Origin: Corynebacterium pollutisoli
GTDB lineage: Bacteria; Actinomycetota; Actinomycetes; Mycobacteriales; Mycobacteriaceae
Direction: 5' to 3'
Assembly: GCF_900177745.1 (NCBI RefSeq)
Contig: NZ_FXAR01000001.1
Coordinates: 558,001 to 622,000, forward strand
DNA: 64,000 nucleotides
Below are positions 1 through 64,000 of the stretch, one piece after another. Within the stretch, counting starts at the first letter, position 1. Each line of letters starts with the position of its first letter. The notes beneath the pieces are model-generated. The model searched no databases and had not been told where the DNA came from. It was given only the letters and a program-made list of their open reading frames with translations. The position numbers and the translations under genes were made by a program.

Positions 1-581
1 GGGCCGGCCCAGCGCCACGGTTTCGTCGATTCGCGCAGGCCGTTGACCTCGAGGGCGAGGGGGTCGGACCAGAGGATGCCGTGGTCCTCGGACTCGCCGG
101 GGTCGGTGATCTCCAGGACGCCGGTGCCGTCGAGGGCGGCGTGGAGGGAGGTGGCGGTGATGTCGTCGATACGCGGGCCGGCACCGATCTGCACCTGGGT
201 GTTGCCGCCGTGGAAGGCGCGGATGCCCAGGCTGTGGAGCAGGTTGAGGATGTTGGTGTTGTCGCTGTAACCGAAGAATGGCTTGGGGTTCGCGGCGATG
301 ACGTCCGGGTCGAGGAAGGGGATGACGGTGACCTGGTCGTCGCCACCCAGGGTGGTGAAGATCGCCTCGATCTCCGGGTCGGCGAACGCGGCCATGATGT
401 CGCGGGCGCGGTCCTCCGGGTAGGACTCGAATTCGCGGGTGGTGGGGTATTCGACGGGCTCGAGTCCGAACTCCTCACGCAGGCGTCGCATGGCCTGCTC
501 GTGGACCTCCGGACCGAGTGGGGGCGCCGCCTTCGAGGGGGAGAGGACGGCGACCTTCCTTATGTCTGCATCACTACCCAT
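1..581 (-). CDS. S66 family peptidase (LD-carboxypeptidase/MccF-like), partial
   Basis: The N-terminal ~193 residues of an S66 serine peptidase are visible; the C-terminus lies outside the window. S66 enzymes cleave LD-peptide bonds in peptidoglycan fragments or, in the MccF branch, detoxify microcin C-type aminoacyl-nucleotides. The nucleophile motif GYSDNTN is present with Ser near residue 106, after the family's FTTLGGDDQV region. The start is the ATG at 581, from which the reading matches the beginning of the paralogue just upstream (599-1609). The two genes are in tandem, 17 bases apart and probably co-transcribed. The Glu/His part of the catalytic triad cannot be checked here. Confidence 0.85.
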   Translation of the reverse strand, partial: MGSDADIRKVAVLSPSKAAPPLGPEVHEQAMRRLREEFGLEPVEYPTTREFESYPEDRARDIMAAFADPEIEAIFTTLGGDDQVTVIPFLDPDVIAANPKPFFGYSDNTNILNLLHSLGIRAFHGGNTQVQIGAGPRIDDITATSLHAALDGTGVLEITDPGESEDHGILWSDPLALEVNGLRESTKPWRWAG

Positions 582-598
582 GGCATCAACTACACCAC

Positions 599-1609
599 TT
601 AGGCTTGCATAAATCCAGAAAACGCGTAGTCGGCGACGACCCGCTTGTCGACGCCGTCCAGCCGCACCCTCCCGCCGTAGGGCAGGATCCACTGCGGCCG
701 GGTGTGTCCGAACGGCACACCGGCGCACATCACCGCGTCCGGGTTGTAGCGGCGGACGGTGTCGGCGACGATGTCGATCTGCTCCCGTCGGGACAGGGTT
801 GCATCGGTGTCCAGGCTGGTGGTGGGGGTGCGGGCGAGCATCACGCCGTCGACGGCACCGAGGATCCCGCCCTCCCCGAGAGCGCGGACGATGTCGGTCA
901 CCACGTCCGTGGGGGTGAGCCGCTCGGAGGCCTCGAGCAGCAGGATGCCCCCTTGCAGCTTCCCGACGCCCGGGAACCTCCCCGCGATCCCCAGCTGGGC
1001 GAGCACCTCCAGACACCCGCCCCACGTGCGGCCCTCGACGATCCGTGGCGGGCCGAACCACTCCAGCGGGTCGCACGGGGTCCGGTGCCCGAACTCCGTG
1101 AGGGCTCGCGGGTCGTCCCAGTCGGGGCCGTGGTCCTCGGAGTCGGCGGGCAGCGTCACCTCGATCTCCCCCGCGCCGCGCAGGGCGGCGAGGAAGGAGA
1201 TGAGGTGGTAGTCCTCCACGTACGGGCCGGGACCGATCTGCACCTGCGTCGATCCGCCGTAGAAACCGGGGACGCCCAGCTGCCACAGCAGGTTGAGCAG
1301 GTTGGTGTTGTCGCTGTACCCGAGGAAGGGCTTCGGATTCGCCCGGATGACCTCCGCGTCCAGGTGCCGGGTGACGGTGATCTGGTCGTTCCCGCCGACC
1401 GAGGCGAGGACCGCCGCGATGGAGCCGTCGGCGAAGGCGGCGGTGATGTCCCGGGCGCGGTCCTCCGGGGAGGCACCGACCTGGCGGGTGGTGGGGAACT
1501 CCACCGGCTCGAGCCCCAGCGCGCGCAGGCGCTCCAGGGCCTGTTCGTGGACGGACGGGTACGCGCCGGGAGCGGCGAAGGAGGGGGAGAGGACGGCGAC
1601 GCGGGTCAT
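599..1609 (-). CDS. S66 family peptidase (LD-carboxypeptidase/MccF-like)
   Basis: Complete 336-residue S66 peptidase, the usual family length. Ser99 sits in GYSDNTN. The later GILLLEASE segment carries the expected Glu, and VPFGHTRPQWILPYG near the C-terminus carries the expected His, so the triad looks intact. The conserved NTNLLN and GGSTQVQIG stretches resemble the MccF subgroup that hydrolyses microcin C-like nucleotide peptides; a peptidoglycan-recycling role is the alternative. The start is the ATG at 1609; an upstream extension in the same frame would run through the neighbouring yaaA gene and is not credible. It lies 5 bases after yaaA and 17 bases before a paralogous copy. No signal peptide is seen, so it is probably cytoplasmic. 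Confidence 0.88.
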   Translation of the reverse strand: MTRVAVLSPSFAAPGAYPSVHEQALERLRALGLEPVEFPTTRQVGASPEDRARDITAAFADGSIAAVLASVGGNDQITVTRHLDAEVIRANPKPFLGYSDNTNLLNLLWQLGVPGFYGGSTQVQIGPGPYVEDYHLISFLAALRGAGEIEVTLPADSEDHGPDWDDPRALTEFGHRTPCDPLEWFGPPRIVEGRTWGGCLEVLAQLGIAGRFPGVGKLQGGILLLEASERLTPTDVVTDIVRALGEGGILGAVDGVMLARTPTTSLDTDATLSRREQIDIVADTVRRYNPDAVMCAGVPFGHTRPQWILPYGGRVRLDGVDKRVVADYAFSGFMQA

Positions 1610-1614
1610 GCCGG

Positions 1615-2313
1615 TCACACTACAAGCGTCAGCTCCGTCGCGGAGGTCGGGGAAATGTCCAGCCCGGCCGCGCGGGCGATGTCGACGACGTCCGCGGCGG
1701 AGGAGGCCGCGGCCGGCGCGCTCGCCAGCACCCGGGCCAGTTCGCCCTTGTAGTGCTTGTTGAAGTGGCTGACCACCTTGCCGTCCTTCTCCACGCGCAC
1801 GGTCACGGCCCCGGGCACTCTGCCCAGCTGCTGGTAGGCGCCGGAGCGCAGGTCGACGACGAAGTCCTCCTCCGCCAGAGCCTCGGTGATGAGCCGGCCC
1901 CACCGGGAGCGCATGGTGCGTTCGTCGAGCTTCGTGCCGCCGGAGAGCCGGTAGCGGGGGATGAGGTCGCCGGCGCGGACGACACCGAACAGCGCCGAGC
2001 CGACGGCGAGACGGTCCCACGCGAGCTCGGGCAGGGTGGGGGCGGACAGGGCGTCGAAAAGCACGCCCGTGTAGCGGTGCAGGGCGGGCATTGTCGGGGA
2101 CGTGCGCAACTCACGGTTGGCCTCCGCCTCCGGGCGGAGTTTCTCGGAGATCCCGAGCACCGCCATCGCGTCGGCGACCTCGAGGCCGGAGAGCTCGTCG
2201 ATGAGTGCGGAACGCACGGGAGTGAGCGTCGGAAAGCTCAGTCCCTCCAGGTCAAGAGCGGGGCCGGAGCCGCCGGGGGCCTTGGTTTCGGAAGGAGGGA
2301 GGACGATCAGCAT
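1615..2313 (-). CDS. yaaA: YaaA family peroxide stress protein (DUF328)
   Basis: The 232-residue product starts MLIVLPPSETK and contains the HFNKHYKGEL segment near the C-terminus, both typical of YaaA/DUF328. The E. coli protein limits free iron and DNA damage during peroxide stress and binds DNA; the exact function here is inferred from family. I chose the ATG at 2313 because the family begins MLI.LPP; a GTG two codons upstream (2319) is also possible. No good Shine-Dalgarno sequence is visible. The gene heads a minus-strand run with the two S66 peptidases and is divergent from proS, 32 bases away. Confidence 0.85.
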   Translation of the reverse strand: MLIVLPPSETKAPGGSGPALDLEGLSFPTLTPVRSALIDELSGLEVADAMAVLGISEKLRPEAEANRELRTSPTMPALHRYTGVLFDALSAPTLPELAWDRLAVGSALFGVVRAGDLIPRYRLSGGTKLDERTMRSRWGRLITEALAEEDFVVDLRSGAYQQLGRVPGAVTVRVEKDGKVVSHFNKHYKGELARVLASAPAAASSAADVVDIARAAGLDISPTSATELTLVV

Positions 2314-2345
2314 GGGCACAAGGGTAGCGGGTAAAGTCTGACACC

Positions 2346-4085
2346 ATGATCACACGTCTGTCCTCGCTGTTCCTTCGCACGCTGCGCGAAGACCCGGCTG
2401 ATGCCGAAGTGCCCAGCCACAAGCTGCTCGTCCGCGCCGGGTACATCCGCCGTGCCGCCCCCGGTGTGTACTCCTGGCTGCCGCTGGGCCTGCGCACGCT
2501 GCGCAAGATCGAGGACGTCGTGCGCGAGGAGATGAACGCCATCGGCGGCCAGGAGCTGCTGTTCCCGGCGCTGCTGCCGCGCGAGCCCTACGAGAGGACC
2601 AACCGCTGGACCGAGTACGGCGACCACCTCTTCCGCCTCAAGGACCGCAAGGACAACGACATGCTCCTCGGGCCCACGCACGAGGAGATGTTCACCCAGA
2701 CCGTCAAGGACCTGTACTCCTCGTACAAGGATTTCCCGGTCACGCTGTACCAGATCCAGACGAAGTACCGCGACGAGGAGCGTCCGCGCGCGGGCATCCT
2801 GCGCGGGCGTGAGTTCGTGATGAAGGACTCCTACTCCTTCGACATGTCGGACGCGGGGCTCGACGAGTCCTACGCCGCCCACCGCCGGGCCTACCAGGCG
2901 ATCTTCGACCGTCTCGGCGTCTCCTACGCCATCTGCCAGGCCACCTCCGGCGCGATGGGCGGTTCGGCGTCCGAGGAGTTCCTGGCCGTGAGTGAGAACG
3001 GCGAGGACACCTTCGTCCGTGCCACCGATGGTTCCTACGCCGCGAACGTGGAGGCCGTGGTCACCCAGCCGGGCGTCGAGAAGCCCATCGAGGGCCAGCC
3101 GGAGGCCGTCGAGTACGACACGCCGGATGCAGAGACCATCGCCACCCTCGTGGAGTGGGCCCGCGGCGAGGGGCTGGACGTAACCGCCGCCGACACCCTC
3201 AAGTGCGTGGTGGTCAAGGTCACCGCGCCCGGCGAGGAGCCGGAGCTGCTCGGCGTGCTCGTCCCCGGTGACCGCGAGGTCGACATGAAGCGCCTCGCGG
3301 CCTCCCTCGAGCCGTCCGAGGTCGCCATGGCGGAGGACGCGGACTTCCGGAAGAACCCCTTCCTCGTCCGCGGCTACGTCGGCCCGCGCGGCCTGGCCGC
3401 CAACGGCGTCCGCGTGCTCGCCGACCCGCGCGTCGTGCCCGGCACCGCCTGGATCACGGGTGCCGACGCCCCCAATCGCCACGTCGTCGGCCTCGTCGCC
3501 GGCCGCGACTTCGAGGTCGACGGCTACATTGAGGCCGCCAAGATCCGCGAGGGCGACCCCGCGCCGGAGGGCCAGGGCACCCTCACGCTCGAGCGCGGCA
3601 TCGAGATCGGCCACATCTTCCAGCTCGGCCGCAAGTACACCGAGGCCTTCGACGTGCAGATCCTCGACGAGTCCGGCAAGCGGTCCGTGCCCACCATGGG
3701 CTCCTACGGCATCGGCGTCTCTCGCCTCATGGCCGTCCTCGCGGAGCAGCGCCACGACGACAAGGGCCTCAACTGGCCCGTCGAGGTCGCTCCGTACCAG
3801 GTGCACGTGGTCGTCGCGAACAAGGACGCCGCCGCCATGGAGGCCGGCGAGCGCCTCGCCGGTGAGCTCGATGACGCCGGCATCGAGGTGCTTTTCGACG
3901 ACCGCCCCAAGGTCTCCCCGGGCGTGAAGTTCAAGGACGCCGAGCTGCTGGGCATGCCTTTCGCCGTGGTGCTCGGTCGTTCCTTCGCGGACGGCATCGT
4001 CGAGCTGCGGGTGCGTGGCGGCGAGACCCTCGAGATCCCGGCTGACGAGGCCGTGGCGAAGGTGCAGGAGCTCGTGCGCGGGTAG
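2346..4085 (+). CDS. proS: Prolyl-tRNA synthetase
   Basis: Charges tRNA-Pro with proline in the cytoplasm. The 579-residue protein has the bacterial-type class II architecture: an N-terminal catalytic part with motif 2 around [17 protein letters not shown], an inserted YbaK-like editing domain (about residues 230-390), then motif 3 at [13 protein letters not shown] and a C-terminal anticodon-binding domain. Length fits the bacterial form. The start is the ATG at 2346. The gene is transcribed away from the YaaA/S66 group and ends facing the MMPL gene, with a long palindrome between them. Confidence 0.97.
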
Positions 4086-4096
4086 ACCGCAAGCAC

Positions 4097-4146
4097 AAGA
4101 AGACGCGCACTCGTATTTGTCGACAAATACGAGTGCGCGTCTTCTT
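4097..4146. terminator. 50-base perfect palindrome between convergent proS and MMPL genes
   Basis: Positions 4097-4121 and 4122-4146 are exact reverse complements (25-base arms, centre GTC|GAC). The RNA on either strand would fold into a very strong hairpin, so it is probably a bidirectional terminator for proS and the MMPL gene. There is no long T-run, only TTCTTATAT after the right arm and a mixed A-rich stretch before the left arm. Confidence 0.75.
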
Positions 4147-4211
4147 ATATGCCCAGGTCATTTCCTGATAGTGGCCGGAGTCACGTCAGGAAATACGACC
4201 GGGTGTCACGG

Positions 4212-6188
4212 CTACAGCTCGGAGGCGGCGGTGGCGACGACCTGCTCGTCACCGGCCTGCTTCTTCGGCTTCACCTTGCCCGGCCACCAGAACTTCTCGC
4301 CCAGCAGCTGGACGACCGCCGGGATGAGGATGGTACGGACGATGAGGGTGTCCAGGAGCACGCCGATGAAGATCACGATACCCACCTGCGCCAGGACGAC
4401 CAGCGGCAGGACACCGAGTGCGGCGAACACGGCGGCCAGGAGGATACCGGCCGAGGTGATGACGCCACCGGTGGAGGACAGGGAGCGCAGGACGCCCTCC
4501 TGGGTGCCCACCACGCGGGCCTCCTCACGGGCGCGGGTGATGAGGAAGATGGAGTAGTCGATGCCCAGCGCCACGAGGAACACGAAGGAGTACAGGGGGG
4601 TGAGGGCGTCGAAGCTGGAGAACCCGAGGATGCCGGTGGAGATCCACCAGCCCAGGCCCAGGGCGGCGATGTTGGTGATGAGCACGGTCGCGGTCATGAT
4701 CACCGGCGCCAGGATGGAGCGCAGCAGGATCATCAGGGCGATGAGCAGGACGAGCAGGATGACCGGGAAGATGAGGGTGCGGTCCTCGGCGGCGGACTGC
4801 TCGGTGTCGTGGAGCTCGGCCTCCTCGCCGCCGACGAGTGCGTCGGTGCCCTCGAGGGAGGAGCGGAGTTCCTCGGTGGTGCCGCCCGAGACCTGGAGGA
4901 TGTCCCAGTCGCCGGCGGGCTCCTGCGGGATGACGGAGGCGCCCTCGTCCTCGAGGACGGCGGTGACGCGCTCGGGCTCCTGGGTGGCGATGATGGCCGG
5001 GGTGGCCTGCTGGTCGGGGAACTTCTCCTCGAGGACCTCGGCGGCGGCGATGGACTCGGGGGTCTCGATGAACTGCTCCGCCTGGGTGAGGCCGGTGCGG
5101 ATCTGCAGGGCTCCGACGCTGGCGATGGCGAGGAAGATCATGGCGACGACGCTGAGCATGACAGGCTTGGAGCGCACGACGTTGCCGATGCGGTCCCAGA
5201 AGCGGTGGTTGACGTCGGTGCCGACGCGCGGGATCTTGGGCCAGAAGATCCAGCGGCCGAAGAACAGCAGCACGCCGGGGAGGACGAACACGGCGAAGAG
5301 GAAGGCGATGCCGATGCCGAACATGGACGCCAGGCCCAGGCCACGGGTGGTGGGCACGGCGGAGAGCAGGAGGCAGGCGACGCCGAGGATGACGGTGACG
5401 GCGGAGGCGAAGATCGTCTTGACGGTCGGGCCCCAGGCCTGCGCCATCGCGGCGAAGCGGTCCTCGTGGCGGTGGAGTTCGTCGCGGTAGCGGGAGATGA
5501 GCAGCAGGGCGTAGTTGGTGCCCGCGCCGAAGACGAGGACGGAGAGGATGCCGGCGGTCGACTCGTTCCACACGGCGCCGAGGGCGTCGAGGGCCCAGGT
5601 GTAGGTGGTGGCGGCGACGCGGTCGGCGATGCCGATGACGAGCAGCGGCAGGATCCACAGGACGGGGGAGCGGTAGGTGACGATGAGCAGGACCGCGACG
5701 ATGATGCCGGTCACGGCGAGCAGCAAGAGGTTGGCGCCGGAGAACACGCCGGAGAGGTCACCCTCGATGGCGGCGGGGCCGGTGACCTGGGCGGTGACGC
5801 CGTCGGGGAGGTCGGCGGCGGCGTCGGCACGCAGTTCGTTGATCTTGTCGACGTTGTCCGTCAGTCCCTCGGACGCGACCTCGACCGGCACCATGGCGGC
5901 GGTCATGTCCTCGTTGGGGATGAGTGGCCCGCCGAGTTCCTCGGCCTTGGGGGCAAGGGCCTGCATGTCGAGGGGGTCGTCGCTGGTGAACAGGACGAGC
6001 GCGGCGCCGCCGTTGTCACCGGGGCGTTCCTGCAGGATCTGGGCGACGCGTGTGGAGTCGACGTCGTCCGGGGCCATGGCGGTGGGGTCGGAGGGGGTCT
6101 CGGCTGACCCGAAGGACATCGAGGCACCCGCGAGGGCAATGAGAAGAAGGGCGAGCCAGCGGAAGGCCCGGGCGGTAGTTGTACTCAC
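4212..6188 (-). CDS. MMPL family transporter (RND superfamily)
   Basis: The 658-residue membrane protein has a signal-like first helix, a soluble loop domain (about 30-165), a block of five or six helices, a second soluble domain (about 355-460) and a final block of helices, the duplicated MMPL/RND layout. The segment FGAGTNYALLLISRYRDEL and its repeat counterpart LGIDYSIFLITRAREE are MMPL signatures carrying the Asp/Tyr proton-relay pair in the second half. Such proteins export lipids or drugs powered by the proton gradient; the substrate here is unknown. The start is the GTG at 6188, which follows a TACTCT -10 box by 7 bases and looks leaderless. It is shorter than mycolate-exporting MmpL3. 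Confidence 0.9.
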   Translation of the reverse strand: MSTTTARAFRWLALLLIALAGASMSFGSAETPSDPTAMAPDDVDSTRVAQILQERPGDNGGAALVLFTSDDPLDMQALAPKAEELGGPLIPNEDMTAAMVPVEVASEGLTDNVDKINELRADAAADLPDGVTAQVTGPAAIEGDLSGVFSGANLLLLAVTGIIVAVLLIVTYRSPVLWILPLLVIGIADRVAATTYTWALDALGAVWNESTAGILSVLVFGAGTNYALLLISRYRDELHRHEDRFAAMAQAWGPTVKTIFASAVTVILGVACLLLSAVPTTRGLGLASMFGIGIAFLFAVFVLPGVLLFFGRWIFWPKIPRVGTDVNHRFWDRIGNVVRSKPVMLSVVAMIFLAIASVGALQIRTGLTQAEQFIETPESIAAAEVLEEKFPDQQATPAIIATQEPERVTAVLEDEGASVIPQEPAGDWDILQVSGGTTEELRSSLEGTDALVGGEEAELHDTEQSAAEDRTLIFPVILLVLLIALMILLRSILAPVIMTATVLITNIAALGLGWWISTGILGFSSFDALTPLYSFVFLVALGIDYSIFLITRAREEARVVGTQEGVLRSLSSTGGVITSAGILLAAVFAALGVLPLVVLAQVGIVIFIGVLLDTLIVRTILIPAVVQLLGEKFWWPGKVKPKKQAGDEQVVATAASEL

Positions 6189-6226
6189 TAGTCACAGAGT
6201 ACCGATGGCAACATAGTGTCGGAAAG

Positions 6227-6904
6227 CTACGCGACGCGCGCGAGCCATGCGCGCCACCCGTCGTTGTCCGCGTCACTCACCGCGTTGAGCCACGCCGCGT
6301 CGCGCTCCGCCACGAGCGCCGTCACAAACCCCTCGTCACCAGGGGAGAGTTCGCCGCTGACCGCGTACCCCGGTTCCGCGACGGGCACGTCCCCGGCCGG
6401 AGCGAGCACTTCGCGCAGGGCTGTGATTCGCGTCTCGGCGGCGTCGATGAGTGTCTCGACGTCCCCGTGGAACGCCTGCGCCACCTGAAGTCCGTACACG
6501 TGGGCGTACTCGGTGCGCAGCAGCGCGCGGGCCTGCTCGGCGGCGGCCTCCGACAGTGGCACCGGTGCAGCCTCCCCGGCGGCCAGGGCAACGGCCTGCC
6601 GGGCGACGAGGTCACGGGATTCGGCGGGCACGTCGTCGACGGCGGCGACGGTCACCTCGAAGGCGTCCGCCTCCTCCACCGGCGTGGGCACGTAGTCACA
6701 GGAGGTGGGGACGGTGCCGTCCTCGTGGGTGCCGCACAGGCGGGCGATCTCGGCCTCCAGCTCGGCGGCGTCGGCGGCCCGGCCGGTGGCGTGGGCCTGA
6801 TCCGCCAGCGTCGACAGCTCCGGGTTCGGGCGCGGGCCGAGCATCTCCACCGAACAGGAGGCGAGCAGCGGCACGAGCACGAAGGGGAGGAGGCGACGGT
6901 TCAC
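6227..6904 (-). CDS. DUF4439 ferritin-like lipoprotein
   Basis: The 225-residue product begins with a short basic N-terminus and hydrophobic stretch ending PLLASCS (lipobox-like Cys near residue 14), so it is probably a lipoprotein. The second half is helical and Glu/His-rich, fitting the ferritin-like DUF4439 family commonly encoded next to rimP in actinobacteria. No function is established to my knowledge. The GTG at 6904 is chosen because it puts the basic residues NRR just before the hydrophobic segment; the frame stays open far upstream but only as a shadow of rimP. It is divergent from rimP with 33 bases between. Confidence 0.75.
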   Translation of the reverse strand: MNRRLLPFVLVPLLASCSVEMLGPRPNPELSTLADQAHATGRAADAAELEAEIARLCGTHEDGTVPTSCDYVPTPVEEADAFEVTVAAVDDVPAESRDLVARQAVALAAGEAAPVPLSEAAAEQARALLRTEYAHVYGLQVAQAFHGDVETLIDAAETRITALREVLAPAGDVPVAEPGYAVSGELSPGDEGFVTALVAERDAAWLNAVSDADNDGWRAWLARVA

Positions 6905-6924
6905 AGCGCACACCCTACCCGCGA

Positions 6925-6930
6925 TAGGCT
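6925..6930 (+). promoter_or_regulatory. -10 box of leaderless rimP transcript
   Basis: TAGGCT lies 7 bases before the rimP ATG at 6938. This spacing puts transcription start at or beside the start codon, and no Shine-Dalgarno sequence precedes it. It fixes the rimP start. Confidence 0.55.
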
Positions 6931-6937
6931 GGTGGGC

Positions 6938-7492
6938 ATGGCATTCCCCGGAGAAGCAGAACTGATCAGCCTCATCACCCCGGTCACCGACGCGTGCGGC
7001 CTCGACATCGAGGGCGTGAAGGTGACCCGCGCGGGCCGGAAGTCGGTGGTCGGGATCTTCGTGGATTCGGACATCCGCCCGGACCTCGACCTGCTGGAGC
7101 AGGTCTCCCAGGAGGTGTCCATGCTTCTCGACGCCGCCGAGGACCGCGGCGAGGTCAACCTCGGCGCCGGCTACACCCTGGAGGTCTCCACCCCGGGTGT
7201 CGACGCCCCGCTCACCGCCCCGCGCCATTGGCGCCGCAACCGCGGCCGCCTCGTCGCACTGCTCGAGGACGGGAAGAAGTCGACGTGGCGCGTCGGCGCC
7301 CTCGCCCCGGACGAGTCCGGCGTGGTGCTCGTGCGCACCGTGAAGAAGGACCGCGAGATGCGCGTGCTGGAGTTTTCCGAAACCCCCCGCGCAGTGGTAG
7401 AAATTGAATTCTCGAATCCCCCGGCGGCAGAAACCGAGCTGACCGGACTTGACTACGACCAGGCGCTCGCCTGGCAGGAGGACAACAAGTGA
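6938..7492 (+). CDS. rimP: Ribosome maturation factor RimP
   Basis: The 184-residue RimP assists late assembly of the 30S subunit. The N-terminal domain ([19 protein letters not shown]...) and the central [20 protein letters not shown] motif are clear RimP signatures, followed by the C-terminal SH3-like domain. The ATG at 6938 is preceded by a -10 box 7 bases away. Its stop overlaps the nusA GTG (GTGA), so the two are translationally coupled in the conserved rimP-nusA-ylxR-infB order. Confidence 0.95.
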
Positions 7493-8481
7493 ATATCGAC
7501 ATGGCTGCGCTGACCACCATCGAGAAGGACAAGGGCATCCCGGTGGATGACATGCTCCAGACGATCGGCAGCGCACTCATCCACGCGTACCGCGAGTACC
7601 GCGGCGAGGAGAGCGAGACCCGCGCCCGCGTGGACATCGACAAGGACACCGGCTCCGTCGCCGTCATCGCCACCGAGCTTGACGACGACGGCGAGGTCGC
7701 CTCCGAGTACGACGACACCCCGGACAACTTCGCCCGCATCGCCGCCGGAGCCGTCCGCGACGCGATCGTCCGCCGCCTCCGCGAGGCCGAGAACGTCCGC
7801 CTCTTCGACGAGTACCAGTCCTTCGAGGGCCGCGTCGTCTCCGGCGTCGTGCAGAAGGACGACACCGCCAACTCCCGCGGCATCGTCATCGTCCAGCTGG
7901 GCACCGAGGCCGATCCGCAGGACGGCATCCTCCTGCCCGCCGAGCAGATCCCCGGCGAGAAGCTCGAGCACGGCGACCGCGTCAAGGCGTACATCGTCGG
8001 CGTGAACAAGGGCCCGCGCAACGTCCAGGTCAACCTCTCCCGCACCCACCCCGAGCTGGTCCGCGGCCTCTTCGAGCTGGAGATCCCCGAGGTCGCCGAC
8101 GGGTCCGTCGAGATCCTCGGCATCGCCCGTGAGGCCGGCCACCGTTCCAAGGTGGCCGTCACCGGCAAGGTCAAGGGACTCAACGCCAAGGGTGCCTGCA
8201 TCGGCCCCCGCGGCCAGCGCGTGACCAACATCATGAACGAGCTGGGCGGCGAGAAGATCGACATCATCGACTGGTCCGAGGACCCGGCGACCTACGTCGG
8301 CAATGCGCTGGCCCCCTCCAAGGTGGTCAACGTCGAGATCATCGACCCCGAGGCCCAGACCGCCAAGGTCACCGTGCCGGATTACCAGCTCTCGCTGGCC
8401 ATCGGCCGCGAGGGGCAGAATGCCCGCCTCGCCGCCCGCCTCACCGGATGGAAGATCGACATCCACTCCGACATCAACTGA
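7489..8481 (+). CDS. nusA: Transcription termination/antitermination protein NusA
   Basis: The 330-residue NusA has an N-terminal RNA polymerase-binding domain (1-125), an S1 domain (about 130-200) and two KH domains ([16 protein letters not shown] near 240 and [19 protein letters not shown] at the end). It lacks the acidic C-terminal repeats of the E. coli protein, as usual in actinobacteria. It binds RNA polymerase and nascent RNA to control pausing, termination and rRNA antitermination. The GTG start overlaps the rimP stop; an in-frame ATG four codons later is the alternative. Confidence 0.96.
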
Positions 8482-8499
8482 GCCGACTGCTGACGGCAG

Positions 8500-8528
8500 T
8501 TCAATTTCAGGTGAAAATAGGGTAAACT
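8500..8528 (+). promoter_or_regulatory. Predicted promoter upstream of ylxR-infB
   Basis: TTCAAT (8500-8505) and TAAACT (8523-8528) are separated by 17 bases in the short gap after nusA, in a locally A/T-richer stretch. This could give ylxR-infB their own transcription in addition to read-through from rimP-nusA. Confidence 0.5.
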
Positions 8529-8576
8529 GTCGGATGGCCCACGTGCCGTTGATGTTCACACCTGTGTAGGAGACGA

Positions 8577-8897
8577 ATGACGCTGACCCGCGCACCCCGC
8601 GAGATCCGCGTACGTACCTGCATCGCCACCCGCGAGCGAAAGCCCGATACGGAGCTGCTCCGGGTGGTTACTGATCCCTCCGATCCGGCCCGCCTCCTGG
8701 CGGACCCGGGCCGGTCGCTCCCCGGGAGGGGAGCCTGGATCACCCCGAACATCGAAGCACTCGAGCTGGCGGAACAGCGCCGCGCCTTCGGGCGGGCGCT
8801 CCGGGTGTCCGGGACAAGCCTGGACACAGGTCACGTGCGTACGTACCTCGCAGCAACCGCTGCCGGACCCGACATTGTAAGGAAGACCGAACACTGA
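8577..8897 (+). CDS. ylxR: YlxR family RNA-binding protein (DUF448)
   Basis: The 106-residue small basic protein contains the YlxR hallmark RTCIATRERKPDTELLRVV near the N-terminus and PGRGAWITPNIEALELA further on, in the standard place between nusA and infB. YlxR/RnpM proteins bind RNA and in Bacillus modulate RNase P; the role in actinobacteria is inferred. GTAGGAG upstream of the ATG at 8577 serves as ribosome-binding site. Confidence 0.9.
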   Translation: MTLTRAPREIRVRTCIATRERKPDTELLRVVTDPSDPARLLADPGRSLPGRGAWITPNIEALELAEQRRAFGRALRVSGTSLDTGHVRTYLAATAAGPDIVRKTEH

Positions 8898-8944
8898 TGA
8901 GCACTGCACGATGAAGCATCAGCGATGAACGTCACAGACATCAT

Positions 8945-8989
8945 CTAGAGGTCGAGTTCCCTTTCCGGGGCTTGACACTCGATCTCTAG
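8945..8989 (+). promoter_or_regulatory. Hairpin in the infB leader
   Basis: CTAGAGGTCGAGT (8945-8957) pairs with ACTCGATCTCTAG (8977-8989) with a single G-T pair and a 19-base loop, ending about 10 bases before the infB AGGAG. It could be an attenuator or mRNA-stability element for infB. No run of T follows. Confidence 0.5.
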
Positions 8990-9008
8990 CAACAACCAGA
9001 GGAGTAAA

Positions 9009-11789
9009 GTGCCCGGAAAGCTACGCGTACATGAGCTTGCGAAGAAGCTCGGCGTAACCAGCAAGGAACTGCTCGCCACGCTCAAGGAGCAGGGCGAGTT
9101 CGTGAAGACCGCCTCGTCGACCGTCGAACCCCCCGTGGTCCGGAAGATGGAGGCTCTCTACGAGAAGAAGGACGGCGGCTCCGGCGATTCCGCAGCCAAG
9201 CCGTCCGCAGGTGCCCCGAAGCCCGGCCCGAAGCCGGGTCCGGCACCGAAGCCGCAGGCCGGCCCGAAGCCGGCCGCCGCACCCAAGCCTGCCGCCGCGC
9301 CGAAGCCGGCTGCAGCACCGAAGCCGCAGGCCGCCCCGAAGCCGGCTGCAGCACCGAAGCCGCAGGCCGCCCCGAAGCCGGCTGCAGCTCCCAAGCCGCA
9401 GGCCGCCCCGAAGCCGGCCGCCGCGAAGTCCGACGCCCCGAAGCCGGGCGGTGCCCCCAAGCCGGGTGGCGCTCCGAAGCCGGGCGGCGGCGCCATGCCG
9501 CGCCCGATGCCGCGTCCGGGCGGTCGCCCGCGCGTGGCCAACAACCCCTTCTCCACCGGTGGTGGGGACCGTCCGGCACCGCGTCCGGGCGGCGGTCGTG
9601 GCCAGGGCGGTCCGCGCCCCGGTGGCCGTGGCCAGGGTGGCCCGCGTCCGCAGGGTCAGGGCCAGGGCGGCGCTGACCGTCCGGCACAGGGCGGCGGTCG
9701 TCGTCCGTCGCCGGCCATGATGCCGACCTCCCAGGCTCCGACCCCGGGCCAGATGCCGCAGAAGGCGGCCGGTGCCGGCGGTCGTGGCCGCGGTGGTGCC
9801 GGTGGCCGTGGACCGGGTGGCCCCGGTGGCGGTGGCGGCGGTTTCCGCGGCGGCGGACGTCGCGGTGGCACCGCCGGTGCCTTCGGACGTCCGGGCGGCG
9901 CACCGCGTCGCGGACGTAAGTCGAAGCGTCAGAAGCGCTCCGAGTACGAGGCAATGCAGGCCCCGAACGTCATCGGTGGCGTTCGCCTGCCCGATGGCGG
10001 CGGTTCGACCGTCCGTCTGCGCCGTGGTGCCTCCCTGTCCGATTTCGCCGAGAAGATCAACGCCGATCCGGCCGCACTGGTCCAGGCGCTGTTCAACCTC
10101 GGTGAGATGATCACCGCCACCGCAGCCGTGCCGGAGGAGACCCTCCAGCTGCTCGGTGCCGAGATCAACTACAACGTCGAGGTCGTCTCCCCGGAGGACG
10201 AGGACCGCGAGCTCCTCGAGTCCTTCGACCTGCAGTTCGGTGAGGACGAGGGCGACGAGGACGATCTGGCCAAGCGCCCGCCGGTGGTCACCGTCATGGG
10301 TCACGTCGACCACGGTAAGACCCGACTGCTCGACACCATCCGTAAGGCTGAGGTCGGCGCGGGTGAGGCCGGCGGCATCACCCAGGGCATCGGTGCGTAC
10401 CAGATCAAGCGCGTCGTCGATGACCGCGAGCGGAAGATCACCTTCCTGGATACCCCGGGTCACGAGGCCTTCACGGCCATGCGTGCCCGTGGTGCCAAGT
10501 CCACCGATATCGCGATTCTCGTCGTGGCCGCCGATGACGGCGTCATGCCGCAGACGGTGGAGGCCATCAACCACGCGAAGGCCGCTGACGTGCCGATCGT
10601 GGTGGCGGTGAACAAGATCGACAAGCCGGAGGCCTCCCCGGACAAGATCCGTGGCCAGCTCACCGAGTACGGCCTGGTGCCGGAGGAGTACGGCGGCGAC
10701 ACCATGTTCGTCGACATCTCCGCGAAGCAGAACATCAACATCGATGAGCTGCTCGAGGCTGTCGTCCTCACCGCGGACGCTTCCCTGGATCTGCGTGCCA
10801 ACCCGGAGATGGACGCCCAGGGTGTCGCCATCGAGGCGCATCTCGACCGTGGTCGTGGCCCGGTGGCCACCGTCCTGGTCCAGCGCGGTACCCTCCGCGT
10901 CGGGGACTCCGTCGTCGTGGGTGACACCTACGGCCGCGTCCGTCGCATGATCGACGAGCACGGCAACGATGTGGATGAGGCGGGTCCGTCCCGTCCGGTC
11001 CAGATGCAGGGCCTCAACGGCGTCCCCGGCGCCGGCGACAACCTGCTCGTCGTCGAGGACGACCGTGTCGCACGCCAGATCGCCGCGCAGCGTGACGCCC
11101 GCAAGCGTTCCGCCATGCAGGCCAAGGCCCGCAAGCGCGTCTCCCTCGAGGATCTGGATGCCGTTCTCAAGGAGACCAGCGTCCTCAACCTCATCCTCAA
11201 GGGCGACAATGCCGGTTCGGTGGAGGCCCTGGAGGAGTCCCTGCTCAAGATCGAGATGGACGACGAGGTCGAGCTCAACATCATCGACCGCGGTGTCGGT
11301 GCCGTCACGCAGACCAACGTCTCGCTCGCCGCCGCGTCGGACGCCGTGATCATCGCGTTCAACGTGCGTTCCGAGGGCAAGGCCACCGAGGAGGCCAACG
11401 CCGAGGGTGTGGACATCCGCTACTACACCGTCATCTACCGCGCCATCGAGGAGGTCGAGGCTGCTCTCAAGGGCATGCTGAAGCCGGTCTACGAGGAGAA
11501 GGAGATCGGTGTCGCCGAGATCCGCGCGATCTTCAAGGCCTCCGCTGTCGGCCTCATCGCAGGTTGCATGGTGGAGTCCGGCAAGGTGCGTCGCAACGCC
11601 TCGGGCCGCCTGGTCCGCGACGGCAACGTCATCGCCGACAACGTCAAGATCGAGTCCCTGCGACGCGAGAAGGACGATGTCACCGAGGTCAACGCCGGTT
11701 ACGAGTGCGGTATGGTCCTGTCCTACCCGGACATCCAGATCGACGACAAGCTCGAGGTCTTCGAGATGGTCGAGGTCCCGCGCGACTAG
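9009..11789 (+). CDS. infB: Translation initiation factor IF-2
   Basis: The 926-residue GTPase recruits fMet-tRNA to the 30S subunit. A short N-terminal helical domain (1-50) is followed by a long low-complexity linker (about 55-310) made first of Lys-Pro-Ala-Ala repeats and then Gly/Arg/Pro-rich sequence. The IF2 N-domain and G domain follow with G1 GHVDHGKT, G3 DTPGHEAF and G4 NKID, then domains II-IV. The GTG at 9009 has AGGAG just upstream. The linker DNA is strongly repetitive and would be prone to length change. Confidence 0.97.
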
Positions 11790-11800
11790 TCTCGGGGTGC

Positions 11801-12592
11801 ATGAGCACCTTGTGGCTGGTCTCTGACCTGCACGTCACCTTCCCCGCCAACCGCGAGCGCGTCGAGCGCCTCGCGCCCGCGGAGGAGGGGGACTGGCTCA
11901 TCGTCGCCGGAGACGTGGCCGAGAGTATCGACGTGGTCGTCGACACCCTCGCCCGTCTCCGGCGACGTTTTGCGCGTGTGGTGTGGTGCCCCGGCAACCA
12001 CGAGCTCTTCGCGCGCCGCGAGGACCGTTATCAGGGTCGCGCGCGGTACGACCGTCTCGTGGAGCTGCTGCGGGAGGTGGGCGTCGATACGCCGGAGGAC
12101 CCGTTCCCGGTCTTCGGCGACGTCACCGTCGCCCCGTTGTTCACCCTGTACGACTACTCGTTCCGGCCGGAGGGCGTCACCGCCGTCGACGCGCTTATCG
12201 ACGCCCGCTCCGCCCGCGCCACCCTCGACGACGAGCTGTTCATCGCCCCCTATGTCGACGTCGAGGCGTGGTGCGCCGAACGCGTCGCCTACTCACGCAC
12301 CCGCCTGGCGGAGGTTGACGGCCCGACGCTGCTGGTCAACCACTGGCCGCTCGTGGTCGAACCCACCCGGCGGATGCGCCAACACGAGATGGCCCTGTGG
12401 TGCGGCACCACGCTGACGCGCTCCTTCGCCCGGGACTACCGGGCCGTCGGCGTCGTCCACGGGCACCTGCACATGCCGGAGGAGATCATCGTCGACGGGG
12501 TGCCCCACGTCGACGTCTCCCTGGGCTACCCGTTCGAGCAGGCCCGCATGCCGCGGCGGGCGTGGCCGCTGCCGGGGCTGCGCATTCCCTGA
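11801..12592 (+). CDS. PptH-like metallophosphoesterase (paralogue 1)
   Basis: The 263-residue calcineurin-like phosphoesterase carries SDLH near the start, GDVAE, GNHELF, NHWP and GHLHMP, the full dinuclear-metal motif set. It is very similar to the gene at 15457-16269, sharing the [21 protein letters not shown] and ALWCGT stretches. Those belong to the group containing M. tuberculosis Rv2795c (PptH), which removes 4'-phosphopantetheine from carrier proteins. This copy lies 11 bases after infB and ahead of rbfA rather than next to the transferase, so its substrate may differ. Start is the ATG at 11801. Confidence 0.85.
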
Positions 12593-12650
12593 GTGTGTCC
12601 GACGGGTAGAATGGGACATCGTATCTGCACCCGGACTCAAGGAGACCGAC

Positions 12651-13085
12651 ATGGCTGACAACGCCCGCGCCGCCCGCCTGGCCAAGCGCATCCAGACGAT
12701 CGTGGCTTCCGCCATCGAACGCGAGGTGAAGGACCGTCGCCTGGAGCTGGTCACCGTCACCGACACCCGGGTCACCGGCGATCTGCATGACGCCACCGTC
12801 TTCTACACCGTCCGCGGTCGGGACATCTCCGACGAGCCGGACTACGACGCCGCCGCCGAGGCCCTCCACCGCGCCCGCGGTCAGCTGCGCAAGATCGTCG
12901 GTGACCAGCTCGGTGTGCGTTTCACCCCGACCCTGTCCTTCGAGGTGGACACCGTGCCGGAGGCCTCCGCCCACATGGAGGAGCTGCTGGCCCGCGCCCG
13001 TGCCCGGGATGCCGAGCTGGCGAAGCTGAAGGAGAACGCGAAGCCCGCCGGCGACGCCAACCCGTACAAGACGGACGAGCGCTAG
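12651..13085 (+). CDS. rbfA: Ribosome-binding factor A
   Basis: The 144-residue RbfA is needed for 16S rRNA 5'-end processing and 30S maturation. The KH-like fold segments [20 protein letters not shown] and [19 protein letters not shown] are characteristic. AAGGAG precedes the ATG at 12651 with good spacing. The stop overlaps the next GTG by one base, suggesting coupling with the NrnA-like gene. The charged tail after residue ~120 is variable in the family. Confidence 0.95.
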
Positions 13086-14038
13086 TGCACTCGTACGCCG
13101 CGGCCGCGGCGGCCCTGGCGGCCGCCGATTCCGTGGCCGTCATCGGTCACGTGCGCCCGGACGCCGACGCGATCGGCTCCGTGTGCGCCACCGTCGGCGC
13201 CCTGCGTCAGCTGGGCAAGCAGGCCGTCGGCCTCATCGGCCAGGCGGACCCTTTCGCGGAGAACCTGCTCACCATCCCCGGTGCGCGGGAGGTTGAGCTG
13301 GTGGATCACCTGCCGGAGGTCGACCTCATCGTCACCGTCGACTGCGGTTCCATCGACCGGGCGGGCACCCTCGCCGGGGCGATCGCGGCCCGCGCGGAGG
13401 ACACCGTGGTCATCGACCATCATTCCTCCAACGAGGGTTTCGGCCGCGTCAACCTGCTGGATTTCGACGCGGAATCCACCACCACGGTCCTCGGCCGCCT
13501 CTTCGACATGATGGGCATCGAGCTCGAGCCGCCGATCGCACACGCCCTCTACGCGGGCCTGCTCACCGACACCGGCAGCTTCCGTTGGGGCAGCCCCGCG
13601 ATGCACACCTTCGCCGCGCGCCTCATGGACACGGGTCTCGACGTCCGTGCCATCGCCGTCGACCTCCTCGACTCCGGCTCCGTCGCCGATCTGCGCATGA
13701 TCGGCCGCGCCCTGGCGAGCGTCGAGGTGCATGCGGCGGGGGAGAACCACCTGGCGCTCATCGTCGCCGATCACGCGCTCGTCCAGTCGGGGTCGCTCCC
13801 GGCGGTGGAGGGCCTGGTGGATTTCGTCCGCTCGCTCGACGGCACCGACCTCGGCGCGGTGTTCAAGGAGACCGTCCCCGGGGTGTGGCACGTGTCGCTG
13901 CGCTCCAACGAGATGGACGTCTCACGGATCGCCGTGGCGCTCGGCGGCGGCGGGCACATCCCGGCCGCCGGCTACACCTTCCGCGGCACCGCCGCCGAGG
14001 CCACCGCCGCCCTGCTGACGGAGCTCCGCAGGCAGTGA
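13085..14038 (+). CDS. DHH family phosphoesterase, NrnA-like
   Basis: The 317-residue DHH/DHHA1 enzyme is most like bifunctional oligoribonuclease/PAP phosphatase NrnA (M. tuberculosis Rv2837c also degrades c-di-AMP). Metal-binding motifs are HVRPDADAIGS near 20-30, the Asp in VDCGS, and the signature VIDHHSSN. The C-terminal DHHA1 domain ends with GGGGHIPAAGYTF. The GTG start overlaps the rbfA stop by one base. It is expected to degrade short RNAs or cyclic dinucleotide products in the cytoplasm. Confidence 0.9.
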   Translation: MHSYAAAAAALAAADSVAVIGHVRPDADAIGSVCATVGALRQLGKQAVGLIGQADPFAENLLTIPGAREVELVDHLPEVDLIVTVDCGSIDRAGTLAGAIAARAEDTVVIDHHSSNEGFGRVNLLDFDAESTTTVLGRLFDMMGIELEPPIAHALYAGLLTDTGSFRWGSPAMHTFAARLMDTGLDVRAIAVDLLDSGSVADLRMIGRALASVEVHAAGENHLALIVADHALVQSGSLPAVEGLVDFVRSLDGTDLGAVFKETVPGVWHVSLRSNEMDVSRIAVALGGGGHIPAAGYTFRGTAAEATAALLTELRRQ

Positions 14039-15318
14039 CAGTCTCGGCCCGGCAGATCTTCGCGCTGGCGCTCCCGGCGCTCGGCGTGCTCTCCGCCACC
14101 CCGCTCTACCTGCTCCTCGACACCGCCGTTGTCGGCCGCCTCGGCGCCTTCGAACTCGCGGCCCTCGCCGTGGGCACGACCGTCCAGTCGACGGTGACCA
14201 CGCAACTGACGTTCCTCTCCTACGGCACCACCGCGCGCGCCTCCCGTCTCTACGGTTCCGGACGGCGTGCCGACGCCGTCGCCGAGGGCGTCCAGGCCAC
14301 GTGGGTGGGACTCGGCGTGGGGCTCACACTCGCGGCGATCGTGTTCACGCTGGCCGGGCGCATCGGCGAGTGGCTCACCGGCGATCCGGAGATAGCCGCG
14401 GCCGCCGCCGAGTGGATCCGCATCGAGTCGATCGCCATCCCGCTCACCCTCATCATCATGGCGGGCAACGGCTGGCTCCGCGGTGTGCAGAACACCCGCA
14501 GCCCCCTGTGGTACACGCTCGCCGGCGTCATCCCGGGGGCGATCCTCATCCCCGTCCTCGTCGGGGAGTTCGGGCTCCCCGGTTCCGCGATGGCCAACGT
14601 CGTGGGCATCACCATCACCTCGACGCTCTTCCTCCTGGCCCTGCGCCGCGAGCACTCCGGTTCGTGGCGACCACGGTGGAGCATCATGAAACGCCAGCTC
14701 GTCATGGGGCGTGACCTCATCCTGCGTTCCCTGTCCTTCCAGGTGGCGTTCATCTCGGCGGCGGCCGTGGCGGCGCGTTTCGGCACCGCGTCGCTGGCGG
14801 CGCACCAGATCCTGCTGCAGCTGTGGAACTTCATCACCCTGGTCCTGGACTCGCTCGCCATCGCCGCGCAGGCGCTCACGGGTGCGGCGCTCGGTCGAGG
14901 GACGGTGGACGTCGCGAAGCAGGTGGGGCAGAAGGTCACCCTCTACTCCGCTGTGTTCGCCGCGGGCCTCGGCGCGGTCTTCGCCCTGGGCGCAGGTGTC
15001 ATCCCGCGGATCTTCTCCACCGACTCCGGGGTGCTCGCCGCCATCTCCGGGCCGTGGTGGCTGATGATCCTCATGATCATCCTGGGTGGTGTCGTCTTCG
15101 CCCTCGACGGCGTCCTCCTCGGCGCCTCCGACGCCGCCTTCCTGCGCACCATCACCATCATCTCGGTGCTCGGCGGTTTCCTGCCCGGTGTCTGGCTGGC
15201 CCTGCTTCTCGACGCCGGCCTCACCGGCATCTGGTGCGGCCTCGTCGCCTTCATCGTCATCCGGCTCGTGGCCGTCGTGTGGCGCTTCCGCTCGATGCGC
15301 TGGGCCGTGGTGGAGTAG
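14035..15318 (+). CDS. MATE family efflux transporter (DinF-like)
   Basis: The 427-residue integral membrane protein has about twelve helices in two homologous halves and starts with the MATE-type segment ALPALGVLSATPLYLLLDTAVVG. It resembles the DinF branch, which in actinobacteria follows the nrnA-like gene. It presumably exports cations or drugs against Na+ or H+; the substrate is unknown. The GTG at 14035 overlaps the upstream stop as GTGA; the frame is open further upstream but only over the DHH gene. Confidence 0.88.
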   Translation: MTVSARQIFALALPALGVLSATPLYLLLDTAVVGRLGAFELAALAVGTTVQSTVTTQLTFLSYGTTARASRLYGSGRRADAVAEGVQATWVGLGVGLTLAAIVFTLAGRIGEWLTGDPEIAAAAAEWIRIESIAIPLTLIIMAGNGWLRGVQNTRSPLWYTLAGVIPGAILIPVLVGEFGLPGSAMANVVGITITSTLFLLALRREHSGSWRPRWSIMKRQLVMGRDLILRSLSFQVAFISAAAVAARFGTASLAAHQILLQLWNFITLVLDSLAIAAQALTGAALGRGTVDVAKQVGQKVTLYSAVFAAGLGAVFALGAGVIPRIFSTDSGVLAAISGPWWLMILMIILGGVVFALDGVLLGASDAAFLRTITIISVLGGFLPGVWLALLLDAGLTGIWCGLVAFIVIRLVAVVWRFRSMRWAVVE

Positions 15319-15324
15319 GTGGTA

Positions 15325-15414
15325 CCTCGGTGTTCCCACGTCAATCCCACCAGTCACAGGCCGCGACCTGGGACAAGGCCGCGCGGCCGGAAAATCCACG
15401 TGGGAACACCGAGG
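15325..15414. repeat. Palindromic intergenic element with 17-base inverted ends
   Basis: The 17 bases at 15325-15341 are the exact reverse complement of 15398-15414. Between them lies a GC-rich segment with further pairing potential (GCCGCGCGGC near 15378-15387). It sits between the MATE gene and the pptH-like gene. It may terminate the upstream operon or be a small dispersed repeat: the inner GCGACCTGGG also occurs in the repeat at 59798-59895, but the ends differ. Confidence 0.6.
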
Positions 15415-15456
15415 GTTCCGGGCCCTGTGGTTACATACTGAGAGAAGGAGGTGTGC

Positions 15457-16269
15457 ATGAGCACAACGCTGTGGGCGGTCAGTGACCTGCACGGCGCCGT
15501 CAAGGCGAACGTCGCCCGGATCGATGACATCCAGCCCGAGGACCCCTCGGACTGGCTCATCGTCGCCGGTGATGTCGCCGAGCGCACCGACCTGGTGGTG
15601 CGCATCCTCACGCAGTTCCGGCAGCGTTTCGCGCAGGTCATCTGGGTGCCCGGCAACCACGAGCTCTTCTCCCGCTCCACCGACCGCTACCAGGGCCGCG
15701 ACAAGTACACCGAGCTTGTCGACGCCTGCCGCGCCATCGATGTCCTCACCCCGGAGGATCCGTACCCGACCTTCGGCGGCGTCACCCTCGTGCCGCTGTT
15801 CACGCTCTACGACTACTCCTTCCGCGGCCCCGGCATGACGGTGGAGCAGGCGGTGCAGGCGGCCCACGACCGGCAGATCATGATGACGGACGAGTTCGCC
15901 ATCGCTCCGTTCGTCGACGTGCGTGCGTGGTGCTGGGATCGTCTGGCGTACTCGATCAAGCGGCTCTCGCTCATCGACGGCCCCACCATCCTCATCAACC
16001 ACTGGCCCCTGGTGCAGGAGCCGACGCTGGTCATGCGGCACCCGGAGATCGCCCTGTGGTGCGGCACCCGGCACACCCGCACCTGGGCGGAGCGCTACCA
16101 GGCGCAGGCGGTCATCTACGGCCACCTGCACATGCCGGGTGTCACCGAGGTCGCCGGCATCCCGCATATCGAGGTCTCCCTCGGCTACCCGCGCGAATGG
16201 GAACGCCACGGCCACCTCAACCCCTGGCCCTACCCGGTCATGCGCCTGGGGGGCGAGGACGATGCTTAA
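15457..16269 (+). CDS. pptH: PptH-like phosphopantetheinyl hydrolase (metallophosphoesterase)
   Basis: The 270-residue metallophosphoesterase has SDLHG, GDVAER, GNHELFS, NHWP and GHLHMP metal-site motifs. Its gene overlaps the phosphopantetheinyl transferase gene by 8 bases. That arrangement equals Rv2795c-pptT in M. tuberculosis, where PptH strips 4'-phosphopantetheine from carrier proteins and so opposes PptT; function here is inferred from synteny and motifs. The ATG at 15457 is preferred because GAAGGAG ends 6 bases before it; a GTG two codons upstream is too close to that site. Confidence 0.82.
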   Translation: MSTTLWAVSDLHGAVKANVARIDDIQPEDPSDWLIVAGDVAERTDLVVRILTQFRQRFAQVIWVPGNHELFSRSTDRYQGRDKYTELVDACRAIDVLTPEDPYPTFGGVTLVPLFTLYDYSFRGPGMTVEQAVQAAHDRQIMMTDEFAIAPFVDVRAWCWDRLAYSIKRLSLIDGPTILINHWPLVQEPTLVMRHPEIALWCGTRHTRTWAERYQAQAVIYGHLHMPGVTEVAGIPHIEVSLGYPREWERHGHLNPWPYPVMRLGGEDDA

Positions 16270-16918
16270 CTCCTCCCTGTTCCCGGATGCGGCGCGGTTC
16301 TGCTACGTCATCACCGACCGCGAGCGTCCCGACCTGCAGAACTACCACGGCCTGCACCCCCTCGAGCAGGCGCTGGTCTCCCATTCCGTCGATGTACGCA
16401 AGGCCGAGTTCGGCGACGCCCGCTGGTGCGCCCACCAGGCCCTGCGTGACCTGGGGGAGTGGGACAACGAGCCCATCCTCCGCGGCGAGCGCGGCATGCC
16501 CCTGTGGCCGCGGGACATCACCGGCTCCATGACCCACACGGAGGGATTCCGCGCGGCGGTCGTCGCCCCCCGCACCCACGTCCGGTCCATGGGGCTGGAC
16601 GCCGAACCCGCCGACCCCCTCCCACGGGAGGTCATCGGCTCCATCGCCCGCCCGGGGGAGATGCCGCAGCTCGAGCGCCTGCGCAACGAAGGCATCGAGT
16701 GCGCCGACCGCCTGCTCTTCTGCGCCAAGGAGGCCACCTACAAGGCGTGGTTTCCCATGACGCACCGCTGGCTCGGCTTCGAGGACGCGGAGATCGACAT
16801 CCGCTCCGACGGCTCCTTCGTCTCCTACCTGCTCGTGCGCCCCACCCCGGTGCCGTTCATCTCCGGGCGCTGGATGGTCGACGACGGCTACGTCATCGCT
16901 GCGACGGCGGTGACGTAA
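16262..16918 (+). CDS. pptT: 4'-phosphopantetheinyl transferase
   Basis: The 218-residue Sfp/EntD-type enzyme transfers phosphopantetheine from CoA to fatty-acid, polyketide or siderophore synthase carrier domains. The Mg-binding SMGLDAEPAD and the catalytic LLFCAKEATYKAWFP motif are intact, with the GSMTH motif before them. Corynebacteria use this branch to activate mycolate synthase Pks13 and type I FAS. The ATG at 16262 overlaps the pptH-like gene by 8 bases, giving a coupled pair of opposing activities. Confidence 0.92.
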   Translation: MLNSSLFPDAARFCYVITDRERPDLQNYHGLHPLEQALVSHSVDVRKAEFGDARWCAHQALRDLGEWDNEPILRGERGMPLWPRDITGSMTHTEGFRAAVVAPRTHVRSMGLDAEPADPLPREVIGSIARPGEMPQLERLRNEGIECADRLLFCAKEATYKAWFPMTHRWLGFEDAEIDIRSDGSFVSYLLVRPTPVPFISGRWMVDDGYVIAATAVT

Positions 16919-17063
16919 GGGGGTATTCGAGTCGGGGCATTCACCGTGGACACCCGTGCATCCACCCGTCTTCTGCCCCCACCCGGATACCCCGTTACCA
17001 GCTGCCACCCCCGGGCACCACTGACGCACCGAGAACTGTGGGCAACCCGGGTCCGCCACGACG

Positions 17064-17072
17064 TTATCCACA
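17064..17072 (+). promoter_or_regulatory. Consensus DnaA box upstream of AbiEi/DUF559 gene
   Basis: TTATCCACA is an exact consensus DnaA box in the 207-base gap before the gene at 17126. A degenerate inverted relative (TGTGGGCAA) lies about 30 bases upstream. A single box can occur by chance, so regulatory meaning is uncertain. Apart from this and the -10 box, nothing else is recognised between 16919 and 17125. Confidence 0.35.
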
Positions 17073-17125
17073 GCCGCCGCAATGTCCCGCTGGACCGTCC
17101 GCCGGTCCCGGCCCATACTGCACCC

Positions 17126-18061
17126 GTGCGGGACTGGAGCGGGGAGATCGAATTCATCAGGATGCGGAGCCGTCGTGCCGGTACCCCGGCATTCCGGCGG
17201 GAGCTGAGGCAGGGGAGGTTCCTACTTCTGTGCCCGGAGATCGCGGTACCTGCCGCCGCGTTCCGGGCATTCCAGACCTGGGACCAGCAGGCGATACGGG
17301 CGTTCGCGGTGGGCCTGGGGAGCCGGACAGCGGTTCTCGTCGGCAAGTCCGCGGCACGGCTGCACGGTATCCCGGTCCTGGGGAACGAGGAGCCGGCCAC
17401 CATCGTGCTCCCCGGCGGCGGGAGACCTCCCGTGAAGCAGTGGCCTGAGGGCGTGCGGTATCGACGCGCGAATCTGCCGCAGGAGCAGGTCACGGAGGTA
17501 CACGGGGTCCGGGTGACCCGGATCATCCGGACGGTGGTGGACATCTGCCGCTACCACGGGCTGGTGGACGGGATCGTGGCGTTCGATCACGTACTCACGC
17601 TGAAGAACATGACCCGGCAACGCGCTGCGGCTCTCCTCGATGACCTGGGCCGGATCCGTGGGTTGAGTGTCGCCCGCCGGGCTCTCGAGCTTGCCGACGC
17701 CCGCGCCGAGAGTCCCCTCGAGTCATGGGCCCGCGCACAGATCCTCGTCGCTGATCTGCCGGAGGTCACGAGCGTGGAGCCCCAGGTGCCCGTCCTCGGT
17801 GGGCGACACAGAGTGGATCTCATGATCAACGGTTTCCAGTTGGTGGAGACCGACGGTGATCTGAAGTACGACGGCTCCACCGGTGTTGCCCCGGCTGAGC
17901 AGATGCGCAAGGACCGGGAGCGCGACCGGGCGCTGACCAATGCGGGGATTCCGCGGCTGCATGTGACGTATGCGGATCTCGCAACCGTCGTCGAGGGGGA
18001 GAGCCGCTTCCTCCGTATGCTGCGTGAGACCCTGCGAGCGCACGCCCGCCGCACCGCCTAA
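17126..18061 (+). CDS. AbiEi-type antitoxin-domain protein with DUF559 nuclease-like C-terminus
   Basis: This 311-residue protein of a large actinobacterial family joins an N-terminal AbiEi-like winged-helix part to a C-terminal DUF559 (PD-(D/E)XK-fold, Vsr-like) domain. The LVGKSAARLHGIPVLG and TRIIRTVVDICRYHG segments and the later HRVDLMINGFQLVETDGDLKY show both parts; Asp in RVDL and Glu/Asp in VETDGD are candidate metal ligands. No AbiEii toxin gene is adjacent. The GTG at 17126 is preferred over upstream ATG 16946 because CATACT, a -10-like box, ends 6 bases before it. It converges with truB, overlapping by 4 bases. Role unproven: defence or DNA metabolism. Confidence 0.75.
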   Translation: MRDWSGEIEFIRMRSRRAGTPAFRRELRQGRFLLLCPEIAVPAAAFRAFQTWDQQAIRAFAVGLGSRTAVLVGKSAARLHGIPVLGNEEPATIVLPGGGRPPVKQWPEGVRYRRANLPQEQVTEVHGVRVTRIIRTVVDICRYHGLVDGIVAFDHVLTLKNMTRQRAAALLDDLGRIRGLSVARRALELADARAESPLESWARAQILVADLPEVTSVEPQVPVLGGRHRVDLMINGFQLVETDGDLKYDGSTGVAPAEQMRKDRERDRALTNAGIPRLHVTYADLATVVEGESRFLRMLRETLRAHARRTA

Positions 18062-18951
18062 AGCGTGTTCGGCCGAGCCACGAACACCGTCGCCAAGCGC
18101 TTGCCCTTCTCCTTGATCAGCGCGATGGAGCGCCCGTCCGGTGCCACCGCCGCGTGCACCCCGACGAGGCCGCGCGGTTCGAGCCACTTGCCCATGGCCA
18201 GGGCCTCGGCCTCCTCCTCCGTCACCTCGAGCACCGGGTAGGAGCGGGCGAGCGCCTCGTCAAGGGTGAGGGACAGCCGCGGCGACTCCTCCAGCTGCTC
18301 GAGCGTCAGCGCGTCGGCAAGCTCGAAGGGCCCCACCGACGTGCGTCGGAGAGCGGTGAGGTGCCCGCCGACGCCCAACGCCTCCCCGAGGTCGCGGGCC
18401 AGGGAGCGGATGTAGGTGCCCGAGGAGCAGTCCACCGACACATCGACGTCGAGGAACTCGCCCTCACGTCGGAACGCCAGCGCCTCGAAGCGGGACACCG
18501 TCACCGGTCGCGCAGGGATCTCCACCTCCTCGCCGGCGCGGACGCGTTCGTGGGCGCGCTTGCCGTCGATCTTGATGGCGCTCACGGCTGCCGGGCGCTG
18601 CATGATGTCGCCGGTGAGGTCGGCCATCGCCGCCAGAACATCCTCCGACGACACAGAAGCCGCCGACGCCCCGGACACGACGTCGCCCTCCGCGTCGTCC
18701 GTCGTGGTCGCGGCACCCAGGCGGATGGTGGCGTCGTACGCCTTGGTGGCCGTCACCAGGTGCGCGAGGAAGCGGGTGCCGCGCTCGATGCCGACGACGA
18801 GCACGCCCGTCGCCATCGGGTCGAGGGTGCCGGCGTGCCCGACGCGGCGGGTGGAGAAGATGCGGCGGAGGCGGGAGACGACGTCGTGGGAGGTCATGCC
18901 CTGCGGCTTGTCCACCACGACGAGTCCGGAACTGGCCAGGGGATCGGTCAT
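18058..18951 (-). CDS. truB: tRNA pseudouridine(55) synthase TruB
   Basis: The 297-residue enzyme converts U55 of tRNA T-arms to pseudouridine. It starts SGLVVVDKPQGMTSHDVV and has the catalytic Asp in RRVGHAGTLDPMATGVL, then the SSGTYIRSLARDLG motif. The C-terminal region (about 225-297) is the actinobacterial TruB extension. The start at 18951 is 29 bases from the divergent ribF start. Sequence and length are ordinary for the family. Confidence 0.96.
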   Translation of the reverse strand: MTDPLASSGLVVVDKPQGMTSHDVVSRLRRIFSTRRVGHAGTLDPMATGVLVVGIERGTRFLAHLVTATKAYDATIRLGAATTTDDAEGDVVSGASAASVSSEDVLAAMADLTGDIMQRPAAVSAIKIDGKRAHERVRAGEEVEIPARPVTVSRFEALAFRREGEFLDVDVSVDCSSGTYIRSLARDLGEALGVGGHLTALRRTSVGPFELADALTLEQLEESPRLSLTLDEALARSYPVLEVTEEEAEALAMGKWLEPRGLVGVHAAVAPDGRSIALIKEKGKRLATVFVARPNTL

Positions 18952-18968
18952 AGGGGAAGTGTATGCCG

Positions 18969-18974
18969 TAGTCT
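18969..18974 (+). promoter_or_regulatory. -10 box of leaderless ribF transcript
   Basis: TAGTCT lies 6 bases before the GTG at 18981, in the 29-base truB-ribF divergent gap. There is no ribosome-binding site, so ribF is probably leaderless. Confidence 0.55.
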
Positions 18975-18980
18975 GAAGCG

Positions 18981-19940
18981 GTGAATGTTTGGCACGGACT
19001 TGGAGACATCCCCGCCGATCTCGAGGTGTCGGTGGTCACCATCGGCGTGTTCGACGGCGTCCATCGCGGCCATCAGCGCCTCATCCAGGAGGCGGTGCGG
19101 CAGGCGCACATCCGCAGTGTGCCGGCGGTGATGGTGACGTTCGATCCGCATCCGATCAGGGTGTTTCTGCCTGATCGTGCGCCGGTGCTGCTCAATTCGG
19201 TGGAGGAGCGGATCGCCCGGGCGGGTGAGCTGGGGATCGACGCCGTCCTCATCATCGACTTCAACGTGGAGCTCGCGGGTCAGACCCCGGACGAGTACTT
19301 CCAGACCCTGCTGGTCGACGGTCTCAAGGCGCAGTGCGTGGTCGTCGGGCAGAACTTCACGTTCGGACGCGACGCCGCCGGCACCGCCGACACGATGCGT
19401 GAGCGCGGGATGCGGCACGGTGTGGACGTGGAGATCGTCGATCTGCTGCACGATGAGGGCATGCGTATCTGCTCCTCGACGATCCGCAGTTTCCTCGCGG
19501 AGCAGGATGTGGCGCGTGCGGAGTGGGCCCTGGGGCGCCCGTTCACGGTGCGCGGGGAGATCATGCGCGGTGCCGGTCGGGGCGGCCGGGAGCTGGGTTT
19601 TCCCACCGCCAACCAGTACTTCGACGACTCCGTGGCGCTGCCGGCGGACGGAGTGTACGCGGGCTGGTTCACGGTGGTCAGCGACGGTCCGATTGACGGC
19701 GACATGGAGCCGGGGGAGAGGTACCCGGCGGCGATCTCCGTGGGCAAGAACCCCACGTTCGGGGACAAGGAGCGTAGCGTCGAGTCCTTCATCCTCGACC
19801 GTGACGCCGACCTCTACGGCCACGTTGCTGAGGTCGCCTTCGTCGAGCACGTGCGTGACATGGTGAAGTTCGATTCGGTGGATGCACTGCTCACCGCCAT
19901 CCGCAATGACGTCAGCCGCGTCCGGGAGATCCTCGGGTGA
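18981..19940 (+). CDS. ribF: Bifunctional riboflavin kinase/FAD synthetase
   Basis: The 319-residue RibF makes FMN from riboflavin and FAD from FMN. The N-terminal adenylyltransferase domain (1-180) has VFDGVHRGHQRL and CSSTIRSFL. The C-terminal kinase domain (about 185-315) has GRGGRELGFPTAN and the GVYAGW segment. The GTG start follows a -10 box by 6 bases. The last codons overlap the nucleoside hydrolase start by 4 bases. Confidence 0.96.
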   Translation: MNVWHGLGDIPADLEVSVVTIGVFDGVHRGHQRLIQEAVRQAHIRSVPAVMVTFDPHPIRVFLPDRAPVLLNSVEERIARAGELGIDAVLIIDFNVELAGQTPDEYFQTLLVDGLKAQCVVVGQNFTFGRDAAGTADTMRERGMRHGVDVEIVDLLHDEGMRICSSTIRSFLAEQDVARAEWALGRPFTVRGEIMRGAGRGGRELGFPTANQYFDDSVALPADGVYAGWFTVVSDGPIDGDMEPGERYPAAISVGKNPTFGDKERSVESFILDRDADLYGHVAEVAFVEHVRDMVKFDSVDALLTAIRNDVSRVREILG

Positions 19941-20854
19941 AACTCATCCTCGACCTCGACACGGGTATCGACGACGCCTTCGCCCTCGCCTATGCCCTCG
20001 CCTCCCCCGAGGTCGAGCTCATCGGCGTGACCGGCACCTACGGCAACGTCACGGTCGCGGACGGCGTCCGCAACACCCTCGCCCTCCTCGAGCTCTTCGG
20101 CCGCCCGGATGTCCCCGTGTACCCCGGCCCGCAGCGGGAGGATTTCGAGGTCGCGGAGATCTCCGCGTTCATCCACGGTGCCAACGGTCTCGGCGAGGTG
20201 GAACTCCCCGCACCGGCGACCGGGCCCGCCGGCTCCGCCGTCGAGTTACTTATCGACGCCGTCCATACCCACCCTGACCTCGTCATCGTCCCGACGGGGC
20301 CGTCGACGACCATTGCGGCGGCGCTGGACGACGACCACTTCGCCGAGCACGCGCGCATCGTCATGATGGGCGGTGCGCTCACCGTGCCCGGCAACGTGCG
20401 CCCGTGGGCGGAGGCGAACGTGTGGCAGGACCCGGAGGCCACGAACGAGGTGTTCCGCCGCGCGCGCCACGTCACGATGATCGGCCTCGACGTCACCCTC
20501 AAGACCCTGCTCACCCGCACCGAGACCGCGCAATGGCGCGCCCTCGGCACGCCCGGTGGCACGATGCTTGCCGACGCCGCCGACCACTACATCGGTGCCT
20601 ACGCCACCACCTCCCCGCACCTGGGCGGCTGCGGCCTGCACGACCCGCTGGCGGTGGCCGTGGCCGTCGACCCCTCGCTCGTCGAGTGCTTGGCGCTTCC
20701 CATGCAGGTCGACGTGGCTGGGGAGACCCGCGGACGTACCATCGGCGACCTCTCGCGACAGGGCCCGCTGGTCAATGTCGCCGTCGGCGTGGACGTGGCA
20801 AAATTCCTCGGCGAATTCATGACCCGATTGACTAGGCTGGCCGCAAACACCTGA
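19937..20854 (+). CDS. Nucleoside hydrolase (IUNH family)
   Basis: The 305-residue enzyme hydrolyses the N-glycosidic bond of ribonucleosides for salvage. The Ca-binding N-terminal motif is DLDTGIDDAFALAYAL, a close variant of DTDxGxDDAxAL, and the C-terminal HDPLAVAVAVDP supplies the catalytic His-Asp pair. The MMGGALTVPGNV segment is also typical. The start overlaps the ribF stop (GTGA), an unusual pairing with flavin synthesis. Purine versus pyrimidine preference cannot be read from the sequence. Confidence 0.9.
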   Translation: MKLILDLDTGIDDAFALAYALASPEVELIGVTGTYGNVTVADGVRNTLALLELFGRPDVPVYPGPQREDFEVAEISAFIHGANGLGEVELPAPATGPAGSAVELLIDAVHTHPDLVIVPTGPSTTIAAALDDDHFAEHARIVMMGGALTVPGNVRPWAEANVWQDPEATNEVFRRARHVTMIGLDVTLKTLLTRTETAQWRALGTPGGTMLADAADHYIGAYATTSPHLGGCGLHDPLAVAVAVDPSLVECLALPMQVDVAGETRGRTIGDLSRQGPLVNVAVGVDVAKFLGEFMTRLTRLAANT

Positions 20855-20874
20855 CCTGTCTCCGGAGGGCCTGA

Positions 20875-21597
20875 ATGGAACTGCGTAACGGCATCGCCGC
20901 CTTCGACCCCGTCACCCTGCGCATCGCCGCCGAACAGCTGCCGCTGGTGCAGATTCCAGAGGTTCTCGACGCCGAGATGCCCGAGCACCTCGTGGCCCTG
21001 GCCGAGGTGGAGGTCACGCCCTTCAACGTCGCCGCGAAAATCGACACCGGCCAACTCACCTGGGACGTCGACGCCGAACTCAAGCCCTTCACCGCCTACG
21101 CAGGCGGACAGGCCTCCGGCGTGCAGCTGGCTGGGGCGCGCGTCGCCGAACTGGAGGACGCGGTGGTCGCGCGAGTGAACATCAAACTCGAAAACCGCAA
21201 GCTCCGCGCCTGGTTCGCCGAACTGCCCTCGGAGGTGTCGGAGCTCGACGCCTTCGACCTCGTCGCGGATGTCCGCCGCTGGATGAAGGACTTCTCCACC
21301 GAGGACAAGAAGGTCGACACCCTCATCGTCCCGCAGCAGGACGTGGACTACGAAGCCTTCGTGAAAGGTCTGGACAGGTCCACTCGGCAGTCGATCAAGG
21401 CCGTGATCGATGAAAAGGGCGCCCACGTGGTTGCCGAGACCGTCATTCTCGGTAGCCTACCGAGCTGGGGCTCGCCGAAGGAAGTCATTCTCGGGGAGCG
21501 TGGCCCCGTGCTGTTCTGGTTCAGCGAAGGCAACGAGAACAAGGCCCTGCCGTTTGCTGTGGTGTATACCGAAGCGGGGGCTTGGGTGGGGGCGTAG
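20875..21597 (+). CDS. Hypothetical protein
   Basis: The 240-residue soluble protein was not recognised. It has no signal peptide or membrane segment and is acidic overall. It repeats short beta-like patterns (VEVTPFNVAAKIDTGQLTW, VVARVNIKLENRKLRAWF) and ends with a strand-rich half (GPVLFWFSEGNENKALPFAV). GGAGGG precedes the ATG at 20875. It follows the nucleoside hydrolase by 20 bases and could be co-transcribed. It marks the left border of an A/T-richer accessory stretch. Confidence 0.7.
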   Translation: MELRNGIAAFDPVTLRIAAEQLPLVQIPEVLDAEMPEHLVALAEVEVTPFNVAAKIDTGQLTWDVDAELKPFTAYAGGQASGVQLAGARVAELEDAVVARVNIKLENRKLRAWFAELPSEVSELDAFDLVADVRRWMKDFSTEDKKVDTLIVPQQDVDYEAFVKGLDRSTRQSIKAVIDEKGAHVVAETVILGSLPSWGSPKEVILGERGPVLFWFSEGNENKALPFAVVYTEAGAWVGA

Positions 21598-21812
21598 GGC
21601 TATGCCCCGTGAAGCTACTCAGCATCTCCATCGACGTCCGTTTAGTAGCTGCCTGGCTGTGCCACAAGGTGATACCAGATTTATCGCATAGGAGAAGGTC
21701 GCGGTCCTCGTTGTCGGTTTTGAGGCTCACGACTGCTTAGCGGGAGTCCAGAACCTCCAGAAATGGGCCCGAACTATTCTTAGCTCCAACAGTTCTACAA
21801 GAGGAGCAAAGA
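21598..21812. other. A/T-richer intergenic region
   Basis: 215 bases between two unknown genes. Base composition drops visibly below the flanking genes. AGAGGAG near 21800 is the probable ribosome-binding site for the TTG-started gene downstream. No convincing hairpin or promoter was recognised. Confidence 0.4.
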
Positions 21813-22724
21813 TTGTCTTCGATAAAGAAGCAGCCTGCCGCGTCCCTGCTTACCAATCCTCAGCGTCTGGCGGGTAAGCGGGAGCTTTACAGTGATCTCT
21901 ACAGAGCCGGTGTACGTCGGCAAGTGCCCCAGGCGGTGATCTACCTCCTACCGAACACAGTGCCAATGGAGATCGACGACGTGGAGTCGTTGTCACAAGG
22001 ATCCGAGGTAGTCCGCGATTTGCTGGATGAGGACGTCCCGCAGGCCCTGGAAGTCACCCTGAATCAGAGAGGAACCGACCGGTTACACAAGTTGCTGCGT
22101 TCTCGTAGACCCTTGCCAGAACGGGCAGTGATCGCCTCCGCAGCGATGTTCTTGGCTTTGATGGTTCTTCCTTTGACGCTGTTTGCGCAATCGTGGAGCG
22201 GGATCGCAGTGAATCTGACCATCATCGCGGTGGGGTTCGTAGTCCGGCGGATGAGTATCAACCACACGGTCGCTGGGATTGATGTGGATGGTGAAGACTA
22301 CCCTTCTGAAGGGCTGAACGGTGTCACTCATCCAGCCTTTGGTGACATCATGATCAAGCTGGCAGAGCTCGCCGAGCTTCAGAACGTATCGGTTCTTGAG
22401 CACCCCTTCTTGAGCGACCTGCAGACCGTGGCCGATTTCGTGCGTGACACTAACGCCGGTGATATTTCCGACCGAGAGAAGGCCGCCATAAGCGAAGAAG
22501 CAACGAGTCTCATCGACATCATTGCGACGAGAATCAACGATGAGATCCAGTCGATCAATGCCATACGGGAGAGCACAGAACGTGAGTTGAGTGCCTTAGG
22601 GGCAGACTCAGCCAAGGAACTGCTGGCAGCCGGCGATCAGCAGATCAACGATGTCAAGGTCGCCGGGATTCGGGATAGAGCCGACATTCTTCGGAAGCTA
22701 ATAGAAGAAGACAAGACGTTCTAG
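21813..22724 (+). CDS. Unknown membrane protein with coiled-coil tail
   Basis: The 303-residue protein was not recognised. Residues 1-100 are soluble and charged, two hydrophobic segments lie at about 105-125 and 129-146, and the remainder is helical and acidic with coiled-coil character (about 175-300). Both ends are therefore likely cytoplasmic, around a membrane hairpin. The TTG at 21813 is supported by GAGGAG 6 bases upstream; no better start is in frame. Codon use is less GC-biased than neighbours, suggesting acquisition. Its 3' end overlaps the 3' end of a decayed minus-strand gene by 27 bases. Confidence 0.72.
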   Translation: MSSIKKQPAASLLTNPQRLAGKRELYSDLYRAGVRRQVPQAVIYLLPNTVPMEIDDVESLSQGSEVVRDLLDEDVPQALEVTLNQRGTDRLHKLLRSRRPLPERAVIASAAMFLALMVLPLTLFAQSWSGIAVNLTIIAVGFVVRRMSINHTVAGIDVDGEDYPSEGLNGVTHPAFGDIMIKLAELAELQNVSVLEHPFLSDLQTVADFVRDTNAGDISDREKAAISEEATSLIDIIATRINDEIQSINAIRESTERELSALGADSAKELLAAGDQQINDVKVAGIRDRADILRKLIEEDKTF

Positions 22725-23138
22725 CTCCTCGTCCACTTCCCTTAGGAATCCCTGTTCTGGCCGTGTTGAGGGATCGGTTACGAACGACTGAGTCGTGTCG
22801 ATGCCGGGGAGTCGGTCGATTCCGATCGCCCAGATCCGTGAATCACGGAGTCTATGTTGGGCCTCTTGAAGACCTCGCGAACCTCATCTTTGTATCCCTG
22901 GGTGAGGTCGGGGAGGTTCTCTGCCTACTTCGCGGCATCACGGTGTGTTTTGCCGCGAACCTGTACTGAGAAGTGTCGTAGACGGGATTGGCTACAGTAC
23001 GTTCGAGTTCTTCAGGGAGGATCAGATCGGGCTTGGGCGTGGGCGCAGCTGAGCCTTTGCAATTGCGAGAGCTCGGTGTCCAATCGGAGCCAGCTCCGCC
23101 TCGAGTAGGGCCAGCACAATGATCGGGAGGATCACCAC
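22698..23138 (-). pseudogene. Decayed small membrane-protein gene (multiple frameshifts)
   Basis: Joining frames on the minus strand gives protein-like sequence. A GTG at 23138 with AAGGAG 6 bases upstream begins a hydrophobic segment (VVILPIIVLALLEAEL). After a frameshift near 23040 comes PKPDLILPEELERTVANPVY; after another near 22945 comes AENLPDLTQGYKDEVREVF with one in-frame TAG; after a third near 22860 comes IWAIGIDRLPGIDTTQSF, ending LEELERLVFFY-like at the stop 22698-22700. At least three frameshifts and one stop indicate a dead gene of roughly 145 codons: one N-terminal membrane anchor plus a soluble domain. Family unknown. It converges on the gene at 21813. Confidence 0.6.
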
Positions 23139-23273
23139 GACGTACTCCTTTGGGTGATTAGGGGCCACACAGTTTTTCTAAGATGGCTCAGATGAACTTC
23201 GGATTTGGTTGGTACATAGAGTCCTCTCCAACCTAGGATTTGCAACGACTTGAGTCGGCGGCCGTTCAGGGAT

Positions 23274-23303
23274 TTGGTCCCCACCCACCTCACCCGGTAA
23301 GAT
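23274..23303 (+). promoter_or_regulatory. Predicted rpsO promoter
   Basis: TTGGTC (23274-23279) and TAAGAT (23298-23303) are 18 bases apart, leaving a leader of roughly 105 bases before rpsO. The leader has GC-rich inverted segments (around 23325-23375) that could be the autoregulatory target of S15, but I cannot fold it confidently. Between 23139 and 23270 nothing else is recognised. Confidence 0.5.
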
Positions 23304-23417
23304 CCTCCAAGGCTTCATGCGACTGCGGTCCACAGCAGTTGCGCCACCAGGCCTAGGGCGTGAAACCCCAGGCCAGGGACATTTCATGTGGACTGAAACA
23401 ACGAAGAGAGATTCATC

Positions 23418-23687
23418 ATGGCTCTGACTTCTGAGCAGAAGAAGAACATCCTGGGCGAGTACGGCCTGCACGAGACCGACACCGGTTCCCCGGAGGCTCA
23501 GGTCGCACTGCTGACCAACCGCATCAACAACCTGACCGAGCACCTCAAGTTCCACAAGCACGACCACCACTCCCGTCGTGGCCTGCTGCTGCTCGTCGGT
23601 CGTCGTCGCGGCCTGCTGAAGTACCTGGCCGACAACAACATCGACCGCTACCGTGACCTGATCGCCCGCCTGGGCCTGCGTCGCTAA
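23418..23687 (+). CDS. rpsO: 30S ribosomal protein S15
   Basis: The 89-residue S15 binds the central domain of 16S rRNA and is the standard length. [22 protein letters not shown] and [21 protein letters not shown] are the conserved rRNA-binding segments. AGAGAG precedes the ATG. GC content returns to the genomic norm here, inside the A/T-richer region. It is followed by a terminator and, unusually, an accessory segment separates it from pnp. Confidence 0.98.
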
Positions 23688-23707
23688 GCGAACTCAGATC
23701 TTCCGCG

Positions 23708-23738
23708 AACCCGCTCTCCGCTCGGAGGGCGGGTTTCG
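23708..23738 (+). terminator. rpsO terminator, copy 1
   Basis: AACCCGCTCTCCG...CGGAGGGCGGGTTTCG forms a stable stem with a tiny loop 20 bases after rpsO. An almost identical 31-base copy (one mismatch) lies at 24587-24617 before pnp. Confidence 0.8.
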
Positions 23739-23745
23739 TGCATGC

Positions 23746-24090
23746 TCACGCTGAAGGCGGATTTTCGCGGCCCACGGTGTCGAGCCAGTAATTGATGCGT
23801 TTTCGCAAGTGTCCGCCTAACTCGTCTGCGATTCTTTTTGCCGCTCGAGTAGCATCGGACGGCAGAGAATGGCCTGCAAGACATGCTCCTTGAAGAGCGT
23901 GCTCAACGGCCCAGTGTTCCTCGCCGACAGCGCACTCACCGGCGATGACGCCTCTCCATTCACCAGTGATGTGCGGCCAGATGTTCTCTATGACCAACTG
24001 AGCGTCGGGGTCGCCCAAGCCACGGAGCCTGATTCTGGGCAACAGATCTTCTTTGTTTGTCCCATTGCTACGCGATGTCGGTGAGGTCAT
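23746..24090 (-). CDS. Hypothetical 114-residue protein
   Basis: A plausible small gene on the minus strand within the segment bounded by duplicated rpsO terminators. The translation looks protein-like: Gly/Arg-rich start, then DAQLVIENIWPHITGEWRGV, a Glu/His/Cys-rich middle, and a helical end with RAAKRIADELGGHLRKRIN. GGAG lies 5 bases before the ATG at 24090. No family was recognised. It ends 8 bases from the rpsO terminator, which could also stop its transcript. Composition suggests foreign origin. It may be decaying like its neighbours. Confidence 0.5.
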   Translation of the reverse strand: MTSPTSRSNGTNKEDLLPRIRLRGLGDPDAQLVIENIWPHITGEWRGVIAGECAVGEEHWAVEHALQGACLAGHSLPSDATRAAKRIADELGGHLRKRINYWLDTVGRENPPSA

Positions 24091-24291
24091 CTGGGCTCCA
24101 CTGGTGGTCGGGGGGTGCTCGCTACGGGTAGCACCATTTTACGGCGGGCGCTGGGTGAGGGCAGACCCGTCGGCACGGGCGAGACCCTCACTGCGGCGGC
24201 GGAGCTTCGGGTTACTCGTAGTCCAAAGTTCATGGACAGGAAAGGGCTGGGTGCCGGCCGGTTTGGAGTTAGTGGTTCCGCCGTCGGCACT

Positions 24292-24510
24292 CTAGTTGGT
24301 AGGAGTGGTGGAGCCGGGCACGTAGTGCCGCGCCACTCGGCCTCGCCCCGTATGTGCATCGGCGTTATCCAGGAAGCCATGGATGCGAGCATTCACTACC
24401 AGGGTCAATTCTGCGGTATCTCCCAGCCCCACGTCTACCAAGCCCTGTAGTCCGCACCTTCATTGTCCGCAATGGAGGGGATTGCTGGAGGCGAGCTCTG
24501 ACTGTTTCAT
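24292..24510 (-). pseudogene. Gene remnant with in-frame stop
   Basis: Reading the minus strand from the ATG at 24510 gives a short segment ([16 protein letters not shown]), an in-frame TGA (24460-24462), then 55 more protein-like codons including GLVDVGLGDTAELTLVVNAR, IHGFLDNADAHTGRGRVA and RHYVPGSTT before TAG at 24292-24294. The run downstream of the stop looks coding (balanced residues, third-position GC). I interpret it as the tail of a broken gene; the family is unknown and the 5' limit uncertain. The rest of 24091-24586 holds nothing else convincing. Confidence 0.4.
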
Positions 24511-24586
24511 GTGCCGCTTGATGAAGGGCACCGTGGTATTCCGCTCGTCCCCCTCAGGCCAGGCGTCAGCCCGCGGGTAACACCCA

Positions 24587-24617
24587 AACCCGCTCTCCGT
24601 TCGGAGGGCGGGTTTCG
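24587..24617 (+). repeat. Second copy of the rpsO terminator
   Basis: Thirty of 31 bases match 23708-23738 in direct orientation. The hairpin lies just before the pnp promoter and encloses the 848-base accessory segment between rpsO and pnp. It may still terminate transcription coming from rpsO. Confidence 0.8.
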
Positions 24618-24620
24618 GCA

Positions 24621-24650
24621 TTCCGAAACCTGTACCACACCTGGTAGAAT
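24621..24650 (+). promoter_or_regulatory. Predicted pnp promoter
   Basis: TTCCGA (24621-24626) and TAGAAT (24645-24650) are 18 bases apart directly after the second terminator copy, leaving about 67 bases of leader before pnp. The -10 is close to consensus. Confidence 0.55.
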
Positions 24651-24723
24651 GTCCCCCGTTGTAAAGGACATTTTTTCGACGGCACCGATGATCGTCGATG
24701 AGACTCATCTTCCAAGGAGATAC

Positions 24724-26967
24724 ATGAGCAACCCCGTACAGATTCACGTCGACGAGGACTACGGCGTCACCGAGGCGACCGTCGAGATCGACAACGGTGA
24801 TTTCGGTACCCGTGAGATCCGTTTCGAGACCGGTCAGCTGGCCCGCCAGGCCGGCGGTTCCGTGACCACCTACCTCGACGACGAGAACATGCTGCTGGCC
24901 ACGGTCACCGCGTCCAACCAGCCGCGCGAGGGCTTCGACTTCTTCCCGCTGACCGTCGATGTGGAGGAGCGGATGTACGCCGCCGGCCGCATCCCGGGTT
25001 CCTTCTTCCGTCGTGAGGGCCGTCCCTCCACCGACGCGATCCTGGCCTGCCGCCTCATCGACCGCCCGCTGCGTCCGACCTTCGTCAAGGGTCTGCGCAA
25101 CGAGGTCCAGGTCGTCATCACCGTCATGTCGCAGGTCCCGGAGGACTACTACGACGTTGTCGCCATCAACGGTGCCTCCGCTGCCACCCAGCTGTCCGGG
25201 CTGCCGGTGTCCGGCGCCGTCGGTGGTGTGCGCATCGCACTGATCGCCGATGACAAGCACCCGAAGGGCCAGTGGGTTGCCTTCCCGAACCAGGCACAGC
25301 GCGAGCAGTGCGTGTTCGAGATGGTCGTCGCCGGCCGCCTCGTTGAGCGCAAGGGCCGTCGCAAGGGCGAGGACGTCGCCATCATGATGGTCGAGGCCGG
25401 CGCCGGCGCCAACGTCCTCGAGCTGGTCAAGGGCGGTGCCCCGGCCCCGACCGAGGACACCGTGTCCGAGGGCCTCGAGGCCGCCAAGCCGTTCATCTCC
25501 CTCCTGTGCAAGGCGCAGGCCGGGCTGGCCGAGCAGGCCGCCAAGGAGCGCCAGGAGTTCCCGGTGTTCCCGGCGTACGGCGATAAGGTCTACGCGGCCG
25601 TCGAGAAGAAGGCCTCGAAGAAGCTTGCCGAGATCATGACCATCAAGGGCAAGCACGAGCGCGAGGACGCCGCTAACGACTACATGGTCGAGATCGAGGA
25701 GTCCCTCGTCGGTTCCTTCGCCGACAACCCGGACGCCGCCAAGGAGGTCCGCGCCGCGTACAACTCGCTGATGAAGCAGATCGTACGCCAGAAGATCCTC
25801 ACCGAGGGCTTCCGCATCGACGGCCGCGGTGTCACCGACATCCGTGACCTCGGCGTCGAGGTCGAGCTCATCCCGCGCGCCCACGGCTCCGCCCTCTTCG
25901 AGCGTGGCGAGACCCAGATCCTCGGTGTCACCACCCTGGACATGCTCAAGATGGAGCAGCAGATCGACTCGCTGTCCCCGGAGAAGTCCAAGCGCTACAT
26001 CCACCACTACAACTTCCCGCCGTACTCCACCGGTGAGACCGGCCGCGTCGGTTCCCCGAAGCGCCGCGAGATCGGCCACGGTGCCCTCGCCGAGCGCGCC
26101 CTCGAGCCGGTCATCCCGTCCCGCGAGGAGTTCCCGTACACCATCCGTCAGGTCTCCGAGGCCCTGGGCTCCAACGGTTCCACCTCCATGGGTTCCGTCT
26201 GCGCGTCCACCCTCTCCCTGTACAACGCCGGCGTTCCGCTCAAGGCCCCGGTCGCGGGTATCGCCATGGGCCTGGTCTCCGATGAGGTCGACGGTGAGAC
26301 CAAGTACGTCGCGCTGACCGACATCCTCGGCGCCGAAGACGCCTTCGGCGACATGGACTTCAAGGTCGCCGGCACCCCGGAGTTCATCACCGCCCTGCAG
26401 CTGGACACCAAGCTCGACGGCATCCCGTCCCAGGTGCTTGCCGACGCCCTCGCCCAGGCCCGCGAGGCACGCCTCACGATCCTCGACACCATGTCCGAGG
26501 TCATCGACGGCCCCGACGAGATGAGCAAGCTCGCCCCGAAGATCACCACCGTCAAGGTGCCGATCAACAAGATCGGTGAGCTCATCGGCCCCAAGGGCAA
26601 GACCATCAACTCCATCACCGAGGAGACCGGCGCCGACGTCTCCATCGAGGACGACGGCACCGTCTACGTGTCCGCCGCCTCCGGTGAGGCAGCCGATGCC
26701 GCGATCGAGAAGATCAACTCCATCGCCAACCCGCAGCTGCCGAAGGTCGGCGAGCGTTACCTGGGTACTGTCGTCAAGACCGTCGCCTTCGGTGCCTTCG
26801 TCTCCCTGACCCCGGGTCGCGACGGCCTGATCCACATCTCGAACCTCGGTGGCGACGAGCGCATCGAGAAGGTCGAGGACGTCATCATCGTCGGTGACAA
26901 GGTCCAGGTCGAGATCGCCGACATCGACAACCGCGGCAAGATCTCCCTCGTCCCCGTCGAGGGCTAA
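24724..26967 (+). CDS. pnp: Polyribonucleotide nucleotidyltransferase
   Basis: The 747-residue PNPase degrades RNA 3'-5' using phosphate and belongs to the RNA-decay machinery. It has two RNase PH domains (first about 10-220, second about 345-560, with [35 protein letters not shown] split here by convention) joined by a helical linker, then a KH domain ([20 protein letters not shown]) and an S1 domain (about 675-747). AAGGAG precedes the ATG at 24724, where the N-terminus matches the family; longer in-frame extension has no support. Its own promoter follows a duplicated terminator. Confidence 0.97.
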
Positions 26968-26988
26968 ACGCCTCGGTTCGCCGCTGAC

Positions 26989-27024
26989 GCGCCCCTGTCC
27001 ACCCTGCCGGGTGGGCGGGGGCGC
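26989..27024 (+). terminator. pnp terminator
   Basis: GCGCCCC and CCACCC pair with GGGTGG and GGGGGCGC around a short loop, starting 21 bases after the pnp stop. No long T-run follows, as is common in high-GC genomes. Confidence 0.65.
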
Positions 27025-27045
27025 TTCGCGTTGGCGGACTCGGGC

Positions 27046-27849
27046 TCAGAAACACTGCAGCACGAGGTGCGCGTTCTCCCACCTCCCGTCGCGGATGTCC
27101 TCGCGGCGCATCCAGACGTAGAGTCAGCCGTCATCACCCCAGGACCAGTCCCCGTCGTCGTGGGAGGCGAACTGGGCGAGCAGCACCCACCCGCCGGAAT
27201 CGTCTGAAACCTCCATGCCGTGGCGGTACTCCAGACCCCGGGACAGGGCGGAGGATTTCGCGGCCATGTCGTCCTCCTGGATCACGGAGGGCCCCCCGCC
27301 GATGTGGTGGTGCTCGGTGGCGTCCGGGGTGTCGTCGGACCAGGCGAAGTAGGCGTCCTCGTCCTCGGACCAATCGACGGCGGAGGAGTTATCGGACGGC
27401 ACGGTCACCGCGGACACCGGGGTCAGGCGGTGGGCGGGCAGCGGGGACGGACCCTCGCGCTGCTCGACGCCGGGCGCAGCCGCGTAGACCAGGCGGAAGC
27501 CATCCCGGTCGGCCAGCTGGTAACCCTACGGCTGCTCGATGGAGTCGTAGAAGAAGTAGAGATGCCCGGAGGTGGGCAGCTCCAGATCGGTGAGCCCGAC
27601 GATCTTGGTGAGGTTGACCTGGGCGAGGAACGGCAGCGGCTCACCGGTGCCGGCGTGCGCCGGCCACTCGATCTCCGCCGGCAGGTCGGGGTGGCCGCCG
27701 AAGCGGGACTGGCCGGGCTCGGTGGGGACACCGGGCGTGGCGGCGAGACGCGCGGTGGGGCGGGCCAGGGTGAGGAACTGCTCCTGGATCGTCGGCTTCA
27801 GGTCCGAGGCGGCGAGAGAGGCACGGAGTGCATCGTGGGTGGCGAACAA
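27046..27849 (-). pseudogene. DUF1963 (YwqG-like) gene inactivated by two nonsense codons
   Basis: The frame aligns throughout with the intact paralogue at 27904-28617: SRFGGHPDLP, PFLAQVNL, SGHLYFFYD, GFRLVYA and the C-terminal LQCF. Two in-frame stops interrupt it. TAG at 27526-27528 replaces the Trp of the paralogue's QPWGY (TGG to TAG), and TGA at 27124-27126 replaces the Arg of HGRLYV (CGA to TGA). Without them it would encode about 265 residues. The start is uncertain (TTG 27849 or a little upstream). It lies directly downstream of its paralogue and is not in a foreign composition stretch, so the decay is recent. Confidence 0.85.
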
Positions 27850-27903
27850 GACTGGATCGTAGGCCGTATCCGGCTGGTGTGCCCGACAGCCGGCCTGCAA
27901 CCT

Positions 27904-28617
27904 TCAGTAGCACTGCAGCTCCAGGCGCGCGTCCCGCCAGCGACGCTGACGCAGCGCCGTCCGAGAGATGGTGACGTAAAGCCGCCCGTGGTCACCCCAC
28001 TGCCACTGGCCCTTCCCACCGGAGGTGAACTCCGCGAGCAGCACCCGGCCGAAGCCCTCCACCGGCCCCTGGATGGGCACCGGGTGTCCGCCGAGGTGGT
28101 GGACCCCGTCGGTGTCGGGCGCCCGGTAGTGCCAGCCGGAGTAGCGCTCGTCCCCCTGCCAGCTGCCGGGCATGGACAACACGGCCTCCGGAAGGAGCCG
28201 GTGGGCGGGCAACACGTGGGTGCCTGCCGGCGCCTCGCGGGGGACCAGGCCGTGGTCGCGGGCGTAGAGCAGGCGGAAGCCCTCCTTGTGGAAGTCCTCG
28301 TAGCCCCAGGGCTGGCCTTCGGTGTCGTAGAAGAAGTACAGGTGCCCGGAGCGGGGCAGGTCGAGCCCGCTCATCCCGCGGACGTCCGCGAGGTTGATCT
28401 GCGCGAGGAAGGGCATGCGGATGTCGTAGCGGGGGATCCACGGCCAGTCCAGGTGCGGCGGCAGATCGGGATGGCCGCCGAAGCGGGACTCACCGACCCG
28501 CTGCGGGAGGCCGGCCTCCGGTCGCAGCAGGGCGGCGGGGCGGGCGAGATCGGTGAGGGCGGCGGGCAGGGCGGCGGTGGTCAGGGAGCGGGCGAGGGCG
28601 TCCTTGGTGGGGAACAT
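27904..28617 (-). CDS. DUF1963 family protein (YwqG-like)
   Basis: The 237-residue protein has the DUF1963/YwqG core: ESRFGGHPDLPPHLDWP, PFLAQINLADV, SGHLYFFYDTEGQPWGY, LLAEFTSGGKGQWQWGDHG and a C-terminal LQCY. The family is common in bacteria and has no firmly assigned role. The ATG at 28617 is selected because TATGGT lies 6 bases upstream, giving a leaderless start; in-frame GTGs at 28623 and 28635 fall inside the promoter. A tandem copy downstream is dead. Confidence 0.85.
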   Translation of the reverse strand: MFPTKDALARSLTTAALPAALTDLARPAALLRPEAGLPQRVGESRFGGHPDLPPHLDWPWIPRYDIRMPFLAQINLADVRGMSGLDLPRSGHLYFFYDTEGQPWGYEDFHKEGFRLLYARDHGLVPREAPAGTHVLPAHRLLPEAVLSMPGSWQGDERYSGWHYRAPDTDGVHHLGGHPVPIQGPVEGFGRVLLAEFTSGGKGQWQWGDHGRLYVTISRTALRQRRWRDARLELQCY

Positions 28618-28674
28618 GGCCACACCATAGAACACGTGTCCTACATGTGGTCTGACCTGCGGATATGTGGGCTG

Positions 28675-29364
28675 CTACTTGTGCTGGATGTCGACCACCA
28701 CGCGCAGCGGGTTCTGCAGCAGCGTCACCGAGTAGGGCAGCTCCGCCTCCAGTCCGATGTAGGTGAGCGTGTGGCCCTCGAAGGTGCCGGTGTTGTAGAC
28801 CTCCTCGACCACGCCGGTGCCGGGGTACGGCCCCGTGGCCGCGCCCTCGTGGTCGTGCTCGAAGGGGTAGGTGGTGCCGGTGATGTTCACCATGAGGAAG
28901 GCCTCGCCGGCGACGTCGACGTCGAACCCGGAGCCCTGCTGGTAGGGCTGGTCGATGTACTGGGTGATCCAGCCGGGCTCGCCGTCACCGATGAGGTCGT
29001 AGACCACGCGGGTGAAGTTCTCGTGGCGGCCCACGCGGATCCCGGTGACCAGCGGCGGGGGATCCACCCACACCGGTTCGCGATTCTCTGAGGTGACAGC
29101 CGGGGTGCCCAGCGGGCGGTCCGGGGTGGGGTTGTCCGCGGCCGGGGTCGTGGTGGTGGTCGCCACCGTGGTGGTGGGGTCGGTGTCGGTCTCGGCGGGT
29201 GTGGTCGTGGTGGTCGTGCCCACCGGCGCGGCCGTGGACGTCACGGTCAGCGGCGGGTTGGTCGTGGTGGTACCGCCATCGGTGGTGCCCTCGGTGTTGC
29301 AGGCGGTGAGTAGCAGCGCCGTGACGGTGACGGCGGGGATGAGGGGGCGTCGATAAGCGGTCAT
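28675..29364 (-). CDS. AMIN-like domain lipoprotein (paralogue 1)
   Basis: The 229-residue product has a lipoprotein signal ending LLLTACN (Cys at about 22), a Thr/Pro-rich wall-spanning linker (about 25-90), and a C-terminal AMIN-like beta domain including TGIRVGRHENFTRVVYDLIGD, with YSVTLLQNPLRVVVDIQHK at the end. It should be anchored outside the cytoplasmic membrane, and AMIN-like domains bind cell-wall components. It shares the layout GRHE/GEHE...D..G.GEPGW...Y...P.QQ with the next gene, indicating tandem duplication. The partner or enzyme it serves is unknown. Confidence 0.82.
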   Translation of the reverse strand: MTAYRRPLIPAVTVTALLLTACNTEGTTDGGTTTTNPPLTVTSTAAPVGTTTTTTPAETDTDPTTTVATTTTTPAADNPTPDRPLGTPAVTSENREPVWVDPPPLVTGIRVGRHENFTRVVYDLIGDGEPGWITQYIDQPYQQGSGFDVDVAGEAFLMVNITGTTYPFEHDHEGAATGPYPGTGVVEEVYNTGTFEGHTLTYIGLEAELPYSVTLLQNPLRVVVDIQHK

Positions 29365-29417
29365 AGTCCCACCTTAAAGGTCATAACCGGGAACTGTCAC
29401 CGGTTATGGCCGAATCG

Positions 29418-30070
29418 TTAGGGGTCTGTTGGTTCTTTGATAAGGTCGATGACCAGCCGTTTCGGGTCCTCCAGGAAGGTCACTGAGTACGGGTACTCCT
29501 GATCGAGGCCGATGACGAACTCGGAGTGGGCCTCGAAGAGGCTCGCGAAGGTGACCCCGTTGATCACCCCGCCGCCCGGATGCGGGCCGTGGGCCAGCAG
29601 ACCGGAGTCGTCGCCCATGGGGTAGGGCGTGCCGGTGATGATGACGTGCAGCGCGGTCGCGCCCTCGTAGTCGACCGGGAACCCCAAGGCCTGCTGCAGC
29701 GGTTTTTCGGTGTACTCGATGAACCATCCGGGCTCACCGTTGCCCGCCAGGTCGAAGACGAGGCGGTCGAAACGCTCGTGCTCGCCGATGCGGTAGCCGG
29801 TGACGTGGAGCTCTCCGGTGAGCGAGTCCCAGTTCTCCTGGCGCGCGGTGTCGGGTGTGCCCAGCGGCGCGAGAGCGGTCGCAGAGGTTTCGGTGGCGGT
29901 CGCGGTGATGGTGGTGGACGGGGTCGTCGACGGTGTCGTCGGTGCGGGCGCAGGCGGCTCAGGCGTGGTCGAAGTGGTCGTCACGGTCGGCTCCGGCGCA
30001 GTCGGCTCCGGCGTCTCGGCAGGCTGCGCGCAGCCCACGAGCAGCAGCGGCAGGGTTACCAGCAGGCGTT

Positions 30071-30074
<4 letters not shown>
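29418..30074 (-). CDS. AMIN-like domain lipoprotein (paralogue 2)
   Basis: The 218-residue protein has signal MKRLLVTLPLLLVGCAQ with lipobox Cys at 15, a Pro/Thr-rich linker (20-75) and an AMIN-like domain (GYRIGEHERFDRLVFDLAG ... FLEDPKRLVIDLI). It is homologous to the neighbour at 28675-29364. The start codon overlaps the VOC gene stop by 4 bases (ATGA), so the two are coupled. Likely periplasmic or wall-associated; no catalytic residues are expected in this fold. Confidence 0.82.
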
Positions 30075-31262
<1,188 letters not shown>

Positions 31263-32021
31263 ATGGCCAAGCCTGTCGAGCTGGACGTCCAGCTCATCGC
31301 CGCCACCACGTTCACCCCGCCCTCCGGGGTCGACTGGGACGTCGACGTTTCCGCCACCGGCGCCGAGGCCCTCGTCGAGTTCGCCGGCCGCGCCTGCTAC
31401 GAGACCTTCGACAAGCCCAACCCGCGTACCGCCGCCAACGACGCCTACCTGCGCCACATCATGGAGGTCGGCCACACCGCGCTCCTCGAGCACGCCACCG
31501 CCACCCTCTACATCCGCGGCATCTCCCGGTCCGCCACCCACGAGCTGGTGCGCCACCGCCACTTCAGTTTCTCGCAGCTGAGCCAGCGATTCGTCCACAC
31601 CGACGAAGCCGAGGTCGTCCTGCCGACCCTCATCGCCGAGGACCCCGAGCTCGCCCAGATGATGCTCCGCGCCGTCGACGAGTCCCGCTTCATCTACCAG
31701 GAGCTTCTCGACGCCCTCGAGGACAAGCTCTCCGACGAGCCCAACGCCCTGCTGCGCAAGAAGCAGGCCCGCCAGGCCGCCCGCGCGGTGCTGCCCAACG
31801 CCACCGAGTCCCGCATCGTCGTCACCGGCAACTTCCGGGCGTGGCGGCACTTCATCGGGGCGCGCGCGACGGAGCACGCCGACGTCGAGATCCGCGCCCT
31901 CGCCGTGGCCTGTCTGCGCCTGCTGCAGCAGCAGTCTCCCGTGCTCTTCTCCGATTTCCAGATCTCCACCCTGTCCGACGGCACGGAAATGGCCGTCAGT
32001 CCCTACGCCACGGACTTCTGA
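31263..32021 (+). CDS. thyX: FAD-dependent thymidylate synthase
   Basis: The 252-residue flavin-dependent enzyme makes dTMP from dUMP. The ThyX motif [14 protein letters not shown] is intact (RHRxxSxxxxSxRF). The [19 protein letters not shown] and [12 protein letters not shown]-like ([14 protein letters not shown]) segments fit the family. Its ATG abuts the dapB stop, and dapA follows after 50 bases, so dapB-thyX-dapA are probably one unit. Confidence 0.97.
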
Positions 32022-32047
32022 CGCGCCAGGGATTCCCCCTCCGATAA

Positions 32048-32980
<933 letters not shown>

Positions 32981-32982
32981 AT

Positions 32983-35058
32983 ATGACTGAATCCCGTAAT
33001 CGTGCCCGGAAGGTCACCCGCAAGGCGGGCCCGCCGGAGACCGAGAGCACTGCTGCATCCCCGGTTTTCCAGGCACCGACCCCGGAGACGAACGGAAACG
33101 CAGAGCAGAACACCCAGAAGTCTGCCGACAACAACAACGGCGGCGGCGCCAAGTCCGACAACGGCGGCGGCAACCGCTCCCGCGGCGGAAACCGTTCCCG
33201 CGGGGGCCGGGGCGGCCGCAACAACCAGGGCAACCAGGGTGGGCAGAACCAGGACCGCAACCAGGGTGGACGGGGGCGTCGTAACGTCGTCAAGTCCATG
33301 CAGGGCGCGGATCTGACGAAGCGTCTGCCCGAGCCGCCGAAGGCCCCGAAGAACGGCCTGCGCATCTACGCGCTGGGCGGTATCTCCGAGATCGGCCGCA
33401 ACATGACGGTCTTCGAGTACAACAACCGTCTGCTCATCGTCGACTGCGGCGTGCTCTTCCCGTCCTCGGGTGAGCCGGGCGTCGACCTCATCCTGCCGGA
33501 CTTCGGCCCCATCGAGAAGCACCTCGACCGCGTCGACGCGCTCGTGGTCACCCACGGCCACGAGGACCACATCGGTGCCATCCCGTGGCTGCTCAAGCTG
33601 CGTCCGGACATCCCGATCCTGGCCTCCCGCTTCACCCTCGCGCTCATCGCCGCGAAGTGCAAGGAGCACCGCCAGCGACCGAAGCTCATTGAGGTCAACG
33701 AGTCCTCCAACGAGAACCGCGGTCCGTTCAACATCCGTTTCTGGGCCGTCAACCACTCCATCCCGGACTGCCTCGGCCTGGCCATCAAGACGGGTGCCGG
33801 CCTGGTCATCCACACCGGTGACATCAAGCTGGACCAGACCCCGACCGACGGTCGTCCGACCGATCTGCCGGCCCTGTCCCGCTTCGGCGACGAGGGCGTG
33901 GACCTCATGCTCTGCGACTCGACGAACGCCACCACCCCGGGTGTCTCCGGCTCCGAGGCCGACGTCGCCCCGACCCTCAAGCGGCTTGTCGCCGACGCCC
34001 GTCAGCGCGTCATCCTGGCGTCCTTCGCGTCGAACGTCTACCGCGTGCAGGCGGCTGTCGACGCCGCCGTCGCCGCCGGCCGCAAGGTCGCTTTCAACGG
34101 CCGCTCGATGATCCGCAACATGGAGATCGCCGAGAAGATGGGCTACCTCAAGGCGCCGAAGGGCACGATCGTGTCCATGGACGACGCCTCCAAGATGGCC
34201 CCGCACAAGGTCATGCTCATCACCACCGGTACCCAGGGTGAGCCGATGGCGGCCCTGTCACGGATGGCGCGTCGTGAGCACCGTCAGATCACCGTCCGCG
34301 ACGGCGACCTCATCATCCTGTCCTCCTCGCTCGTCCCGGGCAACGAGGAGGCCGTGTTCGGTGTCATCAACATGCTGGCCCAGATCGGCGCCACCGTCGT
34401 CACCGGCAAGGACGCAAAGGTCCACACCTCCGGTCACGGTTACGCCGGCGAGCTGCTGTTCCTCTACAACGCGGCCCGCCCGAAGAACGCCATGCCGGTC
34501 CACGGCGAGTGGCGTCACCTGCGTGCCAACAAGGAGCTGGCGATCGCCACCGGCACCGAGCGCGACCGCGTCGTGCTGGCCCAGAACGGTGTCGTCGTCG
34601 ACCTCGTCGACGGCCGCGCCCAGGTCGTCGGCCAGATCCCGGTCGGTAACCTCTACGTCGACGGCACCACCATGGGTGAGGTCGACGCGGACGTCCTGGC
34701 CGACCGCACGAGCCTCGGCTCCGGCGGCCTGATCTCCATCACGGCGATCATCGACAACCGCACCGGCCGCCTGATGGAGTCCCCGACGGTGGAGACCAAG
34801 GGCTTCACCGAGGATGACCGCGCCATGACCCCCGAGGTCAAGGAGCTCGCGGAGACCATCCTCAACGATCTGGCCGCCGAGGGCGAGAACAACCCGTACC
34901 GCATGGTCCAGCAGCTGCGCCGCCGCGTCTCCCGTTTCGTGGAGCAGAAGTGGCGTCGTGAGCCGATGATCCTGCCGACGGTCGTGCCCATGACCTCCGA
35001 TCTCGACGACGCGATCGACGACGACGAGATCAAGGCCTCCGCACGCCCCTCGCTCTAA
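32983..35058 (+). CDS. rnj: Ribonuclease J
   Basis: The 691-residue metallo-beta-lactamase/beta-CASP RNase processes and degrades RNA. After an unusual ~110-residue disordered Asn/Gly/Arg-rich N-terminal extension (GGGNRSRGGNRSRGGRGG) comes the core: THGHEDHIGAIPW zinc motif, HTGDIKLD, beta-CASP motifs and the C-terminal domain. The extension is typical of actinobacterial RNase J and probably binds RNA or partners. It follows dapA by two bases, the conserved dapA-rnj arrangement. Confidence 0.96.
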   Translation: MTESRNRARKVTRKAGPPETESTAASPVFQAPTPETNGNAEQNTQKSADNNNGGGAKSDNGGGNRSRGGNRSRGGRGGRNNQGNQGGQNQDRNQGGRGRRNVVKSMQGADLTKRLPEPPKAPKNGLRIYALGGISEIGRNMTVFEYNNRLLIVDCGVLFPSSGEPGVDLILPDFGPIEKHLDRVDALVVTHGHEDHIGAIPWLLKLRPDIPILASRFTLALIAAKCKEHRQRPKLIEVNESSNENRGPFNIRFWAVNHSIPDCLGLAIKTGAGLVIHTGDIKLDQTPTDGRPTDLPALSRFGDEGVDLMLCDSTNATTPGVSGSEADVAPTLKRLVADARQRVILASFASNVYRVQAAVDAAVAAGRKVAFNGRSMIRNMEIAEKMGYLKAPKGTIVSMDDASKMAPHKVMLITTGTQGEPMAALSRMARREHRQITVRDGDLIILSSSLVPGNEEAVFGVINMLAQIGATVVTGKDAKVHTSGHGYAGELLFLYNAARPKNAMPVHGEWRHLRANKELAIATGTERDRVVLAQNGVVVDLVDGRAQVVGQIPVGNLYVDGTTMGEVDADVLADRTSLGSGGLISITAIIDNRTGRLMESPTVETKGFTEDDRAMTPEVKELAETILNDLAAEGENNPYRMVQQLRRRVSRFVEQKWRREPMILPTVVPMTSDLDDAIDDDEIKASARPSL

Positions 35059-35070
35059 GCCCGCCCCGTC

Positions 35071-35101
35071 CATGCACCCCGGCACTATGCTGGGGTGCAT
35101 G
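35071..35101. promoter_or_regulatory. Inverted repeat enclosing a promoter and start codon
   Basis: CATGCACCCC (35071-35080) is the exact reverse complement of GGGGTGCATG (35092-35101). The space between holds TATGCT (35086-35091), the likely -10 box, and the right arm includes the ATG at 35099. It could be an operator, a translation-blocking hairpin, or the rnj terminator. Confidence 0.5.
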
Positions 35102-35725
35102 TCTTTTTCCAGTACGGAACGTGCCCGCCTCGCCGCCCTGCTCATCGACGCCGGCCCCGACGCCCCCACCCTCTGCGAAGGGTGGGACACGCGCGACCTC
35201 GCCGTCCACCTGTTCCTGCGCGAGAACCGTCCGCTGGCGACGGCCGGCATGTTCATCCCGGCGCTGGCCGGCCAGCTGGCGAAGGCGAGCGCGAAGGCGG
35301 GGGAGCGGGACTACGCTTCCCTCGTCCGCGAGTGGGCCGCCGGTCCGGGGAGGTTCAACCCGGTGCGGTTCATCGACAGGCAGATGAACACGGTGGAGCA
35401 TTTCGTCCACCACGAGGATGTGCGCCGCGGCGACGGCGTGGCGCGGCCGCGCGAGTTCAGCGCGGTGGTCAACCGGCAGCTGTACGGCGCGCTGAAGATG
35501 CTGGCGCCGCGGATGCTGGCGAAGAGTACAGCCCCGGTGATCCTCCATCCGAGCGGGATGCCGCGGATCGTGGCCGTCGACGAGCGCGGGGTGAGCGGCG
35601 ACGGGGAGAACGTCGTGCGTGTCAGCGGCGAGGTCGGGGAGCTGCTGCTGTGGGTCTACGGGCGTGACGCGGTGGAGGTGGCCATCGACGGCAACCCCGC
35701 CGACGCCCACCGGTCAGGGCTGTGA
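35099..35725 (+). CDS. TIGR03085 family metal-binding protein (mycothiol-dependent DinB-like)
   Basis: The 208-residue protein of the actinobacterial TIGR03085/maleylpyruvate isomerase-like group has a DinB-type helical bundle at the N-terminus (ERARLAALLIDAGPDAPTLCEGWDTRDLAVHL). The His residues in DLAVHLF and VEHFVHHEDVRR are likely metal ligands, and a C-terminal SCP2-like part ends LLLWVYGRDAVEVAIDG. Such enzymes often use mycothiol as cofactor. The ATG at 35099 lies 7 bases after TATGCT; the frame upstream lacks support. Confidence 0.82.
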   Translation: MSFSSTERARLAALLIDAGPDAPTLCEGWDTRDLAVHLFLRENRPLATAGMFIPALAGQLAKASAKAGERDYASLVREWAAGPGRFNPVRFIDRQMNTVEHFVHHEDVRRGDGVARPREFSAVVNRQLYGALKMLAPRMLAKSTAPVILHPSGMPRIVAVDERGVSGDGENVVRVSGEVGELLLWVYGRDAVEVAIDGNPADAHRSGL

Positions 35726-35800
35726 CCTTGACCAAAAAGTGCCCCTGAGCCCGGTGTGGCTGATGTGAATAGTGTGGCGTGAGCAACTACAGTGGGGGCC

Positions 35801-38539
35801 ATGTCTGTACGAAGCTCGGCGTCACGAACCAAGAAGGACCGCACCCGGCCCTCCGGAAGAGGGAGCAAGGCCACACCCCCGGCCACCGCGACCTCCGCAT
35901 TCCGCGCTGCTGACACCTCCGAGGAGAGGACCGGCAGCGCGTTCCGTGCTGTCGGCGGGGGGCTGAGCTCCATGGCCCGCGGCGTCGGCAGCCTCACCCG
36001 CCGTGCCCCGAAGGAGGACCGTATCACCCAGACGACCGAGCCCGAGGAGACCACCAGCGAGGCCCGCGACGTCAACATGGACGGCGTCGCCCTCACCCTC
36101 ATCGGCCTGGCCGCCGTGCTCGGCGCCTCCGTGTGGATGGACATCGCCGGCCCCGTCGGGGCCGCCATCTCCACCGCCGCCCACCTGGCGATCGGAGCCG
36201 GTGCACTCATCCTGCCGGTGGCGCTCGTCGCCCTGGCCATCGCCCTCATGCTCGGCGTGCGCCACGCCCCCGGCGACCGCACCCGCATCGCCGTGGGCAC
36301 CACCCTCATCGCCGTCTCCATGCTGGGCCTCGTCCACCTCCTCGCCGGCAACCCCGCGGAGTGGGACGGCCGCGTCATCGCCGGCGGCGCCATCGGTGCC
36401 TGGACCGGCGGCACCCTCGCCCTGGGCTTCAGCTCCTACGTGGCGATTCCGCTGCTCATCCTCGTCATCGTCTACGGCGCCCTCAAGGTCACCGGCATCA
36501 CCACCCGCCAGGCCTTCGACTATGTCCGCGACCTCATCCGCGACATCCGCACCCCGGGCCCCGAGCACGACGACGTCGACGGTGACGACCTCTACGGCCA
36601 CGTCGACGACGACATCGACGCCCTCGCCGAGGGCCGCGAGCGCGCCCCCCGACCGGCGCCGCGCCCCCGTCCGCGGCCGACCCCGCGGACGACGCGGGCG
36701 TCGAGAAGCAACACCCCGCTGGACAACTACCCGGTCGACGAGGACCCGGCCGAGGAGTTCGAGCACGACACCCAGCACACGCTCTTCGACACGCCTGTCG
36801 CCCGCGAGAACACCGACGAGTTCCCTGCCGTTAACGCCGCCGACGCCGCCGACGCCGTCGCCGCCTCCCGCGAGCAGATGCGCCAGGCCATCGTCGCCCG
36901 CTCGGGTATCGATGCCGCCGCCGTCCCCGCCAGCACCCCGAAGTCCGAGCTCGAGGCCGTCCCCGTCCCGGAGGCCCGCCAGCCGGAGACCACCACGGAC
37001 TACCAGCTGCCCAGCACCGACCTGCTCATCGACGGCGACAAGCCCAAGACCCGCACCGAGACCAACGACCGGATGATCGAGGCCATCACCGACGTCTTCC
37101 GCGAGTTCAACGTCGACGCCGCCGTCACCGGCTTCTCCCGCGGCCCGACCGTCACCCGCTACGAGGTGGAACTCGGCCCGGGCGTCAAGGTCTCCAAGAT
37201 CACCAACCTGCAGTCCAACCTGGCGTACGCGGTGGCCACCGACAACGTCCGCCTGCTCACCCCGATCCCGGGCAAGTCCCTCGTCGGCATCGAGGTGCCC
37301 AACACCGACCGCGAGATGGTCCGCCTCGCCGACGTCCTCAACGCGCCCGCCACCCGCGGCAACCACGACCCCATGCTCATCGGCCTGGGCAAGGACATCG
37401 AGGGCGACTTCGTCTCCCACTCCGTGCAGAAGATGCCGCACCTGCTCGTCGCCGGCTCCACCGGCTCCGGTAAGTCCGCGTTCATCAACTCCATGCTCGT
37501 CTCCCTGCTCACGCGCGCGACGCCGGAGGAGGTGCGCCTCATCCTCGTCGACCCGAAGATGGTCGAACTCACGCCGTACGAGGGCATCCCGCACCTCATC
37601 ACCCCGATCATCACGCAGCCGAAGAAGGCCTCCGCCGCGCTGCAGTGGCTCGTCGAGGAGATGGAGCAGCGCTACATGGACATGAAGTCCGCCCGCGTGC
37701 GCCACATCAAGGACTTCAACCGCAAGGTCAAGTCCGGCGAGATCCAGGCCCCGCTCGGCTCCGAGCGCGAGTACCGCCCGTACCCCTTCATCATCTGCGT
37801 CGTCGACGAGCTCGCCGACCTCATGATGACCGCGCCGAAGGAGATCGAGGACTCCATCGTCCGCATCACCCAGAAGGCCCGCGCCGCTGGCATCCACCTC
37901 GTCCTGGCCACCCAGCGCCCGTCCGTCGACGTGGTCACCGGCCTCATCAAGACGAACGTGCCGTCGCGCCTCGCCTTCGCGACGTCCTCCCTCACCGACT
38001 CCCGCGTCATCCTCGACCAGGCCGGCGCCGAGAAGCTCATCGGCATGGGCGACGCCCTCTTCATCCCGCAGGGCGCCGGCAAGCCGCAGCGCCTCCAGGG
38101 TGCCTTCGTCACCGACGAGGAGGTGCAGGCCGTCGTCGAGTCCGCCAAGGACCAGGCGCAGCCCAACTACACCGAGGGCGTCACCGAGGACCGCTCCACC
38201 GACGCCAAGAAGGAGATCGACGAGGAGATCGGCAAGGACATGGACGACCTCGTCGAGGCCGTCGAACTCGTCGTCACCTCGCAGCTCGGCTCCACCTCCA
38301 TGCTGCAGCGCAAGCTGCGCATCGGCTTCGCCAAGGCCGGCCGCCTCATGGACCTCATGGAGACCCGCGGCGTCGTCGGCCCGTCCGAGGGATCCAAGGC
38401 GCGTGACGTGCTGGTCAAGCCGGAGGAGCTGGACACCATCCTGTGGATGATCAAGGGCGCCGACCCGGCCGAGGCCCCCAAGGAGGAGGAGCCCGAGGTC
38501 GACGTCGTGGAGGCGGATCCGCCGCGCGGGGTGTTCTGA
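35801..38539 (+). CDS. ftsK: DNA translocase FtsK/SpoIIIE
   Basis: The 912-residue divisome DNA pump has an N-terminal basic cytoplasmic tail (1-90), about four membrane helices (90-245), an acidic/Pro-rich linker (260-410), the alpha/beta motor with Walker [12 protein letters not shown] and Walker [15 protein letters not shown], and the C-terminal winged-helix gamma domain (about 835-885) that reads KOPS sequences. It clears chromosome termini from the septum. The ATG at 35801 follows a TACAGT -10 box by 7 bases and is probably leaderless; GTG 35792 overlaps the box. Confidence 0.95.
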
Positions 38540-38559
38540 GGATCGGTGTGAGGGCCTGT

Positions 38560-38648
38560 TCGTAATTACGACCATCAACTTCGACGCATGTCAGCCGCGG
38601 CCCGGCACTATGTCGTGCGTCTTATGGGTCGGACGGTCGTAATTACGA
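38560..38648. repeat. Two direct copies of a palindromic motif after ftsK
   Basis: The 12-base palindrome TCGTAATTACGA occurs at 38560-38571 (first base T shared) and 38637-38648. Homology extends to the right as CGTAATTACGA-n4-5-AACTT-n1-3-CGACGC. Both lie in the gap between ftsK and the terC leader. They could be operator sites or a decayed duplication. The upstream strand holds no ORF. Confidence 0.5.
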
Positions 38649-38669
38649 GCGCGAACTTTACGACGCCCG

Positions 38670-38698
38670 TTCCGGCCACCCCCGCCCGCGTGTATAGT
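38670..38698 (+). promoter_or_regulatory. terC promoter
   Basis: TTCCGG (38670-38675) and TATAGT (38693-38698) are 17 bases apart. Transcription would start near 38705, giving a leader of about 140 bases. Confidence 0.65.
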
Positions 38699-38704
38699 GA
38701 CACG

Positions 38705-38845
38705 ACATGGAGGGGAGTACCCCCTAAGCGGCACTGATCGTCAGCACGGTCCCGGCAGTACAAGGGGCCCGGTCGTGCCGGCCTCGCTTTTTCGGGTGGG
38801 GGAGACCTCCGGTCATTCAGGCAACCCCCAAAGACCGGAGGCTCA
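38705..38845 (+). promoter_or_regulatory. yybP-ykoY-type (manganese) riboswitch candidate
   Basis: The terC leader has GGGGAGTA near its 5' end (38712-38719) and GGGGGAGACC near its 3' end, the two conserved patches I associate with yybP-ykoY Mn2+ riboswitches, which often control TerC/Alx-type genes. The segment CCTCCGGTC (38806-38814) pairs perfectly with GACCGGAGG (38833-38841), which contains the ribosome-binding site 4 bases before the ATG. The 5' arm overlaps the GAGACC patch, so metal binding and sequestration would be mutually exclusive. That predicts translational activation by manganese. Identification is by eye. Confidence 0.7.
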
Positions 38846-39967
38846 ATGTCAGTCCCCCTGTGGATCTGGATCGCCACCATCGTGGTGATCCTCGGATTCT
38901 TCATCTTCGACTTCTACTCCCATGTGCGCACCCCGCATGAGCCGACGCTCAAGGAATCGGCCTCGTGGTCCGCGTTCTACGTCGGCCTGGCCCTGTTGTT
39001 CGGTGTGTTCGTCTACTTCATGTGGGACCACCAGCACGGTATGGAGTACTTCACCGGCTACGTGACGGAGAAGGCGCTCAGCGTCGACAACCTCTTCGTC
39101 TTCGCGCTCATCATGGGCGCGTTCAAGATCCCGCGGAAGTACCAGCAGAAGGTGCTGCTCATCGGCATCGTCCTGGCGCTGGTGTTCCGTCTGGCGTTCA
39201 TCCTGGCCGGCGCCGCGATCATCGCCGCCTGGTCGGACGTGTTCTACCTCTTCGCCTTCTTCCTGCTGTGGACGGCCATCAAGCTGCTGTGGGACGAGAT
39301 CACCGATGCCCCCGAGACCGACCCGAACGACATGAAGGTCATCCGGTGGCTGCGCAAGGTCGTCCCGGTCACCCCGGGCTACCACGGTGACAAGCTGACC
39401 ACGAAGTTCCACGGCAAGTTCGCGCTCACCCCGCTGTTCGTGGCGCTGGTGGCCATCGGCCTGGTGGATGTCATGTTCGCGTTCGACTCCATCCCGGCGA
39501 TCTACGGCATCACCACCGAGGCGTACCTGGTGTTCACCGCCAACGCGTTCTCGCTCATGGGTCTGCGTCAGATGTACTTCCTGCTGGACGGCCTCCTCGA
39601 CCGCCTGGTGTACCTGCCGTACGGCCTGGGTCTCATCCTGGCGTTCATCGGTGTGAAGCTGCTGCTGCACGCGCTGCACGAGAACAACCTGCCGTTCATC
39701 AACGGAGGCGAGGACGTGGCGGTGCCGGAGATCCCGACCGAGATGTCCCTCCTCGTCATCGTCGGCATCCTCACGGTGACGGTCCTGGCGTCCATCTGGA
39801 AGAACAAGTACGACGAGGCGCAGGGTGGCATCGACACCCGTATCCGCCCGGTGGAGTGGGACCACGAGCTCACGGAGGAGGAGATGTACTCCACCGAGCA
39901 CCTCGACCACTCCGTCGACACGAACGGGTCGACGAAGCTCAGCGACATCGACGAGAAGAAGTCCTGA
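38846..39967 (+). CDS. TerC family integral membrane protein (Alx-like)
   Basis: The 373-residue membrane protein has about nine helices. EKALSVDNLFVFALIMGAFKIP and DVMFAFDSIPAIYGIT are the paired TerC signatures with membrane-embedded Asp residues. TerC/Alx proteins are implicated in metal homeostasis, including Mn2+ export. The GGAGG before the ATG is buried in a leader hairpin. The C-terminal ~50 residues are soluble and acidic. A strong hairpin follows the stop. Confidence 0.92.
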   Translation: MSVPLWIWIATIVVILGFFIFDFYSHVRTPHEPTLKESASWSAFYVGLALLFGVFVYFMWDHQHGMEYFTGYVTEKALSVDNLFVFALIMGAFKIPRKYQQKVLLIGIVLALVFRLAFILAGAAIIAAWSDVFYLFAFFLLWTAIKLLWDEITDAPETDPNDMKVIRWLRKVVPVTPGYHGDKLTTKFHGKFALTPLFVALVAIGLVDVMFAFDSIPAIYGITTEAYLVFTANAFSLMGLRQMYFLLDGLLDRLVYLPYGLGLILAFIGVKLLLHALHENNLPFINGGEDVAVPEIPTEMSLLVIVGILTVTVLASIWKNKYDEAQGGIDTRIRPVEWDHELTEEEMYSTEHLDHSVDTNGSTKLSDIDEKKS

Positions 39968-39972
39968 CACAC

Positions 39973-40003
39973 GGACACCCTCGCCATAAAGGCGAGGGTG
40001 TCC
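39973..40003. terminator. Bidirectional terminator between terC and YciI gene
   Basis: GGACACCCTCGCC (39973-39985) and GGCGAGGGTGTCC (39991-40003) form a perfect 13-base stem with a 5-base ATAAA loop, followed by TTCTGT. It lies between two convergent genes and suits both. Confidence 0.85.
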
Positions 40004-40009
40004 TTCTGT

Positions 40010-40300
40010 CTAGCGGAAGATGTTGAGGACGGGGTTCCACTCCCGGATCTCGCGACCGGCGAGCACGCCCTCCCGGGTGAAGGGGTCGTCGTCCATCAGC
40101 TCCTCGGCGTCGCGCAGCGCGGCGGTCTCCGGCAGGCGGATGATGATGAGCGCTCCACCCGCTCCGTCGGTGTGGGGGCCGGAGGCGACGAGCCGGCCGG
40201 CGTCGAGAAGCGTGGCGAGCCACTCACGGTGCTCGGGGCGCAGACGCACGATGTCCTCGGCGCCGTCGGGGTACTGGTAGGAGACTGCGAAGTACTTCAT
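40010..40300 (-). CDS. YciI family protein
   Basis: The 96-residue YciI-like protein has a ferredoxin-like fold: FAVSYQYP, RPEHREWLATLLDAGRLVASGP and DDDPFTREGVLAGREIREWNP. The conserved His in RPEHREWL and Asp in MDDDPF are the family's putative active-site pair. Function is unassigned. The ATG at 40300 lies 8 bases after a TAGAAT -10 box on the minus strand and looks leaderless. It shares its upstream region with the divergent pgsA. Confidence 0.85.
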   Translation of the reverse strand: MKYFAVSYQYPDGAEDIVRLRPEHREWLATLLDAGRLVASGPHTDGAGGALIIIRLPETAALRDAEELMDDDPFTREGVLAGREIREWNPVLNIFR

Positions 40301-40343
40301 GTCGGCCGATTCTACGCCGCGGGTGCGGGGTAGGGTGTGTGTC

Positions 40344-40895
40344 GTGACTGCACCGAACCCGGCCGAATCGGCCCAGCCCAGCAACTTCAACCTGCCGAAT
40401 GTGTTGACGAGTCTGCGGATCCTGGTCATCCCCGTCTTCCTGTGGCTGCTGCTCACCGGCCAGATGTGGTGGGCGTTCGGTGTCTTCGTGGCGCTCATGA
40501 TCACCGACAAGCTCGACGGTGACATTGCCCGCGCCCGCAACCTGGTGACCGACTTCGGCAAGATCGCCGACCCCATCGCTGACAAGGCGCTCATCACGGC
40601 GGCGCTCGTGGGCCTCAACATCATCGGCGTGCTGCCGGTGTGGGTGACCGTGGTCATCCTGGTGCGGGAGTTCGGCATCACCCTGTGGCGCATGGTCATG
40701 CTGCGCCGCGGTCTGGTCGTCCCGGCGTCGAAGGGCGGCAAGATCAAGACCACCCTGCAGGCACTGGCCATCGGCCTCTACCTGCTGCCGCTGCCGGAGT
40801 GGATGGATCTGCCGACGTGGATCGTCATGCTCGCGGCCGTCGCGGTCACCGTCATCACGGGCGTGCAGTACCTGTGGGACTCGAGGAAGCAGTGA
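40344..40895 (+). CDS. pgsA: CDP-diacylglycerol--glycerol-3-phosphate 3-phosphatidyltransferase
   Basis: The 183-residue membrane enzyme makes phosphatidylglycerol phosphate. The CDP-alcohol phosphotransferase motif DG-x2-AR-x8-G-x3-D-x3-D is complete (DGDIARARNLVTDFGKIADP onward). Helices cover most of the remaining sequence. The GTG at 40344 follows TAGGGT by 7 bases. Its stop overlaps the cinA-like start. The gene starts the conserved pgsA-cinA-clgR run. Confidence 0.93.
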   Translation: MTAPNPAESAQPSNFNLPNVLTSLRILVIPVFLWLLLTGQMWWAFGVFVALMITDKLDGDIARARNLVTDFGKIADPIADKALITAALVGLNIIGVLPVWVTVVILVREFGITLWRMVMLRRGLVVPASKGGKIKTTLQALAIGLYLLPLPEWMDLPTWIVMLAAVAVTVITGVQYLWDSRKQ

Positions 40896-41353
40896 GCCTC
40901 GTCGACGCTTTGCGACGCCGCGGCCTCACCGTTGCCTTCTGCGAGTCCCTCACCGCGGGTCTCGCCGCCGCGACGCTCGCCGACACCCCGGGGGCGTCGG
41001 CGGTGCTGCGCGGCGGGCTCATCACGTATGCCACCGACCTCAAGTACTCGCTGGCCGGCGTGCCCGAGGGGGCGGACCCGGTTGACGGGGACACCGCAGT
41101 CGCCATGGCCCGGGGCGCACGGGAACGTTGCGGCGCCGACTGGGGTGTGGCACTCACCGGGGTCGCCGGGCCCGATCCGCAGGACGGTCACGCGGTGGGG
41201 GAGGTGTGGCTGGGATTCGCGGGGCCGGGGGGCGTCGATAAGCAGCGGCTGCAGCTGAGCGGCGACCGGCGGGAGATCCGCGAGCAGGCGGTGAACGCCG
41301 CGCTCGACGGACTGCGGGCGCGCGTGGAACAAAACGACGGTGTGGGGCGTTAA
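40892..41353 (+). CDS. cinA: CinA family protein (C-terminal domain; nicotinamide-nucleotide amidase type)
   Basis: The 153-residue protein consists only of the CinA C-terminal domain: [32 protein letters not shown] near the start and [15 protein letters not shown] later. In several bacteria this domain (PncC) deamidates nicotinamide mononucleotide; older names call it competence/damage-inducible. The N-terminal MoCF-like domain is absent, as usual here. The GTG start overlaps the pgsA stop (GTGA), and clgR follows 8 bases after its stop. Confidence 0.9.
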
Positions 41354-41361
41354 GAGGAGTA

Positions 41362-41688
41362 ATGGTTACCACCGCTGTACTTGATACCCCGATCGTCACC
41401 ACCCGACGCGCCCCTGAACTGCTGCTGCGGGAGGCACTCGGTGCCGCCCTCCGCTCGTTCCGCGCGGACCAGGGCATCACCCTGCGTGAGCTCGCCGAAC
41501 AGGCGCGCGTCTCACCCGGTTACCTCTCCGAGCTGGAACGCGGCCGCAAGGAGGTCTCCTCCGAACTGCTCGCCTCCGTGTGCCATGCGCTGGGCACCTC
41601 TGTCGCCGATGTCCTCATCGAGGCCGCCGGGTCGATGGCGCTGCAGTCCGTCGCCGAGGAGCTGGCCACCGAATCGCTCCACGCTTAA
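41362..41688 (+). CDS. clgR: XRE-family transcriptional regulator ClgR
   Basis: The 108-residue regulator has a helix-turn-helix at about 25-80 ([38 protein letters not shown]). Position after pgsA-cinA and before pspA identifies it as ClgR, which activates clp protease genes and other stress genes in corynebacteria and mycobacteria, and is itself a Clp substrate via its C-terminus (here ESLHA). AGAGGAG precedes the ATG at 41362. Confidence 0.92.
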
Positions 41689-41760
41689 CCGACAGTTCGA
41701 ATCCCACTCCGCTACCATGGTGGCGTAAAACAATGACTAACCAGGAAGGCCCGATCCGAC

Positions 41761-42591
41761 ATGGCTAACCCCTTCGTCAAGGCATGGAAGTACCTGATGG
41801 CGCTCTTCGACTCGAAGATCGAGGAGAACGCCGACCCGAAGGTGCAGATTCAGCAGGCCATCGAGGACGCACAGCGCCAGCACCAGGAGCTCTCGCAGCA
41901 GGCGGCAGCTGTCATCGGCAACCAGCGTCAGCTGGAGATGCAGCTCAACCGTCGTCTCGGTGAGATCGAGAAGCTGCAGGCCAACACTCGTCAGGCGCTG
42001 CAGCTGGCAGACAAGGCCCGTGCCGAGGGCGATGAGCGCAAGGCCGTCGAGTACGAGAACGCCGCCGAGGCCTTCGCCGCGCAGCTCGTCACCGCCGAGC
42101 AGTCCGTCGAGGACACCAAGCAGCTGCACGATCAGGCCCTGCAGCAGGCGGACCAGGCCAAGCAGGCCGTCGAGCGCAACGCCATGGCCCTGCAGCAGAA
42201 GGTCGCCGAGCGCACCAAGCTGCTCTCCCAGCTGGAGCAGGCCAAGATGCAGGAGAAGGTCTCCGACTCCCTGCAGTCCATGAACGCCATCACCGCCGGT
42301 TCCACCCCGAACCTGGACCAGGTGCGCGAGAAGATCGAGCGTCGTTACGCCAACGCCCTCGGCCAGGCCGAGCTGGCGCAGAACTCCGTCGAGGGTCGTA
42401 TGGCCGAGGTGCAGCAGGCGGGCATCCAGATGGCCGGCCACTCCCGCCTCGAGGCGATCCGCGCCGAGATGCAGGGCGGCGGTCAGCTGACCTCCGGCCA
42501 GGCCGACAAGGCCATCGGGTCCGGCAACGGTGGCGCCAACGTCACCGACGACGCTGTCGCCCAGCGCATGCGTGAGCTGCGCGGCGAGTAG
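41761..42591 (+). CDS. pspA: PspA/IM30 family phage shock protein
   Basis: The 276-residue protein is almost entirely coiled coil (about 25-235) after a short amphipathic start ([21 protein letters not shown]), the PspA/Vipp1 layout. It protects the cytoplasmic membrane under envelope stress and in actinobacteria is regulated with ClgR. The Gly/Ala-rich tail ends [14 protein letters not shown]. The gap to clgR is 72 bases and holds a TACCATGGTGGCG-type -10 region, so it may have its own promoter. A hairpin follows. Confidence 0.93.
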
Positions 42592-42605
42592 CCTCCGCGT
42601 CTGAG

Positions 42606-42637
42606 ACAACCTCGGCCCCTCTGGGGGTCGGGGTTGT
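42606..42637 (+). terminator. pspA terminator
   Basis: ACAACC (42606-42611) pairs with GGTTGT (42632-42637) and CCCC with GGGG around a TCT loop; TGTC follows. It lies 15 bases after the pspA stop. Confidence 0.7.
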
Positions 42638-42661
42638 TGTCGATTCGTGCCCCGGGGAGCC

Positions 42662-42689
42662 TTGACTTGCCCGGCACGCCGCCTAGGCT
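42662..42689 (+). promoter_or_regulatory. Promoter of first mini-peptide gene
   Basis: TTGACT (42662-42667) and TAGGCT (42684-42689) with 16-base spacing; the ATG follows after 6 bases, so the transcript is leaderless. The promoter upstream of 42905 has the same design. Confidence 0.7.
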
Positions 42690-42695
42690 GCGGGT

Positions 42696-42827
42696 ATGAG
42701 CACCTTCATCCGAGACTACGTCTCCTTCCTGTCGTCGATGGGATGGTTCCTGTCGTCCCTGGGCCTCACGATGCTCGGCATCCCGCAGTGTTCGCTGGCG
42801 GACGTCAGCGGCTGCGAGCATCAGTAG
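42696..42827 (+). CDS. 43-residue hydrophobic peptide, GIPQC family
   Basis: A very short gene with a strong promoter exactly placed for leaderless translation from ATG 42696. The peptide has a short polar start (MSTFIRDYVS), a hydrophobic middle (FLSSMGWFLSSLGLTM) and ends LGIPQCSLADVSGCEHQ. The tail GIPQC-x-L-x-D-x-x-GC is shared with the peptide at 43028-43135, so this is a real paired family rather than chance. The two Cys (C-x7-C) could form a disulfide if exported. It resembles in size the mycomembrane channel peptides PorA/PorH, but sequence similarity to those is not seen. Function unknown. Confidence 0.65.
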   Translation: MSTFIRDYVSFLSSMGWFLSSLGLTMLGIPQCSLADVSGCEHQ

Positions 42828-42869
42828 GCGGGTCAACCTGTCCGGTTCCTGGCAGGTCGTCGAGACCCC

Positions 42870-42897
42870 TTGACGTGACCACGCTCACGTATAGGCT
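42870..42897 (+). promoter_or_regulatory. Promoter of second mini-peptide gene
   Basis: TTGACG (42870-42875) and TAGGCT (42892-42897), 16 bases apart, with the GTG at 42905 seven bases downstream. It is nearly the same as the promoter at 42662-42689 and probably drives the 37- and 35-residue peptides and the YceI gene. Confidence 0.7.
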
Positions 42898-42904
42898 GGG
42901 GTTC

Positions 42905-43018
42905 GTGGATTACACGCCAGGCCAGATCATCAGCCTCATCCTGTTCTTCCCCATGCTCGGTTCCTCCCTCGTGGCGGCCGTGGCGCAGGGGGCCGTCAAC
43001 TTCCTCTCGTCCCGTTAG
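42905..43018 (+). CDS. 37-residue hydrophobic peptide
   Basis: Short gene starting at a leaderless GTG. The product has a polar start (MDYTPGQIIS), a hydrophobic or amphipathic stretch (LILFFPMLGSSLVAAVAQGA) and ends NFLSSR, with no Cys. In size and amphipathic pattern it recalls PorA/PorH-type peptides of the mycolate outer membrane, an analogy only. It lies between two GIPQC peptides and is followed after 9 bases by the next peptide gene, so the two are likely translated from one mRNA. Confidence 0.6.
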   Translation: MDYTPGQIISLILFFPMLGSSLVAAVAQGAVNFLSSR

Positions 43019-43027
43019 GAACCACCC

Positions 43028-43135
43028 GTGAACAATCTGCTTCTGCTCTTCGGTCTGCCCGCCCTGTTCTCGTCGATGTTGTCCTCGCTGGCCGGCATCC
43101 CGCAGTGCACGCTGTTCGACACCCGGGGGTGCTGA
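43028..43135 (+). CDS. 35-residue hydrophobic peptide, GIPQC family
   Basis: Starts at GTG 43028, nine bases after the previous peptide gene, and its stop overlaps the ATG of the YceI gene (TGATG), implying translational coupling. The peptide is MNNLLLLFGLPALFSSML followed by SSLAGIPQCTLFDTRGC. Its C-terminus matches that of the 43-residue peptide at 42696-42827 (GIPQC-S/T-L-x-D-x-x-GC). The first 30 residues form one hydrophobic segment. Function unknown. Confidence 0.62.
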   Translation: MNNLLLLFGLPALFSSMLSSLAGIPQCTLFDTRGC

Positions 43136-43659
43136 TGGCGCGCTACATCCTCGATCCAGTCATGTCACAGGTGGCGTTCGAGGTCCGCCACGCCATGATC
43201 ACCCGCGTGCGCGGCCTGTTCACCTCGTTCGACGCCTCGCTTGACGACGACGCCGTGGCCGCCACCCTCGACGTCTCCTCGTTGAATTCCGGTGTGCGCT
43301 TCCGCGACGAGCACCTGCTCGCCGCGGATTTCTTCGACGTCGCGCAGTTCCCCGAGATCACGTTCCGTTCCACCGGGATCGAGCGCGACGGCGACGGGGA
43401 CCGCGCCCGCGTCCACGGCGAACTCACCGTCAAGGGGCGGACACAGACGGTGACGCTCGACGTCATCGACATCGCCGAGGCGGATGTTCCCGTCCCCGAG
43501 ACCGGGGAGATCGAGCACCGGCTCGGCTTCCGCGCGTCGACGACCGTCGACCGGAAGGACTTCGGACTCGACTTCCACGCCGAACTGCCCGGCGGCGGGC
43601 TGTTGCTCTCCGACGAGGTACGCATCGAGATCGACGGCTCCGCGGTGCGGCAGGACTAG
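43135..43659 (+). CDS. YceI family protein
   Basis: The 174-residue YceI-domain protein has a lipocalin-like beta-barrel known to bind polyisoprenoid lipids in other species. YILDPVMSQVAFEVRHAMITRVRGLF, LLAADFFDVAQFPEITFRST and FGLDFHAELPGGGLLLSDEVRIEI are the standard motifs. There is no signal peptide, so it is likely cytoplasmic, unlike secreted E. coli YceI. The ATG at 43135 is inside the previous gene's stop (TGATG), linking it to the mini-peptides; the frame extends upstream without a credible start. Confidence 0.9.
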   Translation: MARYILDPVMSQVAFEVRHAMITRVRGLFTSFDASLDDDAVAATLDVSSLNSGVRFRDEHLLAADFFDVAQFPEITFRSTGIERDGDGDRARVHGELTVKGRTQTVTLDVIDIAEADVPVPETGEIEHRLGFRASTTVDRKDFGLDFHAELPGGGLLLSDEVRIEIDGSAVRQD

Positions 43660-43661
43660 AT

Positions 43662-44273
43662 TCAGTCGGCGGCGCCGCGGGCGATGAGGGCCTCGGCGAG
43701 CAGGCGGGCCCGCCGGATGGAGCGCACGAGCACCGGGGTGCCGAAGGCCGCGATCGAGAAGCCCGCGCCGCGGGCCTTCCGCGCGGCGAGCACCTCGTGG
43801 ACGGTCGCCAGCTGCAGGGGGATGAGCCGCAGCGTCAGGGACACCGCCAGGGAGATCGTCTCCACGGGCAGTCCGAAGCGTGCGAAGGGGGACAGGCCGC
43901 GCTCGATGGCGGCCATGAGCTCGGCGATCGTTGTGGTCAAGGTGAGCAGGGCCGCCGCCGCCACCGAGGCGAGCAGGACCAGTACGGTCGTCAGAGCGAA
44001 CTCCCAGCCGCGCTGCCACCACTGGAAGGCACCCAGCACGGCCAGCACCGGAACGACGGGCAGGACCTGCCCGAGGGCCACCCGCACCGGAACCCGCGCC
44101 ACCACGTAACCGGCGAGCACCACCGCGCACCAGGCCGCGGCGACCGGGGTCCCGGTCACCAGGAACGTCGACGTCAGGATGAAGGCCAGCAGCGCAAGGA
44201 ACTTCACACCGGCCGGCAGGCGGTGGATGGCGGTGTCGCCGGGCAGGTGGACGCCGAGGGGGATGTGCCTCAT
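43662..44273 (-). CDS. bioN: Biotin ECF transporter transmembrane protein BioN (T component)
   Basis: The 203-residue EcfT-type membrane protein has about five helices and a cytoplasmic coupling region containing AARKARGA (the Ala-Arg-x signature that docks to the ATPase). With BioM and the BioY substrate-binding subunit it forms the energy-coupling factor biotin importer. The ATG at 44273 overlaps the bioM stop by 4 bases. The gene order bioY-bioM-bioN on the minus strand matches C. glutamicum. Confidence 0.92.
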   Translation of the reverse strand: MRHIPLGVHLPGDTAIHRLPAGVKFLALLAFILTSTFLVTGTPVAAAWCAVVLAGYVVARVPVRVALGQVLPVVPVLAVLGAFQWWQRGWEFALTTVLVLLASVAAAALLTLTTTIAELMAAIERGLSPFARFGLPVETISLAVSLTLRLIPLQLATVHEVLAARKARGAGFSIAAFGTPVLVRSIRRARLLAEALIARGAAD

Positions 44274-44959
44274 GCCAGCATGAGGTTCCGGTAGTGGGCG
44301 CACACCTCGTCCGGGGCTCCGTCGGCGACGATGTGGCCGTCGTCGAGGCAGAGGACGCGGTCGAAGTCGGCGAGGATGTCCAGGTCGTGGGTGACCACGA
44401 TGAGCTGCTGTTCGAGGCGGGCGAACTCGGCGACGATGCGGTCGCGGTTGCGCAGGTCGAGCAGGGTGGTGGGCTCGTCGGCGATGATGAGGTCCGGCTC
44501 GATGACCAGCACGGACGCCAGCGCGAGGAGTTGCTTCTGGCCGCCGGAGAGGGTGTGCGGGGAATTGCCCGCCAGGTCGGTGAGGCCGAAGCGGGCGAGG
44601 GCGGCGTCGACACGCGCATCCCGTTCGGCCCGCGACAGTTTGAGGCGGCGGAGGGAGAAGGCGACGTCGTCACGCACCTGGGGCATGACGATCTGGTTCT
44701 CCGCGTCGGAGAAGACGAAGCCGACGCGGCGCCGGATGTCGCGGCCGTGGCGGGAGACGTCGGCGGCGTCGACAAGCACGCGACCGGAGGTCGCATCCCC
44801 GAGGCCGTTGATGAGGCGCGCGAGTGTCGACTTGCCGGAGCCGTTGGCACCGATGATGCCGATGCGGTGCTCGGCGAGCGTCAGCGAGATCCGGTCCAGG
44901 GTGGGGGAATCGTCCCCGGCGAAGGTGACGGAGACGTCCTCGAAGGTGATGGTGGGCAT
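44270..44959 (-). CDS. bioM: Biotin ECF transporter ATPase BioM
   Basis: The 229-residue ABC ATPase has Walker A GANGSGKST, Q-loop region FSDAENQI, signature LSGGQKQLLALA, Walker B DLIIADEPTTLLD and the switch His in VVTHDLD. It energises biotin uptake with BioN and BioY. The ATG at 44959 overlaps the bioY stop (TAATG). A longer frame upstream is only a shadow of bioY. Confidence 0.94.
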   Translation of the reverse strand: MPTITFEDVSVTFAGDDSPTLDRISLTLAEHRIGIIGANGSGKSTLARLINGLGDATSGRVLVDAADVSRHGRDIRRRVGFVFSDAENQIVMPQVRDDVAFSLRRLKLSRAERDARVDAALARFGLTDLAGNSPHTLSGGQKQLLALASVLVIEPDLIIADEPTTLLDLRNRDRIVAEFARLEQQLIVVTHDLDILADFDRVLCLDDGHIVADGAPDEVCAHYRNLMLA

Positions 44960-45552
44960 TAGTTCCTGCGGGCGAGGAGGTCGGGGAACGCGGCGTGGAT
45001 GCCGAGGGCGATGATGATCATGACGGCGATCTTGGCGATGCCGGGGAGAATGAACGCGCCCTGGGCGATGATCGCCTCGGAGAGTTCCATGCCTGCCCGC
45101 CACACGAGGCCGAGCGCGCCGAACGCGTACTGGAGGAGGACGCCGACGACACCGGCGAGGGAGAACCAGAGGATCTGCTCGCCGCGCCTCCCCGGGCGGG
45201 CGCGGTAGGCGAGGTACCCGGCGACGGCCGCGGAGACGAGGTAGCCGGCCAGGTAGCCGACGGTCGGGCCGGCCAGCGCGGCGAGCGTGGTGCGTCCGCC
45301 CGCGAGGACCGGCAGGCCGATGAGCCCCAGGCCGAGGAACAGCGCCGTGGCGAGGAATCCGCGACGCCCGCCCAACACGAGGCCCGCGAGGATGACCGCG
45401 GCATTCTGCAGGACGATCGGGACGCCGGCCGCGCCGACCGGGATGGCGACGAACGCGAGCACGATGATGAGGGCCGCGAACACGGCGATGTAGGCGAGGT
45501 CCTGGACGGCGCTGCGGGAGGTGCGGGCCGGGCGGGCGGTTGTCGTTGTCAT
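44959..45552 (-). CDS. bioY: Biotin ECF transporter substrate-binding protein BioY
   Basis: The 197-residue membrane S component has about six helices, with VPIVLQNAAVILAGLVLGGRRG and GPTVGYLAGYLV forming the biotin-binding family motifs. The ATG at 45552 is preferred; a GTG-type start six codons upstream lies in the promoter region. A BioQ-type palindrome sits 18-31 bases upstream, indicating repression when biotin is sufficient. Corynebacteria lacking BioF depend on this importer for biotin, needed by acyl-CoA and pyruvate carboxylases. Confidence 0.94.
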   Translation of the reverse strand: MTTTTARPARTSRSAVQDLAYIAVFAALIIVLAFVAIPVGAAGVPIVLQNAAVILAGLVLGGRRGFLATALFLGLGLIGLPVLAGGRTTLAALAGPTVGYLAGYLVSAAVAGYLAYRARPGRRGEQILWFSLAGVVGVLLQYAFGALGLVWRAGMELSEAIIAQGAFILPGIAKIAVMIIIALGIHAAFPDLLARRN

Positions 45553-45570
45553 GGAACGAGACACTAGCAC

Positions 45571-45583
45571 TGAACACCGTTCA
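45571..45583 (-). promoter_or_regulatory. BioQ-type operator upstream of bioYMN
   Basis: TGAACACCGTTCA is a perfect TGAAC-N3-GTTCA palindrome, close to the published corynebacterial BioQ (TetR-family) consensus TGAAC-N3-GTTAC as I recall it. On the minus strand it overlaps TTGAAC, a possible -35 of the bioY promoter. Confidence 0.75.
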
Positions 45584-45632
45584 AGGGAACGTCGGGGCAG
45601 GGGTGTGGATGGCCGGGCTGTACTATCGGGGC

Positions 45633-45854
45633 ATGCGACTGACGGAGTTCCATCAGCTCATCGAGGACGAGTTCGGACGCGCCAAGGGCCGTCACCTCGT
45701 CCACTCACACGTCCTGGCGTCGCAGGGGGTCACCGTCGGGGAGCTTGTCGACGCCGGGGCTGACCTGCGGGAAGTCTGGCTCGAGATCTGCCGTGACTTC
45801 GACGTTCCGGAGGGGCGGCGGCTCGGACTCGACACGCCGGAGCGATGGCGTTGA
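45633..45854 (+). CDS. DUF3046 family protein
   Basis: The 73-residue actinobacterial protein (MRLTEFHQLIEDEFGRAKG ... WLEICRDFDVPEGRRLGLD) is conserved just upstream of recA in many actinobacteria, and its function is unknown. It is mainly helical and acidic. The ATG at 45633 follows a TACTAT -10 box by 6 bases; the longer open frame upstream would cross that promoter. Confidence 0.88.
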   Translation: MRLTEFHQLIEDEFGRAKGRHLVHSHVLASQGVTVGELVDAGADLREVWLEICRDFDVPEGRRLGLDTPERWR

Positions 45855-45856
45855 GT

Positions 45857-45872
45857 TCGAACAGGCGTGCGT
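45857..45872 (+). promoter_or_regulatory. Probable LexA (SOS) box upstream of recA
   Basis: TTCGAACAGGCGTGCGT contains CGAAC-N4-GTGCG, one base off the actinobacterial CGAAC-N4-GTTCG LexA consensus. A second half-site GTTCGAA lies at 45877-45883. Together they sit about 180 bases upstream of the recA ATG. Confidence 0.5.
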
Positions 45873-46056
45873 GTATGTTCGAAGTCGATGGTCCACACGT
45901 CGCACCCTGTGGATATCGTCAGGGCCGGAATGCACGCGGTGCCGCCGGCTCGCGGAATCCGGGATCCTTTCGCAGGTGACCGGAGTCTAAGAGGGTGTGG
46001 ACAAAACCCGACACGAGACCGGCACCACCGACCACCCAACAGAAGGAACCGTCACC

Positions 46057-47193
46057 ATGGCACCCAAGAAGAAGGCCGCCGCACCGAAGGGCGATGACCG
46101 GCAGAAGGCACTCGACGCCGCGCTGGCGATGATCGAGAAGGATTTCGGCAAGGGCGCCGTCATGCGCCTCGGCGACGACAACCGTCCGCCGATCCAGGTC
46201 ATCTCCTCCGGCAACACCGCCATTGACGTCGCGCTCGGCATCGGCGGCTACCCGCGCGGCCGCATCATCGAGGTGTACGGTCCGGAGTCCTCCGGTAAGA
46301 CCACCGTCGCCCTGCACGCCATCGCCCAGGCACAGAAGGCCGGCGGCATCGCCGCGTTCATCGACGCGGAGCACGCCCTCGACCCCGACTACGCCAAGAA
46401 GCTCGGCGTGGACACCGACGCCCTGCTGGTCTCCCAGCCGGACACCGGTGAGCAGGCCCTGGAGATCGCGGATATGCTCGTGCGCTCCGGCGCCATCGAC
46501 ATCATCGTCATCGACTCCGTCGCCGCGCTGACCCCGAAGGCCGAGATCGAGGGTGAGATGGGTGACTCCCACGTCGGCCTGCAGGCCCGCCTCATGAGCC
46601 AGGCGCTGCGCAAGATGACCGGCGCCCTGCACTCCTCGGGCACCACCGCCATCTTCATCAACCAGCTGCGCGAGAAGATCGGCGTCATGTTCGGCTCCCC
46701 GGAGACCACCACCGGCGGTAAGGCCCTGAAGTTCTACGCCTCCGTGCGCCTCGACGTCCGTCGTATCCAGACCCTTAAGGACGGCCAGGATGCGATCGGT
46801 AACCGCACCCGCGTCAAGGTGGTCAAGAACAAGGTCTCCCCGCCGTTCAAGATCGCCGAGTTCGACATCATCTACGGCGAGGGCATCTCGCGGGAGTCCT
46901 CCCTCATCGACATGGGCGTGGAGAACGGTATCGTGAAGAAGTCCGGCTCCTGGTTCACCTACGAGGGGGACCAGCTCGGCCAGGGCAAGGAGAAGGCCCG
47001 CCTGCTGCTCAAGGAGACCCCGGAGCTGGCGGACGAGATCGAGCGTAAGATCTTCGCCAAGCTGGGCATCGGCCCCGACGCCGCCACCGCCGAGAGCGAT
47101 CTCAGCGACGACCCGGTCGACATGGTCCCCAACGTCGACTTCGACGACGAGGATGACCTGGCCGGCGACACGGTGGCCGCCACCGCGGAGTAG
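46057..47193 (+). CDS. recA: Recombinase RecA
   Basis: The 378-residue RecA catalyses homologous strand exchange and promotes LexA self-cleavage. Walker A is GPESSGKTT, and [20 protein letters not shown] and [19 protein letters not shown] (loop L2) are intact. The acidic C-terminus is typical. AGAAGGAA precedes the ATG at 46057; the open frame from 45997 adds an unsupported extension. There is no intein. recX follows after 3 bases. Confidence 0.98.
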
Positions 47194-47196
47194 CCG

Positions 47197-47772
47197 ATGG
47201 AGCGGGACGCACGGATCGACCAGCTGCGGCAGGCCCTGGCGGACTTCCGCCCGGGCAGCCTCTTCGACCACGAGGCCGAGGAGGCGAAGGCCGCGGTGCG
47301 CAAGCGCGCCCTTTTGTTTCTCGACGCCCGGGCGCGCTCCCGCCACGAGCTCCGTGGCCGGTTGCTCGACCTCGAGTTCGAGGAGGCGGTGGTCGACGAC
47401 GTCCTCGACGACCTCGCCGGTGTCGGCCTGCTCGACGACGCCGCCTTCGCCCACGAGTGGGTGCGGCAGCGCCACGCCCGGCGGGGGAAGTCCTCCCGCG
47501 TGCTCGACCGGGAGCTGCAGGACAAGGGCGTCGACTCCGCCACCCGCGCCGACGCCCTCGAGCAGATCGACGCGGCCGACGAGGAGGCCACGGCCCGCGC
47601 CCTGGCCGAGAAGAAGGCCCGCTCGGTGCGAACCGTGCCCGCTGACCGCGCGGAGAGCGACAAGGCGCTGCGCCGCATCGTCGGCGTGCTCGCCCGCCGC
47701 GGCTTCGCCCAGGGGATGAGCCTGCGGATCGCCCGCGACGCCCTCGACGAGCGGGTCGCACAGCTGAGCTGA
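47197..47772 (+). CDS. recX: Regulatory protein RecX
   Basis: The 191-residue helical RecX modulates RecA filament activity. The repeats [62 protein letters not shown] and the C-terminal [19 protein letters not shown] show the three-helix tandem structure (quoted segments are split by loops). It starts 3 bases after recA, the classical coupled arrangement. Confidence 0.93.
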
Positions 47773-47779
47773 CCCGGGC

Positions 47780-48800
47780 TCAGTCCCCGGAGCTCCCCGG
47801 AGGTCCCCAGGAGGGTGAGGCCCCAGGTGTCGAACCACGGGGCGATCGCGGTGACACCGACCACGCCGCTCCCCGGGTTTCCTCCGCTGACGACGCCGAC
47901 CGCCCACAGGCCCTCGTCGGTCATCGCGAAGCCCGGCCCGCCGGCGTCGTCCCAGTTGATGGCCGCCGTGAACCGGAACAGTCCCTCGGCCACCGTGCCT
48001 TCGTACTCGCCGCAGGACAGGCCCGTGCCCGCACCGAGGTGGCACAGGCGGGGCGAGTTCTCCTCCAGCCACGCCAGATCGCGGACGCCGAGCAGCGGTT
48101 CCGGGAAGGCGAGGCCCGGGCTGGTCGAGACTCCGTCCTCCAGGGCGACGAGGGCGATCTCGGGGCCGTGGCCGTTGTCGACGCTCTCGACCACCGTGCC
48201 GATCGGCTGGTCGACTGTGAGCTGCGTGTCCGGTGCACCGCAGAGGGTGGCGGTGAGCAGGGTGGTCCGCCCGTCGCGTTCCGCGAGGAAACCGGCGGAG
48301 CAGACCACGTCCCTGCCGGAGATCTCCATCCGGCCACCCGGCACGACGGTGCCCGGGTCCCGCAGCCACAGCCAGCTCTCGAGGGCCCGGTCGACGGAGT
48401 GGACGAAACCGGACGGGTACGTCGGTACCGCCCCCGCGGCAGGCTGCTCCCACGTGGTGGTGACGTGGAGGTCCCACACGGGCATGACGTCCCCGGCGTC
48501 GGACAGGGTGGCCTCGCATGTGTAGGCCCCCTCCACGATCCGGCCCTCCAGGCTCTGCATGAGCATGGAGCCGGTGCCCGTCGCCGCGTCCCCGCCGTCC
48601 CGGAACTGCGTGTCCGTCCCCGCGAGTGGATCCTCCTCGGTGGCGGGGTAGAGGCCCTCCGCGTCGGACTCGTCGAGGAACGCGATGACGCAGTCCGAGC
48701 CCATCGACACCTCCCGGATCTCCTGGTCCCAGGCGGAGAGCTCCCCGCCTGATGTCGAACAGGCGGTGAGCGTGCCGACGCCGAGCAGGACCACAAGCAT
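47780..48800 (-). CDS. Trypsin-fold lipoprotein without catalytic triad
   Basis: The lipoprotein signal ends VGTLTACST (Cys about 14). The last ~170 residues follow the chymotrypsin fold: AGFLAERDGRTTLLTATLCG where TAxHC is expected, EIALVAL where DIALV is expected, and DDAGGPGF where GDSGGP is expected. All three catalytic positions are changed, so it is probably a non-enzymatic binding protein. The frame does not stop after the domain: it stays open antisense to recX and into recA until 46959. The other frame has TGA at 47780-47782 right after the domain, suggesting a 3' frameshift; the end given is that presumed original stop. Confidence 0.6.
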
Positions 48801-48832
48801 GCGGGCGAAACAGTTCTCACCCCCAAACTAGA

Positions 48833-48870
48833 CGACGCCGCCGTCACCTGCGCAGGTGACGGCGGCGTCG
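48833..48870 (-). terminator. Perfect palindrome after gluD
   Basis: Bases 48833-48870 form a 38-base exact palindrome (CGACGCCGCCGTCACCTGC and its complement). It begins 12 bases after the gluD stop on the minus strand and should terminate the glu operon before the lipoprotein gene. Confidence 0.75.
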
Positions 48871-48882
48871 ACAAGCGGGGTG

Positions 48883-49821
48883 TTACTGGCCCGGATTCTT
48901 GATCTCGACGTAGTCGGGATCGTGCCAGTCGACGTTGACGTTGTCCTTGGTGTCGAGACCCTGGTCGGGGAGCTCGGGGACCTTGGCCACGATGTTGCGG
49001 CGGGCACGGCCGGCGCGGAGCTGCCGCTCGATGCGCTGCGCCAGGGAGGTCAGCGCCCAGTTGATGAGGATCATGATGATCGCCACGACCGTGAGCGAGG
49101 CCAGGAAGTTCTGGTTGACGGACGCCGTCTGGATACCGGAACGGACGACCTCGACGTAACCGATCTGGTAACCAAGCGCGGAGTCCTTCAGCGCGATGAC
49201 CATCTGCGCGATGAGCGCCGGCAGCATGGCGGCGATCGCCTGCGGCAGGAGAATCGTGCGCATCGTCTGCGAGTGGGACATGCCCAGCGCGCGGGCCGCC
49301 TCCGTCTGACCCTTCGGCAGGGACTTGATGCCCGAGCGGAGGATCTCGGCAATGACCGAACCGTTGTACATCGTCAGACCGAAGACCACAGCCGCGAAGG
49401 CGAGCTCACGCGGCGGGACCATGCGGTAGATGGCGAAGAGCTGGTACGCGAAGATCATGAGCAGCAGCACCGGGATGGCGCGGAAGAACTCGACGATCAC
49501 ACCGCACACCCAGCGGACCGGGGCGACCTCGGAGAGGCGGCCCAGACCGAGGATGACACCCAGGATCATGGCCAGGATGATGGACACGAACGCGGACTTC
49601 AGGGTGCCCCACAGGCCCGGGAGGATGTACGTCCGCCAGGTCAGCGAGTCGAGGAACGGGGTCCACTTCGCGGCCTCGAGCTGACCGTTGTTGCCCAGCG
49701 TCCAGCCGATCCAGCCGAGGACCGCGACGGTGACCACCGCGGTGAGGACCGTGAAGATGAGGTTGTTGCGACGACCGCGGGGGCCGGGGGCGTCGTAAAG
49801 CACTGTCGCACGTACGGACAT
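48883..49821 (-). CDS. gluD: Glutamate ABC transporter permease GluD
   Basis: The 312-residue polar amino-acid permease has an N-terminal helix, then the core with the EAA loop [33 protein letters not shown] that contacts GluA (quoted across the loop, positions about 150-185). It has a ~40-residue acidic cytoplasmic tail. With GluC it forms the membrane channel. Its ATG is adjacent to the gluC stop (sharing base 49821). Confidence 0.93.
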
Positions 49822-50507
49822 TATTTCCTCACCGCCAGACGATCAGAGAGACGGCCCAGGGCCAGGCCGGTGGGCAGGGTCAGGATGATGAAGCCCAGGG
49901 CGAAGATGCCGAACACCACGAAGAGCATGTTCGCGTGATTCTCGATCGTGGACTTCATGAGCAGCGACGCCTCCGCGACACCGATCGCCGAGGCGATCGT
50001 GGTGTTCTTCGTCAACGCGATGAGCGTGTTGCCCAGCGGGACGATCGCGGCGCGCACCGCCTGCGGGAAGACGATGTTGCCGAAGATCTGCCCGAACGAC
50101 AGACCCAGGGAACGCGCCGCCTCCGCCTGGCCGAAATGCACCGTGTTGATGCCGGAGCGCAGCGACTCCGCCACGAACGCCGAGGTGTACAGGATGAAAC
50201 CGAGCACCGCGAGGCGGAAGTTGTTGTCCACCAGGAAGGTGGGGGAGCTCCGGTCGGCCATGACCAGACCCAGGTTCTGGTACAGGCCGAAGGAACAGAA
50301 GATGATGATGAGCGTGAGCGGCGTGTTACGCACCGTGGTGATGTAGAACGTCGCCAGCCCACGCAGGATCTTCACCGGGGAGACCCTCATGGCGGTGAGA
50401 ATGGTGCCGAGGATCATGGATCCGATCGCTGAGTACACCGTCAGCTGAATGGTCAGCCAGAAGGCCGGCCACAACCGGGGGCCCAGATCGGCCCATAGTG
50501 TCGTCAT
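49821..50507 (-). CDS. gluC: Glutamate ABC transporter permease GluC
   Basis: The 228-residue permease has about five helices and the EAA motif [17 protein letters not shown]. Short and lacking extra domains, as usual for this subunit. It lies 21 bases after gluB and overlaps gluD by one base, within gluA-gluB-gluC-gluD. Confidence 0.93.
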
Positions 50508-50528
50508 GAGGGACTCCTTGCGTGCGGA

Positions 50529-51407
50529 CTAGTTCTCGTCGAGGAAGGAGAGATCGCCCGGCTCACCCGGGGAGACGGCCTCGTCGCCACCGAGGTTCGA
50601 CTGCAGGAGACGGTCGAACTCGCCCGACTCGTGCAGATCGGTCAGCGCCGCGTTGATGGCGTCCGTGCCCTCCTGATCGTCCTTGGCCAGGCCGATGCCG
50701 TAGTACTCGTTGGTGAACGGCTCGCCGTCCTGCTCCATCTCGATGACCTTGAACTGGCCCGGGGCCTGCGCGGAGTAGCCGAGCAGGATGGTGGCGTCGG
50801 TGGTCATCGCGTCGATGTTGCCCTGGCGCAGCGCCTCGACACAGGAGGAGTAGGTGTCGTACTCCTGCAGCTGGACACCCGGCAGAGCGTCCTTGACCTT
50901 CTGCGCCGGGGTGGAACCGGTGACGGAGCAGAGGATCTTGCCGTCGAGGGACTCGAGATCGGTGATCTCGGACTCTTCCTCACGGACCAGCAGCGCCTGG
51001 TGGGTGATGAGGTACGGGCCACCGAAGTTGACCGACTCGGAACGGCCCTTGTTGATGGAGTAGGTCGCCGCGATGAGGTCGACCTCACCGTTCTGGATGA
51101 GGGTCTCACGCTGTGCGGACGGGGTCTCACGCCAGGTGACGGTCGGAGCCTCCCAGCCGTTCTCCTCGGCGATGTGGTTGACCACGTACTCGGCGACGTC
51201 GACGTCCAGGCCGGCCATGGAGCCGTCCGGGTTGCGCAGGCCGAGACCCGGCTGGTCGTACTTGGTGCCGATGGTCACGTCACCCGACTCGATGGCGGCC
51301 AGCATGCCGTCACCGCCACCAGCGGAATCACCACAGGCGGCGAGAGTGGCACCGGCGAGGGCGACGGTGGAGGAGATGGCGGCGAGGCGGAAGATGTTGC
51401 GCTTCAT
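50529..51407 (-). CDS. gluB: Glutamate-binding lipoprotein GluB
   Basis: The 292-residue solute-binding protein family 3 member has signal peptide with lipobox TLAACG (Cys about 25), then the two-lobed binding domain: VTIGTKYDQPGLGLRNPDG, GLDVDVAEYVV, SINKGRSESVNFGGPY and DAMTTDATILLGY. It captures glutamate outside the membrane for GluCD. It lies 41 bases downstream of gluA. Confidence 0.94.
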   Translation of the reverse strand: MKRNIFRLAAISSTVALAGATLAACGDSAGGGDGMLAAIESGDVTIGTKYDQPGLGLRNPDGSMAGLDVDVAEYVVNHIAEENGWEAPTVTWRETPSAQRETLIQNGEVDLIAATYSINKGRSESVNFGGPYLITHQALLVREEESEITDLESLDGKILCSVTGSTPAQKVKDALPGVQLQEYDTYSSCVEALRQGNIDAMTTDATILLGYSAQAPGQFKVIEMEQDGEPFTNEYYGIGLAKDDQEGTDAINAALTDLHESGEFDRLLQSNLGGDEAVSPGEPGDLSFLDEN

Positions 51408-51448
51408 GGTTCTATTTCCTTGTCTGGTGAGTCTCTGATGAGAATTGA

Positions 51449-52240
51449 TCAGTGGGAGAGGATCTTGCCGAGGAAATCCTTGGCACGATCGGTCTTCGGG
51501 TTGGTGAAGAACTCGTCGGGGGTGTCGTCCTCGACGATGGCCCCGTCGGCCATGAAGAGGACCCGGTCCGCGGCGCGGCGCGCGAAGCCCATCTCATGGG
51601 TGACCACGACCATGGTTATGCCTTCCTTGGCCAGGCTGGCCATGACGTCGAGGACCTCGTTGACCATCTCGGGGTCGAGGGCGGAGGTCGGTTCGTCGAA
51701 AAGCATGATCTTCGGGCTCATCGCCAACGCGCGGGCGATGGCCACACGCTGCTGCTGGCCGCCCGAGAGCTGCGCCGGGTACTTCTCGGCCTGGTTGGCG
51801 ATGCCGACCCGTTCCAGCAGCTCCATGGCACGCTTCTCGGCCTCGGCCTTCTTCTTCTTACGCACCTTCATGGGGCCGAGGGTGACGTTGTCCTTGATGG
51901 TCAGATGCGGGAAGAGGTTGAAGGACTGGAACACCATGCCGACGTCCGCGCGCAGCTTGGCCAGGTCCTTGCCCTCCTCCGGGAGGACGACGCCGTCGAT
52001 CTCGATGGTGCCGTCCTCGATGGTCTCCAGGCGGTTGATGGTGCGGCACAGCGTGGACTTGCCGGAACCGGACGGGCCGAGCACGACGACGACCTGGCCC
52101 CGGGGGACCTCGAGGTTGATGTCCTTGAGGGCGTGGAAATCGTCGAAGTACTTCTGCACGTCCGTCATCCGGATCATGACGTCACGCTGCCCGCCGGTGT
52201 TCTCGGGAACACGATCCGATGAAGGTGTGGTCTGGGTCAT
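51449..52240 (-). CDS. gluA: Glutamate ABC transporter ATP-binding protein GluA
   Basis: The 263-residue ABC ATPase has Walker [10 protein letters not shown], signature [15 protein letters not shown], Walker [15 protein letters not shown] and the His in [11 protein letters not shown] ~20-residue N-terminal extension precedes the usual [11 protein letters not shown] start, so ATG 52177 is an alternative. The ATG at 52240 follows TAAGAT by 6 bases on the minus strand and would be leaderless. It is first gene of gluABCD. Confidence 0.94.
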
Positions 52241-52330
52241 AGGATGATCTTAGACATAAACCACGCTTGGTCATCCGACTTTCAGTTAACTTTTCAGCAA
52301 CGGGGCGAAGATTGTTAAGTGCGTGGTTGT

Positions 52331-52370
52331 TGTGGCGTTGATGTGGCGTTGATGTGGCGTTGATGTGGCG
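52331..52370. repeat. 11-base tandem repeat in the gluA-miaB divergent gap
   Basis: TGTGGCGTTGA is repeated exactly three times (52331-52363) and begins a fourth time (to 52370). It lies 90-130 bases upstream of gluA and about 45-85 upstream of miaB. Confidence 0.9.
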
Positions 52371-52416
52371 GCCGACGTTTAGGTCCGGACACGCGGCGCC
52401 GATACAATGACGTCCC

Positions 52417-53925
52417 GTGGCACAGCTTGAGACCGATACCCCCCGCACCTATGAAGTGCGCACCTTCGGGTGCCAGATGAACGTCCACGATTCCGAGCGA
52501 CTCTCCGGGCTCCTCGAGGAGGCCGGGTACGAGGCCGCCGTCGATGAGCAGCCCGACCTCATCGTCTTCAACACCTGCGCCGTCCGCGAGAACGCCGACG
52601 AACGCCTCTACGGCACACTCGGCCAGCTCCGCGCCACGAAGCGCGAGCACCCCGGCCTGCAGATCGCCGTCGGCGGCTGCCTCGCGCAGAAGGACCGCGA
52701 CACCGTGGTCTCCCGCGCGCCCTGGGTCGACGTGGTGTTCGGCACCCACAACATCGGCTCCCTGCCGACACTCCTCGAGCGCGCCCGGCACAACGACGAG
52801 GCGCAGGTCGAGATCGTCGACGCCCTCGAGGCCTTCCCCTCCGTCCTGCCCGCCAAGCGCGAATCCGCCTACGCCGGCTGGGTGTCGGTGTCCGTCGGCT
52901 GCAACAACACCTGCACCTTCTGCATCGTGCCTTCACTGCGCGGCAAAGAGATCGATCGCCGCCCCGGCGACATCCTCGCCGAGGTGCAGGCGCTCGTCGA
53001 CCAGGGCGTCACCGAGGTCACTCTCCTCGGCCAGAACGTCAACGCCTACGGCGTCAACTTCGCCGACCCCGGAATGGAACGCGACCGCTCCGCCTTCTCT
53101 AAGCTGCTGCGCGCCTGTGGCGAGATCGAGGGCCTCGAGCGCCTGCGATTCACCTCCCCGCACCCGGCCGAGTTCACCTCCGACGTCATCGACGCCATGG
53201 CCGAGACCCCGGTCGTGTGCCCGCAGCTGCACATGCCCCTGCAGTCCGGTTCGGACAAGGTGCTCAAGGAGATGCGCCGCTCCTACCGCTCGGCCAAGTT
53301 CCTCGGAATCCTCGACGAGGTGCGCACCAAGATCCCGCACGCGTCCATCACCACCGACATCATCGTCGGCTTCCCGGGGGAGACCGAGGAGGACTTCCAG
53401 GCCACCCTCGACGTCGTCGAGAAGGCCCGCTTCACCTCCGCCTACACCTTCCAGTACTCCCCGCGCCCCGGCACCCCGGCCGCCACCTACACCGACCAGA
53501 TCCCCAAGGAGGTCGTGCAGGAACGCTTCGAACGCCTCCTCGCCCTGCAGGAGCGGGTCTCCGCCGAGGAGAACGCACGCCTCGTCGGCACCGAGGTCGA
53601 ACTGCTCGTCCAGGCCGAGGGCCGCAAGAAGACCGGCCGTATGACCGGCCGCGCCCGCGACGGCCGCCTCGTCCACTTCGCTCCCGTCGGCGCCCTCGAC
53701 GGCGACATCCGCCCCGGCGACGTGGTCACCACCACCGTCACCGCCTCCGCCCCGCACCACCTGCTTGCTGACTCCGACGTCATCACCCACCGCCGCACCC
53801 GCGCCGGTGACATGTCCGCCGCCGGCCAGGTCCCCACCACCGAGCCCATCGGCGTCGGCCTGGGCCTGCCGTCCGTCGGCCGCCCGGTCACACCCCCGGC
53901 CGCCGCGGATTCCTGCGGCTGCTGA
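52417..53925 (+). CDS. miaB: tRNA-2-methylthio-N6-dimethylallyladenosine synthase
   Basis: The 502-residue radical-SAM methylthiotransferase modifies A37 of tRNAs after MiaA. The N-terminal UPF0004 domain has Cys in [19 protein letters not shown] and GGCLAQ; the radical-SAM motif is CNNTCTFC; a TRAM domain (about 380-450) follows. A ~50-residue extension ends DSCGC. The GTG at 52417 lies 8 bases after TACAAT. miaA lies 5 kb downstream in the same direction. Confidence 0.96.
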
Positions 53926-53966
53926 CGTAGGCTCGACACATCACCCCGACACACCAAGGAGCAGAC

Positions 53967-54584
53967 GTGAGCAACGACCATCAGGAGCTGGCCACCCGTG
54001 AGAAGCGCGTGGCATCCCGGCTGGATCTGGGAGGCCGGCTGTGGTTCTTCGTCGGGGCGCTCGTGTTGTACGTCATCTCCCTGGTCCTGCCGCAGGCCGG
54101 GTCGGTGCGCGGGTACGAGGTGCTGCTGCAGACCTCCGCCGCAGATGACGCCGGCATCAAAATCACCGAGTATGTCTACGCCATCCTCATCTTCCTGGGC
54201 ATCGGCGTCCTGACGACGCTGACGCTGCTCACCCGCCGCCTGGCCGTGGCGATCCCGGCGTGGATGCTCACCACCGTGGGCCTCGCGTACTCGGTGTTCG
54301 CCATGTGGCTGCGCCAGACTCGCTCCAGCGCCGACGACGGCGTCGAGATGAACCTCGGCTTCTGGATCTCGCTCCTCGCCGTCGTGCTCGCCTTTCTCGG
54401 GTACGCGACGACGATCTTCCGCCGCAACCCCGAACAGGAGCAGCTCGCGCAGGCCCGCGCCGCCTCCGACAACCTCGACGTCGTCGGCCGCATGCAGCAG
54501 CAGGCCAATATCTCCGCCGCGGAGAACCCGCTGCTCGTCGACGACCGCCGGTCCCGCGCGACCGAACGACACAAGAAGGACTGA
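53967..54584 (+). CDS. Rv2732c-like membrane protein
   Basis: The 205-residue protein has four predicted helices (about 24-42, 68-88, 95-113, 130-150) followed by a soluble charged tail. It occupies the position of M. tuberculosis Rv2732c immediately after miaB, and its length and topology agree. Function unknown. The GTG at 53967 is preceded by AAGGAG with 6-base spacing. A palindromic repeat begins 10 bases after the stop. Confidence 0.75.
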   Translation: MSNDHQELATREKRVASRLDLGGRLWFFVGALVLYVISLVLPQAGSVRGYEVLLQTSAADDAGIKITEYVYAILIFLGIGVLTTLTLLTRRLAVAIPAWMLTTVGLAYSVFAMWLRQTRSSADDGVEMNLGFWISLLAVVLAFLGYATTIFRRNPEQEQLAQARAASDNLDVVGRMQQQANISAAENPLLVDDRRSRATERHKKD

Positions 54585-54594
54585 GTGTCGGGGC

Positions 54595-54690
54595 GGCGCG
54601 TTGCCGCGTACTCCTCTGTCGCAGGTGGGTGGGCGTAACCCCAGGTCGGCTGAGTGCAGCCGGGGAATCGGGGTACGCCGCAACGCGGCC
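54595..54690. repeat. ~96-base palindromic repeat, copy A
   Basis: The ends are inverted: GGCGCGTTGCCGCGTACTCC at the left and GGGTACGCCGCAACGCGGCC at the right. Its reverse complement aligns along its length with copy C (59798-59895), sharing GGCGTACCCCGATTCC, GACCTGGG, and GACAGAGGAGTACGC-GCAACGCG. It lies directly after the stop of the Rv2732c-like gene and abuts the stop of the AbiEi/DUF559 gene. Confidence 0.8.
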
Positions 54691-54692
54691 CG

Positions 54693-55673
54693 TCAGACCC
54701 AGGCCAGGCATTCGGCCGTCCACAGGTGGTCCGGGTAGAGCTGCCCCACCAGGGACAGCGCCGCGACGTACCGCTCGATGAGGTCCGCGGCGGTCCCGTT
54801 GCGCAGCGTCTCATCACAGACGTGGATGGGCACCAGGCCGTTCATCCGGTAGTCGCGGTGCTGGTCGTACTCCTTGGCCTTCGTCGACTCCGCGTTCTCC
54901 GGATCGTGGTACTTCCCGTCGCCGTCGTACTCGATGATGAGCCCCAGCTCGGGGAAGAAGAAGTCGACCCGGCCGATCCACACGTTCCTGCGCGAACTGA
55001 CATCCGCCTGCTGCCGGGGAGCCGGCAGCCCCATCCGCCACAGCAGGAGCTTCACGTCGGTCTCCCGCGGGCTCTCCGAGCCGATCGACGCCAGCCCGGC
55101 CGCCTGCCGCGTCGTCTCGATCCCCGTCACCCCGGCCATCTCCTTCAACCGTGCGGTCAGTTCGTCCCGGGTGAACAGACTCGATTGGAGTCCGTGGTCG
55201 AGGGCCCGGACGGCCTGATCGATCGTGGACCAGCGGGCCAGATCCAGGGCCGTGGTGAGGGCATCAGTGACCTGCACCGTCCCGAAGTCGGTCTCTACCT
55301 CGACGATGCTGTTCTCGTGGGAACGACCGATCTTCCGGTAGTGCACACGCGCCATCCGCCGCGAGCGCATCGAGGTGGAGGCCAGGTGGATTCTCTCCTT
55401 ACAAAGGGTCTCGTTGTCCGTGTCGACGGGAAAGCCCCACAGGTGCGCCGCGGAGGTACCCACCACCACCGTGGTCGCGGCAGTGCAGGCGTACGCGACG
55501 ACGCGTGCCTGCATCTGCTCCTCCCGCCCGAGATCCTCGTACTGTTCCCGTTCCATGAAGAACCCCGGGGCGAGTCGGACGTACTCGTCGTTCTTCCATC
55601 CCCGGATGATGTGCTGCCGCTCTGCCCCCGACATCTTCGCAGTCGTGATGACAGGCCCCCCGACCGTGTTCAT
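54693..55673 (-). CDS. AbiEi-type antitoxin-domain protein with DUF559 C-terminus (second copy type)
   Basis: The 326-residue member of the same broad family as 17126-18061 has an AbiEi-like N-terminal half (VVVGTSAAHLWGFPVDTDN, VTDALTTALDLARWST) and a DUF559/Vsr-like C-terminal part (NVWIGRVDFFFPELGLIIEY followed by DGDGKYHD), with Asp in RVDFF and Glu in IEYDGD as candidate metal ligands. No toxin partner adjoins. It is absent from the conserved miaB-Rv2732c-Rv2731 order, so it is an insertion. Palindromic repeats lie on both sides. The ATG at 55673 is chosen; the frame upstream runs into the repeat. Confidence 0.75.
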   Translation of the reverse strand: MNTVGGPVITTAKMSGAERQHIIRGWKNDEYVRLAPGFFMEREQYEDLGREEQMQARVVAYACTAATTVVVGTSAAHLWGFPVDTDNETLCKERIHLASTSMRSRRMARVHYRKIGRSHENSIVEVETDFGTVQVTDALTTALDLARWSTIDQAVRALDHGLQSSLFTRDELTARLKEMAGVTGIETTRQAAGLASIGSESPRETDVKLLLWRMGLPAPRQQADVSSRRNVWIGRVDFFFPELGLIIEYDGDGKYHDPENAESTKAKEYDQHRDYRMNGLVPIHVCDETLRNGTAADLIERYVAALSLVGQLYPDHLWTAECLAWV

Positions 55674-55720
55674 GCCCCGCAGTGTGGCACGCCCGGGGTG
55701 TCGGCGCAGCGTGACCGGGA

Positions 55721-55816
55721 GACCGCGTACGGACGTACCCCGATCTCCGGCAGCCCCGACGTTTCCCCAGGTGGAATTCCGTCCCCGGAGAAATCGGGGT
55801 ACGCGACAACGCGACC
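55721..55816. repeat. ~96-base palindromic repeat, copy B
   Basis: Left end GACCGCGTACGGACGTACCC, right end GGGTACGCGACAACGCGACC; the ends are imperfect inverted repeats and match those of copies A and C. The centre holds CCCCAGGTGG and complementary CCGGAGA/TCTCCGG arms. It lies 47 bases upstream of the AbiEi/DUF559 start and its last base touches the stop codon of the GNAT gene. Confidence 0.8.
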
Positions 55817-56841
55817 TACGTGTCCAGCACCTTCTGCCATCCCGAACCACCGGAGATGACACGCCACCCGAGGCGCCGGTTGATGTCGATCATCCACGTG
55901 TTGTCCGCGGCGTTGGAGGTGTAGACCCGCGTCGCACCGAGTTCCGCGGCCGCCGCCTGCAGCGCGGCCTTCTTCAGTTCGAGCCCGTACCCGTGGCCGC
56001 GGGCCGACGGGGCGATCATCGTGATGCCCTGCTCGGCGATGCCCGGCTCGGAACCGGGGAAGCGGGTGATCTCGCTGATCCCGACGGGCCCGGTGGCGTC
56101 GGACAGCACGACCGAGACCACCTCACGACGGGTGGTGCGCACCCGCTCGGCGGCGGCCGCCAGGCGGGCGGTCGTCCAGTCGACGGGGTCGGCGTGCAGG
56201 CCGCCGTGCGGGACGTCGACGCTGGCCCGGTGGTAGAGCGCGAGTACGCCCTTCACGAGTCCGGAGGGGAACCGCAGGTCGCGCACGATGTCGACGCGGA
56301 CGTCGGCGGGCCACGTCGGTTCGCCCCCGATCTCGACCACGCCCTGGATCTCCGCGAGCCCGAGCTCGTAACCGCGGGCACGCAGAAGATCCGCCCAGTC
56401 GCCGGTACCCGGAGCCTCGTCAGCGCCGTGCAGCAGCCACGTCTGCACGAGGGAGCGGCCGAGACGCGCGGCCTGGGTCTCGGCGGCGTCGTAGAGCTGC
56501 CCGAGCACCGCCCGGCCCTCCGGCTCGAAGGCGGTGCCGGGGAGGGGGAGATGCGCGGCGTCGAGGATGATCTCGGCGTCGGCGACCTGCAGATCCTCGA
56601 CCAGGGGAGTGCTCAGCAGGAGGTAACCGGCCGGATCCTCGTCTGGTGCGACGAGCGCGAAGGCGTGGGTGTCGTACTCGGTGGAGCCGCGCAGGCGGTG
56701 CTGTACGCGCTCGACGGAGGTGGAGGAGGCGGTGTCACCGGTGGTCTCCTGCGCCGCGAGGTTGGCGAGGAAGACGAGGTTGACAACGTCATCGGCCGGT
56801 TCCGCATCCGGAACCGGCCGATCAAGACGAACGAGCTGCAA
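55816..56841 (-). CDS. GNAT family N-acetyltransferase (two-domain)
   Basis: The 341-residue protein consists of two GNAT-like halves. The C-terminal half has the acetyl-CoA loop APSARGHGYGLELKKAAL (the R/Q-x-x-G-x-G/A motif) and NAADNTWMIDINRRLGW, typical of functional GNATs; the N-terminal half is degenerate. This resembles actinobacterial mycothiol-acetyltransferase-like proteins, but the substrate cannot be assigned. The start is a TTG at 56841 immediately after the DUF349 stop. Confidence 0.75.
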   Translation of the reverse strand: MQLVRLDRPVPDAEPADDVVNLVFLANLAAQETTGDTASSTSVERVQHRLRGSTEYDTHAFALVAPDEDPAGYLLLSTPLVEDLQVADAEIILDAAHLPLPGTAFEPEGRAVLGQLYDAAETQAARLGRSLVQTWLLHGADEAPGTGDWADLLRARGYELGLAEIQGVVEIGGEPTWPADVRVDIVRDLRFPSGLVKGVLALYHRASVDVPHGGLHADPVDWTTARLAAAAERVRTTRREVVSVVLSDATGPVGISEITRFPGSEPGIAEQGITMIAPSARGHGYGLELKKAALQAAAAELGATRVYTSNAADNTWMIDINRRLGWRVISGGSGWQKVLDT

Positions 56842-58206
56842 CTAGAGATCCTCGACGGCCTTGGCGGCGGCGTCGGCCCACTCCTGCCACTGGGCGGCCT
56901 GGCCGCGCAGCTTCTCGGCCTTCTTGGAGTTGCCCTTGGCCTCGGCTGCTTCGGCCTGGGCGGTGAACTCGGCGACCTTGTCGAGGAACTGCTGGGCGCG
57001 GGCCTGCGCCTCCGGGTCGGTGCGGCGCCACTGGGACTCCTCCGCCTCGGAGACACGCTTCTCGATCGCCCCGATCTTGTCCTCGTACTCGCGGACCTGG
57101 TTGCGCGGGACGTAGCCGATCTCGTCCCACTTCTCCTGCAGCTCACGCAGCTTGGCGCGGGCGCCGTCGAGACCCTTGGCGGGGTCGATCTGGGAGTCGT
57201 ACTCCGCGAGGAGCGCGTCTTTGGCCTCGGCGTTGGCGACGAACTCCTTGTCGCGCTCGGCGTTGACGGCGTTGCGTGCGTTGAAGAAGTGGTCCTGGGC
57301 GGCGCGGAAAGCCTCCCACAGCTTGTCGTCGACGTCGCGCGGGGCGCGGCCGGCGGCCTTCCACTCCTTCATGAGGTCGCGGTAGGCGCGGGCGGTCTCG
57401 TTCCAGTCGGTGGAGTCCTTGATGGCCTCGGCACGCTCGACGAGGGCCTCCTTGGCGCGGCGGGCAGCGGCGCGACCCCGGTCGAGTTCGGCGAAGTGGG
57501 AGCCGCGGCGGCGGTTGAAGGAGTCGCGGGCGCGGGAGTAGCGCTTCCACAGGGCGTCGTCGGTCTTGCGGTCGATGCCGCGGATGGTCTTCCATTCCTC
57601 GAGGATGGCGCGGAGGCGGTCGCCGGCGCCCTTCCAGTCGGTGGAGTTCTCGGCGATCTCCTCGGCCTCCCCGGCGAGGGCCTCCTTGCGGGCGATGGCC
57701 TGCTCGCGGCGCTTGGCGCGGTCGGCCTTGGCCTGCTCGCCGGCGGCGTCGGAGTGCTCCATGATGTCGCCGAGGCGTTTGTCCAGGCCGGCGAGGTCAC
57801 CGATGACGGCGGCGGTCGGCAGGGTCTCGCGCAGGTGGCCGGCGGCCTCCTTGATGGAGGTGGCGTCGTCCGGGTGGGCGGTCAGGCGGGCCTCGAGGAG
57901 TTCGACCTCGGTGGCCAGGTCATCGAAGCGGGTGCCGTAGTGGGCGAGTCCCTCCTCGGGGGTGCCGGCCTGCCAGGATCCGATCTCGCGCTCGCCGTCG
58001 GCGGTGGTGACGTAGACGGTGCCGTCGGCGTCGACGCGGCCCCACTTGGCGGGGTCGTTCTTCGGCGGGCGGGCGGCGACGGGGGCCGCGGGGCGCGGGG
58101 AGGGGGTGGGGCGGTGTCCGCCGCCCGGCAGAGGACCAGGCTTCGGTCCCGGCCGGTGGCCTGGCTTCGGGCCGGGCGTCGGGGACGGCGTCGGGGAGTT
58201 GGTCAT
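56842..58206 (-). CDS. DUF349 protein (Rv2731-like)
   Basis: The 454-residue protein has a Pro/Gly-rich N-terminus (1-50), then long helices with DUF349 repeats: ERAEAIKDSTDWNETARAY, EEIAENSTDWKGAGDRLRA and WDEIGYVPRNQVREYE, an all-helical extended structure. It is the positional equivalent of M. tuberculosis Rv2731 and conserved near miaB in actinobacteria. Function is not established. The ATG at 58206 has AAAGGA 8 bases upstream; a longer start at 58275 lacks one. Confidence 0.85.
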   Translation of the reverse strand: MTNSPTPSPTPGPKPGHRPGPKPGPLPGGGHRPTPSPRPAAPVAARPPKNDPAKWGRVDADGTVYVTTADGEREIGSWQAGTPEEGLAHYGTRFDDLATEVELLEARLTAHPDDATSIKEAAGHLRETLPTAAVIGDLAGLDKRLGDIMEHSDAAGEQAKADRAKRREQAIARKEALAGEAEEIAENSTDWKGAGDRLRAILEEWKTIRGIDRKTDDALWKRYSRARDSFNRRRGSHFAELDRGRAAARRAKEALVERAEAIKDSTDWNETARAYRDLMKEWKAAGRAPRDVDDKLWEAFRAAQDHFFNARNAVNAERDKEFVANAEAKDALLAEYDSQIDPAKGLDGARAKLRELQEKWDEIGYVPRNQVREYEDKIGAIEKRVSEAEESQWRRTDPEAQARAQQFLDKVAEFTAQAEAAEAKGNSKKAEKLRGQAAQWQEWADAAAKAVEDL

Positions 58207-58314
58207 GTCGATGGTCCTTTGCTTCATGCCGCGCGACACGGCTGCCGATAGTGCTCCAACTAACATACCGCGCACCGTTCGGGCCTGTCAGCAGGAGTCA
58301 GTAGGATGTGCCGG

Positions 58315-58896
58315 GTGAGCCCCAACCTGATCATCATGCCCGCCTCGCCGGCGTTGGTCGCCGAGCTCGCGCCGCGCGATGCGGTCGGCGCGCAGATGGT
58401 GTCCCTGGTGCGTTCGCTTGTCGACGCCACCGCCGCCCCCATCCACCTCGTCGCCTCGCGTGACCCGCGGTGGGAGACGGGTGTCGAGGGGTCCTTCCGA
58501 GCCTGGGGCGCGCCGCAGGTGACGGTGGGTGAGGGGCGGTTCCTGCCGGAACTGGTGCAGCGGTACGTGCTCGGCGAGGCGGCGTCGCGGGTGGCGTCGG
58601 TGCGTGGGGAACTGGGGGAAGTCGAGCCCGAAGCCTTGACTCTCGTCGCGGTTGACGGTTCCGCCGGTCTGACGGAGCGCGCCCCGCTGGCCCTGCTCCC
58701 GCAGGCCGCGGCCGCCGACGAGTGGTGCCGCGCGGTGTTGTCCGGCCGGCCGGCGGGGGAGCTGCCGGCCGACGGCGGCGTCCTCGAACCCGGGCTGTGG
58801 CATGAGCTCGCGGCACGGGAACCGCAGCACGCGGAACTCCTCCTGGCGGACACGACGCACGGCGTGGGAAGGTACGTGGCGGCATGGCAGATCTGA
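58315..58896 (+). CDS. Rv2728c-like conserved protein
   Basis: The 193-residue protein lies just upstream of miaA, like Rv2728c. It begins [22 protein letters not shown] and contains [19 protein letters not shown] and [12 protein letters not shown], suggesting an alpha/beta extradiol-dioxygenase-like (LigB/MEMO) fold, though the metal ligands are not evident. Function unknown. The GTG at 58315 follows TAGGAT by 7 bases; ATG 58306 overlaps that box. It overlaps miaA by 13 bases. Confidence 0.78.
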
Positions 58897-59792
58897 CACC
58901 CGTCGCGGTCGTCGGCCCGACGGCCTCCGGCAAGTCGGCGCTCGGCCTCGCCCTGGCCCATGAGCTCGGAGGCGAGGTGGTCAACGTCGACTCGATGCAG
59001 CTCTACCGCGGGATGGACATCGGCACCGCGAAGCTCACCGTGGAGGAGCGCGAGGGCATCCCGCACCACCAGCTCGACGTGTGGGACGTCACGGAGACAG
59101 CCTCGGTCGCCCGCTACCAGGCTGACGCCGTCGCGGACGTCGAGGACATCATGTCCCGCGGTCGCGTGCCCGTCCTCGTCGGTGGTTCCATGCTTTACGT
59201 CCAGTCTCTCCTCGACGACTGGCGGTTCCCGCCGACCGACCCGGCCGTCCGCGCCCGGTGGGAGGAGCACCTGGCGGACATCGGCATCGACGCCCTCCAC
59301 GCCGAGCTCGCTGCCGTAGACCCGGCGGCCGCCGCCGTCATCGAGGACAAGGATCCCCGCCGCACCGTCCGCGCGCTGGAGGTCATCGAGCTGACGGGGC
59401 AGCCGTTCCAGGCCTCCCAGCCGCCGAAGGACGCTCCCCCGCGCTGGGGCACGCGGATCCTCGGCCTGCGCACGCAGGCGGAATGGCTCAACCCGCGCAT
59501 CGAGCTGCGCACCCGGCAGATGTTCGAGCGCGGCCTCGTCGAGGAGGTCGAGGGGCTGGTCGACGACCACGGGCTCGTCGCCGACTCCACCGCCGGCCGC
59601 GCCATCGGTTACGCCCAGGTGCTCGCGGCCCGCGCGGGAGAGCTGACGTGGGAGGAGGCCGTGGAGCGCACCATCACCGGCACGCGCCGCTACGTGCGTC
59701 GCCAGCGCTCCTGGTTCAACCGCGATCCGCGGATCACGTGGCTGGCGGCCGAGGCGGATCCGGCGCGCGCCGCTCTGGAAGCACTCTCCTGA
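58884..59792 (+). CDS. miaA: tRNA dimethylallyltransferase
   Basis: The 302-residue enzyme adds a dimethylallyl group to A37 of tRNAs, the substrate later methylthiolated by MiaB. It has P-loop [37 protein letters not shown] and the C-terminal [15 protein letters not shown]. The ATG at 58884 lies within the end of the upstream gene. A palindromic repeat (copy C) follows the stop after 5 bases. Confidence 0.97.
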
Positions 59793-59797
59793 GCGGC

Positions 59798-59895
59798 GGG
59801 CCGCGTACGGGCGTACCCCGATTCCTCTACGCCTGAGCAGCGACCTGGGCTTTTCGCGGACCCCGGGACACAGAGGAGTACGCCGCAACGCGGGC
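59798..59895. repeat. ~98-base palindromic repeat, copy C
   Basis: Left end GGGCCGCGTACGGGCGTACC, right end GAGTACGCCGCAACGCGGGC; inverted relative to each other and matching copies A and B. It fills the 120-base gap between miaA and dapF and could terminate miaA. The dapF -10 box (TAGAAT) follows immediately. Confidence 0.8.
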
Positions 59896-59912
59896 GCTCT
59901 AGAATCGCTCCG

Positions 59913-60713
59913 GTGAACACCATCAGCTTCGCCAAGGGCCACGGCACGGAGAACGACTTCCTCATCATCGACGCCACCGTCGACCCCACCGAGGAGCAGG
60001 TGCGCGCCCTGTGCGAGCGTCGCGCCGGCCTGGGGGCGGACGGCGTGCTGCGGGTCGTTCGCGCAGACGCCGACGGGCAGTGGTTCATGGACTACCGCAA
60101 CGCCGACGGCTCCATCGCCGAGATGTGCGGCAACGGCGTGCGCGTGTTCGCGCACTGGTTGCGCTCCCGCGGGCTGGTCGACTCCGACGAGTTCACCGTG
60201 GGCACCCGGGCGGGCGACCGCCGCGTGACCGTGCGCGAGTGCTCGGACACCGACGCGGTGGTCACGGTTGAGATGGGGGCCGCCGAGGTCACCGGCCTGT
60301 CAACGGCCCGCCTGGGGGATCTCACCGTCGCCGGGCTGGGCGTCGACATGGGCAACCCCCACGTGGCGTGTGTGCTGCCCGGACTCACCCCGGAGTCGCT
60401 GCAGGCTATGGCACTTTCGGACCCCGAGTTCGACCGGGAGTTCTTCCCCAGCGGGGTCAACGTGGAGATCCTCACCCCGCTGACCGACGGCGCCGTACAC
60501 ATGCGGGTCCACGAGCGCGGGGTGGGGGAGACCCGCTCCTGCGGCACGGGCACGGTGGCCGCCGCCCGCGCCGCCCTGGCCGACGCCGGGTGGACGGACG
60601 GTGAGGTGACCGTCCACATCCCGGGCGGCACGGTGCAGGTGACCATCGACGGTGACCGTTCGACGCTCACCGGACCGTCGCGGATCATCGCGACGGGTGA
60701 GGTCACGCTCTAG
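59913..60713 (+). CDS. dapF: Diaminopimelate epimerase
   Basis: The 266-residue epimerase converts LL- to meso-diaminopimelate for lysine and peptidoglycan. The two catalytic Cys are in [10 protein letters not shown] and [10 protein letters not shown], and [13 protein letters not shown] opens the protein. The GTG at 59913 lies 7 bases after TAGAAT and has no ribosome-binding site. Its stop overlaps that of the convergent gene at 60710-61240. Confidence 0.97.
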
Positions 60714-61240
60714 TAGTCGTGCCCCAGGCGCTGGGCGGCCTGCCGGGCGGCCAGCCACGTCTCCTTGATCTCGAGGGCCCGCATGTCGGTGACCGTCAGG
60801 ATGGTCTCCAGCTGGGAGACCTCGAGGTTCTCGGCGGCGAGGCGGGCGTCGAGGCGCGAGAGGAAACGGCGCGCGGTGGCGTACTCATGATGGAACGCCG
60901 CGATGTCCGGGTCGGTGCAGTCGAGGTCGAGCAGCGCCGGACGGTTGAGGGTGCGGTCCGCGATGGCCTCGGCGTCGGTGCCGGTGGCGAAGCGGTCGAA
61001 CTCGGCGATGACGTCCTCGATGTCCTCGGCGCTCAGCGTGATGGAGGAGCGCAGGGCGAGGGTCTCGGTGGTGTCGGGACGCCGGCTCATCACGAGCATC
61101 GCCACCGCCAGGATCGGCAGGATGAGCAGGAGCCCCTGCAGCCGGAAGATCACCAGGACCGCCACGCAGGCGGCGATGATGAGCAGCAGAATCCACCGCT
61201 GCCGCGGGGGATCCGGCTTGATGAGCATCCGGTCCGACAT
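60710..61240 (-). CDS. Hypothetical membrane-anchored protein
   Basis: The 176-residue product has two close hydrophobic segments (about 16-34 and 36-52) and a soluble, largely helical domain (60-176) rich in Asp/Glu with [20 protein letters not shown] suggesting a coiled coil. Not recognised beyond being likely corynebacterial. The ATG at 61240 lies 9 bases downstream of the 61249 gene's stop, so the two form an operon. It converges with dapF with overlapping stop codons. Confidence 0.72.
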
Positions 61241-61248
61241 GTGTGCCT

Positions 61249-61995
61249 CTAGTGGCCGCCGCAGCCGCAGGAGCTGCCGCACCCGCCGCAGCCGCCACCC
61301 GACATGGGGGACAGGACGGAGGCGGTGAGCATCGCGGTGCCGGCGACGACGGAACCCTTCTCCGGCAGCTCCGGGCCGTCGACCAGGCAGAGATCGAAGG
61401 GGAAGGCGCCGTCGACGGTGGCGTGGATGAAACGCTGGCCGGTGAGCTGGTTGTGGCGGTATTCGGAGTCGAGGATGCGGGCGGAGAAGAACGCGGAGGC
61501 GTCCGGGGCGGCGGCACCGGAACCGGAGGTGACCAGCTGCGCACCCTCGGAGACGATCTCGCCGACGACCTGGCCGGAGGCGGCCTCGTAGGCCTCGGGG
61601 GACTCGTAGGTGGTGGTGTCCAGGCCGAGGGCGGTGACGCCGATCTGCTGCCAGGTCTGGGTGGGGGCGTCGACAAGCAGTGGGCCCTGGGCCAGGTTGC
61701 AGGTGATCGACGACAGGACGGTGCCGTCCGGGGTGACGATCTCACACAGCGCGAGAACGTCGTTGACCATGCTGACGTGGGCGAAGGTCTGGGTGACCGA
61801 CTCGAAGCCGGCGAAGGTGGCGAACGGCTCGACGGCCAGGATGTTGATCTGGGCGCCCGAGGCGTCCGTGAACTGGATCAGCTGTCCACCCCGGATCTCG
61901 CCGGCGACAACCAGCTGATTGGTGGCGATGGCCGCTTCGACGGCGTCCTGCCAGCGGTCAAAACCCAGTCCGATGCTCTTCAGGTCGGTGCTCAT
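61249..61995 (-). CDS. Hypothetical protein with Cys/Gly-rich tail
   Basis: The 248-residue protein has a soluble beta-rich body (MSTDLKSIGLGFDRWQDAVE ... HATVDGAFPFDLCLVDGPEL) and a striking C-terminus GGGCGGCGSSCGCGGH with five closely spaced Cys plus a His, a plausible metal-binding or redox tail. No signal peptide. The preceding segment VVAGTAMLTASVLSPM is hydrophobic and could be a membrane or amphipathic helix. Function unknown. It is divergent from hflX, 68 bases away, and co-directional with the 60710-61240 gene. Confidence 0.75.
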   Translation of the reverse strand: MSTDLKSIGLGFDRWQDAVEAAIATNQLVVAGEIRGGQLIQFTDASGAQINILAVEPFATFAGFESVTQTFAHVSMVNDVLALCEIVTPDGTVLSSITCNLAQGPLLVDAPTQTWQQIGVTALGLDTTTYESPEAYEAASGQVVGEIVSEGAQLVTSGSGAAAPDASAFFSARILDSEYRHNQLTGQRFIHATVDGAFPFDLCLVDGPELPEKGSVVAGTAMLTASVLSPMSGGGCGGCGSSCGCGGH

Positions 61996-62063
61996 GGTTG
62001 TTCAGTGTATCGCGGCGGCCCGGTGCTGTTAACTCCGCCTCCGACGTGGAACAATGAACAGAA

Positions 62064-63593
<1,530 letters not shown>

Positions 63594-63647
63594 CAACGAT
63601 CACCGGATGCATGCCATCCGCGCATAGTGTCAGGTCGTCGCCGGTAA

Positions 63648-63884
63648 TTACGAGTCCTCCTCCGCCCGCCGTGCACCCCACGCGAACAGTCGGTTGAACG
63701 CCCACCGCGCGAGCGTGAACACGACGAACAGCACCGCCCACGACACGGCGAGCATCCACACCATGGCGATCCAGCCGCCGCCCTCCTGCTCGTACCAGAA
63801 CCAGGCGGCCAGTGCGGCGCCGATGAGCGAGAAGACGCGGACGCCGTCGCGTCCGAAGGCGAACGGTTGCGTGTCAGGATTCAT
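63648..63884 (-). CDS. Small membrane protein
   Basis: The 78-residue product has two hydrophobic segments (about 15-33 and 37-60) after MNPDTQPFAFGRDGVR and ends with a basic/acidic tail (RLFAWGARRAEEDS). Not recognised; similar small membrane proteins are common in corynebacteria. The ATG at 63884 is preferred over a longer frame to 63941. It is convergent with hflX and divergent from the next gene. Confidence 0.65.
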   Translation of the reverse strand: MNPDTQPFAFGRDGVRVFSLIGAALAAWFWYEQEGGGWIAMVWMLAVSWAVLFVVFTLARWAFNRLFAWGARRAEEDS

Positions 63885-63908
63885 GCTTATCGACGCTACT
63901 GTGTAACC

Positions 63909-64000
63909 GTGACCATCAAAAGCCTCGGTTGGACCGTCCACGGCGACGGTCGGAAAATTGCCCCCGGCGCGGTCGTCGCACCCGACGAGCGCCTCAGCTG
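63909..64000 (+). CDS. Probable uracil-xanthine permease, N-terminal fragment
   Basis: Only the first ~31 residues lie in the window (TIKSLGWTVHGDGRKIAPGA ... VVAPDERLS). The LGWTVHGDG...PGAVVAPDERLSW start matches what I recall of actinobacterial NCS2 uracil/xanthine permeases; the membrane part would follow. The GTG at 63909 lies 6 bases after a TACTGT -10 box, giving a leaderless start. Confidence 0.55.
   Translation, partial: MTIKSLGWTVHGDGRKIAPGAVVAPDERLS

Follow-up and report, generated by a model that had tools for sequence, protein, structure and literature searches.

In Corynebacterium pollutisoli (genome of 2.54 Mb in 15 contigs), the genes rpsO and pnp are separated by a gap of 1036 bp, in which 848 bp are enclosed by two nearly identical copies of a 31-nucleotide hairpin sequence. 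With a probability that we put at roughly 0.5, the 879-bp unit made up of one 31-nt repeat and these 848 bp is a phage-derived orphan immunity cassette, which would have inserted at the rpsO terminator and duplicated it. The only recognisable gene of the insert belongs to a rare protein family whose other members are found either behind phage head proteins or, like this one, between direct repeats.

Layout of the insert and its repeats

All coordinates without a locus name refer to the window, i.e. the whole stretch of 64,000 nucleotides that was analysed. The gene for ribosomal protein S15, rpsO (89 aa; 23418–23687, plus strand), was taken from the list of open reading frames (ORFs) and is 98% and 93% identical in the related genomes G019 and G200, respectively. 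It is followed by the first repeat (23708–23738, plus strand), an attL-like copy assigned as rpsO terminator hairpin from its fold and from the one homologous hairpin of these two sister species. The largest ORF of the insert is a 114-aa orphan gene (23746–24090, minus strand), whose stop codon lies 7 nt from this repeat and whose placement in a putative immunity protein family draws on its relatives, on codon-position differences and on GC content at third positions (GC3). The remainder of the insert (24091–24586, no strand assigned) contains no recognisable gene. Its eight stop-free frames have no Pfam match (E<=10) and no PHROGs match below E 0.19, and comparison with the phage-linked loci described below gave weak matches only (E 0.012 or higher). 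The second hairpin copy (24587–24617, plus strand, attR-like), identified by repeat identity and fold, is followed by the pnp upstream region (24638–24723, plus strand), where the blastn blocks of G019 and G200 begin again at 24638, and by pnp itself (polynucleotide phosphorylase; 24724–26967, plus strand), 94–95% identical to its counterparts in G019 and G200. The two repeats agree at 30 of 31 positions and start 879 nt apart, exactly as described in a first-pass annotation of this DNA; the small minus-strand gene that it listed is also present, and the eight frames gave no sign of the broken gene that it had placed in the same insert. A 101-codon minus-strand frame (24087–24392) overlaps the start of the small gene in an ATGA, as in coupled genes; it has no family match and may be due to chance. 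A search of Rfam over 18000–32000 returned no match at the gathering threshold.

On the plus strand, the two copies fold into hairpins of -28.4 and -26.9 kcal/mol, and in neither case was any of 200 shuffles as good. The first-pass annotation had called each copy a complete terminator. Neither is followed by a long T run and a simple terminator scan calls neither, and the label rests on position and hairpin. Allowing up to three mismatches, the 31-nt sequence occurs at two places in the genome, both at this insert, which rules out a common terminator family spread over the genome. A scan for such repeats (31 nt, at most three mismatches, 300–1500 bp apart) found none in 80 actinobacterial loci (677,440 bp) and, at the same setting, none in 80 other Corynebacterium rpsO–pnp loci (240,080 bp), but these 160 control loci (0.92 Mb) are mostly housekeeping neighbourhoods and not mobile regions, in which the rate of direct repeats may be higher. 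The same setting recovers the repeats of genomes G226 and G139 discussed below. The window has two other places with direct repeats this long (31 nt or more), one at 27541–28491 (780 bp spacing; 27541–27711 in the scan), which falls in tandem related ORFs as judged by eye, and one at 237–1474 (1049 bp; 237–425 in the scan).

The rpsO–pnp gap in related species

Taking one genome per species, the gap was measured in 134 Corynebacterium genomes, from 139 loci examined among 242 genomes of the genus, and a terminator was scored as duplicated at an ungapped direct-repeat score of at least 15–16. A duplicated terminator was present in one of the 134 gaps, namely that of the window, and the comparison brought up no relative in which two terminators stand without an insert. 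Gaps for which rpsO was absent from the fetched stretch were left out (L011, L026, L081, L083 and L300), G035 (L011) being measured as L179. A first set of 146 gaps had contained seven entries of the locus itself and many from other genera; from outside the genus, L103 (17 matches in 23 nt) and L141 (tandem, 46 nt) were set aside before counting, as were the shorter repeats of L238, L242 and L247 (17–25 nt, 21 nt apart). The median gap is 212 bp (87 of the measured gaps).

The nearest species by pnp are G200 (95%) and G019 (94%); in a tree of 14 species built from pnp, the two form a group with G000 next to it. In both of these species, rpsO is followed by one homologous hairpin with 2–3 differences of 28 and an identical stem. 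The empty site with a single terminator that the first-pass annotation had proposed to look for was thus recovered in part: the single terminator is there, but the gap of both species holds another frame (144 codons, minus strand, no Pfam match, unrelated to the insert) and is not a clean empty site. Alignment to these sisters breaks off at 23735, still within the last part of the first hairpin, and starts again at 24638, short matches of the second hairpin being the sole similarity in between; the comparison gave no information on the ancestral flank of each terminator copy. Further off, G087 has a short gap of 192 bp. In other relatives the gap contains a CAAX-protease-like gene (Rce1-like by Pfam in L224, the one tested, and by eye in the others), a decayed stretch or almost nothing, and in more distant ones an Nramp, phosphate transporter or baeRF-type gene. 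The presence of unlike genes in these gaps indicates that this site gains different genes repeatedly, many of them read towards rpsO, without repeats of this kind, and the state just before insertion is therefore not fixed.

The insert was also searched for elsewhere, as had been suggested, and no convincing match was obtained in 241 other genomes of the genus. The best match (E 3.9e-6) extends over 49 bp, and matches in 21 other genomes are stretches of 23–50 bp. Of 17 loci looked at, several show an apparent gatB gene, none resembles a relative of the insert, and one match was not reproduced. Plasmids and phages gave no match. Just upstream of rpsO, alignment to the closest species is likewise lost (21592–23266). 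A gene of 303 aa located there (21813–22724) has no family match above cut-off, and in G019 the matching place seems, by eye, to be occupied by a type I restriction-modification system. In this clade, rpsO appears to have an accessory site on either side.

A rare family with and without a toxin partner

The small gene has a GC content of 0.57, compared with 0.68 for the window, and a GC3 of 0.59, compared with 0.92 for pnp, which suggests a foreign origin. Its length is uninformative, since 398 of 1000 shuffles hold an ORF as long. Aligned with its relative in G226 over 78 codons, it differs at 24 first, 23 second and 47 third positions (chi-square p 0.003), with an NG86 dN of 0.38 and a saturated dS of 3.95; judged by this distribution of differences, 23746–24090 is a real gene. 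A single-sequence search (E<=0.01) gave matches, mostly weak ones, in 9 of 242 genus genomes, and a five-member profile (E<=0.001) gave six matches in 4 of 242, of which five had built the profile and that of G117 was new. In an order-wide sample of 397 genomes the gene was found in its own genome only. These counts rule out that it is conserved between rpsO and pnp, and the gene is not conserved at this site in other species. One viral contig was matched by the profile and none by the window protein searched singly, and the family amounts to seven proteins in all from genus genomes and viral contigs. The fold predicted from a two-row alignment (pLDDT 80) consists of helices only and has no match at E<=0.001 in PDB and BFVD. 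Similarly, the protein matched nothing in PADLOC, NCBIfam or Pfam (Pfam at E<=1), and a PDB sequence search with the family returned only unrelated proteins at E 0.55–0.84.

Three members of the family have phage contexts: a prophage in G139 (L176), the viral contig (L186) and a remnant in G117 (L190). In all three, the family gene stands directly behind a head-type gene with an EndoU-like tail. The head-type genes match VG15 below cut-off in each case, and the one tested against PHROGs (L176) matches the head maturation protease phrog_1522 (E 9.8e-37); no MuF model was matched. A scaffold-type gene follows the family gene in 3 of 3 contexts (DUF4355 over the cut-off in L176, by eye in the others), and a major head gene comes next in two (phrog_212 for L176, by eye for L186). 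The EndoU-like tail corresponds to the last 136 residues or so of the head proteins. Whole proteins match EndoU at E 0.0072–0.059 and the tail alone at a best E of 2.6e-4 (3 of 3 at E<=1), all scores being under the curated Pfam cut-off of 25.3 bits. A PDB sequence search with the tails gave nothing at E<=1, and the predicted fold (pLDDT 36) is not a usable model. In G117, the pair (L190:1459–3243) consists of a short EndoU-tailed head gene (369 aa) and its immunity-family neighbour; judged by eye, it adjoins a frame resembling a transposase and a C-terminal fragment resembling an integrase.

Phage head-protein toxins, EndoU tails among them, are described as preceding small presumed immunity genes (PMC5576092), and a listing of immunity families links the mostly helical Imm28 to EndoU (PMC3482391). 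We infer that the present family consists of immunity proteins, a membership that lay beyond the view of the first-pass annotation. The window gene has no toxin partner: its own genome gave no EndoU match (E<=1) and the insert remainder no family match. Since the EndoU model scores this subfamily so low, such a match in the same genome could have been missed.

Four members, from three genomes, have no adjacent toxin, namely that of the window, one in G226 and two in G139, and all four lie between direct repeats of 31–49 nt. These repeats are the rpsO terminator in the window, the 3' end of tRNA-Val in G226 and a repeat array in G139. In G226, an intact tRNA-Val (2732–2807 of L174; ARAGORN) is followed by 202 nt, the minus-strand family gene, about 430 bp without recognisable gene and the repeat, in which the final 49 nt of the tRNA recur 961 bp from the first copy with 94% identity. 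Window and G226 therefore have a common order, i.e. host gene, repeat, minus-strand gene, 430–500 bp and repeat, and their inserts have no convincing similarity outside the gene. Each tRNA copy has a hairpin behind it; the two fold at -23.4 and -31.7 kcal/mol, which was matched by 1 and by 0 of 200 shuffles, respectively. A hairpin also directly follows a similar tRNA in 14 of 16 other genomes (0 of 200 shuffles), the exceptions being G003 and G039 and some of the 16 tRNAs having been taken as the same locus on sequence matches, and this suggests that one of the two G226 hairpins is probably native.

In G139, the two toxin-less family genes lie between 35-nt repeats in an array at L175:3409–5055 and onward (G139:C1:1627421–1631385). 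There are three exact copies of the 35-nt sequence and, within 4 kb, five of its 23-nt end; the repeat is present in no other of the 242 genus genomes (at most two mismatches). It is an imperfect palindrome; a strong hairpin was ruled out, as 59, 13 and 7 of 200 shuffles were as good for the three copies. One of the two units also holds a piece of a scaffold gene, and the array holds a piece matching the end of an EndoU-like tail (by eye). This locus looks like a small cassette array.

Origin of the insert and comparison with known systems

The simplest account of the order common to window and G226 is the integration of a small circle at a site that circle and chromosome have in common, which would produce attL and attR. 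The terminator copies would then be the left and right junctions of the cassette, the terminator having been duplicated by att-like integration of the tyrosine-recombinase type. Direct repeats of the target sequence do stand at both ends of the insert, as expected of an attL/attR element. Searches for exact copies of the terminator repeat or the tRNA repeat in viral contigs found none. A genome-wide search with PF00589 found no recombinase in the insert; it returned three proteins, all outside it, which look like XerD, XerC and a class 1 integron integrase. The enzyme would thus have been lost or have acted in trans. The att-like duplication proposed by the first-pass annotation is favoured by an insert that is specific to this species among the genomes compared, by a terminator doubled in one of 134 gaps of the genus and by the relative at tRNA-Val in G226, and is weakened by the missing recombinase. 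As judged by eye, the genome carries a gene like that of a class 1 integron integrase at L195 (G000:C5 around 185463–186065), together with an aadA-like gene and an IS6100-like transposase. After insertion, the first copy would still terminate rpsO and may do so for the small gene as well, which is transcribed convergently. Because rpsO keeps this copy and pnp keeps its upstream region, the insertion should cost the host little. The small protein, for its part, would bind and block an EndoU-type RNase from other strains or phages.

Several observations count against reading the insert as a cassette of this kind. Besides the lack of a recombinase, the sub-cut-off EndoU scores and the lack of an empty site in the closest species, they include the window protein itself, which was never seen beside a toxin and which, at 49% identity to the G226 member, is only 21–26% identical to the three toxin-linked members. 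In addition, G226 has hairpins behind both tRNA copies, and the family gene is 202 nt from the first repeat there, versus 7 nt in the window.

The best surviving alternative, although in our view unlikely, is that the insert is what remains of a larger prophage or integrative element at the terminator, in which an internal deletion spared one edge gene between attL and attR. Such elements have been described as entering at tRNA ends and at the 3' ends of ribosomal protein genes (PMC4701971), the insert remainder has no gene left, and an integrase-like fragment adjoins the toxin–immunity remnant of G117. Decay of this sort sits poorly with a similar size and order at two unrelated sites, and neither the window insert nor that of G226 has a clear phage remnant when compared with the three phage-linked loci. 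Rather improbable, in turn, is an origin without any site-specific recombinase, with DNA bearing the hairpin recombining across this short shared stretch in a Campbell-type or illegitimate event, or with the terminator having been included in a tandem duplication. The identity of the hairpin stem in the sister species means that DNA from a relative would share it, and the gain of unrelated genes in this gap without such repeats shows that other routes exist; taken alone, this route leaves unexplained the direct repeats around toxin-less members at unrelated sites. That two terminators evolved independently, the second ending a lost gene, is highly improbable: GC-rich terminators do resemble one another, but here 30 of 31 positions agree, loop and 3' flank included, with no other match in the genome (at most three mismatches) and none of the 133 other measured gaps showing a duplication.

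Integration as a small immunity cassette remains our preferred reading for the window. Its extension to the genus, i.e. that sub-kilobase, single-gene immunity cassettes of Corynebacterium are excised and reinserted between terminator-like or tRNA-end sites by a trans-acting recombinase and spread protection against EndoU toxins independently of their source phages, is distinctly doubtful. Like integron gene cassettes, the unit comprises a single gene with its stop codon near a palindromic site. On inspection, the terminator repeat and the G139 repeat lack the attC end boxes that we take to be present in integron cassettes. The intact tRNA-Val of G226, together with a copy of its last 49 nt, is a usual arrangement of an attachment site.

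MuF-type toxins of temperate phages (PMC5576092) form the C-terminal domain of a head protein, behind which stands a small ORF regarded as the immunity gene, and three members of the family are placed in this way; unlike these, the heads described here match VG15 (below cut-off) and phrog_1522 (one tested), and the window copy has no toxin. Immunity genes without toxins are known from polyimmunity loci, several of which neighbour XerC/D-type recombinases (PMC3482391), and from the AID-1 and rAID arrays of Bacteroidales, rAID being associated with a tyrosine recombinase and intergenic motifs (PMC12247911). The toxin-less, immunity-like genes of Corynebacterium resemble both, and the sequence common to several G139 units recalls the intergenic motifs of rAID; the window differs in having one gene, an insert without recombinase, and another taxon and toxin class. 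Streptococcal integrative and conjugative elements (ICEs) target the 3' ends of tRNA genes and of the ribosomal protein genes rpsI, rpmG and rplL (PMC4701971). As in those elements, the end of a conserved gene serves as target, is repeated at both junctions and leaves the host gene intact, but the present unit has 0.9 kb, one gene and no integrase, and its target is a terminator hairpin and not a coding 3' end. Among the matches listed from open-licence papers, none concerned a repeat-bounded unit that holds a single gene of a phage-toxin immunity family and lacks a recombinase. Toxin-less immunity genes have thus already been described in gut Bacteroidales arrays and polyimmunity loci. The present examples come from a Gram-positive genus, three genomes of which carry toxin-less members of a single rare family, and the units of the window and G226 are under 1 kb and bounded, at unrelated sites, by copies of their own target. 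If the preferred reading is true, an immunity gene can spread singly and by itself, and further cases could then be sought by a sequence signature, namely two copies of a terminator or tRNA end with a small gene in between.
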